Below, piece after piece: positions 1 to 58,056 of a stretch of DNA of 58,056 nucleotides (position 1 is the stretch's first letter; each line of letters begins with the position of its first letter). The DNA comes from Longimicrobiales bacterium (GTDB lineage Bacteria > Gemmatimonadota > Gemmatimonadetes > Longimicrobiales > RSA9). The stretch lies in contig DATHUY010000018.1 in NCBI GenBank assembly GCA_035461765.1, positions 1 through 58,056 on the forward strand, read 5' to 3'. The position numbers and the translations under genes were made by a program. The notes beneath the pieces are model-generated. The model did no database searches. It had not been told where the DNA came from and was given only the letters and a program-made list of their open reading frames with translations.

Positions 1-108
1 GGCCGACTCCCGCGTCGGACGTCATGCCTCTTCGGAGGAAGGCGGAAGGTAAGGGGAGGTCACCAGTCGATCTCGACTGGGCTCCAAAAAAACCTTCGGT
101 ACGTCCCT

Positions 109-148
109 GTCACCGGCTCGCGCACCTGCGCGGGCCGGTGACTTTTTT
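109..148 (+). terminator. Rho-independent terminator of a gene upstream of the window
   Basis: A GC-rich hairpin has outer arms GTCACCGGC (109-117) and GCCGGTGAC (134-142) and an inner GCGC/GCGC pair. It is followed directly by six T residues (143-148). It points along the + strand and must end a transcript that begins outside the window. Nothing recognisable is encoded in 1-108. Confidence 0.8.
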
Positions 149-150
149 GT

Positions 151-239
151 TTCGGGAGCGGGATCGGGAACGGCCCCGTCCACATGCCCCGCTGTAACCC
201 GATCCCGGACACGAACACAATCCCGCTCCCGCTCCCGAA
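151..239. repeat. Inverted-repeat element, GGGAGCGGGATCGGGA family (copy 1)
   Basis: Arms 151-169 and 221-239 are inverted copies of one another with about 18 of 19 bases matching. Read on the minus strand the right half continues with GTGTTCGTGTCCGGGATCGG. Related sequence recurs at 11778-11890 and 38138-38172, always between genes, so this looks like a dispersed intergenic element. Confidence 0.55.
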
Positions 240-308
240 AAGCGGACCTCACTGTCGGCGCGGTACCCTGCGGAATAGAATGCTGGTAACCGAAAAGAGT
301 GAGATGCG

Positions 309-725
309 ATGGCACGAGTACAGGTGACCCGGCGCGTGCATTTCAGTGCGGCGCACCGGCTGGGTCGTGAGGACTGGACGGACGAGGAGAACCGTCGCGT
401 GTTCGGCGACTGTTCGAATCCGAACTGGCACGGTCACAACTACGAGCTGGATGTGACGGTGGCGGGAGACATCGACGAGGAGACGGGGTTCGTCTACGAT
501 CTGAAGGAGCTGCGTGACGCGGTGGAGCGGACGGTGATCGCTGATGTGGACCACCGCAACCTGAACCTGGACGTGGAATGGCTGCGCGGGCAGAACCCGA
601 CGACTGAGAATCTGGTGGTGGCGATATGGCGGCGACTCGAGCCGGAGCTGCCGGCGGGAGTGGACCTGGTGCGGCTGGTCCTGTGGGAGACCCCGCGCAA
701 CTACGTGGAGTATGGCGGTGAGTGA
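309..725 (+). CDS. 6-pyruvoyl-tetrahydropterin synthase family protein, eukaryote-like type
   Basis: A 138-aa tunnelling-fold protein predicted to convert 7,8-dihydroneopterin triphosphate to 6-pyruvoyl-tetrahydropterin. Zinc ligands are H16, H41 and H43 (HGH motif). The catalytic set is C35, the D81-H82 pair and E127 in LWETPRNY. The segment from [15 protein letters not shown] through HGHNY resembles animal PTPS much more than QueD, because six residues separate the catalytic Cys from the first His of HGH, compared with four in the queD-type paralogue at 2038. It is the first gene of a block with folE (14-nt overlap), an SDR and that paralogue, which suggests a biopterin-like pathway as well as or instead of 7-deazaguanine synthesis. 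6-carboxy-tetrahydropterin synthase activity cannot be excluded. Confidence 0.85.
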
Positions 726-1317
726 CAGGGCGGGGTACGACGATCTGAGCGAAGTCCCGTTCCAGGATCTCGTGCGCGAGATGCTGGTGCGGCTGGGCGA
801 GGACCCGGAGCGGCAGGGGTTGCTGAAGACACCCGAGCGGGTGGAGAAGAGCCTGACCTGGCTGACGCGGGGGCACGGGATGGGCGTGCGTGAGGTGCTG
901 GGCGACGCGCTGTTTGACGAGGACCATCACAACATGGTGATCGTCAAGGACATCGAGATGTACTCGCTGTGTGAGCACCACATGCTGCCGTTCTTCGGGA
1001 AGGTGCACGTCGCATATATCCCGAACGGTCGGATCGTCGGGCTGTCGAAGGTGCCGCGTATCGTGGAGGTCTACGCGCGTCGGCTGCAGGTGCAGGAGCG
1101 GCTGACGGCGCAGATCGCTACGGCGCTCACGGAGGTGCTGGAGCCGCAGGGCGTCGGTGTCATCATAGAAGCGTATCACCTGTGCATGATGATGCGCGGC
1201 GTGGAGAAGCAGAACTCGAAGACGATCACCAGCTCCATGCAGGGCGTGTTCCTGGACGACCTCAGGACGCGCGAGGAATTCCTCCGGTTGATCTCGATCA
1301 ATGGCATCGTTTCCTGA
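712..1317 (+). CDS. folE: GTP cyclohydrolase I
   Basis: A 201-aa protein of normal family length that hydrolyses GTP to 7,8-dihydroneopterin triphosphate, the entry step to folate, biopterin and queuosine precursors. Zinc ligands are visible at C87 and H90 in LCEHHMLPF and at C158 in [14 protein letters not shown]. The active-site region [17 protein letters not shown] is conserved. The ATG at 712 overlaps the upstream PTPS gene by 14 nt. The stop at 1315-1317 overlaps the preferred start of the following SDR gene. Its product is the direct substrate of both PTPS-family neighbours. Confidence 0.97.
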
Positions 1318-2035
1318 CATGGAATCGTCGCCGCTCGGCGGGCGCATCGCGGTGGTGACGGGCGGCACGGGCGGCATCGGCCGCGCGTGCGCGGAGCAGC
1401 TGGCGGCGGGGGGCGCACACGTGGTGCTGGTAGCGCGCAGCATGGATCAGGTCCGTGAGGCGGCGGCGGAGCTCGGCGGAGTGCCTGTAGTCGCGGATGT
1501 CGGCACGGAGACCGGAATCGCCCGTGTCGTGGAGGCCGCGACCACACTCCAGGCGGAAGGCCCCGACATCGTGGTGCACGCGGCGGGCGCGTTCGCGCTG
1601 GCGCCGCTCGCGGAAACGACGGTCGAGGCGTTCGACAGGATGATCGCCGTGAATCTGCGCGGCTCGTTCCTGCTGATGCGCGCGTTCCTCCCCGGAATGC
1701 TGGCGCGCGGGTCTGGTCATATCGTCACGATCGGGTCCGTGGCGGGACGTCAGGCGTTCCCGTCGAATGGCGCGTACAGTGCATCGAAGTTCGGCGCACG
1801 CGGGCTGCACGCCGTGCTGGCCGCCGAGTTGCGCGGGACGGGTGTGCGGGCGACTTTCGTCGAGCCCTCGGCTACGGACACCGGGCTGTGGGAGGACATC
1901 GACCGGGACCGCAATCCCGGCCTGCCGTCGCGTGAGCAGATGATGAGCGCCGCCGCGGTCGGCGACGCGGTTCTGTACGCCGTCACGCGGCCGGCCGATA
2001 CGGCAGTACCGAACATTCTGGTGGAACGGGCATAG
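1301..2035 (+). CDS. SDR-family oxidoreductase, possible sepiapterin-reductase role
   Basis: A 244-aa classical short-chain dehydrogenase. The N-terminal cofactor motif is TGGTGGIG, followed by a HAAG variant of NNAG. The catalytic Ser lies in TIGSVAG and the YxxxK pair in YSASK. The start may be ATG 1301, which overlaps folE by 17 nt, or ATG 1319 just after the folE stop; neither has an obvious Shine-Dalgarno. Sitting between two PTPS-family genes and behind folE, it could reduce the 6-pyruvoyl side chain as sepiapterin reductase does. The family assignment is secure; the substrate is inferred from context only. Confidence 0.8.
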
Positions 2036-2037
2036 GC

Positions 2038-2424
2038 ATGTTCATTGTCAGCGTTCAGGCGCATTACGACAGCGCCCATTTTCTTCGCAACTATCAGGGC
2101 AAGTGCGAGCGTCTGCACGGTCATCGCTACGTGGTGGAGCTGGCGCTCGCGACTGAGGAGCTGGACCGGTCGGGTATCGCGTTCGACTTCGTCGACATCA
2201 AGAAGAACCTGCGCGAGCTTGCCGATCACCTGGACCACAACAACCTGAACGATCTGCCGCCTTTCGACGAGATCGAGCCGTCGGCGGAGAACCAGGCGAA
2301 GTACTTTTATGACGAGATGAAGCGCAGGCTTCCGGCGCACATGGCGGAAGCGATCGTCTACGCACGTGTGTGGGAGACACCGACGCAATGGGCTCAGTAC
2401 ACGGAACGACAGCTGTGGGTGTGA
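2038..2424 (+). CDS. queD: 6-carboxy-tetrahydropterin synthase (QueD type)
   Basis: A 128-aa second tunnelling-fold protein, closer to QueD than the copy at 309. Zinc ligands are H14, H27 and H29. The compact motif GKCERLHGH contains the catalytic C23, and D66-H67 with a WETP glutamate complete the site. Its expected reaction is 7,8-dihydroneopterin triphosphate to 6-carboxy-tetrahydropterin in queuosine and 7-deazaguanine biosynthesis. It starts 2 nt after the SDR stop. Other queC/queE genes are not in the window, so the pathway assignment rests on the motif alone. Confidence 0.8.
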   Translation: MFIVSVQAHYDSAHFLRNYQGKCERLHGHRYVVELALATEELDRSGIAFDFVDIKKNLRELADHLDHNNLNDLPPFDEIEPSAENQAKYFYDEMKRRLPAHMAEAIVYARVWETPTQWAQYTERQLWV

Positions 2425-4379
2425 GGCTCGCGACGCCCGCCCGATTCATGATGCTGGCCGGCGCGACGGCCGTCGCGCTCGGCGCGTGCGGATCCGCACC
2501 GCCGCCGCGTGTCTCGCCCGACAACCCGGGCTACACAGTGCCGGCGCCGCTGCCCGATCAGACGGGGTGGGGCGTGCACGTGCTGGCGCTCGAGCGTGCG
2601 CCGAACGGCGGCACGTGGGTCGGCACGTACGGCGAGGGCATCTTCGTGTGGGGTCCGCGCGCGGAGCAGTGGCGGCACATCCCGCAGTCGGAGGACGGGC
2701 TGTCGTGGGGGTTCGTCAACAGCATCGCGTTCCACGACAGCGCGACGGTCTGGTATGGCACGGTGGGCAACGGTTTCGGGCTCACGACGGACGGTGGTGC
2801 GACGTGGCGCAACTGGACGTTCAGCCAGCTGGGGCCGGAGTGGCAGTATGTTGCGCCGGACGGCATCGCGGTGCGTGACGACAGCGTCTACATCGCGACG
2901 GCGGATGGACTCAGGATCAGCGGAGACCGGGGCGCCACGTGGCGGTGCGTGCAGGGGCAGAGCGCGGTGAGCGGCGGCAGTGAGCGCCGCGACGACGGCT
3001 GCACGGAACGAATCAATTCACTGCCGTCGAAGTACCTGCTGTCGCTGGATGTCGATGAGGAGGGCACGATCCGGGTGGGTCACCTCGGCGGCCTGAGCGT
3101 GTCGCGGGATGCGGGACGCACCTGGACGACCGCGCGCGGCGAGGGCCTCGCCGGCAGCAACGTGCGGGCGGTGCTCAGCGATGGGACCGGCGTCTGGGCC
3201 GCGACGGAATCGCTCATCTTCGTCGACTCGACCGGGACCGGCGAGTTCAGTGATGCAGAGATCCGCATCCCCGGTGTGCAGGGACTGCCGGGCGCACCGC
3301 GTGCGTTCCTGGCGACGCCACGCCCGGAGCTCCCGCCGTCGCTGCCCGGACGCGCGGGGGCGCTGCCGCCGCCGCCGCTGCCGCCGTCGATCGCGACGTC
3401 GTACGGCATGGTCGGCCGGCTCAACCAGGGCGAGTACCGCCTGTACTATCTCGGCGCGGCCGACCGGTTCCGCCCGGCGGGTGACATCTGGGCATTTGCC
3501 TGGTGGGGTCCGCCGTACCGTCCGCTGGCAGGATCGGCAGCGGGCGTGAACCGTTTTCTGGCGGGCGACCTGCCGTTCGACGACCTGTTCCTGTCGGAGC
3601 CGGCGTCGCAGCCGGCGGAGCCGCGGCACACCTGGTTCGCGCGGCCGGTCACGGCTGCGGATGGCAACACGCACATCGACGGCACGTACCGGTACGGGTC
3701 GACGATGGGCGGCCGGTTCCAGCAGCACCAGGGCGTCGAGTTCAACAACCCCGCGGGCACGCCGGTGCGTGCGATCGGTGATGGGGTGGTGGTGTTCGCG
3801 GGTGCGGCAGAGCAGGGAGCCAACACGGTAGCGATCCGCCATGACCGCCGTCTGAATGACCAGTACGTGTACTCGACTTACTACCACAACACGTCGCTGG
3901 AAGTGAGCGCGGGTCAGCGGATCGGGGCGGGCGACATCATCGCGCGTGTCGGCAACACGGGTCGTGCGACGAACGACCATCTGCACCTGGAGATCCATGT
4001 CGCGCCCGGTACCGATTCGTCACGCATCGTGGATCCTGACGTCCGGTTCCCGCCGCACACGGTGAATCCGCAGCTGTGGATCGAGCCGCTGCCCGGCACG
4101 GGTACCGTGGCCGGTCAGGTATTCAACACGGCGGGCGCGCCGGTGCCGGGCGCCCGCATCCACGGCCTGGTGCTGCCGTATCCGGAGGAGACACCGTTCT
4201 CGTTCGCGGAGACGTACCAGGACCAGGCGCATGCGGACCCCGCGTACGGTGAGCATTTCGCGGTGGGCGATGTCCCGGCGGGCGATTACACGCTCGGCGT
4301 GACGGTGGACGGCCAGCGTGTGTGGCGGCGTGTGCGTGTGCGTCCGGGCATGGTGACCTGGGTGGAGTTCAGGCCCTGA
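2421..4379 (+). CDS. Lipoprotein with N-terminal propeller-like region, M23 peptidase domain and C-terminal regulatory-like domain
   Basis: GTG 2421 overlaps the queD stop (GTGA) and gives 652 aa. It directly precedes a lipoprotein signal ending in a VALGAC lipobox. The first half has repeated GGTWVGTYGEGIFVWG-like blades typical of sensor beta-propellers. An M23/LytM metallopeptidase domain follows at about residues 430-535, with H436 and an H520-L-H522 motif. The usual zinc-binding Asp of HxxxD is Glu (E440). A carboxypeptidase-regulatory-like beta sandwich closes the protein (from about 565). It probably acts on, or binds, peptidoglycan from the envelope. Activity is uncertain because of the Asp-to-Glu change. 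Confidence 0.75.
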   Translation: MRLATPARFMMLAGATAVALGACGSAPPPRVSPDNPGYTVPAPLPDQTGWGVHVLALERAPNGGTWVGTYGEGIFVWGPRAEQWRHIPQSEDGLSWGFVNSIAFHDSATVWYGTVGNGFGLTTDGGATWRNWTFSQLGPEWQYVAPDGIAVRDDSVYIATADGLRISGDRGATWRCVQGQSAVSGGSERRDDGCTERINSLPSKYLLSLDVDEEGTIRVGHLGGLSVSRDAGRTWTTARGEGLAGSNVRAVLSDGTGVWAATESLIFVDSTGTGEFSDAEIRIPGVQGLPGAPRAFLATPRPELPPSLPGRAGALPPPPLPPSIATSYGMVGRLNQGEYRLYYLGAADRFRPAGDIWAFAWWGPPYRPLAGSAAGVNRFLAGDLPFDDLFLSEPASQPAEPRHTWFARPVTAADGNTHIDGTYRYGSTMGGRFQQHQGVEFNNPAGTPVRAIGDGVVVFAGAAEQGANTVAIRHDRRLNDQYVYSTYYHNTSLEVSAGQRIGAGDIIARVGNTGRATNDHLHLEIHVAPGTDSSRIVDPDVRFPPHTVNPQLWIEPLPGTGTVAGQVFNTAGAPVPGARIHGLVLPYPEETPFSFAETYQDQAHADPAYGEHFAVGDVPAGDYTLGVTVDGQRVWRRVRVRPGMVTWVEFRP

Positions 4380-4389
4380 CGCGGCCGCG

Positions 4390-4995
4390 ATGCATATTCT
4401 GCTGACGGACATCCTCACCTGTCCGCGCTGCGGCCCGGGCTTCGGCCTGATCCTGCTGGCCGACCGTGCCGAAGAGCGGCGCGTGATCGAAGGCGTGCTG
4501 GGGTGTTCGAACTGCCGCGAGAAGTACCCGGTCAGAGAGGGCGTCGCTGATTTCGGCGCGCCGCCGGACACGATCCTGGCCGCGGAGGACGGGGCTGCGG
4601 CGGAGCGCCTGGCAGCCATTCTCGGTGTTACGCATGGACCGGCGTTCCTGCTGCTCGCGGGTCCGGCCGCGGCGCATGCGGGCGCGCTCGCGGCGATGAT
4701 CCCCGATGTGGAGGTGGTCACACTCGGGGCGGCCGCATCCGTGGACGACGGTGCAGGCATCAACCGCGTGTATGCAGCTGGTCCGCAGCTGCCGATCGCG
4801 AGCGGCAAGGTAGCGGGTGTGGCCCTGTCGGGCGCGGCGGCCGAGGCGCTGCTGGATGAGGGTGCGCGGACAGTGTCGCCCGTCGGGCGACTGGTGCTCG
4901 ATCCCGCGCCGGCCGACGCGGCGGAGCGACTGCTGCGGCACGGAATGCGCATCGTCGCGCAGCAGGAGACTACGGCGGTCGCCGTGCGCGGCTGA
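4390..4995 (+). CDS. Trm112-like zinc-ribbon protein with methyltransferase-like C-terminus
   Basis: A 201-aa protein. The first 57 residues are Trm112-like: ILTCPRCG and a second pair GCSNC followed by YPVREGV, which form a four-cysteine zinc site. The rest has the alternating pattern of a class I methyltransferase fold, including a LPIASGKVAGVAL segment and a late VGRLVLDP strand. It lacks a clear glycine-rich SAM loop (only LLAGPAAAHAG). Trm112 proteins normally partner methyltransferases; here partner and ribbon may be fused and eroded. It starts 10 nt after the M23 gene. Confidence 0.5.
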   Translation: MHILLTDILTCPRCGPGFGLILLADRAEERRVIEGVLGCSNCREKYPVREGVADFGAPPDTILAAEDGAAAERLAAILGVTHGPAFLLLAGPAAAHAGALAAMIPDVEVVTLGAAASVDDGAGINRVYAAGPQLPIASGKVAGVALSGAAAEALLDEGARTVSPVGRLVLDPAPADAAERLLRHGMRIVAQQETTAVAVRG

Positions 4996-4996
4996 T

Positions 4997-5025
4997 TGCG
5001 CGCCGCGCGCGCGGGCGCCTATACT
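4997..5025 (+). promoter_or_regulatory. Candidate sigma-70 promoter for the TPR/OsmC/acyl-CoA ligase run
   Basis: TTGCGC-like -35 sequence just after the upstream stop and TATACT at 5020-5025 with a spacer of about 17-18 nt. It lies in the only sizeable gap (4996-5095) ahead of the long co-directional run that begins at 5096. Confidence 0.4.
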
Positions 5026-5095
5026 TGGCCGCGGCGCCACTGGCCGCGCCCGTCATTGATTCGAGGCCCTTTCCCCCCGCGAAATCAACTTGCCG

Positions 5096-5524
5096 ATGGG
5101 CATCTGGAAGAAACTGTTCGGAAACGAGAGCGACGGCGTCGACTACTATCGTGAGGGAGTCGAGCTGCTGAACGTGGGCAAGTACCACGAAGCGCTCACA
5201 TCCTTCCGACTGGCGCTGCGCGATTCGCCGAACGACGTCGCCGTGCTGCAGCAGATCGCGATTGCCTATACGCGCATCGGCATGACGGACGAGGCGGTCA
5301 AGACATACCGCACGGTCCTCGCAACGCAGCCATCGGCCGCGGGCGCGCACTACGGTCTGGCGTTCCTGCTGCTGCGGCAGGGTCGTGGCGACGAGGCGGG
5401 CGAGCACCTGCGCGCGTTCCTGGCCGCGCCGCCGGAAGGGCCCGAGGCGCGACGCCATGTCGCGCATGCGCAGGAGACGCTCGACGAGCTGGGCCGCGGC
5501 GTAACGCCCGACCCGGAAGGCTGA
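5096..5524 (+). CDS. Small TPR-repeat protein
   Basis: A 142-aa protein starting MGIWKKLFG at ATG 5096; a TTG two codons earlier is possible. It contains about three tetratricopeptide repeats, seen as GVELLNVGKYHEALTSFRLA, then AIAYTRIGMTDEAVKTYRT, then a third with GLAFLLLRQGRGDEAGEHL. There is no signal peptide or membrane segment, so it is probably a cytoplasmic scaffold. It heads the run leading into the OsmC gene, 6 nt downstream. Partner unknown. Confidence 0.75.
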   Translation: MGIWKKLFGNESDGVDYYREGVELLNVGKYHEALTSFRLALRDSPNDVAVLQQIAIAYTRIGMTDEAVKTYRTVLATQPSAAGAHYGLAFLLLRQGRGDEAGEHLRAFLAAPPEGPEARRHVAHAQETLDELGRGVTPDPEG

Positions 5525-5530
5525 GCGCCT

Positions 5531-5941
5531 GTGGCTGACGTCAATATCGCCCTGGCATGGACGGGCGAGGGGCTGCAGTTCCGGGGCGGCAGTGCGGGCG
5601 GGCCGGACATGCTCCTGGACAGCGATGGCAAGGCCGGGCCGTCACCGATCCACGCGCTCGTGCTGGCCCTGGCCGGCTGCATGGCGATCGATGTGCTCGA
5701 CATCGCGCAGAAGTCACGCGTGCCGATCACGGGTCTGAGCGTGGCTGTCGAGGGAGACCGCCGTGCGGACCCGCCGCGCCGGCTTACCGCGCTCCGGCAG
5801 GTCTTCCGGACCACCGGCGTCACCGACGCTGACCGGGCAAAGGTGACGCGCGCGATCGACCTGTCGCGCGAGAAGTACTGCAGCGTGCTCCATTCAATCC
5901 GTGAGGATATTGATATGTCCTTCGATCTGGAGCTGGGCTGA
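5531..5941 (+). CDS. OsmC/Ohr-family protein
   Basis: A 136-aa OsmC-fold protein starting at GTG 5531. The two cysteines expected of the family are present: one in LAGCMAIDVLD and one in REKYCSVLHS. In this family the pair reduces organic hydroperoxides or binds sulfur-containing compounds. The length and the PSPIHALVLALAGC motif suggest the YhfA-like branch. The stop is followed immediately by the ATG of the acyl-CoA ligase, so the two are co-translated. Confidence 0.85.
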   Translation: MADVNIALAWTGEGLQFRGGSAGGPDMLLDSDGKAGPSPIHALVLALAGCMAIDVLDIAQKSRVPITGLSVAVEGDRRADPPRRLTALRQVFRTTGVTDADRAKVTRAIDLSREKYCSVLHSIREDIDMSFDLELG

Positions 5942-7819
5942 ATGGCAGCGCGCGAGCCCGCGACACGCGGACCGGCTGACGCCAGCAGCCTCGATTACGT
6001 CGCCAATCCGGCGGAGCTGCCGCAAGGCACGCTCGTGGACCTGTTCCTCGACGCGGTGGACATGGGCCGCGAGCGCGCGCAGCTGTACCGCACGGACGAC
6101 GGCTGGCAGCCGGTCTCGCACGCGGAAGTGCTGCACAACGTGCGAGCCATTGCCGCCGCCCTGCGCGCCCGCGGCATCGCGCGGGGCGACCACGTCGGCC
6201 TGCTCGCCGAGAACCGGCCGGAATGGGCGTGGGTGGACTATGCGCTGCTCTGCACCGGCATCATCGTCGTGCCCCTCTATCCGACGCTCCCTGCGCCGCA
6301 GGCCGCCGCCATCCTGAAGCATTCCGGTGTCCGTCACCTGTTCGTATCGACGGCCAGCCAGCTCGAGAAGGTGCAGTCGTCGCGCGCGGAGCTGCCGGCG
6401 CTGGAGGGCGTGGTCGTGTTCGACGACATCGCGTCCGACGACGCGTCGGTGGAGGTGCTGCGCGACTTCATGGCGCGTGGCGCGGCCAGTCTGCCGCCGG
6501 AGTCGGAGTTCCGGGCGGAAGCGAAGCGCGCGCGGCCGGAGGACGTCGCGACACTGATCTACACGTCGGGGACGACGGGCGACCCGAAGGGCGTCATGCT
6601 GACGCATGCCAACCTGTACTCGAACGTCATCGCATCGACCAAGCACGTGCTGACGACAGCGGAGGGCGACGCGACACTCAGTTTCCTGCCGCTCTCGCAC
6701 GTCTTCCAGCGCATGGTCGACTACCTGATCTTCAGCCGGGGCAACACCATCGCGTATGTGCCGGTGATGGATGATGTGGCGCAGGCGCTGCGCGAGGTCA
6801 AGCCGACGATCGTAGTGGCGGTCCCGCGCGTATACGAGAAGCTGTATGCCAAGGTCCTGTCCGTCACGGGGCTGCAGCGCACTATCGTGCTGTGGGCGCG
6901 CCAGGTAGCGCTCGACTGGGCCGCGCTGAAGCTCAACGGTGACCCGATACCGGCCGCGCTGCGCGCGAAGCACGCGATCGCCGACCGGCTGGTGTTCCGC
7001 AAGATCAGGGCACGGCTCGGCGGCCGGATTCGCTTCTTCGTCTCGGGCGCCGCACCGCTCAGCCCGCAGATCTTCCAGTTCTTCTACGGTGCCGGCGTAC
7101 TGATTCTGGAAGGATACGGTCTGACGGAGACGTCGCCGGTCACGAACGTGAACACGCCGGAGCAGCTGCGCATGGGCACGGTGGGCACGGCGATCCCGGG
7201 CACCGAGATCAGGATTGCGGAGGATGGCGAGATCCTGGTGCGCGGGCCGCAGGTAATGAAGGGCTACTACCGCAACGACGAGGCGACGCGCGAGATCATC
7301 GATGATGAAGGCTGGCTGCACACGGGCGACATCGGCGCGATCGACGCGGATGGGTTCCTGAGCATCACGGATCGAAAGAAGGAGCTGCTGGTCACGGCGG
7401 GCGGCAAGAACGTCGCGCCGCAGCCGATCCAGAACGCGGCGAAGCTGAGCCGTTTCGTGGCGGAGGCCGTCCTGATCGGGGACCGTCGCCCGTTTACAGT
7501 GATGCTGGTGGTGCCGAACTTCGATTCGCTGGAGGCGTGGGCGCGGCACAAGGGCATACCGGCTGATGACCGGGATGCGCTCGCGCGCGACCCGCGCGTG
7601 CGCGAGAAGCTGGAGCGTGAAGTGGCCGCCCGGCTCGACGGCTTTGCCCGTTATGAAGTGCCGAAGAAAGTGCTGCCGCTGGCGCGCGAGTTCAGCCTCG
7701 ACCGCGGCGAGATCACGCCGTCGCTCAAGATCCGCCGCAAGGTGGTGGAGCACGCATACCGCGAGCAGATCGAGGCGCTCTATGCGGAGCCGGCCCCGCC
7801 GGAACCGGCCGGTGAGTGA
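5942..7819 (+). CDS. Long-chain acyl-CoA synthetase (AMP-forming)
   Basis: A 625-aa ANL-superfamily ligase that activates fatty acids to acyl-CoA through an acyl-adenylate. The P-loop-like motif YTSGTTGDPKGVMLTH is intact. It is followed by a YGLTETSP motif and the hinge and C-terminal motifs GWLHTGDIG and DRKKELLVTAGGKNV. Length and motif order match the FadD15-like long-chain class. Its end overlaps cutA by 8 nt. The natural substrate cannot be read from the sequence. Confidence 0.9.
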   Translation: MAAREPATRGPADASSLDYVANPAELPQGTLVDLFLDAVDMGRERAQLYRTDDGWQPVSHAEVLHNVRAIAAALRARGIARGDHVGLLAENRPEWAWVDYALLCTGIIVVPLYPTLPAPQAAAILKHSGVRHLFVSTASQLEKVQSSRAELPALEGVVVFDDIASDDASVEVLRDFMARGAASLPPESEFRAEAKRARPEDVATLIYTSGTTGDPKGVMLTHANLYSNVIASTKHVLTTAEGDATLSFLPLSHVFQRMVDYLIFSRGNTIAYVPVMDDVAQALREVKPTIVVAVPRVYEKLYAKVLSVTGLQRTIVLWARQVALDWAALKLNGDPIPAALRAKHAIADRLVFRKIRARLGGRIRFFVSGAAPLSPQIFQFFYGAGVLILEGYGLTETSPVTNVNTPEQLRMGTVGTAIPGTEIRIAEDGEILVRGPQVMKGYYRNDEATREIIDDEGWLHTGDIGAIDADGFLSITDRKKELLVTAGGKNVAPQPIQNAAKLSRFVAEAVLIGDRRPFTVMLVVPNFDSLEAWARHKGIPADDRDALARDPRVREKLEREVAARLDGFARYEVPKKVLPLAREFSLDRGEITPSLKIRRKVVEHAYREQIEALYAEPAPPEPAGE

Positions 7820-8141
7820 CGAGCGCGCGGTCGCCGTGGCAATTGTCACAGCACCATCACAGGATGTGGCGGAACGAATCGTCACTACGGTCGTGGAGGA
7901 GCAGCTCGCGGCGTGCGGCAACATCGTGCCGGGGATGACATCGGTCTACCGCTGGGAGGGCGCCGTCCAGCGGGACAGTGAAGTGCTGATCCTGTTCAAG
8001 ACGACGCGCGCGATGCTCGCGCAACTGATCGTTCGCGTCGAGGACCTGCATCCGTACGATGTACCGGAGGTGCTCGCTGTGCCGGTGGTGTCCGGCCTCG
8101 AGACATACATGCGCTGGGTCGCCGCGAGCGTGCATGGCTGA
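7812..8141 (+). CDS. cutA: Divalent-cation tolerance protein CutA
   Basis: A 109-aa CutA1-family trimeric PII-like protein. GTG 7812 overlaps the upstream ligase by 8 nt. Family hallmarks are VTAPSQDVAERI at the N-terminus, EEQLAACGNIVPGMTSVYRWEG with the conserved Cys, the VLILFKTT strand and LHPYDVPEVLAVPV. CutA is linked to copper and other metal tolerance in some bacteria, though its role is debated. The stop overlaps the start of the next TPR gene. Confidence 0.92.
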   Translation: MSDERAVAVAIVTAPSQDVAERIVTTVVEEQLAACGNIVPGMTSVYRWEGAVQRDSEVLILFKTTRAMLAQLIVRVEDLHPYDVPEVLAVPVVSGLETYMRWVAASVHG

Positions 8142-8895
8142 CGAAGAAGAAGTAGAGGAGTCGGAGAGTATGCGCAGGAGACAGTCCCGGGCGCGGCAGA
8201 CTGCCGAGCTGTCGGCGGGTATGGTGTCGCACCCGGAATCCGATGACACGGAGGACAACGTTGTGGCGGACGCGCCGGAGGGCGCGGCGCAGGATGAAAC
8301 AGCGGTGGAGGAGCCGCCGCACGACGCGGCTGACGATCATGCGCTGGAGTTCTGGCGCGAGGTGGTGCTGCGGGAGCCGTCCAACGTGGGCGCGCGCCGG
8401 CGGCTGGCGCACGTCTTCGAGCTGCGAGGCGACTCGATGCTCGCGGTCGAGCAGCTGGAGGCCGCGCGCACGGTGCAGCCCGAGAACGTGGACCTGATCG
8501 TTGATCTGGCGAACGCCAACATCGCACTGCGCCGTTTCGATCCGGCGGAGCGCGATCTACGGCGTGCGCTGCGGTTCCAGCCCGATCATCCGGCCGTGCA
8601 CCTGGCCCTCGGCGTGATCAGCTTCCGCCGCGGATTGTACGCGCAGGCGGAGCAGGAGCTGCGCCGTGCGCTCGAGCTGGATCCCGATTCCGCAAACGCG
8701 TACTTCTATCGCGGCGAAGCGCTCAATCAGCTGAGCCGCGTGGATGAAGCGCTCGACATGCTGCTGCGCGCGACGAAGCTCCAGCCGGAGAATGCACGCG
8801 CGTATTACGTAATGGGCATCCTGTACGACAAGAAGAGCCGCTCGCAGGAAGCCGCGGCCATGTACCGCAAGGCGCGTGAGGTCGGCGCGGCGTGA
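8134..8895 (+). CDS. TPR-repeat protein with acidic N-terminal region
   Basis: A 253-aa protein with ATG at 8134 inside the cutA stop region (ATGGCTGA). The first 70 residues are highly charged and probably disordered (MADEEEVEESES at the start). Residues of about 75-250 form five or so tetratricopeptide repeats, for example LAHVFELRGDSMLAVEQLE and LALGVISFRRGLYAQAEQEL. No signal peptide. The stop overlaps the GTG of the next gene (GTGA). It is likely a protein-protein interaction platform of unknown partner. Confidence 0.75.
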   Translation: MADEEEVEESESMRRRQSRARQTAELSAGMVSHPESDDTEDNVVADAPEGAAQDETAVEEPPHDAADDHALEFWREVVLREPSNVGARRRLAHVFELRGDSMLAVEQLEAARTVQPENVDLIVDLANANIALRRFDPAERDLRRALRFQPDHPAVHLALGVISFRRGLYAQAEQELRRALELDPDSANAYFYRGEALNQLSRVDEALDMLLRATKLQPENARAYYVMGILYDKKSRSQEAAAMYRKAREVGAA

Positions 8896-9434
8896 TCCGC
8901 ATCGTGCAGGGCGAGCTGGCCGGCGCGGCGATCGACGCCGTGCTCAGGCCGGTGACGGCGGAGTGGACGGCGGTCACTCATGCCATGCGCCGGCTCGAGC
9001 TCGCCGCGGGGGAGGAGCCCGCCGAGCAGTGCCGCCGGCTGGGTGAGCTGCCGGTCGGCTCGGCCGTCATCACGGCGGCCGGTGACCTCCCCGCACAGTT
9101 CCTGATCCACGCCGTCGTGCGCTCGGTGGACGAGCCCGTCACGGGATCGGGAGTGCGCCGTGCGCTCCAGAACGGACTGCGGCGGCTGGCGGAATGGGGC
9201 ATCCAGCGAGTGGCGATGGCACCACTCGGTACCGGCGCGGGTAATCTGGATGCTGATGAGGCGGCGTCCATCATGATCCCGGTCCTCATCGAGCACATGA
9301 CTTCCGGCTCGCCTTCCGAGGTCGAGATCTACGTGGACTCAGAATACGAGAAGGATGTGTTCGAAAGACATCTCACGCTGCATGGCGGGAGCGGGGCGGA
9401 TACGACATCCGGCCCGCACGCCCGCAGTGACTGA
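8892..9434 (+). CDS. Macro-domain-like protein lacking the usual ADP-ribose motif
   Basis: A 180-aa protein from GTG 8892. The middle segment, LPVGSAVITAAGDLPAQFLI followed by HAVV, matches the second strand block of macro domains. MAPLGTGAGNLDADEAA matches their phosphate-binding loop. The N-terminal Asn-rich motif (NAAN) that holds ADP-ribose in typical members is absent; RPVTAEW occupies that place. It may therefore bind a different nucleotide or none. It is the third gene in an overlapping cutA-TPR-macro set. Confidence 0.55.
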   Translation: MIRIVQGELAGAAIDAVLRPVTAEWTAVTHAMRRLELAAGEEPAEQCRRLGELPVGSAVITAAGDLPAQFLIHAVVRSVDEPVTGSGVRRALQNGLRRLAEWGIQRVAMAPLGTGAGNLDADEAASIMIPVLIEHMTSGSPSEVEIYVDSEYEKDVFERHLTLHGGSGADTTSGPHARSD

Positions 9435-9482
9435 CGACCCGCGCTCCCTCCCTGGGCTCTCCCCCCGCGACAGGAAGACGAC

Positions 9483-11000
9483 ATGAATTCACGCCGTGTG
9501 ATCGGCGTGTCCGTGCTTGCCATCTGGGTGTTGATGGTGGCGTGGCACGCACGTCGGGAGTACTGGGTGCCGGAGGCGCAGCGGCTGGCGACGGGCGCGC
9601 AGATGCTGGCGCCGGGGACGCACTGGTTCCTGATCAGCATGGGTGACGTGCCGATCGGCATCGCGCAGTCGCGGCTGGACACAATACCCGGGGGCTACGT
9701 CTTCAATGACGAGATGACGATGGACGTGCCCGCGCTCGGCCAGGTCCACCGCGCGACGGCCCGTACCCAGATCGATCTGGGTCCCGCGCTGGAGCTGCAG
9801 GGCTTCGACTTCTCGCTCGACTCTCGGATCGGCGAGTTCCGGGTGAGCGGCCGGTCCGAGGGCGACAGCGCACTCGCGGTGACCATGGATGCGGGCAGCG
9901 GCCCGCAGGAGTCACGCATGCCGCTCGGCCAGGGCCTGCTGCTGGACGCCGCGCTGTCCCTCCGCATGGCCGCGTCCGGTGCACTGCGCGAGGGCAACGA
10001 ATTCACCGCGCGCATCTTCGATCCGTCGTCGATGTCGGAGCGCGATGTCGTGGTGAGCGTCGGCGCGCGCGAGACCATTGTCGTCACGGACAGCGCACGG
10101 CTGGAGAACGGCCGGTGGGTCGCGAACCTGCTCGATACCGTGCCGGTCTTCCGTGTCGACCAGAAGTTCGGCGGTGTGAGCATCTCGAACTGGATCGACG
10201 AGGACGGTCAGATCGTGCGTGCGGAGAGTCCGCTCGGTTTCACGATCGAGCGGATGTACTACGAGCTGGCGCGGCAGGCGTGGCAGGGCGGCGGGTCGGA
10301 AGCGCTGGCGCAGGGATACGGCGCGCTGATCGAGGGCACGGCGATCTCGGCGAACGTGGACGTCACGGACGTCGCCACCCGGCCGCGGCTGAGGGTGCGG
10401 CTGGGCGGTGTGGACCTGGAGGGGTTCGACCTGCAGGGCGGGCGCCAGACGCTGCTCGGCGACACGCTCGTCGTTACGCGCGAGGCGCTGGCGCAGACGT
10501 GGTTCCGTCTGCCGTATCGCGGCAGCGGCAACATGGACGAGGAGCTGGAGGCGACGCCGCTGATTCAGGCGGACGATCCGCGCATCGTGGAGACCGCGCG
10601 TCGGATCGCGGACGGTGCCACGGATCCGATCGTGGTCGCGCAGCGTCTGAACGACTGGGTGTATCGGGAGCTGGACAAGGACGTGACGCTCAGCGTGCCG
10701 AGCGCACTCCAGGTGCTCGATGCGCGGAGCGGCGACTGCAACGAGCACACGGTGCTGTATGTCGCGCTCGCGCGCGCGGTCGGCCTGCCTACGCGCACAG
10801 CAGTCGGGCTCGTGCACATCAACGATAGCTTCTACTACCACGCCTGGCCGGAAGTGTGGCTCGGCGAGTGGGTAGCGGTGGACCCGACGCTCGGCCAGTT
10901 CCCGGCCGACGCGAGCCATCTCCGGTTCCTGATCGGCGGGCTCGCACGCCAGGTGGAGCTGATCCGCCTGATCGGACGACTCCAGCTCGAGGTGATATGA
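9483..11000 (+). CDS. Membrane-anchored transglutaminase-like (cysteine protease fold) protein
   Basis: A 505-aa protein with an N-terminal hydrophobic anchor (VIGVSVLAIWVLMVAWHA). A long beta-rich region follows, then a C-terminal transglutaminase-like core. The catalytic Cys is in ARSGDCNEHTVLY, the His in SFYYHAWPEVW and the Asp in VAVDPTLG, a complete triad. A Shine-Dalgarno AGGAAG precedes the ATG. The stop overlaps the ATG of the ABC ATPase (ATGA), so it is translationally coupled to the exporter. Substrate unknown; periplasmic location inferred. Confidence 0.8.
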   Translation: MNSRRVIGVSVLAIWVLMVAWHARREYWVPEAQRLATGAQMLAPGTHWFLISMGDVPIGIAQSRLDTIPGGYVFNDEMTMDVPALGQVHRATARTQIDLGPALELQGFDFSLDSRIGEFRVSGRSEGDSALAVTMDAGSGPQESRMPLGQGLLLDAALSLRMAASGALREGNEFTARIFDPSSMSERDVVVSVGARETIVVTDSARLENGRWVANLLDTVPVFRVDQKFGGVSISNWIDEDGQIVRAESPLGFTIERMYYELARQAWQGGGSEALAQGYGALIEGTAISANVDVTDVATRPRLRVRLGGVDLEGFDLQGGRQTLLGDTLVVTREALAQTWFRLPYRGSGNMDEELEATPLIQADDPRIVETARRIADGATDPIVVAQRLNDWVYRELDKDVTLSVPSALQVLDARSGDCNEHTVLYVALARAVGLPTRTAVGLVHINDSFYYHAWPEVWLGEWVAVDPTLGQFPADASHLRFLIGGLARQVELIRLIGRLQLEVI

Positions 11001-11767
11001 TCCGTCTCGAAGGCGTAACCAAGCGGTACGGCCGGTTCACGGCTGTACAGCCGCTCGACCTGGAGGTGGGTGCGGGGGAGCTGTTCGGCTTCCTCGGGCC
11101 GAACGGTGCCGGGAAGACCACGACCATCCGCATGGTGACGGGCGTGCTGCGCCCCACCGAAGGCCGCGTATTCATCGCGGGACACGACATGCTGACGGAC
11201 CCGGTGAGCGCCAAGCGCCACATCGGCTACATACCGGATCGGCCGTCGCTCTACGAGAAGCTCACGGGCTCGGAGTTCCTGCGCTTCGTGAGCGGACTGT
11301 GGGGGCGGGACGGTGCGGCGGCGGAGCAGCGCGCGGGAGAGCTGCTGGAGCTGTTCGAGCTGACTGCATGGCGCGACACGCTGGTGGAGAGCTACAGCCA
11401 CGGCATGAGGCAGAAGCTGCTGATCGCGTCGGCGCTCGTGCACTCACCCGATGTCATCATCGTCGATGAGCCGATGGTCGGTCTCGACCCGAAGGCCGCG
11501 CGCATGATCAAGGACCTGCTGCGCATCTTCGTCGATCAGGGCGGTACTGTGTTCCTGTCGACGCACACGCTCGAGGTTGCGGAAGCGCTGTGCGACCGCA
11601 TTGCCATCCTGCACCAGGGCGCCATACGCGCGAGCGGCACCATGCAGGAGCTCCGCGCCGAGGCCGCCGCGGGCGCGGCAGGCCTGGAGGAGGTGTTCCT
11701 CAAGCTCACGGGCAGTGAGAACGTGAAGGAGATCGTTACATCCCTGCGCGCTTCGGGGGCAGCGTGA
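10997..11767 (+). CDS. ABC transporter ATP-binding protein
   Basis: A 256-aa ABC-2-type ATPase starting at ATG 10997, which overlaps the upstream stop. Walker A is GPNGAGKTT, the signature loop is the degenerate YSHGMRQK, Walker B ends in VIIVDEP and the switch His is in STHTLEVAE. It should energise the membrane protein encoded from about 11931. Coupling to a transglutaminase-like gene resembles bacterial loci that process or export peptides or envelope components, but the cargo is not evident. Confidence 0.9.
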   Translation: MIRLEGVTKRYGRFTAVQPLDLEVGAGELFGFLGPNGAGKTTTIRMVTGVLRPTEGRVFIAGHDMLTDPVSAKRHIGYIPDRPSLYEKLTGSEFLRFVSGLWGRDGAAAEQRAGELLELFELTAWRDTLVESYSHGMRQKLLIASALVHSPDVIIVDEPMVGLDPKAARMIKDLLRIFVDQGGTVFLSTHTLEVAEALCDRIAILHQGAIRASGTMQELRAEAAAGAAGLEEVFLKLTGSENVKEIVTSLRASGAA

Positions 11768-11777
11768 GCGGAACGAA

Positions 11778-11890
11778 CCCGGGAGCGGGATCGGGATCGA
11801 TTTCGAGAGCGGGATCGGGAACTGCGGGTGGGGCAGGGGCAGGGCAGGGGTGAGCCCGCTCCCGCGAGCCGCACACGCTCCCGCTCCCGG
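11778..11890. repeat. Inverted-repeat element, GGGAGCGGGATCGGGA family (copy 2)
   Basis: CCGGGAGCGGGATCGGGA starts at about 11779 and a second GAGCGGGATCGGGAA follows near 11806. Inverted counterparts GAGCCCGCTCCCGCGAGC and GCTCCCGCTCCCGG lie at about 11852-11890. It fills the gap between the ABC ATPase and the membrane protein and resembles the element at 151-239. Confidence 0.45.
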
Positions 11891-11930
11891 ATCCGTTGCC
11901 TTGCGCCAGCCCTCGGTTCTGGACCTCCTC

Positions 11931-13607
11931 ATGCCGAAGTGGCGCTCGGCGCAGCGGCGGCTGGCGAGCGAGAGCAGCGCGGTGCGCGTCATCGTGATGG
12001 GATTCGTCGCGTTCATCTTCTTCGCGATCGTGTTCGCGATCATCTACCGCGTGCTCGGGCATTTCCGCGCGCAGCCCGGTATCGGGGATCTGCTTGCGGG
12101 CAAGCTGCTCGGCATGATCCTGCTCGCCTTTCTGTCGATCCTGCTGCTGTCGAACATCATCACGTCGCTGTCATCGTTCTTCCTGGCGCGCGACCTGGAG
12201 CTGCTGTCCGCGGCGCCCGTGGACGGCCTGCGGGTCTACACCGCACGCTTCATCGAGACGCTCACGAACTCGTCGTGGATGATGCTGATCGTCCTGATGC
12301 CGATCCTGCTCGCGTTCGGCGTCGCATACGGCATCACCCTCCAGTTCGTGCTGACTACGATCATTGCGCTCGCCAGCTTCCTGATACTTCCCGCTGTGGC
12401 CGGTACCGCGATCACGCAGGTGCTGGTCAACGTGTTCCCGGCGCGCCGCGCACGTGACATCCTCGCGCTGATCGCGCTGCTGGGCGCGGCCGGGCTCGTC
12501 ATGCTGTTCCGGCTGCTGCGCCCCGAGCAGCTCGCGCGACCGGAGGGCTTTCGCGACCTCGTCGACTTCATTGCGGCGCTCCAGACGCCGCAGTCCGTCT
12601 GGCTGCCGAGTGAATGGACCGCGCAGTCGATCCTGGCGTCGCTCGGGGCCGGCGAGAACGTGGCCGATCCGTTCCCGCTGATGCTCCTCGTCTCCACTGC
12701 CGCTGCGTTCTTCGTGCTGGGCACGTGGGTGCACGGCCGTCTGTATCGCGACGGCCTGAGCCGTTCGCAGGAGGGAGCGGAGCTGCAGGACGGGGAGGGT
12801 GCGAAGCAGCGCCGCCGTCTGGAGCACATGATGAGCGCGGTACCGGTGACGGCGCGCAGCCTGGTGGCGAAGGACATTCGCACCTTCTTCCGCGACACGA
12901 CGCAGTGGTCGCAGCTGATCCTGCTGGCCGTACTGGTGGTGGTCTATGTCTACAACATCAAGGTGCTGCCGCTCTTCTCGGGTGAGGAGGTCGGTTTCTT
13001 TCTGATCAACGTCGTGTCATTCCTGAACCTCGGCCTGGCGGGTTTCGTGCTCGCCGCCATTGCGGCGCGCTTCCTGTTCCCCGCGATCAGCCTGGAAGGG
13101 CGCACGCTGTGGCTGCTGCGCTCCTCTCCGCTCGACCTGCGCTCCCTGCTGTGGAGCAAGTTCTGGGTGGGCATCACGCCGTTGCTCGTGCTGGCTCTCG
13201 CGCTGACGATCGGTACAAACATCATCCTGCGCATCGACGGGTTCATGATGGTGCTCTCCGTCATCACGATCGTCGTGATGACGTTCGCGATCGCGGCCAT
13301 GGCGCTGGGGTTCGGCGCACTGTTCCCGAAGTTCGACACGGAGAACCCGGCCGAGATACCCACCAGCTTCGGCGGTCTGCTGTTCATGATGACGGCCACG
13401 GCGTATCTCGGCATCATCATCGCGCTGCAGGCATGGCCGGTCTACTCGATTCTGCGCGCGCGGCAGGAGGGCGCCATCGGACTGCCAGAAGCGGGCATGA
13501 CGCTCTGGCTGGTCACGAGCCTCGGTCTTGCGATCGTCATCTCGGCGGTGGCGATCATCGTGCCTCTGCGCGTGGCCGCGCAGCGCATCGAGGTGCTGGA
13601 CCGCTGA
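11931..13607 (+). CDS. ABC exporter membrane subunit
   Basis: A protein of about 558 aa from ATG 11931. In-frame TTG 11901 and GTG 11850 are upstream alternatives, but the latter lies in repeat sequence. About ten to twelve hydrophobic segments are visible, for example GFVAFIFFAIVFAIIYRV, ILLLSNIITSL and VSFLNLGLAGFVLAAIA. The conserved EGRTLWLLRSSPLDLRSLLW loop is typical of large ABC permeases with cytoplasmic elbow loops. It follows its ATPase directly. Substrate unknown. Confidence 0.8.
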   Translation: MPKWRSAQRRLASESSAVRVIVMGFVAFIFFAIVFAIIYRVLGHFRAQPGIGDLLAGKLLGMILLAFLSILLLSNIITSLSSFFLARDLELLSAAPVDGLRVYTARFIETLTNSSWMMLIVLMPILLAFGVAYGITLQFVLTTIIALASFLILPAVAGTAITQVLVNVFPARRARDILALIALLGAAGLVMLFRLLRPEQLARPEGFRDLVDFIAALQTPQSVWLPSEWTAQSILASLGAGENVADPFPLMLLVSTAAAFFVLGTWVHGRLYRDGLSRSQEGAELQDGEGAKQRRRLEHMMSAVPVTARSLVAKDIRTFFRDTTQWSQLILLAVLVVVYVYNIKVLPLFSGEEVGFFLINVVSFLNLGLAGFVLAAIAARFLFPAISLEGRTLWLLRSSPLDLRSLLWSKFWVGITPLLVLALALTIGTNIILRIDGFMMVLSVITIVVMTFAIAAMALGFGALFPKFDTENPAEIPTSFGGLLFMMTATAYLGIIIALQAWPVYSILRARQEGAIGLPEAGMTLWLVTSLGLAIVISAVAIIVPLRVAAQRIEVLDR

Positions 13608-13626
13608 TGCAGAGACTGGCCGCGCC

Positions 13627-14502
13627 ATGAGTGAGCAGGAGGCCGATCTCGCGCTTGCGATCGATGCCGCGCGGAGCGCTGGTGCGGCGGTCATGCGCTA
13701 TTTCGGCGGCGACCTGGTGGTACGGCACAAGACGCCGGATCAGCCGCTGACGGAGGCGGACCTGACGGCGAACGCCATGCTGCATGAGCAGCTGATCGGA
13801 GCGCGGCCCGGCTACGGCTGGCTCTCGGAGGAGACGCGCGATCATCCGGACCGCCTCGCGCGGAGCCGGGTATGGATCGTGGACCCGATCGACGGGACGA
13901 CCTCATTCATCGCGGCGCTCCCGGAGTTCTCGATTTCGGTGGGACTGGTGGAGGCTGGCGTTCCGATCGTGGGCGTGGTGTACAATCCTGCGCGTGAGGA
14001 GATGTACTACGCGGCGCGAGGAGCGGGCGCATTCATCTCACGCGGTGGAGCGGCTGCCGAGCGGCTGCGCGTGAGCGGTCGGCAGGTCGGTGACCAGGTG
14101 ACCATGCTCGCGTCACGCAGTGAGATTGCTGCGGGCGAGCTCGACCCGTTTCGCGGCGGCTGGCGGATCGAGCCGGCCGGCAGCACGGCATACAAGCTGG
14201 CGGGTGTGGCCGCGGGCACCGGCGAAGCGTTCGTGAGTCGCGGTCCGAAGAGTGAATGGGACATCTGCGCGGGCGTGCTGCTGGTCTCGGAAGCGGGCGG
14301 GCGCGCGACCGACCTGAACGGTGCGGCGCCGCGTTTCAACCGCGAGGACCCATATGTGCACGGAATCCTCGCGACGAACGGTGTGCTGCATGATGCGGTG
14401 CTGACGGGGATCAGCGAGATGCCGGCCGCCCCGCGCCTGCGCACGCGGCCGGACCCGCTGCACTCCGGTCTGAACGAGGAGAGTGATACATGGGAATCCT
14501 GA
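13627..14502 (+). CDS. Inositol monophosphatase family phosphatase
   Basis: A 291-aa protein from ATG 13627. It belongs to the Mg2+-dependent, lithium-sensitive phosphatase family that includes inositol monophosphatase, CysQ and histidinol phosphatase. Metal ligands are visible in GWLSEET and in WIVDPIDGTTSF, and a C-terminal Asp in SEWDICAG. Length is normal. The substrate (inositol phosphate, PAP or histidinol phosphate) cannot be decided. Its last codons overlap the start of a tiny membrane protein. Confidence 0.85.
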   Translation: MSEQEADLALAIDAARSAGAAVMRYFGGDLVVRHKTPDQPLTEADLTANAMLHEQLIGARPGYGWLSEETRDHPDRLARSRVWIVDPIDGTTSFIAALPEFSISVGLVEAGVPIVGVVYNPAREEMYYAARGAGAFISRGGAAAERLRVSGRQVGDQVTMLASRSEIAAGELDPFRGGWRIEPAGSTAYKLAGVAAGTGEAFVSRGPKSEWDICAGVLLVSEAGGRATDLNGAAPRFNREDPYVHGILATNGVLHDAVLTGISEMPAAPRLRTRPDPLHSGLNEESDTWES

Positions 14503-14657
14503 TCATTGGCGGAATGGTAGCGGCGCTGGGAGTCGGCATCTGGGTGGGAGTCGGCGCACCCGGTCTGCCCGGCGCACGTGAGGACCGCGTCGTTTCCCCG
14601 GGTCAGGCGCGGCGTCTGAAGAAGCACCACATCGACCTGCTGAAGCCGCGCCGGTGA
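14490..14657 (+). CDS. Small single-pass membrane protein
   Basis: A 55-aa reading frame, ATG 14490 to TGA 14657, overlapping the phosphatase by 13 nt. It encodes MGILIIGGMVAALGVGIWVG, a clear membrane segment, followed by a short basic tail containing QARRLKKHHIDLL. Both ends overlap neighbouring genes and the frame fits the coupled style of the run. That arrangement is the main argument that it is real. No recognised family. Confidence 0.5.
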   Translation: MGILIIGGMVAALGVGIWVGVGAPGLPGAREDRVVSPGQARRLKKHHIDLLKPRR

Positions 14658-14836
14658 TGCACACGCGGATTGCGGTGACCGCGGCGGTGGCACTGAGTGT
14701 CGTCGGCATGATGCTCGTAGTGGGCGGCGTGCTGATGGCGGGGCTGTTCATACCGGGCGTGGTGCTGATCGGCATCAGCCTGCTCGGCTACGCTGTGGCC
14801 GGTGTGTTGCAGGTGCGCGCGGGATCGTCCGCTTGA
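14657..14836 (+). CDS. Small two-helix membrane protein
   Basis: A 59-aa protein starting at ATG 14657, which shares its first base with the upstream stop (a GTG codon earlier is also possible). It is almost entirely two hydrophobic helices: VALSVVGMMLVVGGVLMAGL and LIGISLLGYAVAGVL. The stop overlaps the TTG start of the thioesterase gene. Function unknown; a membrane accessory peptide is plausible. Confidence 0.6.
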   Translation: MHTRIAVTAAVALSVVGMMLVVGGVLMAGLFIPGVVLIGISLLGYAVAGVLQVRAGSSA

Positions 14837-15306
14837 GCGGTGCCGATGACGGCTGGTTCCGGACTCCGGTGTCCGTGCGCTTCCGCGACCTGGACGCGAT
14901 GGGCCATGCGCACCACACGCTGCCGCTGATCTATCTCGAAGAGGCGCGTGCGGCCTTCTGGCGCGAGTTGAGGGGCAGCGCCGCAGTGGAGTCGATCGAC
15001 TACGTAATGGCGGAGATCACCGTGCGGTTCCACGCACGGATCCGCTACCCGTCGGATGTGACAGTGGGACTGGCAGTGCAGCGAGTGGGCGCGAAGAGTT
15101 TCACGACCGGGTTCGAGGTCCGCAGTGCGGACGGTGAGCTGTTGTCGAGCGGGAGCGCGGTGCAGGTCTCTTACGACTACGGTGCCGACCGCTCGAAGCC
15201 GATCGATGGCCATGTGCGCAGCGCGCTGGAGGCATGGCTGGCGCGTTATCAGAACAGCAGTGCGATGCCCGCCGATACCGCGCCTATCATTCCTCCCAGC
15301 ACGTAG
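14833..15306 (+). CDS. 4-hydroxybenzoyl-CoA thioesterase-like hotdog protein
   Basis: A 157-aa hotdog-fold acyl-CoA thioesterase starting at TTG 14833, overlapping the upstream stop. The catalytic motif RFRDLDAMGHAHH with the nucleophilic Asp is conserved. YLEEARAAFWRE and the ITVRFHARIRYPSDV strand follow, as in the YbgC/FcbC group. The last 58 bp overlap the 3' end of the convergent DUF445 gene. Substrate not predictable. Confidence 0.85.
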   Translation: MSGADDGWFRTPVSVRFRDLDAMGHAHHTLPLIYLEEARAAFWRELRGSAAVESIDYVMAEITVRFHARIRYPSDVTVGLAVQRVGAKSFTTGFEVRSADGELLSSGSAVQVSYDYGADRSKPIDGHVRSALEAWLARYQNSSAMPADTAPIIPPST

Positions 15307-16814
15307 CCGAGCTTCACGATCAGCTTCAGCTCGCGCTCGGTGACGCCGCGCACGAGAGACTCCAGCTGCGCCATCGGGAACTCGCGGATCTTCGTCTCCA
15401 CGCGGCCCGCGATGTCGACGCGCTGCGCGATCGGCGGGACCTGCTCCTGTACCCAGCGCCAGAGCGGATCCGACAATGCACGCTCGGCGCGCTCGGCCGA
15501 TTCCTCACCCAGCTTGTCGGCAATGCGGCCGATCGGGCGCTCCAGTATCCAGTCCACACCCTTCACGGCCGCATCCCGGTACAGCTCGCCCGCACGTTCG
15601 CTCTGTGCAGCCGTGACGATGGCGTCGGCCGCGCGATCCGTCGGCAGGTGCCGCAGCAGCTCGCCCCACGTGCGGCCGTGCGCGCTCTCCAGCAGGCCGC
15701 GCAGTTTCTCGACGGCGAAGCCGCGCGTCTGCGGGTCGCGTGCAATGTCGACGAACCAGCGGACGACGGTCTCCTTCGCGTTCTCGACGGACTCATCGCC
15801 CGGTGCGCCGAGCACGGAGACGACAGGCCGCGCGAGGAACTCGACTATGGCGTTGTTGACGCCACGCGCCATCGCCTCGCGCACGGACTCGTCGAGCAGG
15901 AGCTCGGAGATCTTCGCGGCACCCTCGCGCTCGACCGCCTTCAGCACGCGGTCCACGGTCTCCGGAGTGATGAGCAGGGCGGCGACCAGCCGCTGGTGGA
16001 ACTTGAGGTCCTTCATGAACCGGTCGAGCAGCTCATGCAGCACCTGCTCGACCTTCGCGCGTGCGCCCGGATCGTCCAGCATGCCACCGAGTCGCTCGAT
16101 CGCGATCGGCAGGTAGCCTGCAATGGCACGCTCCAGGGCGGCCACGAGGCCCGGCGGGAGCAACTGCTCGAATGTGCGGTCCGGCTTGAGCAGGCGCAGC
16201 GCACCCCGGTCGACGTAGTCCTGGATGGCGCCCGCGAACGCTTCGCCCTCCACCGCCTCCGCGAGCCAGCGCTCGGCGGCCCCGGCGAGTGCGATCTGCC
16301 GTTCCTGCGTGAGCAGCTCGCCGACCGGGCGTTCCCGCAGCTCCTCCCTGAGCAGCTCGATCCACCGTTCCACGGCAGAACGGAACGCGTCGCTGGCCAG
16401 GTACGTATCCAGACGTGCGAGCAGCGTATCCGCGCCGTTGAGCATGAGCGCGCGCAGCTCGTCGACGGCCTGCGGCGGGAGCAGCGTGGCGATGGCGCCG
16501 CGGCGCTCATCGAATACGGACGCGATGAACGCCTGGAGGCGCTCGTCGAATGCGGTGCGGAACGACGGCTCGGTGAGCGTGCGTGCCAGGTCGTCGGGGG
16601 TGAGCAGCTTCGTGCCGACCGTGCGACCCATGGCCACGGCAAGGCGGTCGTTGTTCTTCGGGATGGCGCCCTGCAGCATGCGGATACGGCGGCCGAACAG
16701 GCGCGGCGGTTCGTATGGATGGAAGAGCATCCACACGGCGATCGCGTTCGTGCTGCCGCCCGCCAGTGCGCCGAACGCAATCGTCAGCAGTGTTCTCAGG
16801 ACGTCATCATTCAC
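15249..16814 (-). CDS. DUF445-family membrane protein
   Basis: A 521-aa protein with the DUF445 signature near the N-terminus: GALAGGSTNAIAVWMLFHPY on the first membrane helix, followed by the QGAIPKNNDRLA motif. A long, largely helical and charged middle follows. It ends with a C-terminal membrane segment LGYVLGGMIGAVSAGIALLF. The hairpin-like topology (helix at both ends) is typical. Function of the family is unknown. It converges on the thioesterase gene and diverges from the symporter gene. Confidence 0.85.
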   Translation of the reverse strand: MNDDVLRTLLTIAFGALAGGSTNAIAVWMLFHPYEPPRLFGRRIRMLQGAIPKNNDRLAVAMGRTVGTKLLTPDDLARTLTEPSFRTAFDERLQAFIASVFDERRGAIATLLPPQAVDELRALMLNGADTLLARLDTYLASDAFRSAVERWIELLREELRERPVGELLTQERQIALAGAAERWLAEAVEGEAFAGAIQDYVDRGALRLLKPDRTFEQLLPPGLVAALERAIAGYLPIAIERLGGMLDDPGARAKVEQVLHELLDRFMKDLKFHQRLVAALLITPETVDRVLKAVEREGAAKISELLLDESVREAMARGVNNAIVEFLARPVVSVLGAPGDESVENAKETVVRWFVDIARDPQTRGFAVEKLRGLLESAHGRTWGELLRHLPTDRAADAIVTAAQSERAGELYRDAAVKGVDWILERPIGRIADKLGEESAERAERALSDPLWRWVQEQVPPIAQRVDIAGRVETKIREFPMAQLESLVRGVTERELKLIVKLGYVLGGMIGAVSAGIALLF

Positions 16815-16901
16815 ATCGATACCTGACGATTCACGCCGTACCCAGGTTTCGGGCCTGCTCAGCCTTGGTCCGCCGACATGGCTGAATCGGCAGCCGCTGC
16901 G

Positions 16902-16970
16902 GGCATCTGGTTGTCGATCGACACGGGCTGAGCCGGCCGCCGATGCGGCATTTGGTTGCGTCGATTCGAC
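16902..16970 (+). promoter_or_regulatory. Imperfect direct repeats upstream of the symporter, possible operator
   Basis: GGCATCTGGTTGTCGATCGA (16902-16921) recurs as GGCATTTGGTTGCGTCGATTCGA (about 16948-16970), one 45-nt step apart. They sit in the 242-bp divergent gap between the DUF445 and symporter genes. A TATATCT stretch just after the second copy could be a -10 element. Confidence 0.3.
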
Positions 16971-17056
16971 CGTATATCTAAGTTCGGCCGTCCGGCTCCA
17001 GGCGACGACTGCTGAACCGGTGCGCCCTGCGCACCCCCCAGCGCAGGAGGTCCGCA

Positions 17057-18355
17057 GTGCAGCTCTACACCAAAATCCTGATCGGTCTCGTAGCCGGTGT
17101 CGTGGTCGGTGCGATCGCGAACTGGGCCGGGATCACGTGGTTGCAGGATCTGCTCCAGATGATCGAGCCGATCGGCACGGTGTTCATCCGGCTGATCATG
17201 ATGATCGTGATTCCGCTCGTCGTCGCAAGCCTGATCCTGGGCACGGCCTCGCTGGGCGACATCCGAAAGCTCGGCCGGCTCGGCGGCAAGACCGTCCTGA
17301 TCTACCTGTTCACGACGGCCGTCGCCGTCACGATCGGGCTGCTGCTCTCGAACGTGGTACGGCCCGGCTCGCGCATCGATCCGACGACGCGCGATACGAT
17401 CGCCGCCACCATGGCCGATGACGCCGCCGGCCGGATGACCCTCGCCGCCGAGAAGCCCAGTGTCGGCGAGACGCTCATCAACATGATCCCGACCAACCCG
17501 TTCCAGGCCGCCGCGAACGGCGAGCTGCTCCCGCTCATCATCTTCAGCATCATCTTCGGCGCCGCGGTCAGCCTGATCGCGAAGGACCGCCGTGACACGG
17601 TGCTCTCTTTCTTTAACGGCGTCAATGACGCCGTCATGGTGATGATCGACTGGATCATGAAGCTGGCGCCCTACGCCGTCTTCGCGCTGGTCGGCTCCGT
17701 CGTATCCTCTTTCGGCATCGATCTGCTCCGTTCACTGCTGATCTACGCGCTCGTGGTCGCCGGCGGCCTTCTGCTGCACGTGCTCATCACGTATATGGGC
17801 CTGGTCAGGTTCGTGGTCGGATTGAACCCGCTCGACTTCGCGCGCCGCATCGGCGAGGTGCCGCTGGTCGCGTTCTCCACGTCCAGTTCGAGCGCGACGC
17901 TGCCCGTGACGATGGAGGTCGCACAGGAGAAGCTCGGTGTGTCCCGCGAGACGTCCAGCTTCGTGCTGCCGCTCGGTGCCACGATCAACATGGATGGAAC
18001 CGCGCTCTACCAGGCCGTCGCAGTCATGTTCATCGCGCAGATCTACGGCGTACCGATGGGCGTGGGCGAGCAGCTCACGATCGTGCTCACAGCCACACTC
18101 GCCAGCATCGGTGCGGCCGGCGTGCCGAGTGCCGGCATCATCACGCTGATCCTGGTGCTCCAGTCCGTCGGCCTGGGCGCCCACGTGCAGACCGGCATCG
18201 CCCTGATCCTCGGCATCGACCGCATCCTCGATATGCTCCGCACCGCCGTCAATGTCACCGGCGACCTGACCGTGGCCGCAGTCGTGGCGAGGAGCGAGGG
18301 GGAGGTGCTGGAGCCGCATCCGGTGGATCACCCAATCGCGATTGGAGCACGCTGA
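17057..18355 (+). CDS. Dicarboxylate/amino acid:cation symporter (DAACS, GltP/DctA type)
   Basis: A 432-aa secondary transporter starting at GTG 17057 with an AGGAGG Shine-Dalgarno. It has the family's membrane helices and the two re-entrant hairpins: a serine-rich tip FSTSSSSATLPVTM and the later GVPSAG motif. The cation- and substrate-binding NMDGTALYQ of helix 7 is present. It imports acidic amino acids or C4-dicarboxylates with Na+ or H+. It is a single-gene unit with its own promoter region, ending before an inverted-repeat element. Confidence 0.93.
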   Translation: MQLYTKILIGLVAGVVVGAIANWAGITWLQDLLQMIEPIGTVFIRLIMMIVIPLVVASLILGTASLGDIRKLGRLGGKTVLIYLFTTAVAVTIGLLLSNVVRPGSRIDPTTRDTIAATMADDAAGRMTLAAEKPSVGETLINMIPTNPFQAAANGELLPLIIFSIIFGAAVSLIAKDRRDTVLSFFNGVNDAVMVMIDWIMKLAPYAVFALVGSVVSSFGIDLLRSLLIYALVVAGGLLLHVLITYMGLVRFVVGLNPLDFARRIGEVPLVAFSTSSSSATLPVTMEVAQEKLGVSRETSSFVLPLGATINMDGTALYQAVAVMFIAQIYGVPMGVGEQLTIVLTATLASIGAAGVPSAGIITLILVLQSVGLGAHVQTGIALILGIDRILDMLRTAVNVTGDLTVAAVVARSEGEVLEPHPVDHPIAIGAR

Positions 18356-18364
18356 GGACGGATC

Positions 18365-18658
18365 TTTTCACCACGGAGCACACGGAGCACACTGAGAACG
18401 GATTTGACCGGCGCGAGGGCCGTGAAGGATCGGAAAGGTGTCGCGCATTCGGAGGGCGGCGGCATTGTTCATGGGGGTGGGACGGTTCGCGGCAAAGCCG
18501 TGATCTGATCTGTTGTAACAACAAGAAGAAGCTCTGCCGCGCGCTGAATTCGGATTACGCAGGTGTTCCTGAATGATAAAGCGGGACCGCATGACATCTC
18601 TGCCATGCGGTCCCGCCTGTCATCCGTCTCCGTGTGCTCCGTGTGCTCTGTGGTAAAA
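18365..18658. repeat. Nested inverted-repeat element with CGGAGCACACGGAGCACA arms
   Basis: The left arm (about 18365-18403) has the core ACCACGGAGCACACGGAGCA. Its inverse lies at about 18622-18658, ending TGTGCTCTGTGGT. About 30 of 34 bases pair, and the pairing extends into TTTT on the left and AAAA on the right. The arms enclose about 220 nt including the lon-side terminator at 18581-18616. No gene is visible inside. It fills the 343-bp convergent gap between the symporter and the Lon gene. Confidence 0.6.
18581..18616 (-). terminator. Terminator of the Lon-like gene
   Basis: A perfect 13-bp stem, GCGGGACCGCATG (18581-18593) with CATGCGGTCCCGC (18604-18616), and a 10-nt loop. On the minus strand it is followed by TTTATCATTC. 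It lies 83 bp beyond the stop of the minus-strand Lon gene. Confidence 0.7.
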
Positions 18659-18698
18659 AAAGAGAAGCCGGCCGAGCCGGGATGCCCGCGCTACGCGG

Positions 18699-21137
18699 CT
18701 AGTCCTCCTTCTGCCGCGCCGCCCGCACCCCCCGCGCGCGACTCGTCCTCCCGGCCCCTCCGCCTGCACCGGCCTTGCCGTTGAACAGCGCGAGCTGGAT
18801 CACCTCGTCCATCCGCTCGACGAAGTGGAACACGATGTTCTCGCGCACATCGGAGGGGACGTCGCGCAGGTCGCGCTCGTTGCCGCGCGGGAGGATGACA
18901 TCGCGGATACCCGCGCGGTGGGCGGCCAGAACCTTCTCCTTCACACCACCGATCTCCAGCACCTTGCCGCGCAGGGTGACCTCGCCCGTCATGGCGATGT
19001 CGTGGCGGACCGGCCGGTTCGAGAGTGTCGATGCGATGGCGAGTGTCACCGCGATGCCGGCGGACGGGCCGTCCTTCGGGATGGCGCCGACGGGGAAGTG
19101 GACATGGATGTCGCTCTCGCGGAAGTCCTCCTCCGTGATCCGCAGCTCCTCGCCGCGGCTGCGCACGTACGAGTAGGCGGCGTTCACGGACTCGCGCATC
19201 ACCTCACCGAGCATGCCCGTGATGATGAGCCGGCCGGAGCCCGGCATGCGCAGTGCCTCGATGAACATCAGCTCGCCGCCCGCGGCGGTCCACGCCAGGC
19301 CGGTGACGACACCGACTTCCGGCGAGCTTTCCGCGGGTGTCGGCGTGTAACGCGGCAGTCCGAGGATCTCCTCGATGCGCTCCGGGTCGATAATCCAGCG
19401 CGAATCATCGCCGGACGTGCGTGCGCGGGCGCGTGTGCGCAGGAGCGTCTCGAGTGAGCGACGCAGCATGGCGACGCCGGCGTCGCGGGCGTAACCGTAG
19501 GCGAGGAACGAGAGGCCCGCTTCGTTGAACTCGATCTCATCGCCGAGGCCGTGCTCGGAGATGAGCTTGGGCAGGAGCTTCTGCCGCGCGATCTCCATCT
19601 TCTCTTCCGGCGTGTAACCGGCGATGCGGATCTCGACCATCATCTCGCGGAGATCGCGCGGGACGCGATAGAAGTCCTGCGCAACTGCGATGAACAGCAC
19701 GTCGGAAAGATCGACGGGCAGGTCGATGTAGCGATCGACGAAGCCCACGCGATTCTCCCAGTCGAGTACTTCCTCCATCGCCTCGATCGGGTCGCCCTCG
19801 ACCTTGCCGAGCCCGATCTCATCCATCTCCTGGAGCACCATCAGCGGATCGCGATGGGCGACGTCGCGCAGCGCACCGACGATCTTGCCGGGCTGCGCGC
19901 CCGCGCGCGTGCGCCGCGTGCCGATCAGCTGGGCCTCACCGCGCCCGCCCAGGTCGATGCGGGCGAGCGGGCGGCCCAGTCCGCGTGCGAGCGCGGCCAC
20001 GAGCGAAGACTTGCCGACATCGGGCGGACCGACAATGCAGGGGATCGGGCCGCGGAAATCGCCACGCAGTTTCGCGACCGCGAGATGATCGAGCAGCCGT
20101 TCCTTCTGCTCGTCCAGGCCGAGCAGCGCGTCGTTCATGGCGGTCTCGACGGCGCCCAGGTCGATCTCCGCGGGACCGGCCGTTGCCGTGTCGCGCCAGG
20201 GCAGGTGGATGAGCCAGTCCACATAGCTGCGTATCTCGCCGGCCTCCGGCCCGACGCCGCCGACGCTGCGCAGTCGTTCGACCTCGGTGCGTGCGGCTGC
20301 GGCGACACGCGCGGGCATGTCCGTGACCTCGATGCGTCGCATCGAATCGATGACTTCGCGCTCCAGCGGATCGACATCGCCGAGCTGCGACTGCATCATC
20401 TTGATGCGCTGACGCAGCTCCGCCGCGCGCTCCATGGCGGTCTGCGGTAGGGCATCCGTAGCGGGTTCCGCCGTCTGACTCTGCTCCTCGTCGGACGCGA
20501 TCTGGCGCACGCGACTGAGCTGGCTCTCGAGCTGGCAGAGCGCGTACGACAGCCGCTCCTGAACGTCCACGCGCTGGACGATCGCGTCCTTGTCCTGCAC
20601 GCTGAAGTTCGACAGTGTCGCGACCAGGTCGGTGAAGCGACCGGGATCGGCCAGGTTCATTCGCAGGATGCGCGGCACTTCACGGGGTACGCGCTCGACT
20701 TCCGATGACATGATCTCGAGCGCGTTCAGGATGCGGGCGATCAGCTCCTGTGCTGCTGCCTCATCGACGGGCTGCTGCTCGACCGGTGTCACGGTACCGA
20801 CGTAGTAGCCGTCGTGCTCACGGACTTCCGAGAGCTGGACGCGCTCGACACCCTGGAGCGTCAGCTGGACCGTGCCGCCGGGCATGTTGAGCCGATCGGA
20901 GACGCGCGCACGGACAGCGATCTTCTCGAGGTTCCTGGGGTCGACCGGCTCGTCGGGTCCGCCGTCCGCGACGGCAACCGCGACGATCAGTCCCGCTTCG
21001 GGGTGCTGGGCGAGCAGCTCGAGTGTGGTCGGGATGCCTATCTGAACGCCGATGACGCCGAGCGGATAGACTGTGGTGCTGCGCAATGGTACGATCGGCA
21101 GCGTTTCGGCTCGGGTACCTTGTCGACTAGGGCTCAT
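18699..21137 (-). CDS. Lon-family protease with degenerate AAA+ motifs
   Basis: An 812-aa LonA-shaped protein. ATG 21137 is chosen because the LAN domain begins at once (ETLPIVPLRSTTVYPLGVIG). Order: N-terminal domain 10-200, coiled region, AAA+ about 330-590, protease 600-790. The protease dyad is intact: S692 in PKDGPSAG and K735 in GGVKEK. The ATPase is not. Walker A is GPPDVGKSS (K376 kept), the Walker B acidic pair is Q436-E437, and the sensor-1 Asn is Q487. The Arg-finger position is M499 and the sensor-2 Arg is A556. Unfolding ability is therefore doubtful; it may be a regulatory or ATP-independent Lon paralogue. Single gene with its own terminator. Confidence 0.88.
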   Translation of the reverse strand: MSPSRQGTRAETLPIVPLRSTTVYPLGVIGVQIGIPTTLELLAQHPEAGLIVAVAVADGGPDEPVDPRNLEKIAVRARVSDRLNMPGGTVQLTLQGVERVQLSEVREHDGYYVGTVTPVEQQPVDEAAAQELIARILNALEIMSSEVERVPREVPRILRMNLADPGRFTDLVATLSNFSVQDKDAIVQRVDVQERLSYALCQLESQLSRVRQIASDEEQSQTAEPATDALPQTAMERAAELRQRIKMMQSQLGDVDPLEREVIDSMRRIEVTDMPARVAAAARTEVERLRSVGGVGPEAGEIRSYVDWLIHLPWRDTATAGPAEIDLGAVETAMNDALLGLDEQKERLLDHLAVAKLRGDFRGPIPCIVGPPDVGKSSLVAALARGLGRPLARIDLGGRGEAQLIGTRRTRAGAQPGKIVGALRDVAHRDPLMVLQEMDEIGLGKVEGDPIEAMEEVLDWENRVGFVDRYIDLPVDLSDVLFIAVAQDFYRVPRDLREMMVEIRIAGYTPEEKMEIARQKLLPKLISEHGLGDEIEFNEAGLSFLAYGYARDAGVAMLRRSLETLLRTRARARTSGDDSRWIIDPERIEEILGLPRYTPTPAESSPEVGVVTGLAWTAAGGELMFIEALRMPGSGRLIITGMLGEVMRESVNAAYSYVRSRGEELRITEEDFRESDIHVHFPVGAIPKDGPSAGIAVTLAIASTLSNRPVRHDIAMTGEVTLRGKVLEIGGVKEKVLAAHRAGIRDVILPRGNERDLRDVPSDVRENIVFHFVERMDEVIQLALFNGKAGAGGGAGRTSRARGVRAARQKED

Positions 21138-21278
21138 GACTCCCGATTCAGCAGGTCCGCCGTGCACGTTCCAGTGCGGCGGCCGCGTTCGTGGCAATAT
21201 CTGCTCCGCTGCCTCGCGACTGTGCGGGGGCACGGAGCACCAGGCGCGCCAGTTGGCCGCGCGGCGTCGCGCCGGGCT

Positions 21279-21689
21279 CTAGGCGCGCGATTTTTCCCGC
21301 GGTGGCCGCGACGCTTCGCGACGGGCGCGGGCGATGCTGCGGTCGAGTCTGCGGAAGAACCGGCGCAGGCGCCGCTTCGAGCCGCCGAGATCGCGCAGCG
21401 GCTTGCGTGCCTGCGCGGATGCGTCGACGCGGGTCTGCGCATTCTCGTCGAGTGTGATGCGGATCATGATGTCATGGATCGCGCCCGTCAGGGACTTCGA
21501 CGAGGCGAGGATGACGCCCTCGGTGTCATCCGCATCGTGACGCGTCCAGCGGAACAGGTCGCCACCGGTCAGCTTCATGGCGGCCTGCCACACGTCCTCG
21601 AACGGGACCGCATACGTACGGCCGCGCAGACGTCGATCCGACGCGTCGGGCGTCGTCTCGATATAGCCGCGGCGACGCTCCGGCTTCAC
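21279..21689 (-). CDS. DUF1499-family protein
   Basis: A 136-aa protein resembling DUF1499: FEDVWQAAMKL near residue 30, a DIMIRITLDEN strand and the characteristic ARKPLRDLGGSKRRLRRFF segment. No signal peptide is obvious. Its ATG overlaps the stop of the upstream SIMPL-domain gene by 3 nt (tca/cat), so the pair is translationally coupled. Function unknown; members are often envelope-associated. Confidence 0.65.
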   Translation of the reverse strand: MKPERRRGYIETTPDASDRRLRGRTYAVPFEDVWQAAMKLTGGDLFRWTRHDADDTEGVILASSKSLTGAIHDIMIRITLDENAQTRVDASAQARKPLRDLGGSKRRLRRFFRRLDRSIARARREASRPPREKSRA

Positions 21690-22414
21690 CGTGTTCCGGC
21701 GAGCTGGTAGACGACGTTCACGGTCGCCACGACAGTAAGCGTGCCCGTCTCGACGGGCGTGCTCGGCGCCATGGCCATGTCCATTTCGGCGCGGCCGGCG
21801 TACATGGGCATGGGCGGCATCGGGGGCTGGTAGCCGCCGGTGTTGATGTTGAGTGCCGTTCCCAGCCGCTCGCCGGCGGCTTCCGCCACGGCCTCCGCCT
21901 CACGGCGCGCGTTGCGCATGGCAATCGCCAGTGCTTCGAGATGTGCGGCGTGCGGGTCGCGCAGCCTGAAGCTGATGTTCGCCACGCGGTTGGCGCCGCT
22001 CGCGATGGCCGTGTCGATGATGCGACCCATCGCGGACACGGTGTCGACCGTCACCTGCACCATGTTGACAGCACGGTAGCCGGCAATCTGCGGCGGCTCA
22101 TCGCGCTGCTCGACCTGACGACGGTATTCGGGCCGCAGCTCGTAGGAGATCGTGCGGATGTTGCGGTCGGCCACACCCGCGCGCCGCAGCGCTGCCACGA
22201 GCTGTGTCATCCGCTCCGCATTGGCGTCCGCAGCCGCGCGCGCATCCTCCGCCTCGCTCTCGACGGCCAGGAGGACCACGCCTTCCTCCGGCTCGCGCTC
22301 GATCATTCCCTGTGCGCTCACCGAGATCGTCCGCGGCTGATCAGGCCGCTCCTGCGCCGCCGCCGCGCCCGGCAGCAGGACCACCAGCGCGCCCAGCACA
22401 ATTCGCTTCATCAT
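21686..22414 (-). CDS. SIMPL-domain (DUF541) periplasmic protein
   Basis: A 242-aa protein. ATG 22414 is preferred over an upstream in-frame start because GAGAGG lies 7 nt before it. The N-terminus is a signal peptide ending near PGAAAAQE. The body has the SIMPL pattern: TISVSAQGMIEREPEEGVV, then ALRRAGVADRNIRT, YRAVNMVQVTV and a C-terminal TVVATVNVVYQL strand. Periplasmic or outer-membrane location is expected. Members have been linked to oxidative stress or kinase signalling, but a role is not established. Coupled to the DUF1499 gene. Confidence 0.85.
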   Translation of the reverse strand: MMKRIVLGALVVLLPGAAAAQERPDQPRTISVSAQGMIEREPEEGVVLLAVESEAEDARAAADANAERMTQLVAALRRAGVADRNIRTISYELRPEYRRQVEQRDEPPQIAGYRAVNMVQVTVDTVSAMGRIIDTAIASGANRVANISFRLRDPHAAHLEALAIAMRNARREAEAVAEAAGERLGTALNINTGGYQPPMPPMPMYAGRAEMDMAMAPSTPVETGTLTVVATVNVVYQLAGTR

Positions 22415-22525
22415 GGGTCTACCTCTCATCACATTTCATGGTCAGCCAACCTACGCAACGCAACCGCGCGCCGCGAGATCCCTGCCCGGCGATGCTCCAG
22501 ATCAGCCGGAAAGCAGCCAGCTGCG

Positions 22526-22553
22526 TTGACCCGGGCTCGGGAATTGCTATCTT
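22526..22553 (+). promoter_or_regulatory. Candidate sigma-70 promoter for the nucleotidyltransferase gene
   Basis: TTGACC (22526-22531), a 16-nt spacer and TATCTT (22548-22553) in the 297-bp divergent gap. The predicted start of transcription leaves a leader of about 150 nt before GTG 22712. Confidence 0.5.
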
Positions 22554-22711
22554 CGCCGCGCCCCTGCCCGGAGTGCGGTACGCTCTCCTATACCCAGGCC
22601 GGGCGCCGCGTTCCCGTGTTCCATGGGCCGCCGCGCTCGCTGGTGGACGGGCAGGGATCATCCCATCTTCACCGCGGCACCCGATCCGCTGCACAGAACC
22701 AGGACAGGAAC

Positions 22712-23704
22712 GTGAAAGTCATCATACCGCTGGCAGGCAAAGGGACCCGTCTCAGGCCCCACACCTACACCACGCCGAAGCCGCTGCTGCACGTGGGCGG
22801 CCGCCCGGTCATGAGCTACATCCTCGACGACCTTCGCGAGCTGGGCGTGGATGAGGCCGTGTTCATCACCGGCTACCTCAGGGAGAAGATCGAGGAATAC
22901 ATCGGTCGCGAGTACAGTGACTTCACGGCACACTTCGTCGAGCAGCCCGTGCAGAACGGGACGGCAGGGGCGGTCCAGCTGGCGGAGGAGTTCGTCGATT
23001 CCGATGTGCTGATCATCTTCGTGGACACACTCTTCGACGCGGATCTCTCGCTCGTGAAGCGCCTGCCGGAGGAGTACGCGGGTGTGATCTGGGCCAAGGA
23101 GGTGGAGGACTATCAGCGGTTCGGCGTCATCGTGAAGGATGCGGATGGCAACATGAAGCGCATCGTCGAGAAGCCGACGGATCCCATCTCGAAGCTCGCG
23201 AACATCGGACTCTATTACATTCGCGACTGGAAGCTCCTGTTCAAGGGTATTCGCGCGACGATGGAAGGACCGAAGGGTAAGTCCGGTGAGTACTACCTGA
23301 CGGACGCGTTCCAGTACATGATCGACCACGGCGCGAAGATCCGCGTGGAAGAGGTGACCGGGTGGTACGACTGCGGCCAGCTCGAGACGCTGATAGACAC
23401 GAACCGCTACCTGCTGGAGAACGGGCGGGGGCGCATGCCGGACGGCGACCGCGACACGCGCATTACGCAGCCGGTCCGCATCGAGGAAGGTGTCACGGTG
23501 GAGAACTGCGAGATCGGGCCGAACGTGACGGTCGAGACGGGCAGTGTGCTGCGCAACGCGAAGCTGCGCGACACGGTCGTCGGTGAGTCCGTGACGATCG
23601 AGGACGCCGAGCTGCACGACTCCATGATTGGGGACAATGCCGTGGTGCGCGGGGTCAGGGGGGCGGTTTCGATCGGGAACGAGTCCCGGGTGGACGGCTC
23701 CTGA
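22712..23704 (+). CDS. Sugar-phosphate nucleotidyltransferase with left-handed helix tail
   Basis: A 330-aa enzyme from GTG 22712 with an AGGA Shine-Dalgarno. The nucleotide-binding signature IIPLAGKGTRLRPHTYTTPK is intact, followed by KPLLHVGGRPVM and a metal-binding VDT segment. GEYYLTDAFQYMI and GWYDCGQLET are typical of glucose-1-phosphate thymidylyl/uridylyltransferases. From about residue 255 the isoleucine/valine-rich repeats suggest a left-handed beta-helix. It makes an activated sugar for polysaccharide or glycan synthesis; the exact sugar and base are not determinable. Its stop lies in the inverted repeat 23702-23863. Confidence 0.85.
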   Translation: MKVIIPLAGKGTRLRPHTYTTPKPLLHVGGRPVMSYILDDLRELGVDEAVFITGYLREKIEEYIGREYSDFTAHFVEQPVQNGTAGAVQLAEEFVDSDVLIIFVDTLFDADLSLVKRLPEEYAGVIWAKEVEDYQRFGVIVKDADGNMKRIVEKPTDPISKLANIGLYYIRDWKLLFKGIRATMEGPKGKSGEYYLTDAFQYMIDHGAKIRVEEVTGWYDCGQLETLIDTNRYLLENGRGRMPDGDRDTRITQPVRIEEGVTVENCEIGPNVTVETGSVLRNAKLRDTVVGESVTIEDAELHDSMIGDNAVVRGVRGAVSIGNESRVDGS

Positions 23705-23863
23705 TCCACCGGACCCGGCTTCACTTTGCGGTTACGGGCGTTTCACGCATGGCGATGTCCCAGCCTGACTCGAGCGTGGCGCTGCTGTGCGGGCTGTTGA
23801 GCGGGGCAACGCCCATGGCTGGATGGCGCGTAACCGCAAAGTGAAGCCGGGTCCGGTGAATCA
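23702..23863. repeat. Long inverted repeat whose arms contain the stop codons of two convergent genes
   Basis: The left arm (23702-23736) and right arm (23829-23863) are inverted copies with 34 of 35 bases matching (core CCGGACCCGGCTTCACTTTG). They enclose 92 nt. The left arm starts with the TGA of the nucleotidyltransferase gene. The right arm ends with the TGA, on the minus strand, of the M20 peptidase gene. It could form a bidirectional terminator or be a miniature mobile element; no T-run follows either arm. Confidence 0.75.
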
Positions 23864-25036
23864 GGCCAGGCCCGCGGTTTCCAGCACGACTCTCAACGCG
23901 CGTTCCAGTCCGGCCGGCCCGCCGCGGTTGTCATACCATTCCCGCAGCGTGTGCGTACCGCCCGCCTCGCCGCCCGCCCCGATGGCGATCGCTGGTATTC
24001 CCGCCGCCATTGGTACATTGGCGTCAGTGCTCGAGCTCGCCAGATGCGGCGTCAGGCCGATGTCCCGCGTGGCCGCCATGGCTGACTGAACGAGCGGGTC
24101 CGATTCGGGCGTACGGCCGGCCGGGCGATCGCCCACCACCAGCACCTGCACCTCCAGCTCGCGCGTCCGCGCCTCGGCGCGGCGCGCCCGTTCGATCTGA
24201 TCGCGCACCGACATCTCCAGCTCCTGTAGCGGGAGGACCGCCTCACTGCGCAGGTCCACCTCGAACCAGGCCTCCCCCGGAATCGCGTTGATGCTCGTGC
24301 CACCGCCAATCCGGCCGACACTCAAGGTGGTCCGAGGCGCGGAGGGCAGCCGGATCGCTGTCAGTCCGGCGATCGCGCGGCCGGCCGCATGGATGGCATT
24401 GGGCGCGCCCCAGTCCGACCACGAGTGGCCGCCGGGTCCGCGGAACGTGACGCGCAAGCGCCGCGAGCCGACACCCGCTGTGATCACGCGTCCAGCGCCG
24501 GCACCGTCCAGAGCAATGAATGCAGCCGTTCGCTCGGTGTGGTGCGCGAAGTAGTGTTTCACGCCGCGCAGGTCACCGGCGCCCTCTTCACCGACCGTCG
24601 CGAGGATTGCGACCGGCCGGAGTGTGGGCCAGCCGGCGGCGTGCAGGCCGCGCGCCAGCGCCAGCAGGCCGGCGAGACCGCGCGAGTTGTCGGAGATACC
24701 CGGCCCCGTGAACCGGTCGCCGTCACGGCGCACATCGAGAGGGGTGTCCGCGCTGAACACGGTATCGAGATGGGCCGCGATCACGAGCCGCGTCGCGTGC
24801 ACGTCCGCAGACGGCGTCGTTGCATGGACGTTGCCTGCGGCATCCGTCACCGGTGCGAGACCCAGCTCGTGCAGCCGGTCCGCAAACCAGCGGCCGCGCG
24901 CACCCTCACTGCCGCTCGGCGCGGCGATCCGCGTCGCGTCGCACATGTGCCGGAGTGTCAGCTCATCGGTCTCGATGATCCGCTCACGCGCGGTCTCGAA
25001 CGCGCTGGAGGCTGACACGACTGTGGATTCTGCCAT
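23861..25036 (-). CDS. M20-family metallopeptidase/deacylase
   Basis: A 391-aa protein from ATG 25036. M20 hallmarks in order: VIAAHLDTVFS (first His and Asp), GPGISDNSRGLAG (bridging Asp), ATVGEEGAGDL (catalytic and metal Glu) and a dimerisation domain beginning FRGPGGHSW. GGTHTL near the end carries the last metal His. Closest in look to PepT/DapE-like peptidases that cleave small peptides or N-acyl amino acids. Divergent from the DRE-TIM enzyme gene across an 82-bp promoter region. Confidence 0.88.
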   Translation of the reverse strand: MAESTVVSASSAFETARERIIETDELTLRHMCDATRIAAPSGSEGARGRWFADRLHELGLAPVTDAAGNVHATTPSADVHATRLVIAAHLDTVFSADTPLDVRRDGDRFTGPGISDNSRGLAGLLALARGLHAAGWPTLRPVAILATVGEEGAGDLRGVKHYFAHHTERTAAFIALDGAGAGRVITAGVGSRRLRVTFRGPGGHSWSDWGAPNAIHAAGRAIAGLTAIRLPSAPRTTLSVGRIGGGTSINAIPGEAWFEVDLRSEAVLPLQELEMSVRDQIERARRAEARTRELEVQVLVVGDRPAGRTPESDPLVQSAMAATRDIGLTPHLASSSTDANVPMAAGIPAIAIGAGGEAGGTHTLREWYDNRGGPAGLERALRVVLETAGLA

Positions 25037-25058
25037 GCTGCTCCGGATCGGGTACCGT

Positions 25059-25088
25059 TTGACAACGTCGCGGAACGGGGACCATTTT
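25059..25088 (+). promoter_or_regulatory. Candidate promoter for the DRE-TIM enzyme/EVE operon
   Basis: TTGACA (25059-25064), an 18-nt spacer and CATTTT (25083-25088) in the 82-bp divergent gap, about 30 nt before ATG 25119. Confidence 0.45.
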
Positions 25089-25118
25089 GCGACATCACGT
25101 CCATTCAGGCGAGGCCCC

Positions 25119-26378
25119 ATGCAGCAGCAGGACCTGATCCACGACTGGAATACGGCCGGCGACGCCGTGGACTACACGAGGCTCGAGCCGGTCGAGCTGG
25201 ACGACGAGACGCTCCGCGATGGTCTGCAGTGTCCTTCCGTGACCGATCCGCCGATCGACGCGAAGATCGAAATCCTGCACCTGATGTGCGAGCTCGGCAT
25301 CCATACGGCCGACATCGGACTGCCGGGCGCCGGACCGCGCGCCGAAGGCGATGTCCGCGCCCTCGCGCGCGAGATCGCGGACGCGCACCTGCCCATCGCG
25401 GCCAACTGTGCAGCACGTACCGTGCGCGCGGACATCGAGCCCATCGCGCGCGTGGTGCAGGACACGGGCGTGCCCATTGAGGCGTGCACGTTCATCGGAT
25501 CTTCACCCATCCGCCAGTATGCCGAGGACTGGACGCTCGAACGCATGCTGAAGGCGACGGAGGACGCCGTCCGCTTTGCGGTGGGAGAGGGTCTGTCCGT
25601 GATGTTCGTGACGGAGGATACGACGCGCGCGCGACCGGAGACGTTGAAGGCGCTGTACACGCTCGCGATCGAATGTGGCGCGCGTCGCATCTGCCTGGCG
25701 GATACGGTAGGGCACGCGACGCCCCACGGCGTGCATCAGCTCGTCCGCTTCATCCGCAACGAGGTCATCGAGCCGACCGGTGAGCCGGTCAAGCTGGACT
25801 GGCACGGCCATCGAGACCGCGGACTGGGACTCGCCAATACGCTGGCGGCCATTGAAGCGGGCGTGAACCGCGTGCACGGCACCGCCATCGGCATCGGTGA
25901 GCGTGTCGGCAACACGGAGATGGACCTGCTGCTCGTTAACCTGCAGCTGCTCGGCATGCACCGGAGCGACTTGTCGACACTGCCTGACTATGTGCACGCT
26001 GTCTCGCGCGCGACCGGCGTCCCGATTCCACCCAGTTACCCCGTGTTTGGCGAGGATGCGTTCCGCACCGGCACAGGAGTGCATGCGGCCGCGATCATCA
26101 AGGCGCAGCAGAAGGGGGATGACTGGCTGGTCGATCGCGTGTACTCGGGTGTTCCGGCCGCCACGTTCGGACTCGCGCAGCGCATCGAGATCAGCCATGT
26201 GAGCGGTATGTCCAACGTAAAGCACTGGCTCGCCGCCCATGGATACGACGCAGCCGACGAGGGGCTGTCACAGCATGTGTTCGCGCTCGCCAAACGCACG
26301 AGCCGCGTTCTCACCGAGGCTGAGATCCGCGCATGCTGCGCGGAATATGCCGCCACTCACAGCAAAGCGAGCGCATGA
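25119..26378 (+). CDS. DRE-TIM metallolyase family enzyme (2-isopropylmalate/homocitrate synthase-like)
   Basis: A 419-aa TIM-barrel acyltransferase of the LeuA/homocitrate/citramalate group. The catalytic loop reads DDETLRDGLQCPS, so the usual DGEQ is DGLQ. The metal-binding HxH is in LDWHGHRDRGLG. The GIGERVGNTEMD motif of the acyltransferases, rather than of HMG-CoA lyase, is present. There is no room for the C-terminal allosteric domain of leucine-regulated IPMS. Substrate specificity is open: IPMS, citramalate and homocitrate synthase are all possible. The stop overlaps the EVE gene (ATGA). Confidence 0.75.
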   Translation: MQQQDLIHDWNTAGDAVDYTRLEPVELDDETLRDGLQCPSVTDPPIDAKIEILHLMCELGIHTADIGLPGAGPRAEGDVRALAREIADAHLPIAANCAARTVRADIEPIARVVQDTGVPIEACTFIGSSPIRQYAEDWTLERMLKATEDAVRFAVGEGLSVMFVTEDTTRARPETLKALYTLAIECGARRICLADTVGHATPHGVHQLVRFIRNEVIEPTGEPVKLDWHGHRDRGLGLANTLAAIEAGVNRVHGTAIGIGERVGNTEMDLLLVNLQLLGMHRSDLSTLPDYVHAVSRATGVPIPPSYPVFGEDAFRTGTGVHAAAIIKAQQKGDDWLVDRVYSGVPAATFGLAQRIEISHVSGMSNVKHWLAAHGYDAADEGLSQHVFALAKRTSRVLTEAEIRACCAEYAATHSKASA

Positions 26379-26788
26379 TGGCCAATGCCTGGGTGTTCCT
26401 CGCCGACCCCGATGATTACGGCTGGAACGAGATGGTAGAAGCTGGGAGCGCCGTATGGGACGGCGTCAAGAACGCGCAGGCGCAGCGGCACATGCGCACA
26501 TGTGAGGATGGAGACATCGCACTCATCTACCACACCTCCCCGGACAAGGCACTGGTGGGGATCGCCCGCGTGGTCGGCGAGTACCGGCCCGACCCCAACG
26601 CAGAAGACCGCGTCGTCGTCGATCTCGAGCCGGTCAAGCCGCTCGCCCGCGCCTTGCCACTTTCTGAGCTCAAGGGCGATGATGTGCTCTGCGGTATGAG
26701 TTTCGTGCGGATGCCGCGCGTCGCGGTGCAGCGTGTCACGGACGAACAGCTCCAGCGGGTGCTCGAGCTCAGCGGGACGAAGCTCTAG
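26375..26788 (+). CDS. EVE-domain protein
   Basis: A 137-aa PUA-like EVE-domain protein: AWVFLADPDDYGWNEM at the start, VWDGVKNAQAQRHMRTCEDG, then DIALIYHTSPDKALVGIARV and the FVRMPRVAVQRV tail. EVE domains bind modified bases in nucleic acids, and some work with restriction systems. Here it is coupled by ATGA to a metabolic gene instead. Cytoplasmic. Confidence 0.9.
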   Translation: MMANAWVFLADPDDYGWNEMVEAGSAVWDGVKNAQAQRHMRTCEDGDIALIYHTSPDKALVGIARVVGEYRPDPNAEDRVVVDLEPVKPLARALPLSELKGDDVLCGMSFVRMPRVAVQRVTDEQLQRVLELSGTKL

Positions 26789-26842
26789 ATCGACATCGCC
26801 GCCAACCCGGGACTGCCCGCCCACATTCCCGGCCGGCGGCTC

Positions 26843-26911
26843 GTCAGGCAGTTCCCGCCCGCCCCGTCAGGCGGTTCCCGCCCGCGTCGTCAGGCGGCCA
26901 GTTCCCGCCGG
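26843..26911. repeat. 23-bp tandem repeat at the 3' end of the response-regulator gene
   Basis: Three head-to-tail units: 26843-26865, 26866-26888 and a diverged third from 26889. The consensus is GTCAGGCGGTTCCCGCCCGC plus three bases. The third unit contains the stop codon and last codons of the minus-strand response regulator, so the gene's end seems to have been duplicated into the intergenic space. Confidence 0.6.
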
Positions 26912-27297
26912 TCCTCCCCGGGCGGCGGTCCCTCGGGCGGCGGCAGCAGCCGCTCCACTACGTCCGGCAGTGCCACAATGTCGATCGGCTTCTGCAGGAA
27001 CAGGGTCGCCCCGGCATCCCGCCACTCGACCTCACCCTCGTCACAGGAGCTGATCAGGATCACGGGCCGCTCCCGCAGCTCGGCGTCCGAGCGCAACTCC
27101 CGCGTCACGTCCACGCCCTCCAGCTCCGGCATCAGGACATCCAGAAGAATGATGTCCGGCTTCAACTCGCGCGCCTGACGGAGCGCCTCCGCGCCGTCGT
27201 AGGCGCAGACCACCTCGAACCCGCGGAACGCCAGTATCAGCGCGAGCATCTCCGCGGTCAGCGGTTCGTCGTCCGCGACGAGTACTCTCCTGACCAT
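26890..27297 (-). CDS. Single-domain response regulator (CheY-like)
   Basis: A 135-aa receiver domain from ATG 27297 with AAGGAG upstream. The acidic pair is D9-D10, the phosphoacceptor is D53 in ILLDVLMPE, the switch Ser is in LISS and the Lys is K103 in LQKP. The C-terminal tail is proline-rich (LLPPPEGPPPGED) without an output domain. No kinase gene is adjacent, so it is an orphan regulator. The stop falls in a 23-bp tandem repeat. Confidence 0.85.
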   Translation of the reverse strand: MVRRVLVADDEPLTAEMLALILAFRGFEVVCAYDGAEALRQARELKPDIILLDVLMPELEGVDVTRELRSDAELRERPVILISSCDEGEVEWRDAGATLFLQKPIDIVALPDVVERLLPPPEGPPPGEDRRELAA

Positions 27298-27577
27298 TCG
27301 CCCCGTGCTCCTTTCCCGGCCGTCGCGCACGCGAGGCCGCAAGGTCTTTGCTGTCAATGGCTTAGTGCAGGGAGCATGCCGGTGGAGCCAGTCACGGCCG
27401 GTGTGGGCGGAGGCTGCTGGAAGACAGCCACGATGGCCGTATGTACACGGCAATGATGCCAAGGTCGTTCCGGGCGGGGCGAGGCCGGTGACCGCATGAT
27501 GTACACGAAACTGGGGCGGTGTGGAGCATCGAGACGTCGGACGCGCGATCGGCACCCCTGCTCCGCGGCCGCGCGGG

Positions 27578-28906
27578 TCAGCCGCCGAAGAACCCGCGCA
27601 GCAGATATGAGGCAGCGGCGAAGTAGATGAGCAGTCCGGTGACGTCGACGAGCGTCGCGACGAGGGGCGCGGATGCGGAGGCCGGATCGAGGCCGGCGCG
27701 GCGGAGCAGGAATGGAAGCATTGACCCGACGAGCGTGCCGAAGAGCACGACACCGAGGAGGCTGAGTGTCATGGTCAGCCCCATGAGCATGACGGCGTTG
27801 CCGCCGAGGTCAGCGATGTCACCGGGGAAGACGACGACGCGGAGAAACCCGATGGCGCCCAGGACGGCGCCGAGCACGAGGCCGGTGGCGATCTCGCGGC
27901 GGGCGACGCGCCACCAGTCGCGCAGGCGGACCTCATCCATGGCCATGGCGCGGATGACGAGAGTGGATGCCTGGGATCCGGAGTTGCCGCCGCTTGCGAT
28001 GATCAGGGGAATGAACAGGGTGAGGAAGGAAAGGGCCTCGATGCTGTCCTGGAACTGGCCGAGCGCGGTGGCGGTGAGCATGCCGCCGAGGAACAGGAAG
28101 ATGAGCCAGACCGCGCGCTTCTTGACGAGAGCAAGGAGGCCGGTGCGGAGGTAGGGCAGCTCGAGGGCCTCGAGTCCGCCGAACTTGTGGGCGTCCTCGG
28201 TCGCCTCCTCCTCGACGACGTCGACGATGTCATCGACGGTGACGATGCCCTTCATGCGGCCCTGCTGGTCCACGACGGGGAGTGCGATGACGTCGTACTC
28301 GGCGAACAGTCGTGCTACGGCCTCCTGGTCCATCTCCTCGTGCACCGCGATGAAGTCCGTGAGCATGATGTCGCGGACGCGGTGGGAACCGGGCAGGGAG
28401 AACAGGGAGCGGAAGGAGACGATGCCGAGCAGCCGCTGATCGGCCTCGAGTACGTAGGTATAGTAGATGGTCTCCAGCTCGACGCCCGCGACGGCCTGTT
28501 TGCGGAGGTAGCTGACGGCCTCGTCGACGGTCATGTCTGGCCGCACGCGCGCGAAGCGCGAGGACATGAGGCCGCCGGCCTCGTCCTCCTCGTAGGCGAG
28601 CAGGACGGACACTTCGCGGCGCGTCGCGTCGTCCAGCAGCGCCAGGAGTCCCGCGCGTTCCTCGTCGTCGACGTCCTGGAGCAGGTCGACGGCGTCGTCG
28701 GGTGCGAGGTGGCGCAGCCAGGTACGTCGCTCGTGTGTGCGGAGCGCCAGCAGGAGCTCGGCCTGGTCGTGCGGATCCAGGTCGGAGAAGAACTCGCCGG
28801 CCGCGCCGGCGTCGAGTAGCCGGAACCCTTCCAGTCGATCGTCGGCGGACAGCATCCACCACACTTCGCGCAGCTCGTCGATGTCGATGTCGGTGCGCTC
28901 GGGCAT
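27578..28906 (-). CDS. mgtE: Magnesium transporter MgtE
   Basis: A 442-aa protein from ATG 28906, normal family length. Order: N-terminal superhelical MgtE_N domain (about 1-120, for example LAPDDAVDLLQDVDDEERA), two CBS domains (about 130-250, GLMSSRFARVRPDMT and IVTVDDIVDVVEEEA), then five membrane helices. The pore signature IIASGGNSGSQASTLV is intact. It conducts Mg2+ inward and the CBS region gates it by Mg2+. It is single; the 280 bp between it and the response regulator (27298-27577) show no gene. Confidence 0.95.
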   Translation of the reverse strand: MPERTDIDIDELREVWWMLSADDRLEGFRLLDAGAAGEFFSDLDPHDQAELLLALRTHERRTWLRHLAPDDAVDLLQDVDDEERAGLLALLDDATRREVSVLLAYEEDEAGGLMSSRFARVRPDMTVDEAVSYLRKQAVAGVELETIYYTYVLEADQRLLGIVSFRSLFSLPGSHRVRDIMLTDFIAVHEEMDQEAVARLFAEYDVIALPVVDQQGRMKGIVTVDDIVDVVEEEATEDAHKFGGLEALELPYLRTGLLALVKKRAVWLIFLFLGGMLTATALGQFQDSIEALSFLTLFIPLIIASGGNSGSQASTLVIRAMAMDEVRLRDWWRVARREIATGLVLGAVLGAIGFLRVVVFPGDIADLGGNAVMLMGLTMTLSLLGVVLFGTLVGSMLPFLLRRAGLDPASASAPLVATLVDVTGLLIYFAAASYLLRGFFGG

Positions 28907-29049
28907 GGCGATCGGCGATTCGGAGAACGCGTGTGCGCGGGAGTCGCGCGTCGTGACGCGTGGCGAGTCTACGCGCGCGTGCGGGCCGGGGCAAGCCGTA
29001 CGTGCGGAGCGGAGCAATGGGCGCGTGCGGAGCGGGCCTGCCGCAGGGT

Positions 29050-29071
29050 GTGACGGGCTCGTTACGGTTCC
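29050..29071 (+). promoter_or_regulatory. Candidate PHO box upstream of the TonB receptor
   Basis: GTGAC at 29050 and GTTAC at 29061, exactly 11 nt apart, followed by GGTTCCGTGG. The context GTGACGGGCT then GTTACG then TTCCGTGG is shared with the site upstream of the porin at 38265. This is the main sequence reason to place the TonB operon under PhoB. Confidence 0.45.
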
Positions 29072-29161
29072 GTGGGGAGTCGGAGATCTGCGTCGCCTAA
29101 TGTCACAGCATGTGGGACGCACCGCCGCACGGCGGTACGGGTCTTCAACCCTGGTGGATGG

Positions 29162-31933
29162 ATGACAACGCAAAGGTTCGTACGATCGCTCGAGGGAATT
29201 CTGGCAGGGCTGGCCGCGATCGCTGTGCTGGCGGGCCCTCTCGCGGGGCAGGGCAACGGCCGCATTGTCGGCCGGGTCGTCGACGCGCAGAGCGGCGCCG
29301 GCATCGCGAATGTGACGGTGGAGGTGCTCGACGCGGGCGTCGGCGCGCTCAGTGGCGTGGACGGCCGTTACGCGATTGCGGGCGCGCCCGCCGGTGTCGT
29401 TGCCCTGCGCGCGCAGAGCATCGGCTACGGGACGAAGACGGTCACGAACGTGACGGTGCCGGCAGGCAGTACGATCGAGCAGAACCTTGCGCTGGAGCAG
29501 TCGGCGGTCGAGCTGAAGGCGATCGAGGTGGCGGCGGCGGCGGAGCGCGGCAGTGTCGCGCGTGCTCTCGATGAGCAGCGCAATGCGACGTCGATTGTGA
29601 GCGCGGTCACGGCGGAGCAGATGTCGCGCAGTGCGGATGGCGATGCGGCTGCGGCTATGCAGCGTGTGAGCGGCGTAACCGTGCAGGACGGCAAGTACAT
29701 CTTCGTGCGCGGTCTCGGCGAACGATACACGACGACGTCACTGAACGGCGCGCGCATACCGAGCCCGGAGCCGGAGCGGAAGACGGTGCCGCTCGACCTG
29801 TTCCCCAGCGGCCTGCTCCAGACGATCACCACCGCGAAGACGTTCACGCCCGACCAGGCGGGCGACTTCAGCGGCGGCCGGGTGGACATTCGCACACGTG
29901 AGTTTCCGAGCGAGCGGCAGTTCACGCTGTCGGCCGGCGCAGGCTTCAACGACCGCGTAACCGGTGCGGTGATTCTCGCCGCCCCCACGGAAGGTTCCGA
30001 GTGGCTCGGTACCGCTGGCGCCAGGCGTGATCTGCCGCAGAGTGTCGTGGCGGCGGGCGACTTCACGAACGGCGTATCGCAGAGCCAGTTCAACGGCATG
30101 GTGAACGACTTCCGCAATGCGTGGTCGTCGGACCGACGCACGGGACGCGGCAGCTCTTCGTTCGGTGCCTCGCTCGGCGGCACCGACGCCATCCTCGGGC
30201 AGGACATCTCGTATCTGGTGAGCGGAACGTATTCGTACGGCGAGGAAGTGCGCGCCGATGAAGTGCGCGCGCGCACACTCGCGGGCGGCGCCGGTGCCAC
30301 GCTCGAGGTCGACCGCTTCAACGGGTCGACCGGTCGCAGCTCCGTGCTGATCGGCGGACTCGCCAGCATGAGCACTCTCGTCGGTCAGCACACGCGTGCG
30401 TTCTTCAACGGCACATACAACAGGACGGCGGACAACGAGGCACGCTTCGAGATCGGCTCGAGTGAGAACCACGGCGGCACACCCATGCAGATCCAGCGCC
30501 TGCGCTTCGTCGAGCGCAGCGTGTTCTCCGCGCAGACAGGGGCCGAGCACCACCTCGGTCGGCACGTTCTGGACTGGAGCGTCACCGCATCGGGCGTCCG
30601 CCGTTACGAGCCGGATCGCTCCGAGCTGGTCTACGCTCAGACGGAGCCGGGCCAGCCGTTCCGCTGGTTCGCCGCGTCGAGCGAGGGTGCCGTGCGCACG
30701 TTCGGTGATCTGGAGGAATCGGCTGCGGAAGCAGGCCTCAACTACCGCGTCCACCTGGGCGGTGCAGGTGAAGGAACCTCCGCGAAAATCGGCATGTTGT
30801 ACCGTCGCACGGACCGCGACGCCGTCAATCGCGCATACAGTATTTCCGCAAGCCAGCTGCCCGTGACGGCGCTGGAGATGTCGCCGGAGCAGATCTTCGA
30901 CGGCCGCTTCACGGCGGATGGCCACGGCTACATGCGTGTGAGTCCGCTGACACAGGGTGGCTCGTACTCGGCGGCGGACCGGCTGCTGGCCGGATACGCG
31001 ATGCTCGACCTGGGCATTGGCGAGCGTGTTCGGGTCATCGGCGGCGCTCGTGTCGAGCGCTCGGAGCTGGACCTGCACGCCGAGTCGACGCTGGGCACCG
31101 AAGTGAGCGACGTGCAGCCCGCCTACACCGATGTGCTGCCGTCGCTCGCACTGAACGTGAGGCTGACGGATGCGCAGAACCTGCGGCTCTCCGTTTCGCA
31201 GACGCTTGCACGACCGGAGTACCGCGAGCTGGCGGACGTGCAGTACCGGGAGGTGCTCGGTGGTGAGAACGTACGCGGCAACCCCGATCTCGAGCGCACG
31301 CTGATCCGCAATGCAGACGTTCGCTGGGAATGGTATCCGGAGGCTGGCGGCGTACTGTCGCTCGGCGCGTTCGCGAAGCAGTTCGACGCACCGATCGAGC
31401 GCGTCTATCGCTCGACGTCCGGCACGAGCGTGGTGACGTTCGTGAATGCCGATGCCGCCGACAACCTCGGCGTCGAGATCGAGGCGCGGAAGCGACTCGG
31501 CTTCATCGCCAATCCGCTCGAGTCGCTGACGATGTTCACGAACGTGACCCTGATGCGGAGCCGCATCGACATCGCCAGCTCAGCGTCCAGCCAGACGAAT
31601 ACCGAACGGCGCATGGTCGGCCAGGCACCCTACGTCGCCAACCTGGGCGTCACCTGGGCGCCGGAATGGCGCGGCACGAGCGCGACGATGCTCTACAACG
31701 TGGTCGGCGAGCGCATCGTGAGCGCGGGTGAGGTGCCGCTGCCGGATGTGATCGAGCAGCCACGTCACATGCTCGACATGTCACTGCGCACCACGGTCCT
31801 CGGATCGGTTTCGCTGAAGCTCGACGCGAAGAATCTGCTCGATGCTCCGTACGAGCTGGTGCAGGGCGATGTCATCCGCGAGTCGTATCGCAGCGGCCGC
31901 TCGTACAGCGTCGGGCTGTCGTGGAAGCAGTAG
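29162..31933 (+). CDS. TonB-dependent outer-membrane receptor
   Basis: A 923-aa receptor from ATG 29162. A signal peptide (ILAGLAAIAVLAGPLAG) is followed by a carboxypeptidase-regulatory-like domain (IVGRVVDAQSGAGIANVTVE, about 35-120). The plug contains YIFVRGLGERYTTTSLNGAR and SGLLQTITTAKTFTPDQAGD. A 22-strand barrel ends in an aromatic C-terminal strand (YSVGLSWKQ). It imports a scarce substrate with TonB energy. The upstream PHO-box-like repeats and the following lipoproteins suggest a phosphorus-containing ligand; that is inference. Confidence 0.9.
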   Translation: MTTQRFVRSLEGILAGLAAIAVLAGPLAGQGNGRIVGRVVDAQSGAGIANVTVEVLDAGVGALSGVDGRYAIAGAPAGVVALRAQSIGYGTKTVTNVTVPAGSTIEQNLALEQSAVELKAIEVAAAAERGSVARALDEQRNATSIVSAVTAEQMSRSADGDAAAAMQRVSGVTVQDGKYIFVRGLGERYTTTSLNGARIPSPEPERKTVPLDLFPSGLLQTITTAKTFTPDQAGDFSGGRVDIRTREFPSERQFTLSAGAGFNDRVTGAVILAAPTEGSEWLGTAGARRDLPQSVVAAGDFTNGVSQSQFNGMVNDFRNAWSSDRRTGRGSSSFGASLGGTDAILGQDISYLVSGTYSYGEEVRADEVRARTLAGGAGATLEVDRFNGSTGRSSVLIGGLASMSTLVGQHTRAFFNGTYNRTADNEARFEIGSSENHGGTPMQIQRLRFVERSVFSAQTGAEHHLGRHVLDWSVTASGVRRYEPDRSELVYAQTEPGQPFRWFAASSEGAVRTFGDLEESAAEAGLNYRVHLGGAGEGTSAKIGMLYRRTDRDAVNRAYSISASQLPVTALEMSPEQIFDGRFTADGHGYMRVSPLTQGGSYSAADRLLAGYAMLDLGIGERVRVIGGARVERSELDLHAESTLGTEVSDVQPAYTDVLPSLALNVRLTDAQNLRLSVSQTLARPEYRELADVQYREVLGGENVRGNPDLERTLIRNADVRWEWYPEAGGVLSLGAFAKQFDAPIERVYRSTSGTSVVTFVNADAADNLGVEIEARKRLGFIANPLESLTMFTNVTLMRSRIDIASSASSQTNTERRMVGQAPYVANLGVTWAPEWRGTSATMLYNVVGERIVSAGEVPLPDVIEQPRHMLDMSLRTTVLGSVSLKLDAKNLLDAPYELVQGDVIRESYRSGRSYSVGLSWKQ

Positions 31934-32116
31934 CGCGCTGCGTCCTCGGTGACAGGTGTGGAGCATTGGCTCAGAAGGTGTGAAGCCGTGACGCGATCGA
32001 GACAGACAGGAGACGATGCGGGTGCAGACGGATGCTCTATTGATTCTGACGCGCAGCCGTACCGCGGTCCACTGACGCGACCGTGCTCAACAGCAAATCG
32101 CAGCAAAGGTGAAGCG

Positions 32117-33757
32117 ATGATGGCCCGACTGAAGTTCGTACCGATCCTGCTCGCAGCCTTCGTGGCGGCAGGTTGTGACGATGATCCTACCGAACCGGCC
32201 GCACTGAACGCCCCTGCCAACGTCCAGGCGACGTCCGCCTCGCCGACCTCGGTGACCGTGAACTTCGGCGTGGTCGCGGGTGCGTCGAGCTACGTTATCG
32301 AGCGCGCCGCCGGGTCTGCAACCTACACACAGATCGGCACGACGACGTCGTCGCCGTATACGGATGCGACGGTTCAACCGGAAACGTCGTATCAGTACCG
32401 TGTCGCAGCAGTGAGCGGGTCGCGGCAGAGCTCGTTCAGCGCGGCCGCATCGGTCACCACACCTGCGGACGGGCCGGCCGTCGCGACGATCAGCGGGGAC
32501 TTCACAGCGAACCGGACGCTGTACGCGGACACGACCTACACGCTGAGCGGGTTCGTCCACGTGCCGGCGGGTGTCACGCTGACGATCGAGCCCGGCACCA
32601 CGATCCACGGCGACTACAACACGCTGGGCTCGGCACTGTTCGTCCTGCGCGGCGGCCGGATCATGGCATGCGGCACGGCGGCCGCGCCGATCGTGTTCAC
32701 GTCTTCGCGGCCGGTCGGGCAGCGGCAGCCGGGTGACTGGGGCGGCCTCGTGATCGTCGGCAACGCGACGATCAACCGCGGGACCGGCACGGAGCTGGAG
32801 GGGCGCGCGGGTGAGATCACATATGGCGGCGGCACGAACGACGCCGACAACAGCGGTGAGCTCTGCTATGTGCGCGTCGAGTTCGCGGGCTATGCGATCT
32901 CGCCGGACAACGAGCTGAACGCATTCACGTTCGCGGCGGTCGGCAGCGGCACGAAGCTGGAATACCTCCAGGCGATGTCAGGGCTGGATGACCACTTCGA
33001 GTGGTTCGGCGGCACGGTCGACTCGAAGTACCTCGTGTCCTACGAATCCGGCGATGACCACTTCGACGCGTCGGAAGGATATCGCGGCCGGTCCCAGTTC
33101 ATGATCGCCTACCAGTCGAAGGTGCTCACCCCGCGGCCCGGCGCAGGCACGGTGTCGGGCGACCCGCAGGGCATCGAGAACGACGGCTGTGCGGGCGCCA
33201 ACTGCATCAATGGCCAGGACTCGCAGCCGTTCACCGCGCCGCTGTGGGCGAACTTCACGCTGATCGGCACCGGTCCCGGGTTCGTCGATGCCACATCCGG
33301 CGGCCACGGCATGGTGATCCGGCGCGGCGCGGCCGGCTACTACGTGAACGGTGTCGTCGCCCGCTGGCCGAAGTCGGCGCTCTCCGTGCGTGACGCCACC
33401 ACGACCGCGCGCGTGACGGCGGGGGAGATGCTCGTGGCGAACGTGCTCGGCGTCGAGAACGGGTCACTGCTCCACGCGGGGCAGCAGCCGTACGACACGA
33501 CGTCGAACAGCGTGGCCTCGGCGGTCGGATCCGCAGCGAGCCTGTTCAACCTGCTGCCCTCCGATCCCACGAACGCTGCGCAGTTCGACTGGGCGCCCAC
33601 GACCATGGCCCCGCAGCGCACGGGCGGCATGAGCACGTTCCCGGCAAGCATCGCCGCGAAGGCCGGCACGTTCATCACACCGACCGCGTATCGCGGCGCG
33701 GCTGACCCGCAGGGTCCGAAGTGGTGGGAGGGCTGGACGATCTACGCCGACAACTGA
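32117..33757 (+). CDS. Lipoprotein with fibronectin type III domain and parallel-beta-helix-like region
   Basis: A 546-aa protein from ATG 32117 with AAGGTG upstream. A signal and lipobox (AAFVAAGC) are followed by Asp residues. An FnIII domain spans about residues 30-120 (APANVQATSASPTSVTVNF). The larger part has repeating GTKLEYLQAMSGLDDHFEWF and PGDWGGLVIVGNATINRG motifs that suggest a surface beta-helix. Such proteins commonly sit beside TonB receptors and may capture ligand. It lies 183 bp after the receptor, probably in the same transcription unit. Confidence 0.7.
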   Translation: MMARLKFVPILLAAFVAAGCDDDPTEPAALNAPANVQATSASPTSVTVNFGVVAGASSYVIERAAGSATYTQIGTTTSSPYTDATVQPETSYQYRVAAVSGSRQSSFSAAASVTTPADGPAVATISGDFTANRTLYADTTYTLSGFVHVPAGVTLTIEPGTTIHGDYNTLGSALFVLRGGRIMACGTAAAPIVFTSSRPVGQRQPGDWGGLVIVGNATINRGTGTELEGRAGEITYGGGTNDADNSGELCYVRVEFAGYAISPDNELNAFTFAAVGSGTKLEYLQAMSGLDDHFEWFGGTVDSKYLVSYESGDDHFDASEGYRGRSQFMIAYQSKVLTPRPGAGTVSGDPQGIENDGCAGANCINGQDSQPFTAPLWANFTLIGTGPGFVDATSGGHGMVIRRGAAGYYVNGVVARWPKSALSVRDATTTARVTAGEMLVANVLGVENGSLLHAGQQPYDTTSNSVASAVGSAASLFNLLPSDPTNAAQFDWAPTTMAPQRTGGMSTFPASIAAKAGTFITPTAYRGAADPQGPKWWEGWTIYADN

Positions 33758-33892
33758 TCGGACGTGAATCGCCCGCGCCGGGCGGGCACACTGGGTGGAG
33801 GGGTGGGGCCGGGATCCGAGCCCGGGTCCGGATGATGGCAGGCGGCCGGTGGCGGAAGATCCGCTGCCGGCCGCATGCACCATGGAGAGAAG

Positions 33893-34543
33893 ATGAAGCT
33901 CAACGGGGTGGTGCCCGTCGTCGTGCTGCTGATCGGCGCGGGTTGTGACATGACACAGGCGGCAACCGCGGAACAGGAAGGCGGGGTGGGAATCGTGAGC
34001 GCAATGCAGGGCGACAGCGCGCGCCGGGCACCGGCTCCGGTCGCTGACAGCATACTGCCGATGGCGACCATGATCGCGCGATTCCAGGCGGATCTGCCCG
34101 CTGTCGCTTCACTCGGTGACGACGCACCGCGATCGGTCGATGAGCTGATCGCGCGGTTCGTCGAAGCCGTGGAGGACAGCAGTACCGATGCGCTGGCGGC
34201 GCTGATGCTGAGCCGCGCCGAGTTCGCGCATCTCTATTTCCCGAGCTCGGCTCATGCACAGCCGCCGTATGCGCAGCCGCCCGCCGTGAACTGGCTGCTG
34301 CTCGAGCAGAACAGCCTCAAGGGCCAGTCGCGCCTGCTGCGGCGATTCGGCGGAAAGCGGCTGCCCGTGGCGTCTCATCACTGCGCGGGCGCGCCGGTGA
34401 TCCAGGGCGCCAATCGGATCCACCAGACGTGCACACTCAGGATCAGCAGTGCGGATGGCTGGACGGAGGACGTCAGGCTGTTCGGCTCGATCGTGGAGCG
34501 CGACGGCCGCTTCAAGCTGCTGTCTCTGTCGAACCGCCTCTAG
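33893..34543 (+). CDS. Hypothetical lipoprotein
   Basis: A 216-aa protein from ATG 33893 with GGAGAGAAG upstream. A short signal ends in a LIGAGC lipobox. A mature region follows with ELIARFVEAVEDSSTDALAA, which looks like the opening helix of an NTF2/SnoaL-like cone, and a later RLFGSIVERDGRFKLLSL strand pair. No family is certain. It follows the beta-helix lipoprotein by 135 bp, in the same direction, and may be the third member of that operon. Confidence 0.6.
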   Translation: MKLNGVVPVVVLLIGAGCDMTQAATAEQEGGVGIVSAMQGDSARRAPAPVADSILPMATMIARFQADLPAVASLGDDAPRSVDELIARFVEAVEDSSTDALAALMLSRAEFAHLYFPSSAHAQPPYAQPPAVNWLLLEQNSLKGQSRLLRRFGGKRLPVASHHCAGAPVIQGANRIHQTCTLRISSADGWTEDVRLFGSIVERDGRFKLLSLSNRL

Positions 34544-34574
34544 CGGCCCCATGGCCACGGCCTCACCCGGGTCT

Positions 34575-34596
34575 GTGTAAACATCGTGTAACATCA
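34575..34596. promoter_or_regulatory. PHO-box-like tandem repeat of unclear target
   Basis: GTGTAA at 34575 and again at 34586, 11 nt apart. On the minus strand this reads TGTTAC and TGTTTAC. It lies in the 209-bp gap between the lipoprotein and PAP2 genes, downstream of both, so no promoter target is obvious. Nothing else is seen in this gap. Confidence 0.25.
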
Positions 34597-34752
34597 TCGC
34601 CTCACGCCCGCGCGGGCATTGCCGTCGGTCGGGTCGCGAGCGAGCCTGTATGGGTCCGGGGCACCCGTCGGGAGTCCACCGCCGCGGACAGCGCTGCACA
34701 GGTATGGAGGGAACGACCGATGTGGGTATCGTTGCGGAAGAGGAAGCCCGCC

Positions 34753-35268
34753 TCAGATCCAGGCGCTGGCGACGAACGCGGACACGGCCAGGATCCAGCC
34801 GGCGAGGACGTCGCCCGGGTAATGGACGCCGAGGTAGCAGCGGGACAGGCCGACCATGACGCCGAGGCCGAGCAGCCATGGCGTGAGCGCTGGAACGGCC
34901 AGCGCGGCACCGAGCGCGACTGACATTGCAGCGGCCGCGTGGCCGCTGGGAAAACTGAAGCGGTCGGGGGCCTCGACCAGCGACTGGATGCCGACCGGCA
35001 GCTGCGGCCGGCGCCTCGAGATCGTCCGTTTCAGCAGCTGCACGCACAGATGCGACCCGGCGAGGGCGAACGCCGCACGCCGGCCGGCACCGTTCCAGGC
35101 CGCTGATGGGGCGGCGAGCATCGCAACCGCAGCAGTGATCGTGAACGCGGCGCCGCCGAGGTGAGTCATTCGGCCGATGGCGCGATCCATCCGGCTGTAC
35201 CGTCTCGCCACGACGTAGAAGAGGGCCCGCTCGTCCCCCCGATGTATTCTGACCATCAATTCGTTCAT
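34753..35268 (-). CDS. PAP2-family membrane phosphatase
   Basis: A 171-aa integral membrane protein from ATG 35268 with a GAGGAG Shine-Dalgarno. The three phosphatase motifs are complete: KRTISRRRP, the central FPSGHAAA, and SRCYLGVHYPGDVLAG with the nucleophilic His. Such enzymes dephosphorylate phosphatidic acid, undecaprenyl pyrophosphate or related lipids and release phosphate outside the inner membrane. Two GTTAC repeats 11 nt apart lie upstream on its strand, consistent with phosphate control, and it is divergent from phoB. Confidence 0.9.
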   Translation of the reverse strand: MNELMVRIHRGDERALFYVVARRYSRMDRAIGRMTHLGGAAFTITAAVAMLAAPSAAWNGAGRRAAFALAGSHLCVQLLKRTISRRRPQLPVGIQSLVEAPDRFSFPSGHAAAAMSVALGAALAVPALTPWLLGLGVMVGLSRCYLGVHYPGDVLAGWILAVSAFVASAWI

Positions 35269-35321
35269 CGCATCTCCTCTGCGGCAATCTCATGACCCGC
35301 CGCAACGGCCGATCCTCATGC

Positions 35322-35343
35322 AGGTAACGAGCCGGTAACGACA
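35322..35343 (-). promoter_or_regulatory. Candidate PHO box for the PAP2 gene
   Basis: On the minus strand, GTTACC occurs twice with an 11-nt period (+ strand GGTAAC near 35323 and 35334). It lies about 55 nt upstream of the PAP2 start, in the divergent phoB control region. Confidence 0.5.
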
Positions 35344-35369
35344 CGCGGGCGCCGTGCGGTCACCAGTTC

Positions 35370-35400
35370 GTTACATTTCCTTGACAGGACGTTGACGGGC
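35370..35400 (+). promoter_or_regulatory. Candidate PHO box for phoB
   Basis: Three 11-nt-phased units, GTTACATTTCC, TTGACAGGACG and TTGACGGGCC, with their AC dinucleotides at 35373, 35384 and 35395. The last two are also -35-like. About 87 nt upstream of phoB, consistent with autoregulation. Confidence 0.45.
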
Positions 35401-35486
35401 CGTCGCTAGCTCTCTGTAGACAGAGGCGCAGCGTGTGACGTCGCAGGTACCCGACTGCTGCGTCCGGACCACAGACCTGCAGGCTC

Positions 35487-36209
35487 ATGAGTACAAATTC
35501 GGTGCGGAAGACACCGGCCAGGATTCTGGTGGTGGAAGACGAGCGGGACATTGCGGCGCTCGTCGCATACCATCTCACCAAGGAAGGGTACCGGGTCCGC
35601 ACGACGGAGGGCGGGCAGGAGGCACTGGAAGCCGTCAGTGCCGAGAAGCCCGATCTGATCGTGCTGGATCTGATGCTGCCCGGATTCTCCGGCTATGAGG
35701 TGTTACAGGAGTTGCGGCGGCGGCCGGACATGGCGGATGTGCCCGTGGTGGTGCTTACGGCGCGTCGCGATGAGGCGGATCGTGTGAAGGGACTGGAGCT
35801 CGGCGCCGACGACTACGTGACGAAGCCGTTCAGTCCGCGGGAGCTGGTGCTGCGGGTGGGTGCCGTGCTGAGGCGGGCGCAATCACCCGCAGTGGCCGGT
35901 GGCGGGCGGACGCTGCGGGCGGGCAGCATCACGGTGGACCTGAACGCGCTGAGTGTCGCGGTGGATGGCGCCGAGGTGGAGCTCACGCCGACGGAGTACC
36001 GGCTGCTCGTGACACTGCTGGAGCGACGCGGGCGGGTGCAGAGCCGGCAGCAGCTGCTGGAAAACGCCTGGGACATTCACGCCCGGATCGAGACGCGCAC
36101 GGTGGACATGCACGTCCAGCGGCTGCGCACCAAGCTCGGTGAGAATGGCAGCCTGATCGAAACCGTGCGCGGCTTCGGCTACCGGTTCCGCGGCCGCGAG
36201 GACGAATGA
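35487..36209 (+). CDS. phoB: Phosphate regulon response regulator PhoB
   Basis: A 240-aa OmpR/PhoB-type regulator. The receiver has acidic E17-D18, phosphoacceptor D61 in VLDLMLPG, T91 and K113. A winged-helix DNA-binding domain occupies about 140-235, with the ELTPTEYRLLVTLLE start and the RTVDMHVQRLRTKLGE recognition region. It should bind the 11-nt direct repeats listed here. It is coupled to phoR by an ATGA overlap and is followed by the porin and pst genes, which makes the PhoB identity firm. Confidence 0.95.
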   Translation: MSTNSVRKTPARILVVEDERDIAALVAYHLTKEGYRVRTTEGGQEALEAVSAEKPDLIVLDLMLPGFSGYEVLQELRRRPDMADVPVVVLTARRDEADRVKGLELGADDYVTKPFSPRELVLRVGAVLRRAQSPAVAGGGRTLRAGSITVDLNALSVAVDGAEVELTPTEYRLLVTLLERRGRVQSRQQLLENAWDIHARIETRTVDMHVQRLRTKLGENGSLIETVRGFGYRFRGREDE

Positions 36210-37693
36210 GCGGCACCCTGCGTACTGCGCGGCTGTTCGCCGGCGTGAGCGTCGCGGCGCTGACGCTGAGCGGGATCGTGCTCGTGCAGGTGGTCGGCAG
36301 CGCGCTGCGTGATGCGGGGGTCGATGCGGCGTCGGCCGGTGCCGTGCAACGCACTGTGATCGTAACCCTCGCCGCGCTCGGCGTAATCCTGCTCGCCGTC
36401 GCGATCGTCGCCGGGCGCGCGTATGCACGGTCCCTATACGAGCTGCGGGAAGCAGTGCTCGCGCGCGCGCGTGGGGACGAGTCCGAACCGCCGGATTTCG
36501 CGGTCCGGGAGCTGAGCGATCTGATGAGTGCGGTGGAGCGGCTGTCCGCGCACGTGTCGGCAAGGGAAGCGCGCACTGCGCGCGAGGGTGCGGAAGTCGC
36601 CGTCCTGCTGGACGCGATCTCCGAAGGCATCCTGCAGATCGACAGCGGCGGCCGCGTCGTACGCGCGAATCCGGCGGCGCGCCGGCTGCTCGGTCTGTCA
36701 TCGCGCACGGCGGGCCAGCCGATCGCGACGCACATCAGGCATGCCGAGCTGCGACGCATGCTGGAGCGGGCGATCGCCGGCAGCACGATACCGGCGGCCG
36801 AAATCGCCATGGAAGGCCGCCGTATCATCGTCTCCGCGCGTCCGCTCGCGCCTAGCGGCGACGGCAGCGGCGGCACCCTGGTGGCATTCGTCGATCTGAC
36901 AGAAGTGCGCAGGCTCGAGAGCGTGCGACGCGATTTCGTCGCCAACGTCAGTCACGAGCTGAAGACGCCGCTCACGTCCATCCGCGGCTACGTCGAGACG
37001 CTGCTCGCTGATCCGGAGCTGCCACCCGAGGTGCAGCGGCAGTTCATGGAAGTGGTGCGGAAGAACGCTGAGCGGCTGCACCACATCATCGAGGACCTGC
37101 TCGACCTGTCGCGCCTCGAGTCCGGCGGCTGGAGACCGGAGCTGCACGAAGTCAATGCGCGCTCCGTCATCGAGGACGTGTGGGCTTCCTGCGCCGAGTC
37201 CGCCAGCCGCAAGCGCATCACGTTCACACCGCCGGAGTCCGATGCGCTCGTCCTGGCCGATGCCGGCGGCCTGCGACAGGTCCTGTCCAACCTTTTCGAG
37301 AACGCGGTGCGCTACACCCCGGATGGCGGCCGCATCGACGTACGCTCCAGGCAGGTGATTGCCGGGGCGCCTTACGGCACGATCGCCGGCGCCGCGGCCG
37401 TCAGCGGTATCAGCAACGGCAACGGCACTGCGCGGGTCTCGCCCGACGCGCCCGCGCGTTACATTGAGTTCGAGGTGCGCGACACCGGCGCGGGCATACC
37501 GTCCGACGCGCTGCCGAGGATCTTCGAGCGGTTCTACCGCGCCGATCCGGCGCGCTCACGTGCGGAGGGCGGTACCGGCCTCGGACTGTCCATCGTGAGG
37601 CACCTCGTCGAGAGCATGGGCGGCGAGGTCGCCGCCGAGAGCGAGTTCGGCAAGGGAACAACCATCAGGTTCAGGCTGCCAGCTGCATCATGA
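36206..37693 (+). CDS. phoR: Phosphate regulon sensor kinase PhoR
   Basis: A 495-aa histidine kinase. Two N-terminal membrane helices (VSVAALTLSGIVLVQVV and VIVTLAALGVILLAVAIVAG) are followed by a HAMP-like linker and a PAS domain (ILQIDSGGRVVRANPAARRLLG). The DHp helix has the phospho-His in FVANVSHELKTPLTSIRGY. The ATPase has N (LFENAVRYTPDGG), G1 (DTGAGIP), F (FERFYR) and G2 (GGTGLGLS) boxes. A short insertion of low complexity (about 395-415, SGISNGNGT) sits in the ATPase lid region. It phosphorylates PhoB; ATGA overlaps join it to both neighbours. Confidence 0.94.
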   Translation: MSGTLRTARLFAGVSVAALTLSGIVLVQVVGSALRDAGVDAASAGAVQRTVIVTLAALGVILLAVAIVAGRAYARSLYELREAVLARARGDESEPPDFAVRELSDLMSAVERLSAHVSAREARTAREGAEVAVLLDAISEGILQIDSGGRVVRANPAARRLLGLSSRTAGQPIATHIRHAELRRMLERAIAGSTIPAAEIAMEGRRIIVSARPLAPSGDGSGGTLVAFVDLTEVRRLESVRRDFVANVSHELKTPLTSIRGYVETLLADPELPPEVQRQFMEVVRKNAERLHHIIEDLLDLSRLESGGWRPELHEVNARSVIEDVWASCAESASRKRITFTPPESDALVLADAGGLRQVLSNLFENAVRYTPDGGRIDVRSRQVIAGAPYGTIAGAAAVSGISNGNGTARVSPDAPARYIEFEVRDTGAGIPSDALPRIFERFYRADPARSRAEGGTGLGLSIVRHLVESMGGEVAAESEFGKGTTIRFRLPAAS

Positions 37694-38127
37694 CTGATCC
37701 ACAACCATCACGCACACCCGCCATCATCGGCTTCCTCATCGCCGGTGCGCTCATCCTGGGCGCGAGCTTCTTCGTCTCCACGCTCGACAGCGACGGGAAT
37801 GACGACGTGCCGCCGCTCGCCATCGATACGCCCGCGTCGGGCGACACGCTGACCAACCCCGTCACGATCCGATTCCACACGCCGGGCGATCTGGCGTTCG
37901 ACTCCGCCATGGGATGGATGGCCGGCGACCTGCACCTGCACGCCATGGTCGGCGCCCGGGAGATCATGCCCGCCGCTGCCGATATCGCCCGCGCCGGCTC
38001 CGCGTTCACGTGGCGGCTTCCCGATCTCGACCCCGGCACGCACCGCATCTACCTGACCTGGGCGGGGCGGCACCATGGCAACCTGCGCGGGCAGGCGGAC
38101 ACGGTCGTGGTGCATCTGGAGCGCTGA
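37690..38127 (+). CDS. Membrane-anchored beta-sandwich protein in the phoBR operon
   Basis: A 145-aa protein whose ATG overlaps the phoR stop (ATGA). An N-terminal membrane anchor (IIGFLIAGALILGASFFVS) is followed by an extracytoplasmic Ig-like domain with AIDTPASGDTLTNPVTIRF. A His-rich face is seen in GDLHLHAMVG and TWAGRHHGN. No family is recognised; the histidines recall metal-binding CopC-like folds. Coupling to phoR suggests a periplasmic partner of phosphate sensing or uptake. A hairpin straddles its stop codon. Confidence 0.65.
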   Translation: MTDPQPSRTPAIIGFLIAGALILGASFFVSTLDSDGNDDVPPLAIDTPASGDTLTNPVTIRFHTPGDLAFDSAMGWMAGDLHLHAMVGAREIMPAAADIARAGSAFTWRLPDLDPGTHRIYLTWAGRHHGNLRGQADTVVVHLER

Positions 38128-38138
38128 AGGCGCTCCAG
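38116..38138 (+). terminator. Hairpin spanning the stop codon of the phoBR operon's last gene
   Basis: A perfect 9-bp stem CTGGAGCGC (38116-38124)/GCGCTCCAG (38130-38138) with loop TGAAG that contains the TGA stop. There is no T-run, so it may be a Rho-type or processing structure rather than a classical terminator. Confidence 0.4.
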
Positions 38139-38172
38139 CGGGAGTGGGAGCGTGTTCGTGTGGGGATCGGGG
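38138..38172. repeat. GGGAGCGGG-family repeat (copy 3, partial)
   Basis: GCGGGAGTGGGAGCGTGTTC at 38138, followed by GTGTGGGGATCGGGG, matches the minus-strand reading of the right part of the element at 151-239. The shared core is GTGTTCGTGT plus GGATCGGG. Confidence 0.45.
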
Positions 38173-38264
38173 ACTGCCTGGAGGCGGGCCTGACGGTTCC
38201 TTCGAACGGCCGTCCAATCAGGTAACCTCATCACAATTTATTCGCCAAGGCCGCCGACGCCTCT

Positions 38265-38337
38265 GTGACGGGCTGTTACGCCGTTACCTGTCTGTTACGA
38301 TTCCGTGGCTATCCGGTCGACGGAGCGTTGCTACTAT
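38265..38337 (+). promoter_or_regulatory. PHO-box cluster and promoter of the porin-pst operon
   Basis: GTGAC at 38265 and GTTAC at 38275, 38283 and 38294 form a cluster of four PhoB-like half sites (steps 10, 8 and 11). A further GGTAACC occurs at 38221. TACTAT at 38332-38337 is a good -10 element, about 40 nt before the porin start. It closely resembles the site ahead of the TonB receptor. Confidence 0.6.
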
Positions 38338-38376
38338 GGTGGCGTCCTGTAACAGAACGACTCCTTCGAGAGAGCG

Positions 38377-39489
38377 ATGATTATGCGCCTGTCCATGGTG
38401 GCGGGTTCGGCCTGCGTGATCGCGTGTGCAATGGCGGCGCCCGTGCAGGCGCAGCAGCTGCCGATCAGTGTGGAATTTGGTGGACGGATGCAGTTCCAGT
38501 GGAACAGCACGAGTGTGGATGCGGCGGAGGCGGGCGAGCCGATCGCGTCGAACACGTTCGAGACGCGGCGCGTGCGTTTGTCGGCGGACGTTCGGGTCGG
38601 CGACTGGATCCGCGGCTTCATCGAGCCGGACTTCGCACTCGGACGGCTCCAGCTGAAGCAGGTCTGGATGTCGCTCGAGCTGGATCCGGCCCTGGCGGTG
38701 CGTGCCGGTCAGTTCAAGAAGCCGTTCAGCGTCATCAACCTGACGTCGTCGACGGCGCATCCGATGATCGAGCGCGGCGTGCGTATCCGCGGCCTGGCGG
38801 AATCGCTGGAAACGTTGAACCAGGGCGAGCTGAGCACCGTCCATGGTGATCTGCTGATCGGCGAGCAGCACGCACTGCTGGAGACACAGGGCTACCTGGC
38901 CTATGACATGGGTGTCGCGCTCATGGGCGAGATCGGCGGATTCGGCTGGCAGGCCGGCGTCTTCAACGGTAACGGCCCGGATGCGCGCGACGAGAACGGC
39001 GGCAAGTCGCTCGCCGCCCGCGCGACGTACGAGGTGGATATCGGAATGCCGGTGACCCTTGGCGCGGCCTGGAGCCGGCGGGAGCTGAGCTGGCCGGCGC
39101 CGGGCGATCCGGCGACGCGGACGGGCGACGCGTTCGAGGTCGATGTCGAGCTGGGCGGGCTGCGGGAAGGCTGGTGGCTGCTGGGCGAAGTATCGAGTGG
39201 AACGAATCTCGCCACCGAGGAACGCTTTCTCGGCGCACAGGGTGTTCTGACGCGGTTCTTCGGCACGGGCGGAGCGCGGATCGAAGGGATCGAGCCCATG
39301 GCCAGGGTGAGCTACGGCGACCCGGATGACAGTGTGGATGGCGACGCAGGTCTCCTGCTGACGCCCGGCCTCAACGTGTATTTCATGAGCCGCAACCGCC
39401 TGATGTTCAACTGGGATGTGTTCGTGCCCGAAAGCGACCGGTTCGAGACGCAGCACGCCGGCCGCGCGCAGTTCAACCTGTACTTCTGA
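38377..39489 (+). CDS. Phosphate-selective porin, OprP/OprO family
   Basis: A 370-aa outer-membrane barrel. ATG 38377 or 38383 begins a signal peptide ending at MAAPVQAQ. OprO/OprP features are an early VEFGGRMQFQWN strand, FETRRVRLSADVRVGDWIRG, a GQFKKPFSVINLTSS segment and a C-terminal phenylalanine (AQFNLYF). It lets phosphate or polyphosphate across the outer membrane. Its promoter carries PHO-like repeats and it sits directly before pstS, so phosphate starvation control is likely. Confidence 0.85.
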   Translation: MIMRLSMVAGSACVIACAMAAPVQAQQLPISVEFGGRMQFQWNSTSVDAAEAGEPIASNTFETRRVRLSADVRVGDWIRGFIEPDFALGRLQLKQVWMSLELDPALAVRAGQFKKPFSVINLTSSTAHPMIERGVRIRGLAESLETLNQGELSTVHGDLLIGEQHALLETQGYLAYDMGVALMGEIGGFGWQAGVFNGNGPDARDENGGKSLAARATYEVDIGMPVTLGAAWSRRELSWPAPGDPATRTGDAFEVDVELGGLREGWWLLGEVSSGTNLATEERFLGAQGVLTRFFGTGGARIEGIEPMARVSYGDPDDSVDGDAGLLLTPGLNVYFMSRNRLMFNWDVFVPESDRFETQHAGRAQFNLYF

Positions 39490-39491
39490 GT

Positions 39492-39507
39492 CGCCCCCCG
39501 CGGGGCG
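39492..39507 (+). other. Short GC hairpin between porin and pstS
   Basis: CGCCCC (39492-39497) pairs with GGGGCG (39502-39507) across a 4-nt loop in the 36-nt porin-pstS gap. Without a T-run it may protect or segment the transcript rather than end it. Confidence 0.35.
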
Positions 39508-39525
39508 GAAAGGCAAGAGAGTCCA

Positions 39526-40461
39526 ATGCGAATGCACACGACCGCTGTCCTCACGGCCGCTGCACTGGTTCTGGCGGGCTGCGGTGGCGAGCGGGGTGGT
39601 ACGGACGGTGAGCTGAGCGGGTCGATCGAGATCGACGGCTCGAGCACAGTCTATCCGATTTCGCAGGCGGTCGCCGAAGAGTTCATGATCGAAAGCGGCG
39701 GCGATGTGCGTGTGACGGTCGGCGTGTCCGGCACGGGCGGCGGATTCCGCCGGTTCTGTGCGGGCGAGACGGAGATCAGCAACGCGTCACGTGCCATCAA
39801 GGATGACGAGCGCGCGCTGTGCGAGCAGGCGGGTGTGGATCCCCTGGAGCTCCAGGTAGCGATCGACGGACTGGCCGTGACGGTGCATCCGGAGAACACC
39901 ATGGTGCAGTGCCTCACGGTCGAGGAGCTCCGCAGGATCTGGGAGCCGGGCAGCACGCTCAAGCAGTGGAGCGAGGTGCGCGAGGGCCTGCCGGCCCAGC
40001 CGCTGCGACTGTATGGGCCCGGCACGAATTCCGGCACGTTCGACTATTTCACCGAGGCGATTGTCGGCGAGGAGGACGCGAGCCGGCCCGACTACTCGGC
40101 GAGCGAGGACGACAATGTTCTGGTCCAGGGAGTGGGCGGTGATGTCAACGCGCTCGGCTACTTCGGCTACGCGTACTACATCGAGAACCAGGACAAGCTG
40201 CGCGCAATCGGCGTCGACAACGGCAACGGCTGCGTCGAGCCGACGCCGGAAACGGTCACCAGCGGACAGTACGCGCCTCTGTCACGCCCCCTGTTCATTT
40301 ACGTGAACCGCAGCGATCTGCAGCGGCCCGAGGTCGCAGAGTTCGTTCGTTTCTACATGGAGACGGCCGCGGAGCTGGTGACGGAAGTGGGCTACGTGCC
40401 GATGGACGCGGCGAGCTACCAGGCCAACCTCAGCCAGCTCCAGCCGAGTGGCACCGAGTAA
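39526..40461 (+). CDS. pstS: Phosphate-binding protein PstS
   Basis: A 311-aa periplasmic phosphate-binding lipoprotein; the signal ends in a LVLAGC lipobox. Phosphate-binding loops are recognisable: [11 protein letters not shown] near the N-terminus, [22 protein letters not shown] (S, G and R contacts), and [15 protein letters not shown]. Two pairs of cysteines are near the binding site. It feeds PstCAB. The end overlaps pstC by 14 nt. Confidence 0.94.
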
Positions 40462-41392
40462 CGATACGGCCGCGCGCGGCGGGACCTTCACCGGCGGCGC
40501 GGCCGGTCTCGTCAGACGGCACCGGCGCGAGCGGTGGATCGGTGCCCTGCTCGTCGGCTTCAGCGCCGTGTCGATTTTCACGACTATCGGCATCGTGCTC
40601 GTGCTCGTGTTCGAGTCGCTGGCGTTCTTCCGCGAGATCTCGCCGATCACGTTCCTGACCGGCACAGAGTGGTCGCCGCAGTTCACGTCGCGGCAGTACG
40701 GCGTGCTGCCGCTCGTCACGGGCTCGATCGTGATCGCCGCTATCGCCGCGGCGGTCGCGCTCCCGATCGGTCTGCTCGCCGCCATCTACCTGAGCGAGTA
40801 CGCGCGCGATGGCACACGCAAGGTGCTGAAGCCCGTCCTCGAGATCCTGGCCGGCATACCGACCGTTGTCTACGGCTACTTCGCGCTCACGTTCGTCACG
40901 CCGATCCTGCGCACGATCTGGCCGTCCACCGAGTTCTTCAACGCGCTGAGCGCCGCGATCGTGATGGGTATCATGATCGTGCCGATGGTGTCATCACTGT
41001 CGGAGGACGCGATGTCCGCCGTGCCGCGCGCGCTCCGCGAGGGTGCGTACGCACTGGGCGCCACGAAGTATGAGGTCGCTACGCGAACGGTGGTGCCCGC
41101 GGCGCTGTCGGGCATCATCGCCAGCTTCATCCTCGCGATATCGCGCGCCATCGGTGAGACGATGATCGTGACGATCGCCGCGGGTGCGCAGGCGAAGCTG
41201 ACACTGAATCCGCTGGAGAGCATGCAGACCATGACCGCCTACATCGCGCAGACGAGCATGGGCGAGGCGTCGCACGGGTCGGTCGAGTACCGCACGATCT
41301 TCGCCGTGGGTCTGCTGCTGTTCGCGATCACGCTGCTCATGAACATCATCAGCATCTTCGTGCTGCGCCGGTTCCGCGAGGTGTACGAATGA
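40448..41392 (+). CDS. pstC: Phosphate ABC transporter permease PstC
   Basis: A 314-aa inner-membrane permease from GTG 40448. Six membrane helices are visible, from [20 protein letters not shown] to [18 protein letters not shown]. The cytoplasmic EAA loop is in [20 protein letters not shown]. It pairs with PstA to form the channel for phosphate delivered by PstS. Overlaps pstS by 14 nt and pstA by an ATGA junction. Confidence 0.95.
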
Positions 41393-42354
41393 GCGAGCGG
41401 CAGCCGGACGATCGCACACCGGTCGTGCGCCCCGCGCAGCGCGACGCACCCGCGGCGCAGGATGAGCGCCACCCGGCGATGCAGCGCGATCCGAGCCGGT
41501 TCCGGCCCCGGCTCCGCCACCGTGCGCGGTTCGGCGTGTTCTTCCACGTGCTATGCTTCTCCGCGACTGCGCTCGGTGTCATTGTGCTGGCCGTGCTTCT
41601 GTTCGACGTCATATCGGACGGCACGCGCTATCTGTCGTGGGAGTTCCTGACCGGGTTCCCATCACGACTGGCCGCGCGCGCGGGCATCCTGCCGGCCCTC
41701 GTCGGATCGGTATGGACGCTGGTGCTCACCGCGCTGATCGCGTTCCCGCTCGGAGTCGGCACGGCGATCTGGCTGGAGGAGTACGCGCCGGAGAGCCGCT
41801 GGAAGAAGCTCGTCGAGACGAACATCGCGAACCTGGCCGGTGTGCCCTCCATCGTCTACGGCATTCTCGGCCTCGCCGTGTTCGTCCGCTACATGTTCCT
41901 CGGCCGCAGTATCCTGGCCGCGTCACTCACGCTGGCACTGCTGATACTGCCGGTCGTCATCATCGCGTCGCAGGAAGCGGTGAAGGCAGTGCCGAACTCG
42001 ATACGGCTGGGTGCATACGCGCTCGGTGCGACACGGTGGGAGGCGATACGCTTCCACGTCTTCCCGCTCGCATTGCCTGGCATTCTCACGGGCACCATCC
42101 TGGCCCTGTCGCGCGCGGTGGGCGAGGCCGCACCGCTGATTGTCGTGGGCGCACTCGCATTCGTGCCGTTCGTGCCGTCCGGGCCACTCGACCAGTTCAC
42201 CGTTCTGCCGATCCAGATATTCAACTGGATCAATGAAGCAAAGGTCGAGTTCCATTATGTCGCCGCCAGCGCCATCCTGATCCTGCTCGTGGTGCTGCTG
42301 ACCATGAACGGCCTGGCGATCCTGCTGCGCAACCGCTACTCACGCCGGAACTGA
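41389..42354 (+). CDS. pstA: Phosphate ABC transporter permease PstA
   Basis: A 321-aa permease with an unusually long hydrophilic N-terminus (about 45 residues, rich in Arg, Asp and Pro) before the first helix [20 protein letters not shown]. Six helices follow and the EAA loop is in [20 protein letters not shown]. Partner of PstC. ATGA and ATG overlaps join it to pstC and pstB. Confidence 0.95.
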
Positions 42355-43130
42355 TGCCTGAATCGATCTTCGAACCGACTACCGCGGTGGAGCTTGAGGC
42401 GCGCGACCTGTCCGTACTGTACGGCGAGACGCGGGCAGTGAAATCCATCAGCATCAAGATCCCCGACCGCCAGGTGGTGGCGTTCATCGGGCCGTCGGGC
42501 TGCGGCAAGAGCACGCTGCTGCGCTGCTTCAACCGCATGAACGACCTGGTGCCGGGCGCACGCATTGAAGGCGAGGCGCTGTTCCAGGGGACGAACCTGT
42601 ATGGTGAGGGCGTGGACCCTGTCGATGTGCGGCGGCGCATCGGCATGGTATTCCAGAAGCCGAACCCGTTCCCGAAGTCGATCCACGACAACATCGCTTT
42701 CGGTCCGCGCATCAACGGGTTCCGGGGCAACATGGACGAGCTGGTGGAACAGTCGCTGCGCAAGGCGGCGTTGTGGGACGAGGTGAAGGACCGGCTGAAC
42801 GACAGTGCGCTCGCGCTGTCCGGTGGTCAGCAGCAGCGACTGTGCATTGCGCGTGCGCTGGCGGTGGAGCCGGAGGTGCTGCTGATGGATGAGCCGGCAT
42901 CGGCCCTGGATCCGATCGCGACGCAGAAGATCGAGGAGCTGATCTACGAGCTGAAGCAGGACTACACGGTGGTGATCGTGACGCACAACATGCAGCAGGC
43001 CGCGCGCGTGTCGGACTACACGGCGTTCCTCTACATGGGCGAGCTGATCGAGTACGGCCAGACGGATGGGCTCTTCACGAATCCTGCGGAGGAGCGCACT
43101 GAAGCATACATCACGGGGAGATTCGGATGA
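42354..43130 (+). CDS. pstB: Phosphate ABC transporter ATP-binding protein PstB
   Basis: A 258-aa ATPase. Walker A is GPSGCGKST (K52), the Q-loop is in [13 protein letters not shown], which is diagnostic for PstB, the signature is LSGGQQQR, Walker B ends LLMDEP and the switch His is in VTHNMQQA. Energises PstCA; shares one base with the pstA stop and overlaps phoU by ATGA. Confidence 0.97.
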
Positions 43131-43789
43131 GGCACTTCCAGGAGGGACTCGACGAGCTGAAATCCACTCTGGTCGGAATGGCGGGCCTCGCCGAGGAGCA
43201 GGTACGCAAGGCGGTGCAGGCGCTGATCGACCGGGATACGGACCTGGCACAGGAAGTCGTGGCCGGCGATGACGCCATCGACGAGCTGGAGGTCCAGGTC
43301 GACAACATGGCCATCAACCTGCTGGCGCTGCAGCAGCCGATGGCGCGTGACCTCCGATTCATCATGATGGCAATGAAGATCGGCAACGACCTGGAGCGCG
43401 TGGGCGATCATGCGGAGAACATTGCGGACGCCGTGAAGTACATGGTGTCCGCTCCGCCGTTCCCCGTGCTGCCCGAAGTCGAGGAGATGGTGCGGCTGGC
43501 GACCGACATGCTGGCCGACTCGCTCGATGCGTTCGTGCGCGCGGATGCAGCCGCGGCGGTGGAGATCCTGAAGCGGGATGACCGCGTCGATGAGCTGCAC
43601 GACAATAATTTCAGGATCCTGCTCACACACATGATGGAGGACCCGCGCCGGATCACCGCGGGCATGGACCTGCTGCTGATCTCCGGCAACCTCGAGCGCA
43701 TTGCGGATCTGGCAACGAATATATGCGAGGAGGTGATCTTCCTCGTGCGCGGCCGGTCGGTAAAGCACAATCCGGAGGCCAGGGCCTGA
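43127..43789 (+). CDS. phoU: Phosphate signalling protein PhoU
   Basis: A 220-aa, all-helical protein with two PhoU three-helix repeats. Metal-binding motifs are recognisable: [19 protein letters not shown] then [20 protein letters not shown] in the first, and [12 protein letters not shown] then [18 protein letters not shown] in the second. It links Pst transport state to PhoR and represses the regulon when phosphate is plentiful. Last gene of the pst operon. Confidence 0.96.
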
Positions 43790-43954
43790 AAGGCGGCCGC
43801 CACGTCCCGATCCGGCCCGTCGCCCGACGAGCGTACCCCCGCGACTTGACAGCCTGCGCGTGAAATCGGCATTCTGCTAGGTTCCACGCTGATCGCCGGG
43901 GCCGCGGCCCCGGTGCTCGCCCGCGCGCGCGGACCGCTCATGGAGGGACGATCC

Positions 43955-44857
43955 TTGTACGCACGCCGCCGGCACTCACCCGACGACTTCACCGGCTCGA
44001 CCGGGTCGACCGGTCCGCAGGTCGCCGACCAGGCGGTCGAGCAGCTGCTGGCCGAGGTAGTGGAGGACACGCAGCCGCAGCCTGAACGGCTGTATGGCGA
44101 GCTGTTCGGCACGGGCGCGATCGTGACGGGCGGAGCGACGGGTATCGGCCGCGCGACCGCGCTCGAGCTCGCGCGCCACGGCGTCCACATCGCCTTCAAC
44201 TACTTCGACAACGGCGACGGCCGGATCGAGGCGGAGGCGGAGCGGACCGTAAACGAGTTGCGGAGCATGCAGGTCACCGTGGTGTGCCGACCGTGTGACG
44301 TGAGAGACGCGGAGGCGGTGGGTGCATTCGTCGCGGAGGCCGACCACTCGCTGTCGGGGCTGCACATCCTCGTCAACAATGCGGGTATCGCGCGGGATCG
44401 CGCGCTGTGGCGCATGGAAGACGACGAGTGGCGTGACGTGATCGAGACGAACCTCACGGGCGCGTTCAACATGATCCGCGCGGTGTCGCCGATCCTCCGT
44501 GCGCAGCAGCACGGCAAGATCGTGAACGTCGCTTCGGTGCACGGTCTGCGCAGTGAGTTCGGGCTTTCCAATTACGCGGCCTCGAAGGCCGGCCTGATCG
44601 GACTCACGCGTTCGGCGGCTGTCGAGCTGGGGCCGTCGAACATCAATGTGAACGCCGTGGCGCCCGGCTACATCCGCACCACGCGACTCACGGACGGCGT
44701 ATCGTCGGAGGTGCTGGATCGCGCGCGCGATCGCACGGTGCTCGCGCGGCTCGGTGATCCGCAGGATGTCGCCAACGTGGTGGTGTTCCTGTGCTCGGAG
44801 CGGGCGCGGCACCTCACGGGTGCCGTGATCCCCGTGGACGGGGGGCACATGCTTTGA
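43955..44857 (+). CDS. SDR-family oxidoreductase (FabG-like) with N-terminal extension
   Basis: About 300 aa from TTG 43955, chosen because GGAGGGA lies 7 nt upstream; ATG 43940 is an alternative. A 45-residue extension (with DDFTGSTGSTGPQVADQAVE) precedes the Rossmann motif TGGATGIGRA. NNAGIARD, the catalytic Ser in VASVHG, NYAASKAG and the PVDGGHML end are all as in 3-ketoacyl-ACP or acetoacetyl-CoA reductases. NADPH use is likely but unproven. The extension may target or oligomerise the enzyme. Confidence 0.82.
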   Translation: MYARRRHSPDDFTGSTGSTGPQVADQAVEQLLAEVVEDTQPQPERLYGELFGTGAIVTGGATGIGRATALELARHGVHIAFNYFDNGDGRIEAEAERTVNELRSMQVTVVCRPCDVRDAEAVGAFVAEADHSLSGLHILVNNAGIARDRALWRMEDDEWRDVIETNLTGAFNMIRAVSPILRAQQHGKIVNVASVHGLRSEFGLSNYAASKAGLIGLTRSAAVELGPSNINVNAVAPGYIRTTRLTDGVSSEVLDRARDRTVLARLGDPQDVANVVVFLCSERARHLTGAVIPVDGGHML

Positions 44858-44897
44858 CCGGCCCGACATGGACCGGGTTGGCGGATATGGGGGGTGA

Positions 44898-45671
44898 ATG
44901 GAGTACCGACGGATAGAGGTGGAACTGGATGAAGAGTCGCAGTCTGCGACTCTCATTTTGAATCGGGCGCCGGCGAATCTCCTGAACATCGCGATGATGG
45001 AGGAGATCAACGACGCGCTGCAGTCGCTGCGCGGTCATCGCTGGCTCGAGGTACTGGTGGTGCGGGGTGCGAACGGCACGTTCTCCGAGGGCATCGACCT
45101 GAAGGAGCACGGCCAGAAGCGCGTGCAGCGGATGCTCCAGGTGTACCTGCGCATCTTCGAGACGATCCGGATGCTGGACGTGATCACGATCGCGGCCGTG
45201 GAAGGGCGTGCGTGGGGCGCCGGTTTCGAGCTCGCCCTCGGGTGCAACATGATCGTGGCATCGGAGACATCGTCGTTCGCACTGCCGCAGGTGAGCCAGG
45301 GGCTCATCCCGCCCGTAGCGTCAGCCATCCTGCCGCGCGTGGCGCCGCGGCGTCGCGCCATGGAGTGGATCCTGACGGGTGCGCAGATCAGCGCGCGCCG
45401 GCTCGAGCACGATGGTGTCGTCAACAGGCTGTTCCCGGTCGACGGCTTCAACGAGCCGCTCGACATGTTCGTCGCCGAGATCACGAGCAAGAGCGGGCCG
45501 GTGCTCCAGCTGGCGAAACGGGCACAGTTCGAGGGCTATTACAGCAGCTTCCCGGACGCGCTGCAGAGCATTCAGTCTCTATACCTGCGCGAGCTGATGG
45601 CGCTGCAGGATGCGAAGGAAGGTCCGAAGTCGTCACGCGAGGGCCGCCCTCCGGTGTGGAAGAACGCGTGA
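44898..45671 (+). CDS. Enoyl-CoA hydratase/isomerase (crotonase) family protein
   Basis: A 257-aa crotonase-fold protein. The oxyanion-hole loops are TFSEGIDLKEH and EGRAWGAGFELALG. Of the two catalytic glutamates of hydratases, the second is present (E156 in RAMEWILTG). The first is replaced by Gln (Q131 in ALPQVSQGLIPP). Simple hydratase activity is therefore doubtful. RAPANLLNIAMMEE resembles dienoyl-CoA hydratase relatives. It overlaps the following lipoprotein gene (GTGA). Confidence 0.78.
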   Translation: MEYRRIEVELDEESQSATLILNRAPANLLNIAMMEEINDALQSLRGHRWLEVLVVRGANGTFSEGIDLKEHGQKRVQRMLQVYLRIFETIRMLDVITIAAVEGRAWGAGFELALGCNMIVASETSSFALPQVSQGLIPPVASAILPRVAPRRRAMEWILTGAQISARRLEHDGVVNRLFPVDGFNEPLDMFVAEITSKSGPVLQLAKRAQFEGYYSSFPDALQSIQSLYLRELMALQDAKEGPKSSREGRPPVWKNA

Positions 45672-46306
45672 GACCTGGAGCCTTCATCACCGTGCTCGTG
45701 CTGGCCGCATGTGCCAGCTCGCCGGCACCGCCGGCGGCCGACACGGCCCAGCAGCCGTTCCCGGACATCGGCGGGCAGCGGGTCATGATGCTGCCCGTCC
45801 AGCATGTCGTGCCTGCGATCTCGCCACCGGCCACAGCCGACACCACGCGTCCCATGCTCGCGCTGACCAGCGCATCGCTGCGCGCCGTCGAGGCGGAGCT
45901 CGCGTACTGGCTGCCGGAGCAGGCGCCCCGCGTACGCTGGGTGCTGCCGGACGCCATCGAGCGGGCCGTACAGGGCTCCGCCGCCCTCGGGGCGATCACG
46001 GTGCGCGACCTGCCCGTGCGTGACTTCCAGCGCTCGAGACTTCAGTCGATCGGTGATCCCCTGTACGGCGATCTGCGCCGCGTGGCAGTGGTGACGGACG
46101 CGCGCCTCGCGTTGCTGCCCATCGGCGCCGTGTGGATTCCCGAGGCGGCGGGTGCGGGCCGCGTCCATCTCGCAGCCGCTCTCATCGACACGATGGGGGG
46201 CCGTGTGCTCTGGTACGGTGTAGCAGCCAGCAGCCCCGGCGAGCGGGACGATCCGGCTGTCGCCGCCTCTGCCGCCCGCGCACTCGCCCTGCAGGTGCCA
46301 CGATGA
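45668..46306 (+). CDS. Hypothetical lipoprotein
   Basis: A 212-aa protein from GTG 45668 overlapping the crotonase stop. A short signal ends in a VLAACASSP lipobox. The mature part contains LTSASLRAVEAELAYWLPEQ and RVHLAAALIDTMGGRVLWYG. This resembles outer-membrane lipoproteins that assemble with a partner, but no family is certain. Coupled by ATGA to another lipoprotein. Confidence 0.65.
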   Translation: MRPGAFITVLVLAACASSPAPPAADTAQQPFPDIGGQRVMMLPVQHVVPAISPPATADTTRPMLALTSASLRAVEAELAYWLPEQAPRVRWVLPDAIERAVQGSAALGAITVRDLPVRDFQRSRLQSIGDPLYGDLRRVAVVTDARLALLPIGAVWIPEAAGAGRVHLAAALIDTMGGRVLWYGVAASSPGERDDPAVAASAARALALQVPR

Positions 46307-46827
46307 CATCGCGAGTCATGCGATCTGCCTCGTTGCTGGCGATCCTGCTCGCGGTCGGCGCGTGTGATCGCATCTTTCCCGACCGCGCAGACCTGACGCT
46401 GCCCGACGTCGCTACGGTGGAGTCGTACTACGCGCGCCATGCTTTCGAGGCGGAGTACCGTTACAGCGGCAACGTGCTCGAGGTCGTCGTGCAGCAGCCG
46501 CCGGACCAGCTGCGGCGCGGCGGCACGCTATGGGCGCGCGTCGGACCCTACATCTATCTGTTCGCGCCCGGCACCCGCGAGCTGCTCGAGAAGCATCCCG
46601 GTATTGCCGGCGTGCGCGCTATCACGATGGCGGGGAATACGGAGGTCGCGCGTGCATTGCTGGTACGCGATACGCTGAATGAGATCACGTGGCGTCGCGC
46701 GAACAACCTGCTGGGCACAGCGCTGGAGCAGGGCACGCAGCGCCCGGCGACGATCGAGGCGCTCGCCCGATATGGCGAGGAGACCACACGGTACCAGTAC
46801 AATCCGGACTATGTCCCGCCGCGCTGA
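46303..46827 (+). CDS. Hypothetical lipoprotein
   Basis: A 174-aa protein from ATG 46303, overlapping the previous stop. Signal peptide LLAILLAVGAC with lipobox VGAC. The mature region begins DVATVESYYARH and ends with a helical segment ARYGEETTRYQYNPDY. No domain recognised. It ends the crotonase-lipoprotein-lipoprotein unit, 36 bp before the dehydrogenase gene. Confidence 0.6.
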   Translation: MTSRVMRSASLLAILLAVGACDRIFPDRADLTLPDVATVESYYARHAFEAEYRYSGNVLEVVVQQPPDQLRRGGTLWARVGPYIYLFAPGTRELLEKHPGIAGVRAITMAGNTEVARALLVRDTLNEITWRRANNLLGTALEQGTQRPATIEALARYGEETTRYQYNPDYVPPR

Positions 46828-46863
46828 GCGGAGTCGGCGGGTGCACAACGAGGAAGGAAGCAC

Positions 46864-47880
46864 ATGAGCACGGCAGTAACGTTGATCCCGGGCGACGGCA
46901 TCGGACCGTCGATCACGGAGGCGACGGTCAAGGTTCTGGAGGCGGCGGGCGCCGACGTGGAGTGGGACGAGCGCCTGGCGGGAGTGGCCGCGGTGGACAC
47001 GCACCACACGCCGATCCCGGAGGAGACGCTCGAGAGCATCCGTCGCACGCACGTGTCACTGAAGGGCCCGCTGACGACGCCGGTCGGCACCGGGTTCCGG
47101 TCGATCAACGTAGCGCTGCGCAAGGAGTTCGATCTGTACGCGAACGTACGGCCGGCGCTGACGCTGCAGTCGGGCGGCCGCTACGAGGACATCGACCTGG
47201 TGCTGATCCGGGAGAACACAGAGGGTCTGTACGTCGGAGTCGAGCACTATATCGGTGTGGGCGATGATCCGCATGCCGCGGCGGAGTCGATCATGATCAT
47301 CACGCGCCACGGCGCGGAGCGCATCGTCCGGTATGCGTTCGATTACGCAGTGTCACACGGGCGGAAGAAGGTGACACTCGCGCACAAGGCGAACATCCTG
47401 AAGTACACCCAGGGCCTGTTCCTCGAGGTCGGGCGCGAGATCGCGAAGGAGTACGAGGGCCGCGTACAGTTCGAGGATCGCATCATCGATGCGACGGCGA
47501 TGCTGCTGGTGCTGAACCCCTACCAGTTCGATGTGCTGGTCATGGAGAACATGTTCGGGGACATCCTGAGCGATCAGATGGCCGGCCTCGTGGGCGGGCT
47601 GGGCATGGCGCCGGGCGGCAACATTGGCAGGGACGCGGCGATCTTCGAGCCCGTGCACGGCTCCGCGCCGGACATCGCGGGTCGGGGGATCGCCAATCCT
47701 ACCGCGATGATGCTGGCGGGCTGCATGCTGATGGAGCACCTCGGACAGCACGAAGTGTCCAACCGCATCCGCGACGCCATCAAGCGTACGCTCGAAGCGC
47801 GTAAGACGTTGACGCCGGACGTCGGCGGCACGGCGCGTACGGGCGAGTACGCGGACGCGGTGATTGCCAGCCTGAAGTAG
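46864..47880 (+). CDS. Isocitrate/isopropylmalate dehydrogenase family, probably NAD-dependent isocitrate dehydrogenase
   Basis: A 338-aa beta-decarboxylating dehydrogenase with an AGGAAG Shine-Dalgarno. The substrate loop GTGFRSINVALRKEFDLYAN and ANVRPAL match the NAD-IDH and homoisocitrate branch rather than LeuB. RENTEGLYVG, the catalytic Lys in LAHKANILK and Asp ligands in NMFGDILSDQMAG are conserved. It converts isocitrate (or homoisocitrate) to the 2-oxoacid and CO2. Confidence 0.85.
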   Translation: MSTAVTLIPGDGIGPSITEATVKVLEAAGADVEWDERLAGVAAVDTHHTPIPEETLESIRRTHVSLKGPLTTPVGTGFRSINVALRKEFDLYANVRPALTLQSGGRYEDIDLVLIRENTEGLYVGVEHYIGVGDDPHAAAESIMIITRHGAERIVRYAFDYAVSHGRKKVTLAHKANILKYTQGLFLEVGREIAKEYEGRVQFEDRIIDATAMLLVLNPYQFDVLVMENMFGDILSDQMAGLVGGLGMAPGGNIGRDAAIFEPVHGSAPDIAGRGIANPTAMMLAGCMLMEHLGQHEVSNRIRDAIKRTLEARKTLTPDVGGTARTGEYADAVIASLK

Positions 47881-47939
47881 ACCATCGCCCGCGAAGCAGA
47901 CCGTCGCCAGCCCGGATCAGCCGAGCACGGGCACGCAGC

Positions 47940-48794
47940 TTACGCAACGCGCTGATCCGTGCGGATGGTACCATCCTCGAGGTCGTAGTCCGGCAGGGCT
48001 GCGGCACCATCCGCGACAGCGGCATCGAGCATCCCATCAAAACTGCGCAGTGCGCTCTCGACCCGCCGGATCAGGCGCGGCTCGGGGACGTAGGGGTTCA
48101 GGTAGGCGTTCACCACCGAATTCACGGGGCTCAGCCGCGACGCCGTGTGCCAGACCAGGGCGGAACCGAACGGAACGGTGACGTCGAGATCGTCGCGCCA
48201 GGACAGCCGGCGTGCGACGGTGGTGGCGAAGTGCAGCGCGCCATGGCTGAACATGATGAGCCCGCGCTCCATCCGGGTCAGCTGTTCCGCGGTGACGCCG
48301 GCGTCTATGACCGAGTTCAGCGTATCGGCGAGGAACCTGTAGCCGGTGCTGTCGAATGCGGGTGTGAGCCTGACTCCGCGCAGCGCGGGGTGCTGCCAGC
48401 AGAACCACACGTCCAGGCCGACCTCGACCCGGACATGTTCGACGATCTGCGCGGCGCCGGGCTGTGCGCGCCGGTCGGCGTCCTCGTTGACGAGCGGATG
48501 GATGAGTACGTCGGCAATGATGTGCGCGAGCCATCCCAGCGCGAACGCGTGTTCCTCCTGCGTCGCCGCGCGCTCGAGCAGCGCACGCTGGAGCTGGCCG
48601 GTCCGGCGGGTGTGTACGAGGCGGGCGAGGGCCCGGCTGCCGCCGGGGAAGTTGCCCATGTCCGGCGCGAGACTGCCGTGCATGAAGGCATTGACCGACG
48701 TGTCGTCGCGCACATCGAACGGCGCCTGCGGGCCGGAGCCCCAGCGCGCGAGCGTCTGGCGCGCCAGCAGTATATGCAACGCGGGCTGCGGCAT
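47940..48794 (-). CDS. Zinc-dependent phospholipase C-like protein
   Basis: A 284-aa protein from ATG 48794. Zinc-binding histidine motifs of the S1/P1-phospholipase C group are seen: PALHILLARQTL at the start, NAFMHGSLAPDMG, and LGWLAHIIADVLIHPL. There is no evident signal peptide, so it may be cytoplasmic. Convergent with the dehydrogenase gene. Substrate not predictable. Confidence 0.7.
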   Translation of the reverse strand: MPQPALHILLARQTLARWGSGPQAPFDVRDDTSVNAFMHGSLAPDMGNFPGGSRALARLVHTRRTGQLQRALLERAATQEEHAFALGWLAHIIADVLIHPLVNEDADRRAQPGAAQIVEHVRVEVGLDVWFCWQHPALRGVRLTPAFDSTGYRFLADTLNSVIDAGVTAEQLTRMERGLIMFSHGALHFATTVARRLSWRDDLDVTVPFGSALVWHTASRLSPVNSVVNAYLNPYVPEPRLIRRVESALRSFDGMLDAAVADGAAALPDYDLEDGTIRTDQRVA

Positions 48795-49044
48795 CGGATG
48801 TGTGCTCTCCTTCCCGGGTGCTTCGTGGCAGGGCGCGCCGGCTCCAACCCCTCGCCGTAGCGCCCCGCGTGGCCGGTAACTAGTACGTCCCGCCGCGCGA
48901 TTGGTGCCACAGCCGTGCGCCCCGCCGGATCCCGCCCTGATGATCATGCCGGCGGCGCCCGCCGCCATCGACATTTGGCAGGGCGACGACTACGTTCACC
49001 GCGCTCAAAAGGTCCCGATTACCCGATGAACCCAGATCACTAAA

Positions 49045-50226
<1,182 letters not shown>

Positions 50227-50298
50227 TCCGCGTCGGCTGTCTTTGGCGAGCTTCAGCGGCGGCAGGGATGGGCGACGACGAAGGTTGGCAGGAGCCCA

Positions 50299-50440
50299 CG
50301 TCGCGCGGCGACGTGAAGTTTGCCCCGACCGAGGTCGCGCGGCGCGTGGGGCGGTTCTGACGTCGCGACGCGACGTGAAGTACGCCCCGACCGCGGAAAC
50401 GCGGCGCGTGGGGCAGTCCCGCCGTCGCGCGACGACGTGA
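50299..50440. repeat. 62-bp tandem repeat, 2.3 copies
   Basis: Units 50299-50360 and 50361-50422 share CGTCGCG, CGACGTGAAGT, GCCCCGACCG and GCGGCGCGTGGGGC. A third partial unit runs 50423-50440. It fills most of the gap after the glutaryl-CoA dehydrogenase gene; no gene is seen there. Confidence 0.75.
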
Positions 50441-50455
50441 CAGAGATCAATGAAA

Positions 50456-50492
50456 AGCGGGGAGGCGACCGGGTACGGTTCGCCTCCCCGCT
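50456..50492 (-). terminator. Terminator of the hydrophilic repeat protein gene
   Basis: A perfect 13-bp stem AGCGGGGAGGCGA (50456-50468)/TCGCCTCCCCGCT (50480-50492) with an 11-nt loop. On the minus strand it is followed by TTTCATTG. It lies 13 bp after the stop of the minus-strand gene. Confidence 0.75.
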
Positions 50493-50504
50493 CACATTCA
50501 CCCG

Positions 50505-50783
50505 TCAGTCGTTGTGGCTGCGGTTCTGCTGGCCGCGGCCCTGCTTCGAGCTGCCCTCGCGGGTGGTGCCTTCCTTGTGCGACCGCTCCGAGCCGGTGCG
50601 CTCCTGGCTCTGCCGCTCACGCTCCTGCTCCGTACGATCCTGACGCGGCTGACCTTCCATGGGCTGCCCCTTCTGCGGCTGCCCCTTCTGCGGCTGCCCC
50701 TTCTGCGGCTGCCCCTTCTGCGGCTGGTCTCTCTGCGTCTCGCTCTGCCCGCCGGTGCGCTCGCCCTGGTCCTTGCGTGGCAT
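50505..50783 (-). CDS. Small hydrophilin-like protein with QPQKG repeats
   Basis: A 92-aa protein from ATG 50783, preceded by a perfect AGGAGG. It has almost no hydrophobic residues: Gln, Arg, Glu, Lys, Ser and about 14% Gly. A run of four GQPQK units is encoded by a 15-bp tandem repeat at 50662-50721. Composition fits the hydrophilin/desiccation-protein definition and predicts full disorder. It is divergent from a CBS-domain gene and has its own terminator. Function unknown; stress protection is an inference. Confidence 0.7.
   Translation of the reverse strand: MPRKDQGERTGGQSETQRDQPQKGQPQKGQPQKGQPQKGQPMEGQPRQDRTEQERERQSQERTGSERSHKEGTTREGSSKQGRGQQNRSHND
50662..50721. repeat. 15-bp coding tandem repeat, four units
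   Basis: Four exact copies of GGCTGCCCCTTCTGC in a row (50662-50721), with a diverged fifth after them. They encode the GQPQK units of the hydrophilin-like protein on the minus strand. Confidence 0.9.
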
Positions 50784-50953
50784 GTTGCCTCCTGTGAGTG
50801 AGTGGTGGGACAGCGCGATGGCGGCACTGTTCGTGCCAGTCTGCAATACCACGCGAGGCGTCCACTGGACCGGTGTACATCGCGCGCGCAGGGCATATCG
50901 CTTGCACCGTCAGTGAGTGTTCCCTGGAACTCGAGCACTACGCAGGAGGAAAT

Positions 50954-51388
50954 ATGAAGGCACGTGAGATCATGACGTCGGATATCGAGTGTGTGACGCG
51001 ACAGGACAGCCTGACGCGCGCCGCGCAGATCATGCGCGACTCGGACATCGGCGCAGTACCCGTTGTCGAGGATCGCAACTCGATGCGGCTCGTGGGCGTC
51101 ATCACCGATCGCGATATCGCGATACGGCACGTCGCCGGTGACAACTCCGCCGAGTGCAGCGTTGGCGACCACATGACATCGGGTCGTCTGCACACCGTGC
51201 GTCCTGATGACGATGTCGATGACGTGATGCGCGCGATGAAGTCGGAGCAGGTGCGCCGGATCCCGGTCACCGAGGGCGACCGTATCGTCGGCATTATCGC
51301 GCAGGCCGACATCGCCACCGATGGCAAGGGCGACAAGAAGACCGGCGACGTGGTCGAGAAGATCAGCGAGCCCGGACGCCGGCGGTAG
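50954..51388 (+). CDS. CBS-domain-pair protein
   Basis: A 144-aa protein from ATG 50954 with an AGGAGG Shine-Dalgarno. It consists of two CBS motifs: MTSDIECVTRQDSLTRAAQI with VGVITDRDIAIRHVA, and MTSGRLHTVRPDDDVDDV with IVGIIAQADIAT. Stand-alone CBS pairs bind adenine nucleotides and often respond to stress or energy state. Divergent from the hydrophilin-like gene across 170 bp, suggesting shared control. Confidence 0.93.
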   Translation: MKAREIMTSDIECVTRQDSLTRAAQIMRDSDIGAVPVVEDRNSMRLVGVITDRDIAIRHVAGDNSAECSVGDHMTSGRLHTVRPDDDVDDVMRAMKSEQVRRIPVTEGDRIVGIIAQADIATDGKGDKKTGDVVEKISEPGRRR

Positions 51389-51527
51389 GACGTCGCGGCC
51401 GTGCCTCGTCGCCGAGGCGAGGCACTGTGCGCTCGTCGCAAAAGCAGGTGCGCCCGGAAGGCATTGGTTACTACGCCGGAGCCCTCCGGGGGCCGCTGCA
51501 TCGTACACTACAGGAGCGCGGGTCCCG

Positions 51528-51556
51528 TTGACACTCCTGTCGGGTTCCGGTAAATT
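51528..51556 (+). promoter_or_regulatory. Strong sigma-70 promoter of tRNA-Arg(ACG)
   Basis: TTGACA (51528-51533), a 17-nt spacer and TAAATT (51551-51556), the best consensus promoter in the window, 64 nt before the tRNA gene. Confidence 0.7.
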
Positions 51557-51620
51557 TCAATACTGAAATCGCCCCGCCGGCCGACGGAAACCGTCTGTCA
51601 GCGGGGCTGCTCTGTCGGAT

Positions 51621-51694
51621 GCGCCCGTAGCTCAATTGGATAGAGCACCTGACTACGGATCAGGAGGTTTCAGGTTCGAGTCCTGACGGGCGCA
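51621..51694 (+). tRNA. tRNA-Arg(ACG)
   Basis: A 74-nt cloverleaf. Acceptor arms are GCGCCCG/CGGGCGC with discriminator A, the anticodon stem is CCTGA/TCAGG around loop CTACGGA (anticodon ACG), and the T-arm contains GGTTCGAGTCC. CCA is not encoded. Confidence 0.97.
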
Positions 51695-51705
51695 CTTTTC
51701 TCGCG

Positions 51706-51799
51706 AGGAGGGCGGCGGCATACACCCGCTGCTCGAACAGTCCTCGGAGCTTCGCTCCTGCGGAACTCGCATCGGGTGCATGACGCCGCCCTCCTTTTC
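51706..51799 (+). terminator. Large terminator-like inverted repeat after tRNA-Arg(ACG)
   Basis: Arms GGAGGGCGGCGGCATACACC (from 51706) and GGTGCATGACGCCGCCCTCC (ending 51794) pair with two mismatches and are followed by TTTTCTCGC. The loop holds an inner GGAGC-TTCG-CTCC hairpin. Confidence 0.55.
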
Positions 51800-51863
51800 T
51801 CGCATCTGGACGGTGGGGCACGGGCGAGCAGGCAGGGGCAGGGAAGACTGCTTTTTGACAAAT

Positions 51864-52225
51864 CGGGAAGTGAGTGTGGATCGCGGGCGTCGTGAGGCGC
51901 TCGAGGAAAGTCCGAGCTCCACAGGGCAGGGTGCCGGCTAACGGCCGGGCGTCGCGAGGCGATGGAAAGTGCAGCAGAGAAGAGACCGCCGATGGCCGTC
52001 GCGAGATGGCACAGGCAAGGGTGAAACGGCGGTGTAAGAGACCACCGCGCCCCTGGTAACAGCGGGCGGCAAGGTAAACCCCACCCGGAGCAAGGCCAAG
52101 CAGGGACGAGGCGCTGCCCGCGCCGTCGGAGTCCCGGGTAGGCTGCTGGAGGCGGCGGGCAACCGTCGTCCAAGAGAAATGATCCGCCTCCGCAAGGAGA
52201 CAGAACTCGGCTTATTCACTTCCCG
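51864..52225 (+). ncRNA. rnpB: RNase P RNA (bacterial type A)
   Basis: Catalytic RNA that matures tRNA 5' ends. The ends pair as P1: CGGGAAGTGA (51864-51873) with TCACTTCCCG (52216-52225). Conserved core blocks are present: GAGGAAAGTCCGAGCTCC, ACAGGGCAGGGTGCCGGC, GAAAGTGCAGCAGAGAAG, GGGTGAAACGGCGGTG and the 3' ACAGAACTCGGCTTATTC. It sits between two tRNA-Arg genes. Confidence 0.97.
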
Positions 52226-52262
52226 TATCTTCTGTGTCGTGCAGCATGCGATGCAGAGACAG

Positions 52263-52336
52263 GCGCCCGTAGCTCAGCTGGATAGAGCGCATCCCTCCGG
52301 AGGATGAGGCCAGTGGTTCGAATCCACTCGGGCGCA
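52263..52336 (+). tRNA. tRNA-Arg(CCG), insertion site of the downstream island
   Basis: A 74-nt cloverleaf with acceptor GCGCCCG/CGGGCGC, anticodon loop CTCCGGA (anticodon CCG) and T-arm GGTTCGAATCC. Its last 43 bp (52294-52336) recur exactly at 57151-57193. Confidence 0.97.
52294..52336 (+). repeat. att direct repeat, left copy (in tRNA-Arg)
   Basis: A 43-bp block from the anticodon loop to the discriminator base of tRNA-Arg(CCG), beginning CCTCCGGAGG. It is identical to 57151-57193. The start in the anticodon stem-loop matches a common tyrosine-recombinase crossover position. Confidence 0.85.
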
Positions 52337-52350
52337 CTCTGATCGAACCG

Positions 52351-52383
52351 AACCCGCACCGTCACTTACGGTGCGGGTTTTTT
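52351..52383 (+). terminator. Rho-independent terminator after tRNA-Arg(CCG)
   Basis: A perfect 12-bp stem AACCCGCACCGT/ACGGTGCGGGTT with a 5-nt loop and a run of six Ts reaching 52383. Confidence 0.9.
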
Positions 52384-52384
52384 G

Positions 52385-52549
52385 GTGCGCCCAGCATGTC
52401 TGATGATCTGGGGGTGTGAGTCCCCCCGAGAGTTGGTCGTAACGATCGAAGGGAACCGCAAGGCGCCGAGGGCGACCGAGCTAACGCGCTCCCGGGCGCG
52501 GCTGGCCGACCGGCCGACAACCACCACTTTCGAGAAGGGGAGCGATCGC
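52385..52549 (+). mobile_element. Probable 5' fragment of a group IIC intron
   Basis: Starts with GTGCGCCCAGCATG, a typical group II intron 5' end, directly after a terminator hairpin and T-run, the preferred target of class C introns. GGGGGTGTGAGTCCCCC and GAAGGGAACCGCAAGGCG resemble conserved domain I sequence. No reverse transcriptase frame and no domain V are visible; the fragment runs into the following pseudogene. Confidence 0.45.
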
Positions 52550-52565
52550 ATGACGGGACAAGCCC

Positions 52566-53813
52566 GTGGATCCCGCATGGGGTGCATCCACCCGCGCCGT
52601 GTGGGGCGGCGAGGACGGTGCCGCACCGCACGGCGCGACCGTCCCGCCAGTGTACCACCGCGTCACCTTCGCGTACCAGGACCTCGACGAGTGGCAGGAT
52701 GTCGGCGCCGGCCAGCGCGCCGGCCACATCTATTCGCGCAACACGAACCCGACCACCGTGACGTTCGAGGCGAAGATGTGCGCGCTCGAGGGCGCCGCCG
52801 CGGCGACCAGCTTCGCCACCGTCATGGCGGCCATCAGCAACGCGCTGTTCGCATTGCTCGCACCAGGCCAGCGCGTGGTGTCCATTCGCCGTAGGGCGGA
52901 ACCAACCGCATCTTCATCGAATATCTGCCGAAGTACGGCGTCGATGTCGCCCTCCGCGACACCGGCGACACGGCAGCGATCGAACGCGAGATGGCGCGTG
53001 GCTGCGATCTACTCTACCTCGAGACGCCGACAAACCCGACGCTGAACGTACTCGACATCGCGCGGCTCGCTGCTCGCGCGCGCGCTGTCGGCGCGACGAC
53101 GGTCATCGACAACACGTTTGCCACCCCGATCAACCAGCGCCCGCTCGAGTGGGGCGCCGATCTCGTCGTGTACAGTGCCACGAAGTATCTCGGTGGCCAC
53201 TCCGATGCCATGAGCCGCGTCCTCTGCGGCGACACCGACCGCGCGCACGGTCTTCCAGTTCCGCGAGATCAACGGTCGGTCGCTCGACGCCATGTCCGCG
53301 TTCCTGCTGACGCGCGGGCTGAAGACGCTCGAGCTGCGTCTGCTGCGGCAGAACGACAATGCGCTGCGGATCGGTCGGTACCTCGATGTGCTCCCGCTCG
53401 TCGAGCAGGGTCTTCTACCCGGGGCTCGAGAACCATCCGCAGCACGACGTGGCACGGCGGGAGATGCAGGGGCTTGGCGGTGTGCTCAGCTTCTCGCTGA
53501 AGGGCGGCTTCGATGCGGTGCGTATGCTGCTTGCCACGCTGCGCCTCGCGCACAGCGCGGCGAGCCTCGGCTCCGTGGGTACGCTCGTCGGGCCGCCGAG
53601 CGTGACGAGCCACGTCGAGCTGACACCGGCGCAGCGTGCGGCGGCGGGCATTCCGGAGTCGCTTGTGCGCTACGCGGTCGCATCGAGAGCGCGCCCGACC
53701 TCATCGCCGACTTCGAGCACGCGCTGAGCGCAGCGCACACACACCTGCTTACCGCGCAAGGCCGGCACGTGGAGGCGGAGCCGATGATGCAGGAGTCGGG
53801 CTCCGAGCAGTAA
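52566..53813 (+). pseudogene. Trans-sulfuration PLP enzyme (cystathionine gamma-synthase/lyase family), frameshifted
   Basis: Readable pieces of one PLP-dependent Cys/Met metabolism enzyme lie in changing frames. The pieces in order: WGASTRAVWGGEDGA and HIYSRNTNPTTVTFEAKM; then ETPTNPTLNVLDIARLA and the PLP-Lys motif VVYSATKYLGGHSD; then GRSLDAMSAFLLTRGLKTLE; then YPGLENHPQHDVARREMQGL through GPPSVTSHVELT; then APDLIADFEHALSA to a TAA at 53811. At least four frameshifts interrupt it, so it is almost surely inactive unless the sequence has errors here. The start is uncertain (GTG 52566 or ATG 52550). An adjacent intron fragment suggests accumulated damage. Confidence 0.8.
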
Positions 53814-54204
53814 GGGCGTGCGGCGTAGACACCGCCCGCATCCGGCAGGCAACCGGTGAGCAACGCCTGAACGGTGGCCTCGGTGCCGCAGAGCTCTACG
53901 GCCGCGAACGTGATGCGCATCGCAGGTACCCTCCGCAGACTCGGCCGACACGCACCCCATGAACAAGTCGAGGCCAGGCATGGCCCCCCATCCGCGCGTT
54001 TTGCGTTTCATGCGGTGGAGGCGGACGTCCGGTCCCGCGTTTCGCCTCTGCGGTGAGCGGCGGGCTGTCGGTCCCTCGCCGGTCAGTGATCGAGGACGCA
54101 GCCCACCCTCACTGGCAAGCGCGTGAGCTCAGCACGCCCACGAATTTGGGCGCGGCAATGTGCGCCCGTCCAGCGGGCATCCCAATCCCGAGGAGGTGTA
54201 TTCG
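53814..54204. other. Island spacer without a recognisable gene
   Basis: About 390 bp between the pseudogene and the two-gene unit. No frame on either strand resembles a known protein. A small hairpin CGCCCA/TGGGCG lies at 54135-54152 and an AGGAGGT ribosome-binding site near the right end serves the next gene. Confidence 0.5.
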
Positions 54205-54816
54205 ATGGAACCGATCTCTGTTACCGGCGAGGTCGTTGACTCCGCCACTCGGCAAGGCATTCCCGGGCTTCGAGTCGAAGCATGGGAGAAAGACGGTGCG
54301 CCCAGCGCGTTGGTGGGGAACGCAACCACTGATCGCGTGGGTCGCTTCGTGATCAATGTCGAGGAAGCGCAACTAGCGGCACGGCGAGCGGCGCTGTTCT
54401 TCAGGATCTTGCGAGGCGCCGAGCTAATCACGAGTACAGAGGACACGGTCGTCTGGACTCCAGGATCGTCCACCGAGCCAGTGCGCGTGGAAGTAACCCT
54501 CAATCCGCAGCCCGAACCACCCTCGTGGACGACTCTGCATGTGAATTCATTCGACGAGCTGATTGCGCATGAACAGGAGATCCTGGGCAGAATTGCCGCA
54601 ACGCCCAACGGAGGTAAGCTGTTCCTGACACACCCATTCATGCTCCTCGCCGACCTCGGCGTCGAGTTATCGAAACGGGCGGAGCGCGAGCTCATCGCTC
54701 ATGAGCCGGTCCTCGGCGCCCTCTCCCCTGTCTCATACAACCATCTGAAGGCAAGCACCCGGCCGCAAAGTGTGAAGGTCAACCTCCGCGGCCTTTTCCA
54801 GAGGAGGGCGCAGTGA
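54205..54816 (+). CDS. Transthyretin-like-domain protein of unknown function (island cargo)
   Basis: A 203-aa protein from ATG 54205 with a perfect AGGAGGT 7 nt upstream. The first 95 residues form a prealbumin/carboxypeptidase-regulatory-like sandwich: ISVTGEVVDSATRQGIPGLR and TTDRVGRFVINVEE. The second half is helical: FDELIAHEQEILGRIAAT, then FLTHPFMLLADLGVELSKRA. No signal peptide. It overlaps the next gene by 4 nt and clearly works with it. Base composition differs from the flanking chromosome. Function unknown. Confidence 0.75.
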   Translation: MEPISVTGEVVDSATRQGIPGLRVEAWEKDGAPSALVGNATTDRVGRFVINVEEAQLAARRAALFFRILRGAELITSTEDTVVWTPGSSTEPVRVEVTLNPQPEPPSWTTLHVNSFDELIAHEQEILGRIAATPNGGKLFLTHPFMLLADLGVELSKRAERELIAHEPVLGALSPVSYNHLKASTRPQSVKVNLRGLFQRRAQ

Positions 54817-56780
54817 GTCTGACAGCCGGTTTCGACCTGGTGATCGAACTATCGAACGAGGCCGTTCTGAACCTCGTCAAACGCAACATGCAAATTCCCG
54901 GCGCCGTCGCCAATCCGCCTTTTGAGATTGCCGTCCCATTCGCGCAGCCCGCGCAAGGACAAGCATGGCTCATCGTGGACGACATCACACTCGAGCTGAA
55001 GGACAACGATGAACTGGTGTTCACGCTGCCGTTCAGTTGTGGTGCAGTCGAACTGCAAACCCCGATTCCGCTGGACGTCACGGGACTCCATGGAACGATC
55101 ACGCTGACGATGTCTGCCCAGGGAGTGCTCATTTCCAAAGGGGGTAGCTCGTTCACATTCGGTGTCAATTGGGACGACGCCGTTTCAAATATCGCCATAA
55201 ATCAGCTCGCAGCTGCGCTGGCCGGGACACCAATCGACGCCGCCACGTTCCAGAGCCTGGCACAACAAGCCCTCGCCGACTTCGTCAACGGGCTGCCTGC
55301 CATCACGACGTCCATCGAGTTCCAGATCGTGCCTGCCCAGGACGGCGCGTTCGGCAACAACCTGCAGTTCGCTGCAGCGGAGGTTCACTGCATCGGCAAT
55401 GCGGACCCCGCCAAACAGGCGTTGGGTCTGTTCGGAACACTGGTCGCCGCCAATCAGGGCAACGGCGATCACACGTTGAAAACGGAGACCGCCATTCAGC
55501 CGGGTCGGGAGCTCGCCATCAGCATGTCGCCGGGCGCGTTCCGCCGGATCATCTTTTGTCCCGCGCTAGCGGCATCGTTGGGGACAAAACTGCCGAGCAC
55601 TTGTGGGAATACACCCGTGCACCGGAATGGCCTCGATATCACAAAAATCGAGGAGTCCTTCCACCACAACGGGATCAAGATCAGCATGACCGCCAAGCGG
55701 TCAGGGGTGTGCTACGAAGCCAGGGGTGACGTATCCGGCACGCTCACGTTTTCGATCGCAAACAATGCGCTGGTGCCGGATTTGGACGTCGGAAAACCCG
55801 ATGTGACCGTCGACATTCCGTGGTACTGCAAGATCGCAGCTGCCGTTGTAGGCGGCGTATGGGGATTGGTCATCGCGCAGGTACTCGATGAAGTGCTGGA
55901 TGTCATTCTCGATTTCTTCGCGCCGGACGTGCCCGGAGTGTCTGTGCCGACGGTCGCACTCGCCGGGTTTCCCGGTGCGGTATTCACGGATGTGCAAGTC
56001 TCCCCGGAGGGGCTGACGCTGCAAGCCGATCTTCCGATCATACTGTCGAAGAATAAGAGTACGCTCAAATTGAGCGGAGCTGTTACCGTTATCAACATCG
56101 AAACCTTGAGTACCGGCACGTATAAGGTCGAGGAGGGCTGCCTCGCGGGCGAATATCCGTGGACAGAGCAGTTGCTCCATCTGTCGGCTGGGTACGTCGC
56201 AACTCCGACCCTGTTGTGCAGGCCAATCGAGTACACGTGGTCGATTGAAAATATTCAGCTGCCTTCAGGCCACGGCCAGGTCACGGTGCCCGTCGAAGCC
56301 ACCCATCCTTTCCCTCTGACGGTCGGCACGACGGTAACGGCTGACGTCGACGTCGAGTATACGATCTCGGCGGCATCCATTGTGTTGAAAAATGCTCCGA
56401 GCCAGGGCAGCTATGCGGTGAAGCTTGGCATGCGCGCCAAAGACGCGAAAGGCACGGTTCTTCAGACGAGCCAGCATGTATTCTTCGCAGGACATGCAGT
56501 GCAAATCGAGGGGTTCGCCGGGAAACTGGCATACTGCTCCGCGGAGCAGTTCCGTAAGAAGGTCGTTCCCACCAAGTGGCCAGACTTCGAGGAGCCGAGT
56601 CCGAAGGACCTCATCGTGATCACGCTCCTACACTCGAGTCTGGAGCATCCCGACTCGGATCAGCTGGTCGCCGCGACCGAGCTGACCTACGGTCAACGTT
56701 ATCAGAAGGCCATCAACCTACATCGAGCAGGTCTGTTGGGTTCTCGCTCCCGTCTCGGTGCCACCGCCCAAGGTGCTTAG
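54813..56780 (+). CDS. Large beta-rich protein of unknown function, possibly TULIP-like (island cargo)
   Basis: A 655-aa protein from GTG 54813, coupled to the upstream gene. There is no signal peptide. It opens with FDLVIELSNEAVLNLVKRNM, a strand-plus-helix pattern seen in TULIP/P47-type lipid-binding folds. Similar alternating strands recur around residues 300-345, with a hydrophobic helix (AAAVVGGVWGLVIAQVLDEV) after them and then VSVPTVALAGFPGAVFTDVQ. The C-terminal third is again beta-sandwich, ending in a helical LVAATELTYGQRYQKAINLH. At least six Cys are scattered. Assignment to TULIP is tentative; no catalytic motif is visible. Confidence 0.65.
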   Translation: MSLTAGFDLVIELSNEAVLNLVKRNMQIPGAVANPPFEIAVPFAQPAQGQAWLIVDDITLELKDNDELVFTLPFSCGAVELQTPIPLDVTGLHGTITLTMSAQGVLISKGGSSFTFGVNWDDAVSNIAINQLAAALAGTPIDAATFQSLAQQALADFVNGLPAITTSIEFQIVPAQDGAFGNNLQFAAAEVHCIGNADPAKQALGLFGTLVAANQGNGDHTLKTETAIQPGRELAISMSPGAFRRIIFCPALAASLGTKLPSTCGNTPVHRNGLDITKIEESFHHNGIKISMTAKRSGVCYEARGDVSGTLTFSIANNALVPDLDVGKPDVTVDIPWYCKIAAAVVGGVWGLVIAQVLDEVLDVILDFFAPDVPGVSVPTVALAGFPGAVFTDVQVSPEGLTLQADLPIILSKNKSTLKLSGAVTVINIETLSTGTYKVEEGCLAGEYPWTEQLLHLSAGYVATPTLLCRPIEYTWSIENIQLPSGHGQVTVPVEATHPFPLTVGTTVTADVDVEYTISAASIVLKNAPSQGSYAVKLGMRAKDAKGTVLQTSQHVFFAGHAVQIEGFAGKLAYCSAEQFRKKVVPTKWPDFEEPSPKDLIVITLLHSSLEHPDSDQLVAATELTYGQRYQKAINLHRAGLLGSRSRLGATAQGA

Positions 56781-57150
56781 CCGTTGTGGAGTAAAGCTGC
56801 GGCCAGCCCGACTCGTGAGAAACGAGCAGGTTGGCACGTTTACCGTACCCGAAGGGCCGAGCACCGTCCGTGAGGCCGGGCGGTCGCGCCCATGACCATA
56901 GGTGCATCGCACGATGCATATCATTCGCGGGAGGGTCATTCGCTCTGAACCGTCTGGCGCCGCGGCGGTGTCAACGATCCCGGCGAAGAAGTCGAAACCG
57001 GTGGAGGGTGGTGGCGCGGTACCAGGCGATCCGCCAGTGACAAACTGAACAACACACCGACCCGTCGCAGGGGCGCGCCAGCCGGGCGCCGAGGACGAGA
57101 AAACCGCGTAGTTCAGCGGGTGTCGGTGCAGGTCGGCCCGGAGGGTGAAG
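56781..57150. other. Right-end island spacer
   Basis: 370 bp without a convincing gene on either strand. It contains a perfect TGCATCG/CGATGCA inverted repeat (56903-56918, 2-nt spacer) and a CTCGT/ACGAG hairpin near 56809. Either could be a leftover recombination or regulatory site. Confidence 0.4.
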
Positions 57151-57193
57151 CCTCCGGAGGATGAGGCCAGTGGTTCGAATCCACTCGGGCGCA
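57151..57193 (+). repeat. att direct repeat, right copy (tRNA-Arg 3' remnant)
   Basis: Exact 43-bp copy of 52294-52336 with no acceptor 5' half or D-arm before it, so it is not a functional tRNA. It is followed by a strong terminator that probably belonged to the tRNA before integration. Confidence 0.85.
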
Positions 57194-57199
57194 TGATGT

Positions 57200-57246
57200 G
57201 AAAGAAGGGGGTTTAGGCGACGTCGTCGTCTGAACCCCCTTCTTTC
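57200..57246. terminator. Strong hairpin terminator right of the island
   Basis: Arms GAAAGAAGGGGGTTTAG (57200-57216) and CTGAACCCCCTTCTTTC (57230-57246) pair with one G-T-type mismatch. The pyrimidine-rich arm ends TTCTTTC, so it could serve either strand. Confidence 0.65.
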
Positions 57247-57343
57247 GTCGGCACGGTCTGTTCCTCAGCTCGAGTTCACCCTCGCGCCGACCATGATGGC
57301 TGAGCACGGGTACTTAGCTGCTGCAGACGCACCGGAGAGCTCC

Positions 57344-58056
57344 TCACCGTGCGGTGGGTCCGCCGTCCTCGCCGGCTGAGCTCGTTAGCCGGGTCAGGCC
57401 TGTGCCGTCATCGTTCATGATAAAGATCTCGGTGTCGCCGCCGGTCGACGGCCGAAAGGACATGAAGATGATCTGGCCGCTCTGCGTCCAGGACGGTGCC
57501 CGGCTGCACCACTCGTTGTTCGCGTCCGCCGGATCCTTCGGTGTCAGGTTCACCGGATCACTGCCATCCACGTTCATCACGAACACAGAGCAGTAGCCCT
57601 CCTCGAAGCTCATGTAGGCGATCTTCTGCCCATTCGGCGACCACGCGGCCATCTGTGCGAATCTCGCGGGCACATCGGTGAGTTGAACCGTCTCATCGAA
57701 TCGGAGGTCGGTCATCCAGACGTTACTGCCGCGCCGGAACGTCAGTCGGTGACCGTCCGGCGACCACTCCGGCCAGGTATCCGCCACGGTGTTGCTCGTC
57801 ACCTGCGTGAGTTCACCGCTCTTCAGGTCGAGGATGTAGATCTCGGTGTCGCCGTCGGCATCGCCGTGGAAGGCAATACGCTGTCCGTTAGGTGAGAAGC
57901 GTGCCCAGTCCTCGGATGCGTCGGTGGTCTCCGTCAGATTGATGGGATCGCCGCCGGCGGTGCTCACCAGGTAGATGTCGCTCGGACCGGTCCCGACGCG
58001 CGACGTATAGACCACCCACTTCCCGTTGTTCGAGATGTCGGGGTAGTAGTCGAGCG
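57344..58056 (-). CDS. TolB-like beta-propeller protein (partial, N-terminus outside the window)
   Basis: The frame is open to the window edge, so the start is missing; 237 codons are present. At least four PD40/TolB-type blades are visible with recurrent WSPDG-type motifs: WARFSPNGQRIAFHGDADGD, WPEWSPDGHRLTFRRG, AAWSPNGQKIAYMSF and PSWTQSGQIIFMSF, each followed by an IYILD- or VFVMN-like strand. These propellers are usually periplasmic or surface-exposed interaction modules. It reads towards the island. Confidence 0.8.
   Translation of the reverse strand, partial: LDYYPDISNNGKWVVYTSRVGTGPSDIYLVSTAGGDPINLTETTDASEDWARFSPNGQRIAFHGDADGDTEIYILDLKSGELTQVTSNTVADTWPEWSPDGHRLTFRRGSNVWMTDLRFDETVQLTDVPARFAQMAAWSPNGQKIAYMSFEEGYCSVFVMNVDGSDPVNLTPKDPADANNEWCSRAPSWTQSGQIIFMSFRPSTGGDTEIFIMNDDGTGLTRLTSSAGEDGGPTAR

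Follow-up and report, generated by a model that had tools for sequence, protein, structure and literature searches.

The closest described relatives of the locus presented here are CIMEs, and their tandem accretion at tRNA genes (PMC5704250, in the part available) resembles it in having integrase-less units that lie between att sites and stack at one tRNA through repeated site-specific insertion. The ssrA islands of Dehalococcoides are likewise tandem and bounded by a repeat of an RNA gene's 3' end; according to the accessible portion of PMC3146451, 15 of the 31 are without an integration module, and a conserved sequence adjoins the repeat. Another example is the additive flexible island of the Methylophilaceae, which ranges in size from 330 bp to 42 kb with variable content and shares with the present array recurring tRNA-end repeats, there the 20-bp ends of a tRNA-Lys gene (PMC10872708, excerpt). 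Tycheposons, as told in the same excerpt, are also tRNA-anchored cargo elements and have a tyrosine recombinase.

The locus differs from each of these in some respect. Compared to the CIMEs, as that account presents them, it belongs to the Gemmatimonadota and to tRNA-Arg(CCG), with bounded units of 1.1-14.7 kb and putative mobility. The Dehalococcoides islands have CcrB-related serine recombinases at tmRNA, whereas the integrases at the tRNA anticodon loop considered here are of the tyrosine type (PF00589). The Methylophilaceae island uses another tRNA in another phylum, and its excerpt makes no mention of arms or terminators. Titles and abstract openings of the literature on tycheposons, on CIMEs and accretion, and on Gemmatimonads do not report these arrays. 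Genomic islands of this kind are already known; the group in which this one occurs is little studied.

The window, which is the whole stretch of 58,056 nucleotides analysed (contig C18), comes from a Longimicrobiales bacterium, and its features are collected in Table 1. The interval between the two att copies is, with a probability of nearly nine in ten, an integrase-less genomic island of the CIME type that was inserted site-specifically and is the unit nearest the tRNA in a tandem array. RNase P RNA, the upstream neighbor of the site, was detected in 27 of the 31 genomes searched.

Table 1. Features of the tRNA-Arg(CCG) integration site and of units 1 and 2 (positions in the window).
Feature	Position	Strand	Basis
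RNase P RNA (class A), upstream neighbor of integration site	51863..52230	+	RF00010, 275 bits
tRNA-Arg(CCG), integration target	52263..52336	+	ARAGORN, RF00005
att repeat copy 1, 43 nt, tRNA 3' half	52294..52336	+	exact repeat
Terminator adjoining tRNA 3' end	52351..52383	+	hairpin and T run
Frameshifted Cys/Met-metabolism PLP-enzyme gene, pseudogene, unit 1 cargo	52566..53810	+	PF01053 in four overlapping reading-frame pieces
203-aa ORF, ATG 54205 (218 aa if GTG 54160)	54205..54816	+	weak CarboxypepD_reg match
655-aa ORF, function unknown	54813..56780	+	no Pfam match
Degenerate integrase-arm-like pair TGACA-N7-CAACA, 113 bp left of crossover	57038..57054	+	
AAAACCGCG motif, 51 bp left of crossover	57100..57108	+	
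att repeat copy 2, unit 1 right boundary and unit 2 left boundary	57151..57193	+	exact repeat
Terminator of unit 2, adjoining att copy 2	57200..57246	+	inverted repeat I3
Beta-propeller gene (TolB-like by eye), unit 2 cargo	57344..58056	-	ORF open across 141-bp contig overlap

The exact identity of the two 43-nt copies, claimed in an earlier note on this DNA, was borne out by repeat comparison. The repeat had been said to start in the anticodon loop, which is true to within one base, the real start lying 1 base 5' of the 7-base loop (52295-52301); its end is the discriminator A (52336), as claimed. ARAGORN places the tRNA at 52263-52337 and the anticodon at tRNA position 35, that is, at 52297-52299. 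At the two ends of the interval one finds what marks an island targeted to a tRNA gene, a regenerated tRNA at one and a displaced 3' fragment at the other, and the 3' part of the tRNA-Arg(CCG) gene was probably supplied by unit 1.

A third exact att copy, absent from the earlier note, is found on contig C80, which overlaps the right end of the window by 141 identical bases; the island is therefore unit 1 of a tandem array and not a solitary insertion. Unit 1 measures 4,857 bp, unit 2 3,797 bp, and unit 3 about 3.3 kb (3,331 bp), with the join of C18 to C80 resting on the 141-bp overlap, across which an ORF is open. The most distant copy, at the end of unit 3, is decayed. Several integrase-less units are thus stacked in this bacterium, and the 4.9-kb island is only the first of them. 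The terminator at 57200-57246 belongs to unit 2 and does not mark the return to chromosomal DNA. The check proposed at the time, a search for an empty allele in which the tRNA is followed directly by this terminator, found none among those tRNA-Arg(CCG) genes whose 3' flanks were inspected, leaving this exact locus without an empty counterpart there; such an allele would represent no more than the stage preceding unit 1, since more units follow downstream. Folding of the 62 nt behind the tRNA gives z = -5.2, and the 62 nt at the terminator of unit 2 reach z = -9.1. Hairpins like the one after the tRNA also occur after the tRNA of genome G005 and at decayed copies, and a terminator-like fold (z < -2) stands behind 16 of 25 truncated copies.

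Relatives throughout the class Gemmatimonadetes have similar stacks; 24 truncated copies with an upstream flank were found in 17 genomes from six families, the upstream flanks being unrelated. Nearly all of the genomes compared are draft assemblies. The shared left boundary of the copies is partly a search result because the copy-finding pattern demands the sequence from CCTCCGG onward and misses copies starting further 3'; even so defined, the boundary varies, with one G069 copy beginning one base later and others up to about 6 bases further 5'. For two filled relatives, a genus mate has an empty site. The sequence after the displaced copy in G354 matches the one after the intact tRNA of its genus mate G343 (73% identity over 1,419 positions), and the sequence after the last copy of G063 matches the empty site of G094 (77% over 997 positions). 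The displaced copy of G354 keeps the T arm of its own genus, with a 3' half identical to that in G063, G094, G233, G278, G343, and G356, and the tRNA gene of G354 now bears the T arm of other genera. In G015, G069, G183, and G290, convergent PF00589 integrases lie beside the tRNA or a copy of it, at a distance of 208-235 bp from the crossover. The truncated copies in 17 genomes, the integrases at these four sites, and the two empty sites give strong support to the earlier proposal of a site-specific integration that preserves the tRNA. A control with tRNA-Arg(ACG), run over 394 genomes, gave 1 hit in this genome and 0 in G001, compared to 3 and 2 for CCG; it is usable only for these two because elsewhere CCG genes and further ones fit its pattern as well. 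A viral origin was considered and rejected, the 38-mer att being in no viral contig and the integrases of G015 and G069 having no confirmed relative there.

The statement that the interval has no integrase holds for tyrosine integrases, the type covered by a genome-wide PF00589 search. Three proteins were found in this genome, which is 99.3% complete, and none is in the window or on C80, so both are without the tyrosine integrase that goes with a tRNA-targeted island. Two of the three look, by context, like housekeeping Xer proteins. The CIME trait of having no integration genes is likewise seen as far as PF00589 reaches. As for the att sites that a CIME retains, the core repeats are exact, the right arm is degenerate, and the left arm is not seen.

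Arm-like repeats lie 100-123 bp inside the right ends in 7 of 24 cases, compared to 8 among 3,234 same-strand background windows, for a motif picked after inspection of the data; strict arms are missing from the other 17 right ends. Arm pairs are present at 9 of 60 left ends. This motif count was used because a score for repeats with a period of 11 to 13 is a poor discriminator of true arms, with 7.5% of background windows attaining 9 of 11 matches. No arm was seen at the left end of unit 1 or at the right end of copy 3. The AAAACCGCG motif recurs at the same place (-50/-51) in G051 and G029, and a version with a single substitution stands there in G017 and G001. In the 48 bp before the crossover, unit 1 and contig C309 of G001 differ at about 5 positions (an alignment of 57 positions with 91% identity, 9 of them tRNA), and their cargo holds no related genes at E 1e-15.

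A mechanism can be proposed for these arrays. Each ancestral element would have carried an att site made of the 3' half of tRNA-Arg(CCG), with integrase-arm repeats on its flanks and, in many lineages, a terminator as part of it. Strand exchange by a tyrosine integrase would have taken place at the anticodon loop; the arriving copy would thereby have restored the tRNA and brought its terminator with it, and its predecessor would have moved downstream. Repeated insertion may then have stacked units 1, 2, and 3, and perhaps more. Integrases of the kind seen in relatives probably built this array, in this presumed order of insertion, and the units here appear to be stranded now, since they have either no arms or degenerate ones, and an integrase of that kind is no longer present.

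Two accounts of the missing integrase can be given. The one we lean toward, by a little, is that each unit arrived as a complete integrase-bearing island and then independently lost its integrase and left arm by deletion, which is the route to CIMEs described in the available part of PMC5704250. In G069, integrase-bearing and integrase-less units are found side by side, and the first cargo gene of unit 1 is frameshifted. The difficulty is a kilobase-sized unit of G074 (1,094 bp, one 146-aa ORF) with arms at both ends, which would require precise deletions. In the second account, which we regard as rather unlikely, the units never had an integrase and are satellites, that is, cassettes of att sites, a terminator, and one to few genes moved by the integrases of other elements. 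The small unit of G074 speaks for it. A PF00589 protein is present in just 2 of the 15 bounded units of relatives, leaving 13 without, and both fully bounded units of this genome lack one. A unit of G063 is also very small (1,343 bp), and arms stand at both ends of integrase-less units in G167 (8.4 kb) and G029 (14.7 kb), those of G029 being identical. Deletion of the integrase from a larger island looks alike, however, and in unit 1 the left arm is missing and the right one degenerate. The earlier note had offered a satellite mobilized in trans or a deletion remnant. In this genome, a stranded or decayed element is the better fit, because no left arm is seen, the right arm is degenerate, the first gene is frameshifted, and there is no matching integrase. 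For the relatives, trans-mobilization is left open because some of their integrase-less units retain both arms.

Across the class, the best reading is a tRNA-Arg(CCG) hot spot with stacked CIME-like islands. A bolder proposal, which we consider improbable, would turn the tRNA into an integron-like cassette platform where mostly integrase-less small units are inserted by integrases acting in trans, also from other genera. Its units would each consist of the tRNA 3' end, a private terminator, one to few genes, and two arms, with the newest at the tRNA and older ones decaying with distance, a picture we doubt to the same degree. This proposed hot spot gives a concrete, checkable map of accessory-gene stacking in a phylum of which few species have been cultured: one site, one crossover region, recognizable arms, empty sites, and mostly integrase-less bounded units. 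Should the small units turn out to be mobile, they would be hitch-hikers of a minimal sort, with an att site of roughly 200-250 bp as their entire mobility module.

Tandem duplication of the tRNA fragment by homologous or illegitimate recombination, with no integration, is very improbable as the origin of the array. Near-complete tRNA genes close two of the 15 bounded "units" in relatives, in G033 with a like terminator and in G025 without it, and these may be tRNA duplications; against such an origin in general are the empty sites, the swapped T arm in G354, the differing terminators after the copies, the unrelated sequence on both sides, and the integrases at the same site. It is hardly credible, either, that the integron integrase on contig C30, the only PF00589 protein here besides the two Xer-like ones and one with counterparts in G001 and G005 by sequence resemblance, built the array with the tRNA 3' end serving as an atypical att site, since in G001 the counterpart shares its ATPase-gene neighbor with the protein of this genome and lies apart from the array, the arm repeats and anticodon-loop boundary suit ordinary tRNA integrases, which are present at the site in relatives, and the boundaries here are tRNA 3' ends, arguing against the attC sites of an integron array.

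The enclosed DNA had been described as different in style from the chromosome, which is right for 54160-56780 (GC 0.594) and wrong for 52337-54159 (0.680) and 56781-57150 (0.657), both chromosome-like; the chromosomal reference, 1-51000, has a GC of 0.672, and its lowest window of the same length as 54160-56780 reaches 0.644 (200-base steps). Searches of Pfam, PHROGs, and NCBIfam assign the main ORFs of unit 1 to no transfer family, the two intact ones having a single PHROGs match at E = 0.43. The CarboxypepD_reg match of the 203-aa ORF scores 20.9 bits, under Pfam's cut-off. The 655-aa protein has 1 weak match among 394 other Gemmatimonadota genomes, being absent from 393, and none in plasmid, phage, or PDB sequences. 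Its single-sequence structure model was unusable (mean pLDDT 31); by eye, we take the protein to be reminiscent of lipid-binding (TULIP) proteins. A riboswitch or other RNA at the left end of unit 1 was sought and set aside, as only tRNAs and RNase P match at Rfam's cut-offs, and a loose E-value adds just a tRNA fragment and two chance-level matches. Once joined with C80, the beta-propeller protein of unit 2 has 314 aa. When the ORFs of the array were compared to other downstream stretches (E 1e-15), the only one among the matches listed was a BTAD/TPR regulator, matching G004 and G029 at 32-43%. A conserved region downstream from the tRNA is common to five of the eight f2-family genomes, and G018 has part of it, among the matches listed.

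The 43-nt repeat bracketing the island is, as the earlier note had claimed, an exact copy of a tRNA-Arg 3' end, that of tRNA-Arg(CCG), both stretches being identical. It ends at the discriminator base, also as claimed, and starts one base before the anticodon loop rather than within it. Three exact occurrences of this 3' half in a 4.7-Mb genome are not chance; by the 3'-half pattern, this genome (G000) has one match for tRNA-Arg(ACG) and three for tRNA-Arg(CCG). The third copy is on another contig, C80. The end of C80 matches that of the window base for base over 141 positions, in opposite orientation, no other contig with the C80 end is among the 18 matches listed (40 of 263 candidates in G000 were scored), and a 314-aa ORF is open across the join. 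The overlap and the open ORF therefore give the order tRNA, unit 1 (the island), copy 2, unit 2, copy 3, unit 3, decayed copy. The island is not solitary; it is the first unit of an array continuing onto C80.

The three units measure 4,857 bp, 3,797 bp, and about 3.3 kb, and the far end of unit 3 bears a decayed tRNA copy and a like terminator. In unit 1, the terminator is followed by a frameshifted Cys/Met PLP-enzyme gene, a 203- to 218-aa ORF, and a 655-aa ORF; the leader-like stretch before the first of these has no Rfam match. DNA similarity to G005, a member of the family, runs across RNase P and the tRNA and ends at 52386, directly past the terminator. The claim that the island's DNA is unlike the chromosome holds only for 54160-56780 (GC 0.594 versus 0.672) and fails for the rest of unit 1. 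A search of 394 other Gemmatimonadota genomes with the 655-aa protein gave one weak match; searches of plasmid, phage, and PDB sequences gave none. The cargo of unit 2 comprises a beta-propeller gene and a BTAD/TPR regulator; in unit 3, a NamZ-type exo-muramidase is encoded along with an aldo/keto reductase. Inside unit 3, a stretch 86% like window 57032-57082 is read as a putative integrase-arm-like repeat (arm) whose tRNA copy was lost.

Coordinates of the tRNA gene and associated features (window unless a contig is named)
Feature	Position	Remark
tRNA-Arg(CCG) gene	52263-52336	3' half forms the repeat
Terminator	52351-52383	start of unit 1
Leader-like stretch	52385-52560	between terminator and frameshifted Cys/Met gene
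Decayed tRNA-Arg 3' end, ~28 nt, with terminator	G000 contig C34:10085-10150 (loci L017/L076)	

Further copies of this tRNA end are the third copy on C80 and, in truncated form, copies in relatives. A degenerate tRNA-Arg(CCG) 3'-half pattern, run on 394 genomes of the class, matched in 297, with at least two matches in 28 (a hand count of the table); some multiple matches stem from a normal second tRNA gene, as in G315 and G197 (two differing sequences each). The loci of most of these 28 genomes were inspected; 17 genomes, from six families, together hold 24 truncated copies that are preceded by 170 bp or more of sequence. Upstream, tRNA similarity stops at CCTCCGG or a few bases earlier, at the anticodon-loop edge (the crossover); in one G069 copy it begins one base past this motif. 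The pattern demanded CCTCCGG, which shows that the copies extend no further 5', while starts further 3' would escape. A near-complete second tRNA-Arg(CCG) lies 1.6-1.9 kb past the first in G033 (contig C25, L117) and G025 (C24, L071), the one in G033 carrying a terminator almost identical to the first's. Either the tRNA was duplicated in these genomes, or an element integrated with its crossover further 5'.

Empty sites, for which the earlier note had proposed to look, are present for two filled relatives. Past the displaced copy of G354, the DNA is 73% identical over 1,419 positions to that directly after the intact tRNA of its genus mate G343; past the last copy of G063, the figure is 77% over 997 positions, from 466 bp in, to DNA after the tRNA of its genus mate G094. 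In a third pair, G074 and G065, the G065 tRNA is 0.5-1.1 kb from the common flank. The displaced copy of G354 has the same 3' half as six genus mates, whereas the 3' half now in the tRNA gene is one seen in other genera (e.g., those of G167 and G367). It appears from these sequences that an incoming element brought a foreign tRNA end and moved the native end 1,741 bp downstream.

Further features recur at some of the unit ends. Of 24 right ends (the 170 bp before the displaced copy), 7 hold the arm pair T[GAC][ACT]CA-N7-T[GAC][ACT]CA, as do 9 of the 60 left ends (260 bp each); for background windows of 170 bp on the same strand the figure is 8 out of 3,234. The contrast is descriptive, as the motif was set after reading both ends and some units are related. 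The distance to the crossover is 100-123 bp for right arms, and left arms are located 16-76 bp past the tRNA end. The same 17 letters stand at both unit ends in G029; in G047 they likewise agree between the tRNA end and a copy on a separate contig, its putative partner. In unit 1 of the window, TGACA-N7-CAACA stands at -113 and departs from the motif by a single base; the motif search found no left arm in the window. At -51, unit 1 has AAAACCGCG, identical in G051 (-51) and G029 (-50), with one-base variants in G017 (-51) and G001 (-50). Between the window and contig C309 of G001, a genus mate, about five positions differ in the 48 bp leading up to the crossover. Other right ends are also alike (G167/G354, 86% over 135 positions; G017/G029, 91% over 89). 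A terminator-like fold (z < -2) comes after 16 of the 25 truncated copies and after 19 of the 36 sites counted as intact tRNA; therefore, the tRNA end moves together with a terminator in many lineages, though not in every one.

Tyrosine integrases (PF00589) were sought in G000, 14 relatives, and 19 genomes with at least two pattern matches. The window's two fully bounded units encode none, in agreement with the earlier description of an island without integrase. Four integrases, in G015, G069, G183, and G290, lie close to the tRNA or a copy: the domain edge is 208-235 bp away from its crossover, and all four read toward it. They form two families: those of G015, G069, and G183 are 51-75% identical to each other, and that of G290 pairs, at 44% identity, with an integrase of G022 that is 15 kb away from the tRNA there. 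Among relatives' fetched loci, 15 units have both boundaries on a single contig, and 2 of these hold an integrase; in G033 and G025, which are among the 15, the unit's end is a near-complete tRNA, and these two may not represent insertions. G000 also has an integron integrase on contig C30 (L074:464-1465, near the contig end; TIGR02249, 433 bits). Proteins resembling it in sequence are encoded in G001, where the neighbouring ATPase gene is also the same, and in G005.

A circular element carrying a tRNA 3' half would have recombined with the chromosomal tRNA through a tyrosine integrase of the relatives' kinds. This would restore the tRNA, now followed by the terminator that the element brought, and shift the old 3' half to the far side. 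If each insertion took place at the intact tRNA, the newest unit would be nearest to it, an order consistent with the decay of distant copies. Because arms are missing or degenerate and no integrase fits, the sequences suggest that the units in G000 are stranded. Mobilisation in trans is a live alternative for units in relatives such as G074, where a 1,094-bp unit with one 146-aa ORF has arms at both ends.

The G000 array works like systems described in three papers: tandem integrase-less islands between RNA-gene repeats in Dehalococcoides (PMC3146451), cis-mobilizable elements (CIMEs) in tandem with other elements (PMC5704250), and recurring tRNA-end repeats in Methylophilaceae (PMC10872708). 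CIMEs lack integration genes, and the PF00589 search found no tyrosine integrase in the array. In this respect the array fits the definition of a CIME, which also calls for functional att sites and no transfer genes. The literature listings searched held no report of tandem tRNA-Arg(CCG) arrays of this kind in Gemmatimonadota.

The decayed copy on C34, a contig without link to the array, is either a relic or the array's distal end; by eye, it adjoins a rhomboid-like gene. Judged by eye, the cargo of the 2.1-kb unit of G013 (L068, 2019-2675) resembles an RloB-type defence protein, and HigA/HigB-like genes were noted by eye at the G015 locus (L128).

Follow-up and report, generated by a model that had tools for sequence, protein, structure and literature searches.

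The stretch of DNA analysed here (58,056 nucleotides, hereafter the window) contains two adjacent genes that a first-pass annotation had described as an intact, coupled pair, encoding a transthyretin-like protein and a large protein of possible TULIP or P47/OrfX type. Do these genes form a genuine unit, how did they come to lie in this genome (a 4.68 Mb assembly that is 99% complete), and what might their products do? The gene content (PD40 proteins, a BTAD-type regulator) and the composition of the phylum sample point to Gemmatimonadota as the host. The features on which the answers rest are collected in Table 1.

Table 1. Features of the gene pair and its surroundings, in window coordinates.
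Feature	Position	Strand	Description or basis
tRNA-Arg(CCG)	52263..52337	+	its 3' 43 nt (52294-52336) form the left attachment repeat
Decayed Cys/Met metabolism PLP enzyme gene	52566..53813	+	inside the island; ORFs, Pfam
Ribosome-binding site AGGAGG, small gene	54191..54196	+	sequence
Small gene	54205..54816	+	203 aa; TTR-like domain and conserved 100-aa C-terminal extension
TTR-like domain (aa 5-99)	54217..54501	+	homologous to N-terminal domain of TcA subunit and of Cyanothece lipoxygenase 5EK8
Small-protein C-terminal extension (aa 101-203)	54505..54813	+	50% identical to L050
Ribosome-binding site AGGAGG, large gene	54802..54807	+	inside the small gene; sequence
Large gene	54813..56780	+	655 aa, GTG start; matches no described family
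Conserved hydrophobic helix region (aa 339-368)	55827..55916	+	at IPWYCxIA motif; hydrophobicity, L050 comparison
C-terminal module (aa 446-552)	56148..56468	+	shared with P0003, 28% identity, E 1e-4
Right attachment repeat	57151..57193	+	perfect copy (43/43 nt) of the tRNA-Arg(CCG) 3' end

Recurrence and coding character of the pair

In agreement with the earlier description, both open reading frames are intact, overlap by 4 nt (GTGA) and are each preceded by an AGGAGG sequence. A motif scan for the TTR domain in 85,000 species yielded 40 loci (L030 to L069), one of which, L050 in a Methylococcales MAG, has full-length counterparts of both genes, arranged as in the window and likewise overlapping by 4 nt. 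Of their products, the small one (209 aa) is 43% identical to the small protein of the window, and the large one (733 aa, L050:10600-12801) is 35% identical to the large protein. When the two pairs were compared, divergence at codon positions 1, 2 and 3 was 0.47, 0.32 and 0.71 for the small gene, and 0.52, 0.39 and 0.71 for the large gene. Thus, position 2 is the least and position 3 the most divergent, which indicates that both frames are under purifying selection at the protein level, as had been proposed. Together with the conserved order and overlap in L050, this pattern shows that the two reading frames are more than chance frames. The L050 pair is followed by genes for a GH13-like enzyme and for a protein combining DUF2278 and LTD.

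Relatives of the large protein were searched for widely. None was found in 61 relatives of the organism, in 395 genomes of its phylum apart from one partial match (L003, see below), by scanning 85,000 species for exact peptides, or in phages, plasmids and viral contigs. Two weak tblastn matches (L005 and L006) were rejected, being located in or across unrelated genes. Likewise, a phage or plasmid origin was rejected, as viral contigs and phage and plasmid records gave no match to the pair; a single plasmid match covered no more than 45 aa within the TTR domain. The motif scan yielded no third copy of the pair. Such a copy was found neither in 251 genomes of the Methylococcales order nor in 215 of its class, and none was detected in 228 genomes of the phylum of genome G407, a search that lacked a positive control. 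Two members, those of the window and of L050, are therefore known from these searches. Together, the recurrence in L050, the codon-position pattern and the failure of any search to find a third copy demonstrate that the gene pair is a real, rare and uncharacterised two-gene unit.

The tRNA-Arg insertion site

The pair is located between the 3' part of a tRNA-Arg(CCG) gene and a displaced copy of that part at the distal boundary, the arrangement of a tRNA-targeted genomic island. The GC content over the pair is 58-60%, against 65-68% across most of the flank, and GC3 of the two genes is 0.70-0.71, whereas the other window genes tested, with one exception, have values of 0.81-0.89. The repeats derived from the tRNA end, the low GC content and the shifted GC3 show that the pair is cargo of foreign origin, preserved intact on a tRNA-targeted insert of ~4.9 kb beside a decayed gene. 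The sole other recognisable gene between the two repeats encodes a PLP enzyme of Cys/Met metabolism, whose PF01053 pieces are located in different frames (52991-53500 and 53292-53813); this bears out the earlier remark that the island gene next to the pair has decayed. An integrase was also looked for inside the island, and none was seen between the repeats in the ORF listing or by Pfam analysis of the main ORFs. Whether the pair generally travels in islands received a divided answer: it lies on a tRNA-bounded insert here, whereas in the genome harbouring L050 its composition is the same as that of its flanks and the locus contains no tRNA.

Islands of this kind have been catalogued in Islander (PMC4383910). 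The present one resembles them in its foreign composition and in the displaced tRNA 3' end at its far boundary, and differs in having no integrase and several tandem repeat copies. The tRNA-Arg(CCG) 3' end recurs at a distance of ~3.76 kb on contig C80 (L087, G000:C80, 4106-4151), which probably continues the window since its end overlaps the last bases of the window exactly over 141 nt. This second interval between repeats contains genes for a PD40 protein and for a BTAD-like regulator, the latter named by eye. A genome of the same genus (G001) contains two repeat copies, at C209:7497-7539 and C309:6800-6842. As judged from these sequences, the tRNA-Arg(CCG) end seems to have served repeatedly as an insertion point for small inserts without a local integrase. 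A class A RNase P RNA (51863-52230) is located between two tRNA-Arg genes. The window also contains, ~5 kb from the pair, a gene for a Zn-dependent phospholipase C-like protein (PF00882, 47940-48974); at locus L055 a protein resembling it, by eye only, is encoded at 10866-12689, after the TTR gene.

The position on an island and the patchy distribution would suit a role in anti-phage defence, which had been suggested before. This suggestion found no backing: neither protein matched a PADLOC model at E values up to 1, and no nuclease, NTPase or sensor domain was recognised. We consider a defence function very improbable.

The small protein and other proteins with a TTR-like head

The AlphaFold2 model of the small protein has a mean pLDDT of 72, with blocks over aa 1-100 mostly at 66-94 and strands E4-E97. 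Foldseek returned the Cyanothece lipoxygenase 5EK8 as best match, and also transthyretin and the TTR domains of carboxypeptidase D, with a probability of 1.00. In agreement with this, 5EK8 was the best PDB profile match (E 1.8e-5), and the match lies within its N-terminal domain. The prediction thus gives a TTR-type beta sandwich within aa 1-100, corresponding to the domain at aa 5-99. The domain scored below the curated Pfam cut-off (PF13620, 20.2 bits against 32.3; TTR-52 was also below). In addition, it shares 40-47% of its residues with the N-terminal domains of two TcA-type starts; this homology and the Foldseek matches uphold the description of the small protein as transthyretin-like.

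One of these relatives is a TcA-type Tc toxin subunit (L026, genome G023), in which a TTR/CarboxypepD_reg-like domain of ~100 aa, 47% identical to that of the small protein, likewise occupies the very N-terminus without a signal peptide. In L026 a TcA chain of 2,392 aa, which includes ABC_toxin_N and neuraminidase-like domains, is fused to it, and the adjoining genes carry TcA_TcB_BD and RHS repeats. In the window, by contrast, it forms part of a small protein (203 aa) that has an extension of its own, and the genes neighbouring the pair in the window include no TcA gene and no RHS-type TcB/TcC genes. A candidate that looked TULIP-like next to the L026 Tc locus was rejected as a homologue on the basis of phmmer and hhalign comparisons. 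In the Cyanothece 9R-lipoxygenase (5EK8), the beta domain that gave both the best profile match and the best fold match is fused to the lipoxygenase, and we know of no partner gene.

Across the 40 loci the TTR domain is located at or near the N-terminus, nearly always within ~25 residues of it, although a few starts are uncertain, and a crude hydrophobicity test generally revealed no Sec-like stretch in front of it. Pfam analysis of 26 TTR-bearing proteins identified multicopper oxidases (5), galactose-oxidase types (4), a class 3 lipase and a DyP peroxidase. Seven long hosts (L032, L034, L038, L039, L044, L058 and L060; 2,500-3,400 aa) resemble TcA only in their size and in the layout of their operons. 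Two operons, in a Williamsia MAG (L051, 1659-13206) and in an uncultured Aquimarina (L065, 1519-13186), are alike in layout and, with names taken from the Pfam and NCBIfam matches of L051, encode a baseplate protein, a Gp48-like protein, a DUF6519 protein, a TTR coiled-coil protein and a glycosyltransferase/methyltransferase; the baseplate gene of L051, which lies beside the TTR gene, is of type TIGR02243. The 'RVEAWDKD' TTR-like domain heads very different proteins, apparently in place of a signal peptide. It might, more generally, be a portable module that marks proteins of many phyla for a shared non-Sec route of release or assembly, and the pair would then present this head in trans on a wholly new class of payload; we regard this wider proposal as rather unlikely.

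As relatives of the domain begin a TcA subunit and adjoin a baseplate gene, the pair might be cargo, or an effector or adaptor, of an injection machine in the cell, either a Tc complex or an extracellular contractile injection system. The genome harbouring L050 (G402) has a TIGR02243 baseplate gene on another contig. The window's own genome lacks TIGR02243, in a search that was positive in other genomes, and gave no TcA_TcB_BD match, in a search that had no positive control; moreover, many of the proteins with a TTR domain are ordinary exoenzymes. It is unlikely here that the pair is carried by an injection machine of its own genome, and the proposal as a whole seems to us quite unlikely. Through the TTR domain, a toxin-accessory or export link is a live lead. 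Fusion of the domain to oxidases, a lipoxygenase and a peroxidase would also be compatible with an enzyme or a structural complex that serves the host cell, for instance in redox or envelope functions, in which the TTR domain would act only as an oligomerisation module. Set against the lack of any recognised catalytic family in the large protein, this is an unlikely explanation, though one of appreciable weight.

Nowhere is the pair better conserved than in the C-terminal extension of the small protein, with 50% identity between the window and L050, against 36% for the TTR domain. Among the loci compared, this extension was detected in the two pairs alone.

The large protein and a possible split exoprotein

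No match to the large protein was found in Pfam (up to E 10), NCBIfam, PHROGs or PADLOC, and its L050 homologue had none in Pfam. Comparison with PDB sequences, using single sequences and a two-row profile, gave as sole match a papain-like protease that is not significant (E 0.29). No signal peptide was evident. Seven of its nine cysteines are conserved in L050, and conservation falls to 18% over the last 95 aa. An AlphaFold2 model computed from the two sequences (mean pLDDT 33, pTM 0.21) is too poor to judge the fold, so structure prediction, which was informative for the small protein, was uninformative for the large one. The only credible partial relative is L003, and there only the C-terminal ~100 aa recur: P0003 (L003/L028, G181:C8), a protein of 636 aa encoded in another genome of the class, contains this module after a metallopeptidase-like region with weak similarity to M11, in which the motif QELGHAYGFEH is of the HExxH type with the first His lost. 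Judging from this recurrence, the large protein may well have a C-terminal part that forms a module separable from the rest. The large half of the pair is thus new, and the small half belongs to a recognisable and widely used family of TTR-like heads.

The large protein had been likened to TULIP or P47/OrfX-type proteins. If it were a TULIP-type lipid-binding protein, the pair could be a distant analogue of the P47/OrfX toxin-accessory proteins, an idea to which the strand/helix pattern proposed earlier and the conserved hydrophobic helix lend some support. Clusters of orfX-p47 genes adjoin many toxin genes, including ABC and RHS types, and their products bind lipids (PMC7020563); TULIP families can, furthermore, be too divergent for sequence searches (PMC6791001). 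Pfam does include P47 and other TULIP families, and yet no Pfam model, PDB sequence or profile showed similarity; no toxin gene was recognised beside the pair in either genome. When aa 1-215 were aligned with aa 216-440 by hhalign, the score (14.3) was below that of at least 15 of 100 column shuffles and hence revealed no internal duplication, although a structural repeat could escape such a sequence comparison. The likeness proposed for the large protein gained no support from these analyses, and we judge the TULIP explanation unlikely without being negligible. The earlier statement that the pair corresponds to no nameable system does stand, since none was matched.

The explanation we favour, tentatively and as a possibility short of probable, is that the pair constitutes a two-component exoprotein carried as cargo by the small tRNA-Arg-targeted island. 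The small subunit would be a stand-alone version of the TTR-like head that is elsewhere fused to a payload, as in the TcA subunit, the oxidases and the lipase. Given that the domain opens the payload chain in those proteins and is part of a separate, translationally coupled protein here, a head acting in trans is the simplest reading. We infer that the two proteins form a physical complex in which the extension would serve as the adaptor binding the large protein; its higher conservation relative to the TTR domain is in keeping with such a partner-binding surface. Made in step with the large protein, the small one may stabilise it, keep it soluble or ensure its correct assembly, and would confer on it the location or release route that other payloads owe to their fused heads. 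The large subunit would be the payload, beta-rich and cysteine-rich and released by a non-Sec route. Its conserved cysteines and hydrophobic central helix suggest that it would act most likely at a membrane or lipid surface. Three observations count against this explanation: a cytoplasmic protein would lack a signal peptide just as well, conserved cysteines may serve to bind metal in the cytoplasm, and the large protein is barely conserved over its last 95 aa.

With two known members and an uninformative model of the large protein (pLDDT 33) as its limits, the pair is a strong lead. The results define a new, testable two-gene unit that is conserved across distant bacteria. Its small subunit ties the pair to a TTR-like head common to a Tc toxin subunit, exo-oxidases and contractile-injection loci. 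The proteins that have this head are alike in seeming to have no classical signal peptide, and the separable head of the pair is thereby a convenient object for studying the role of the domain.
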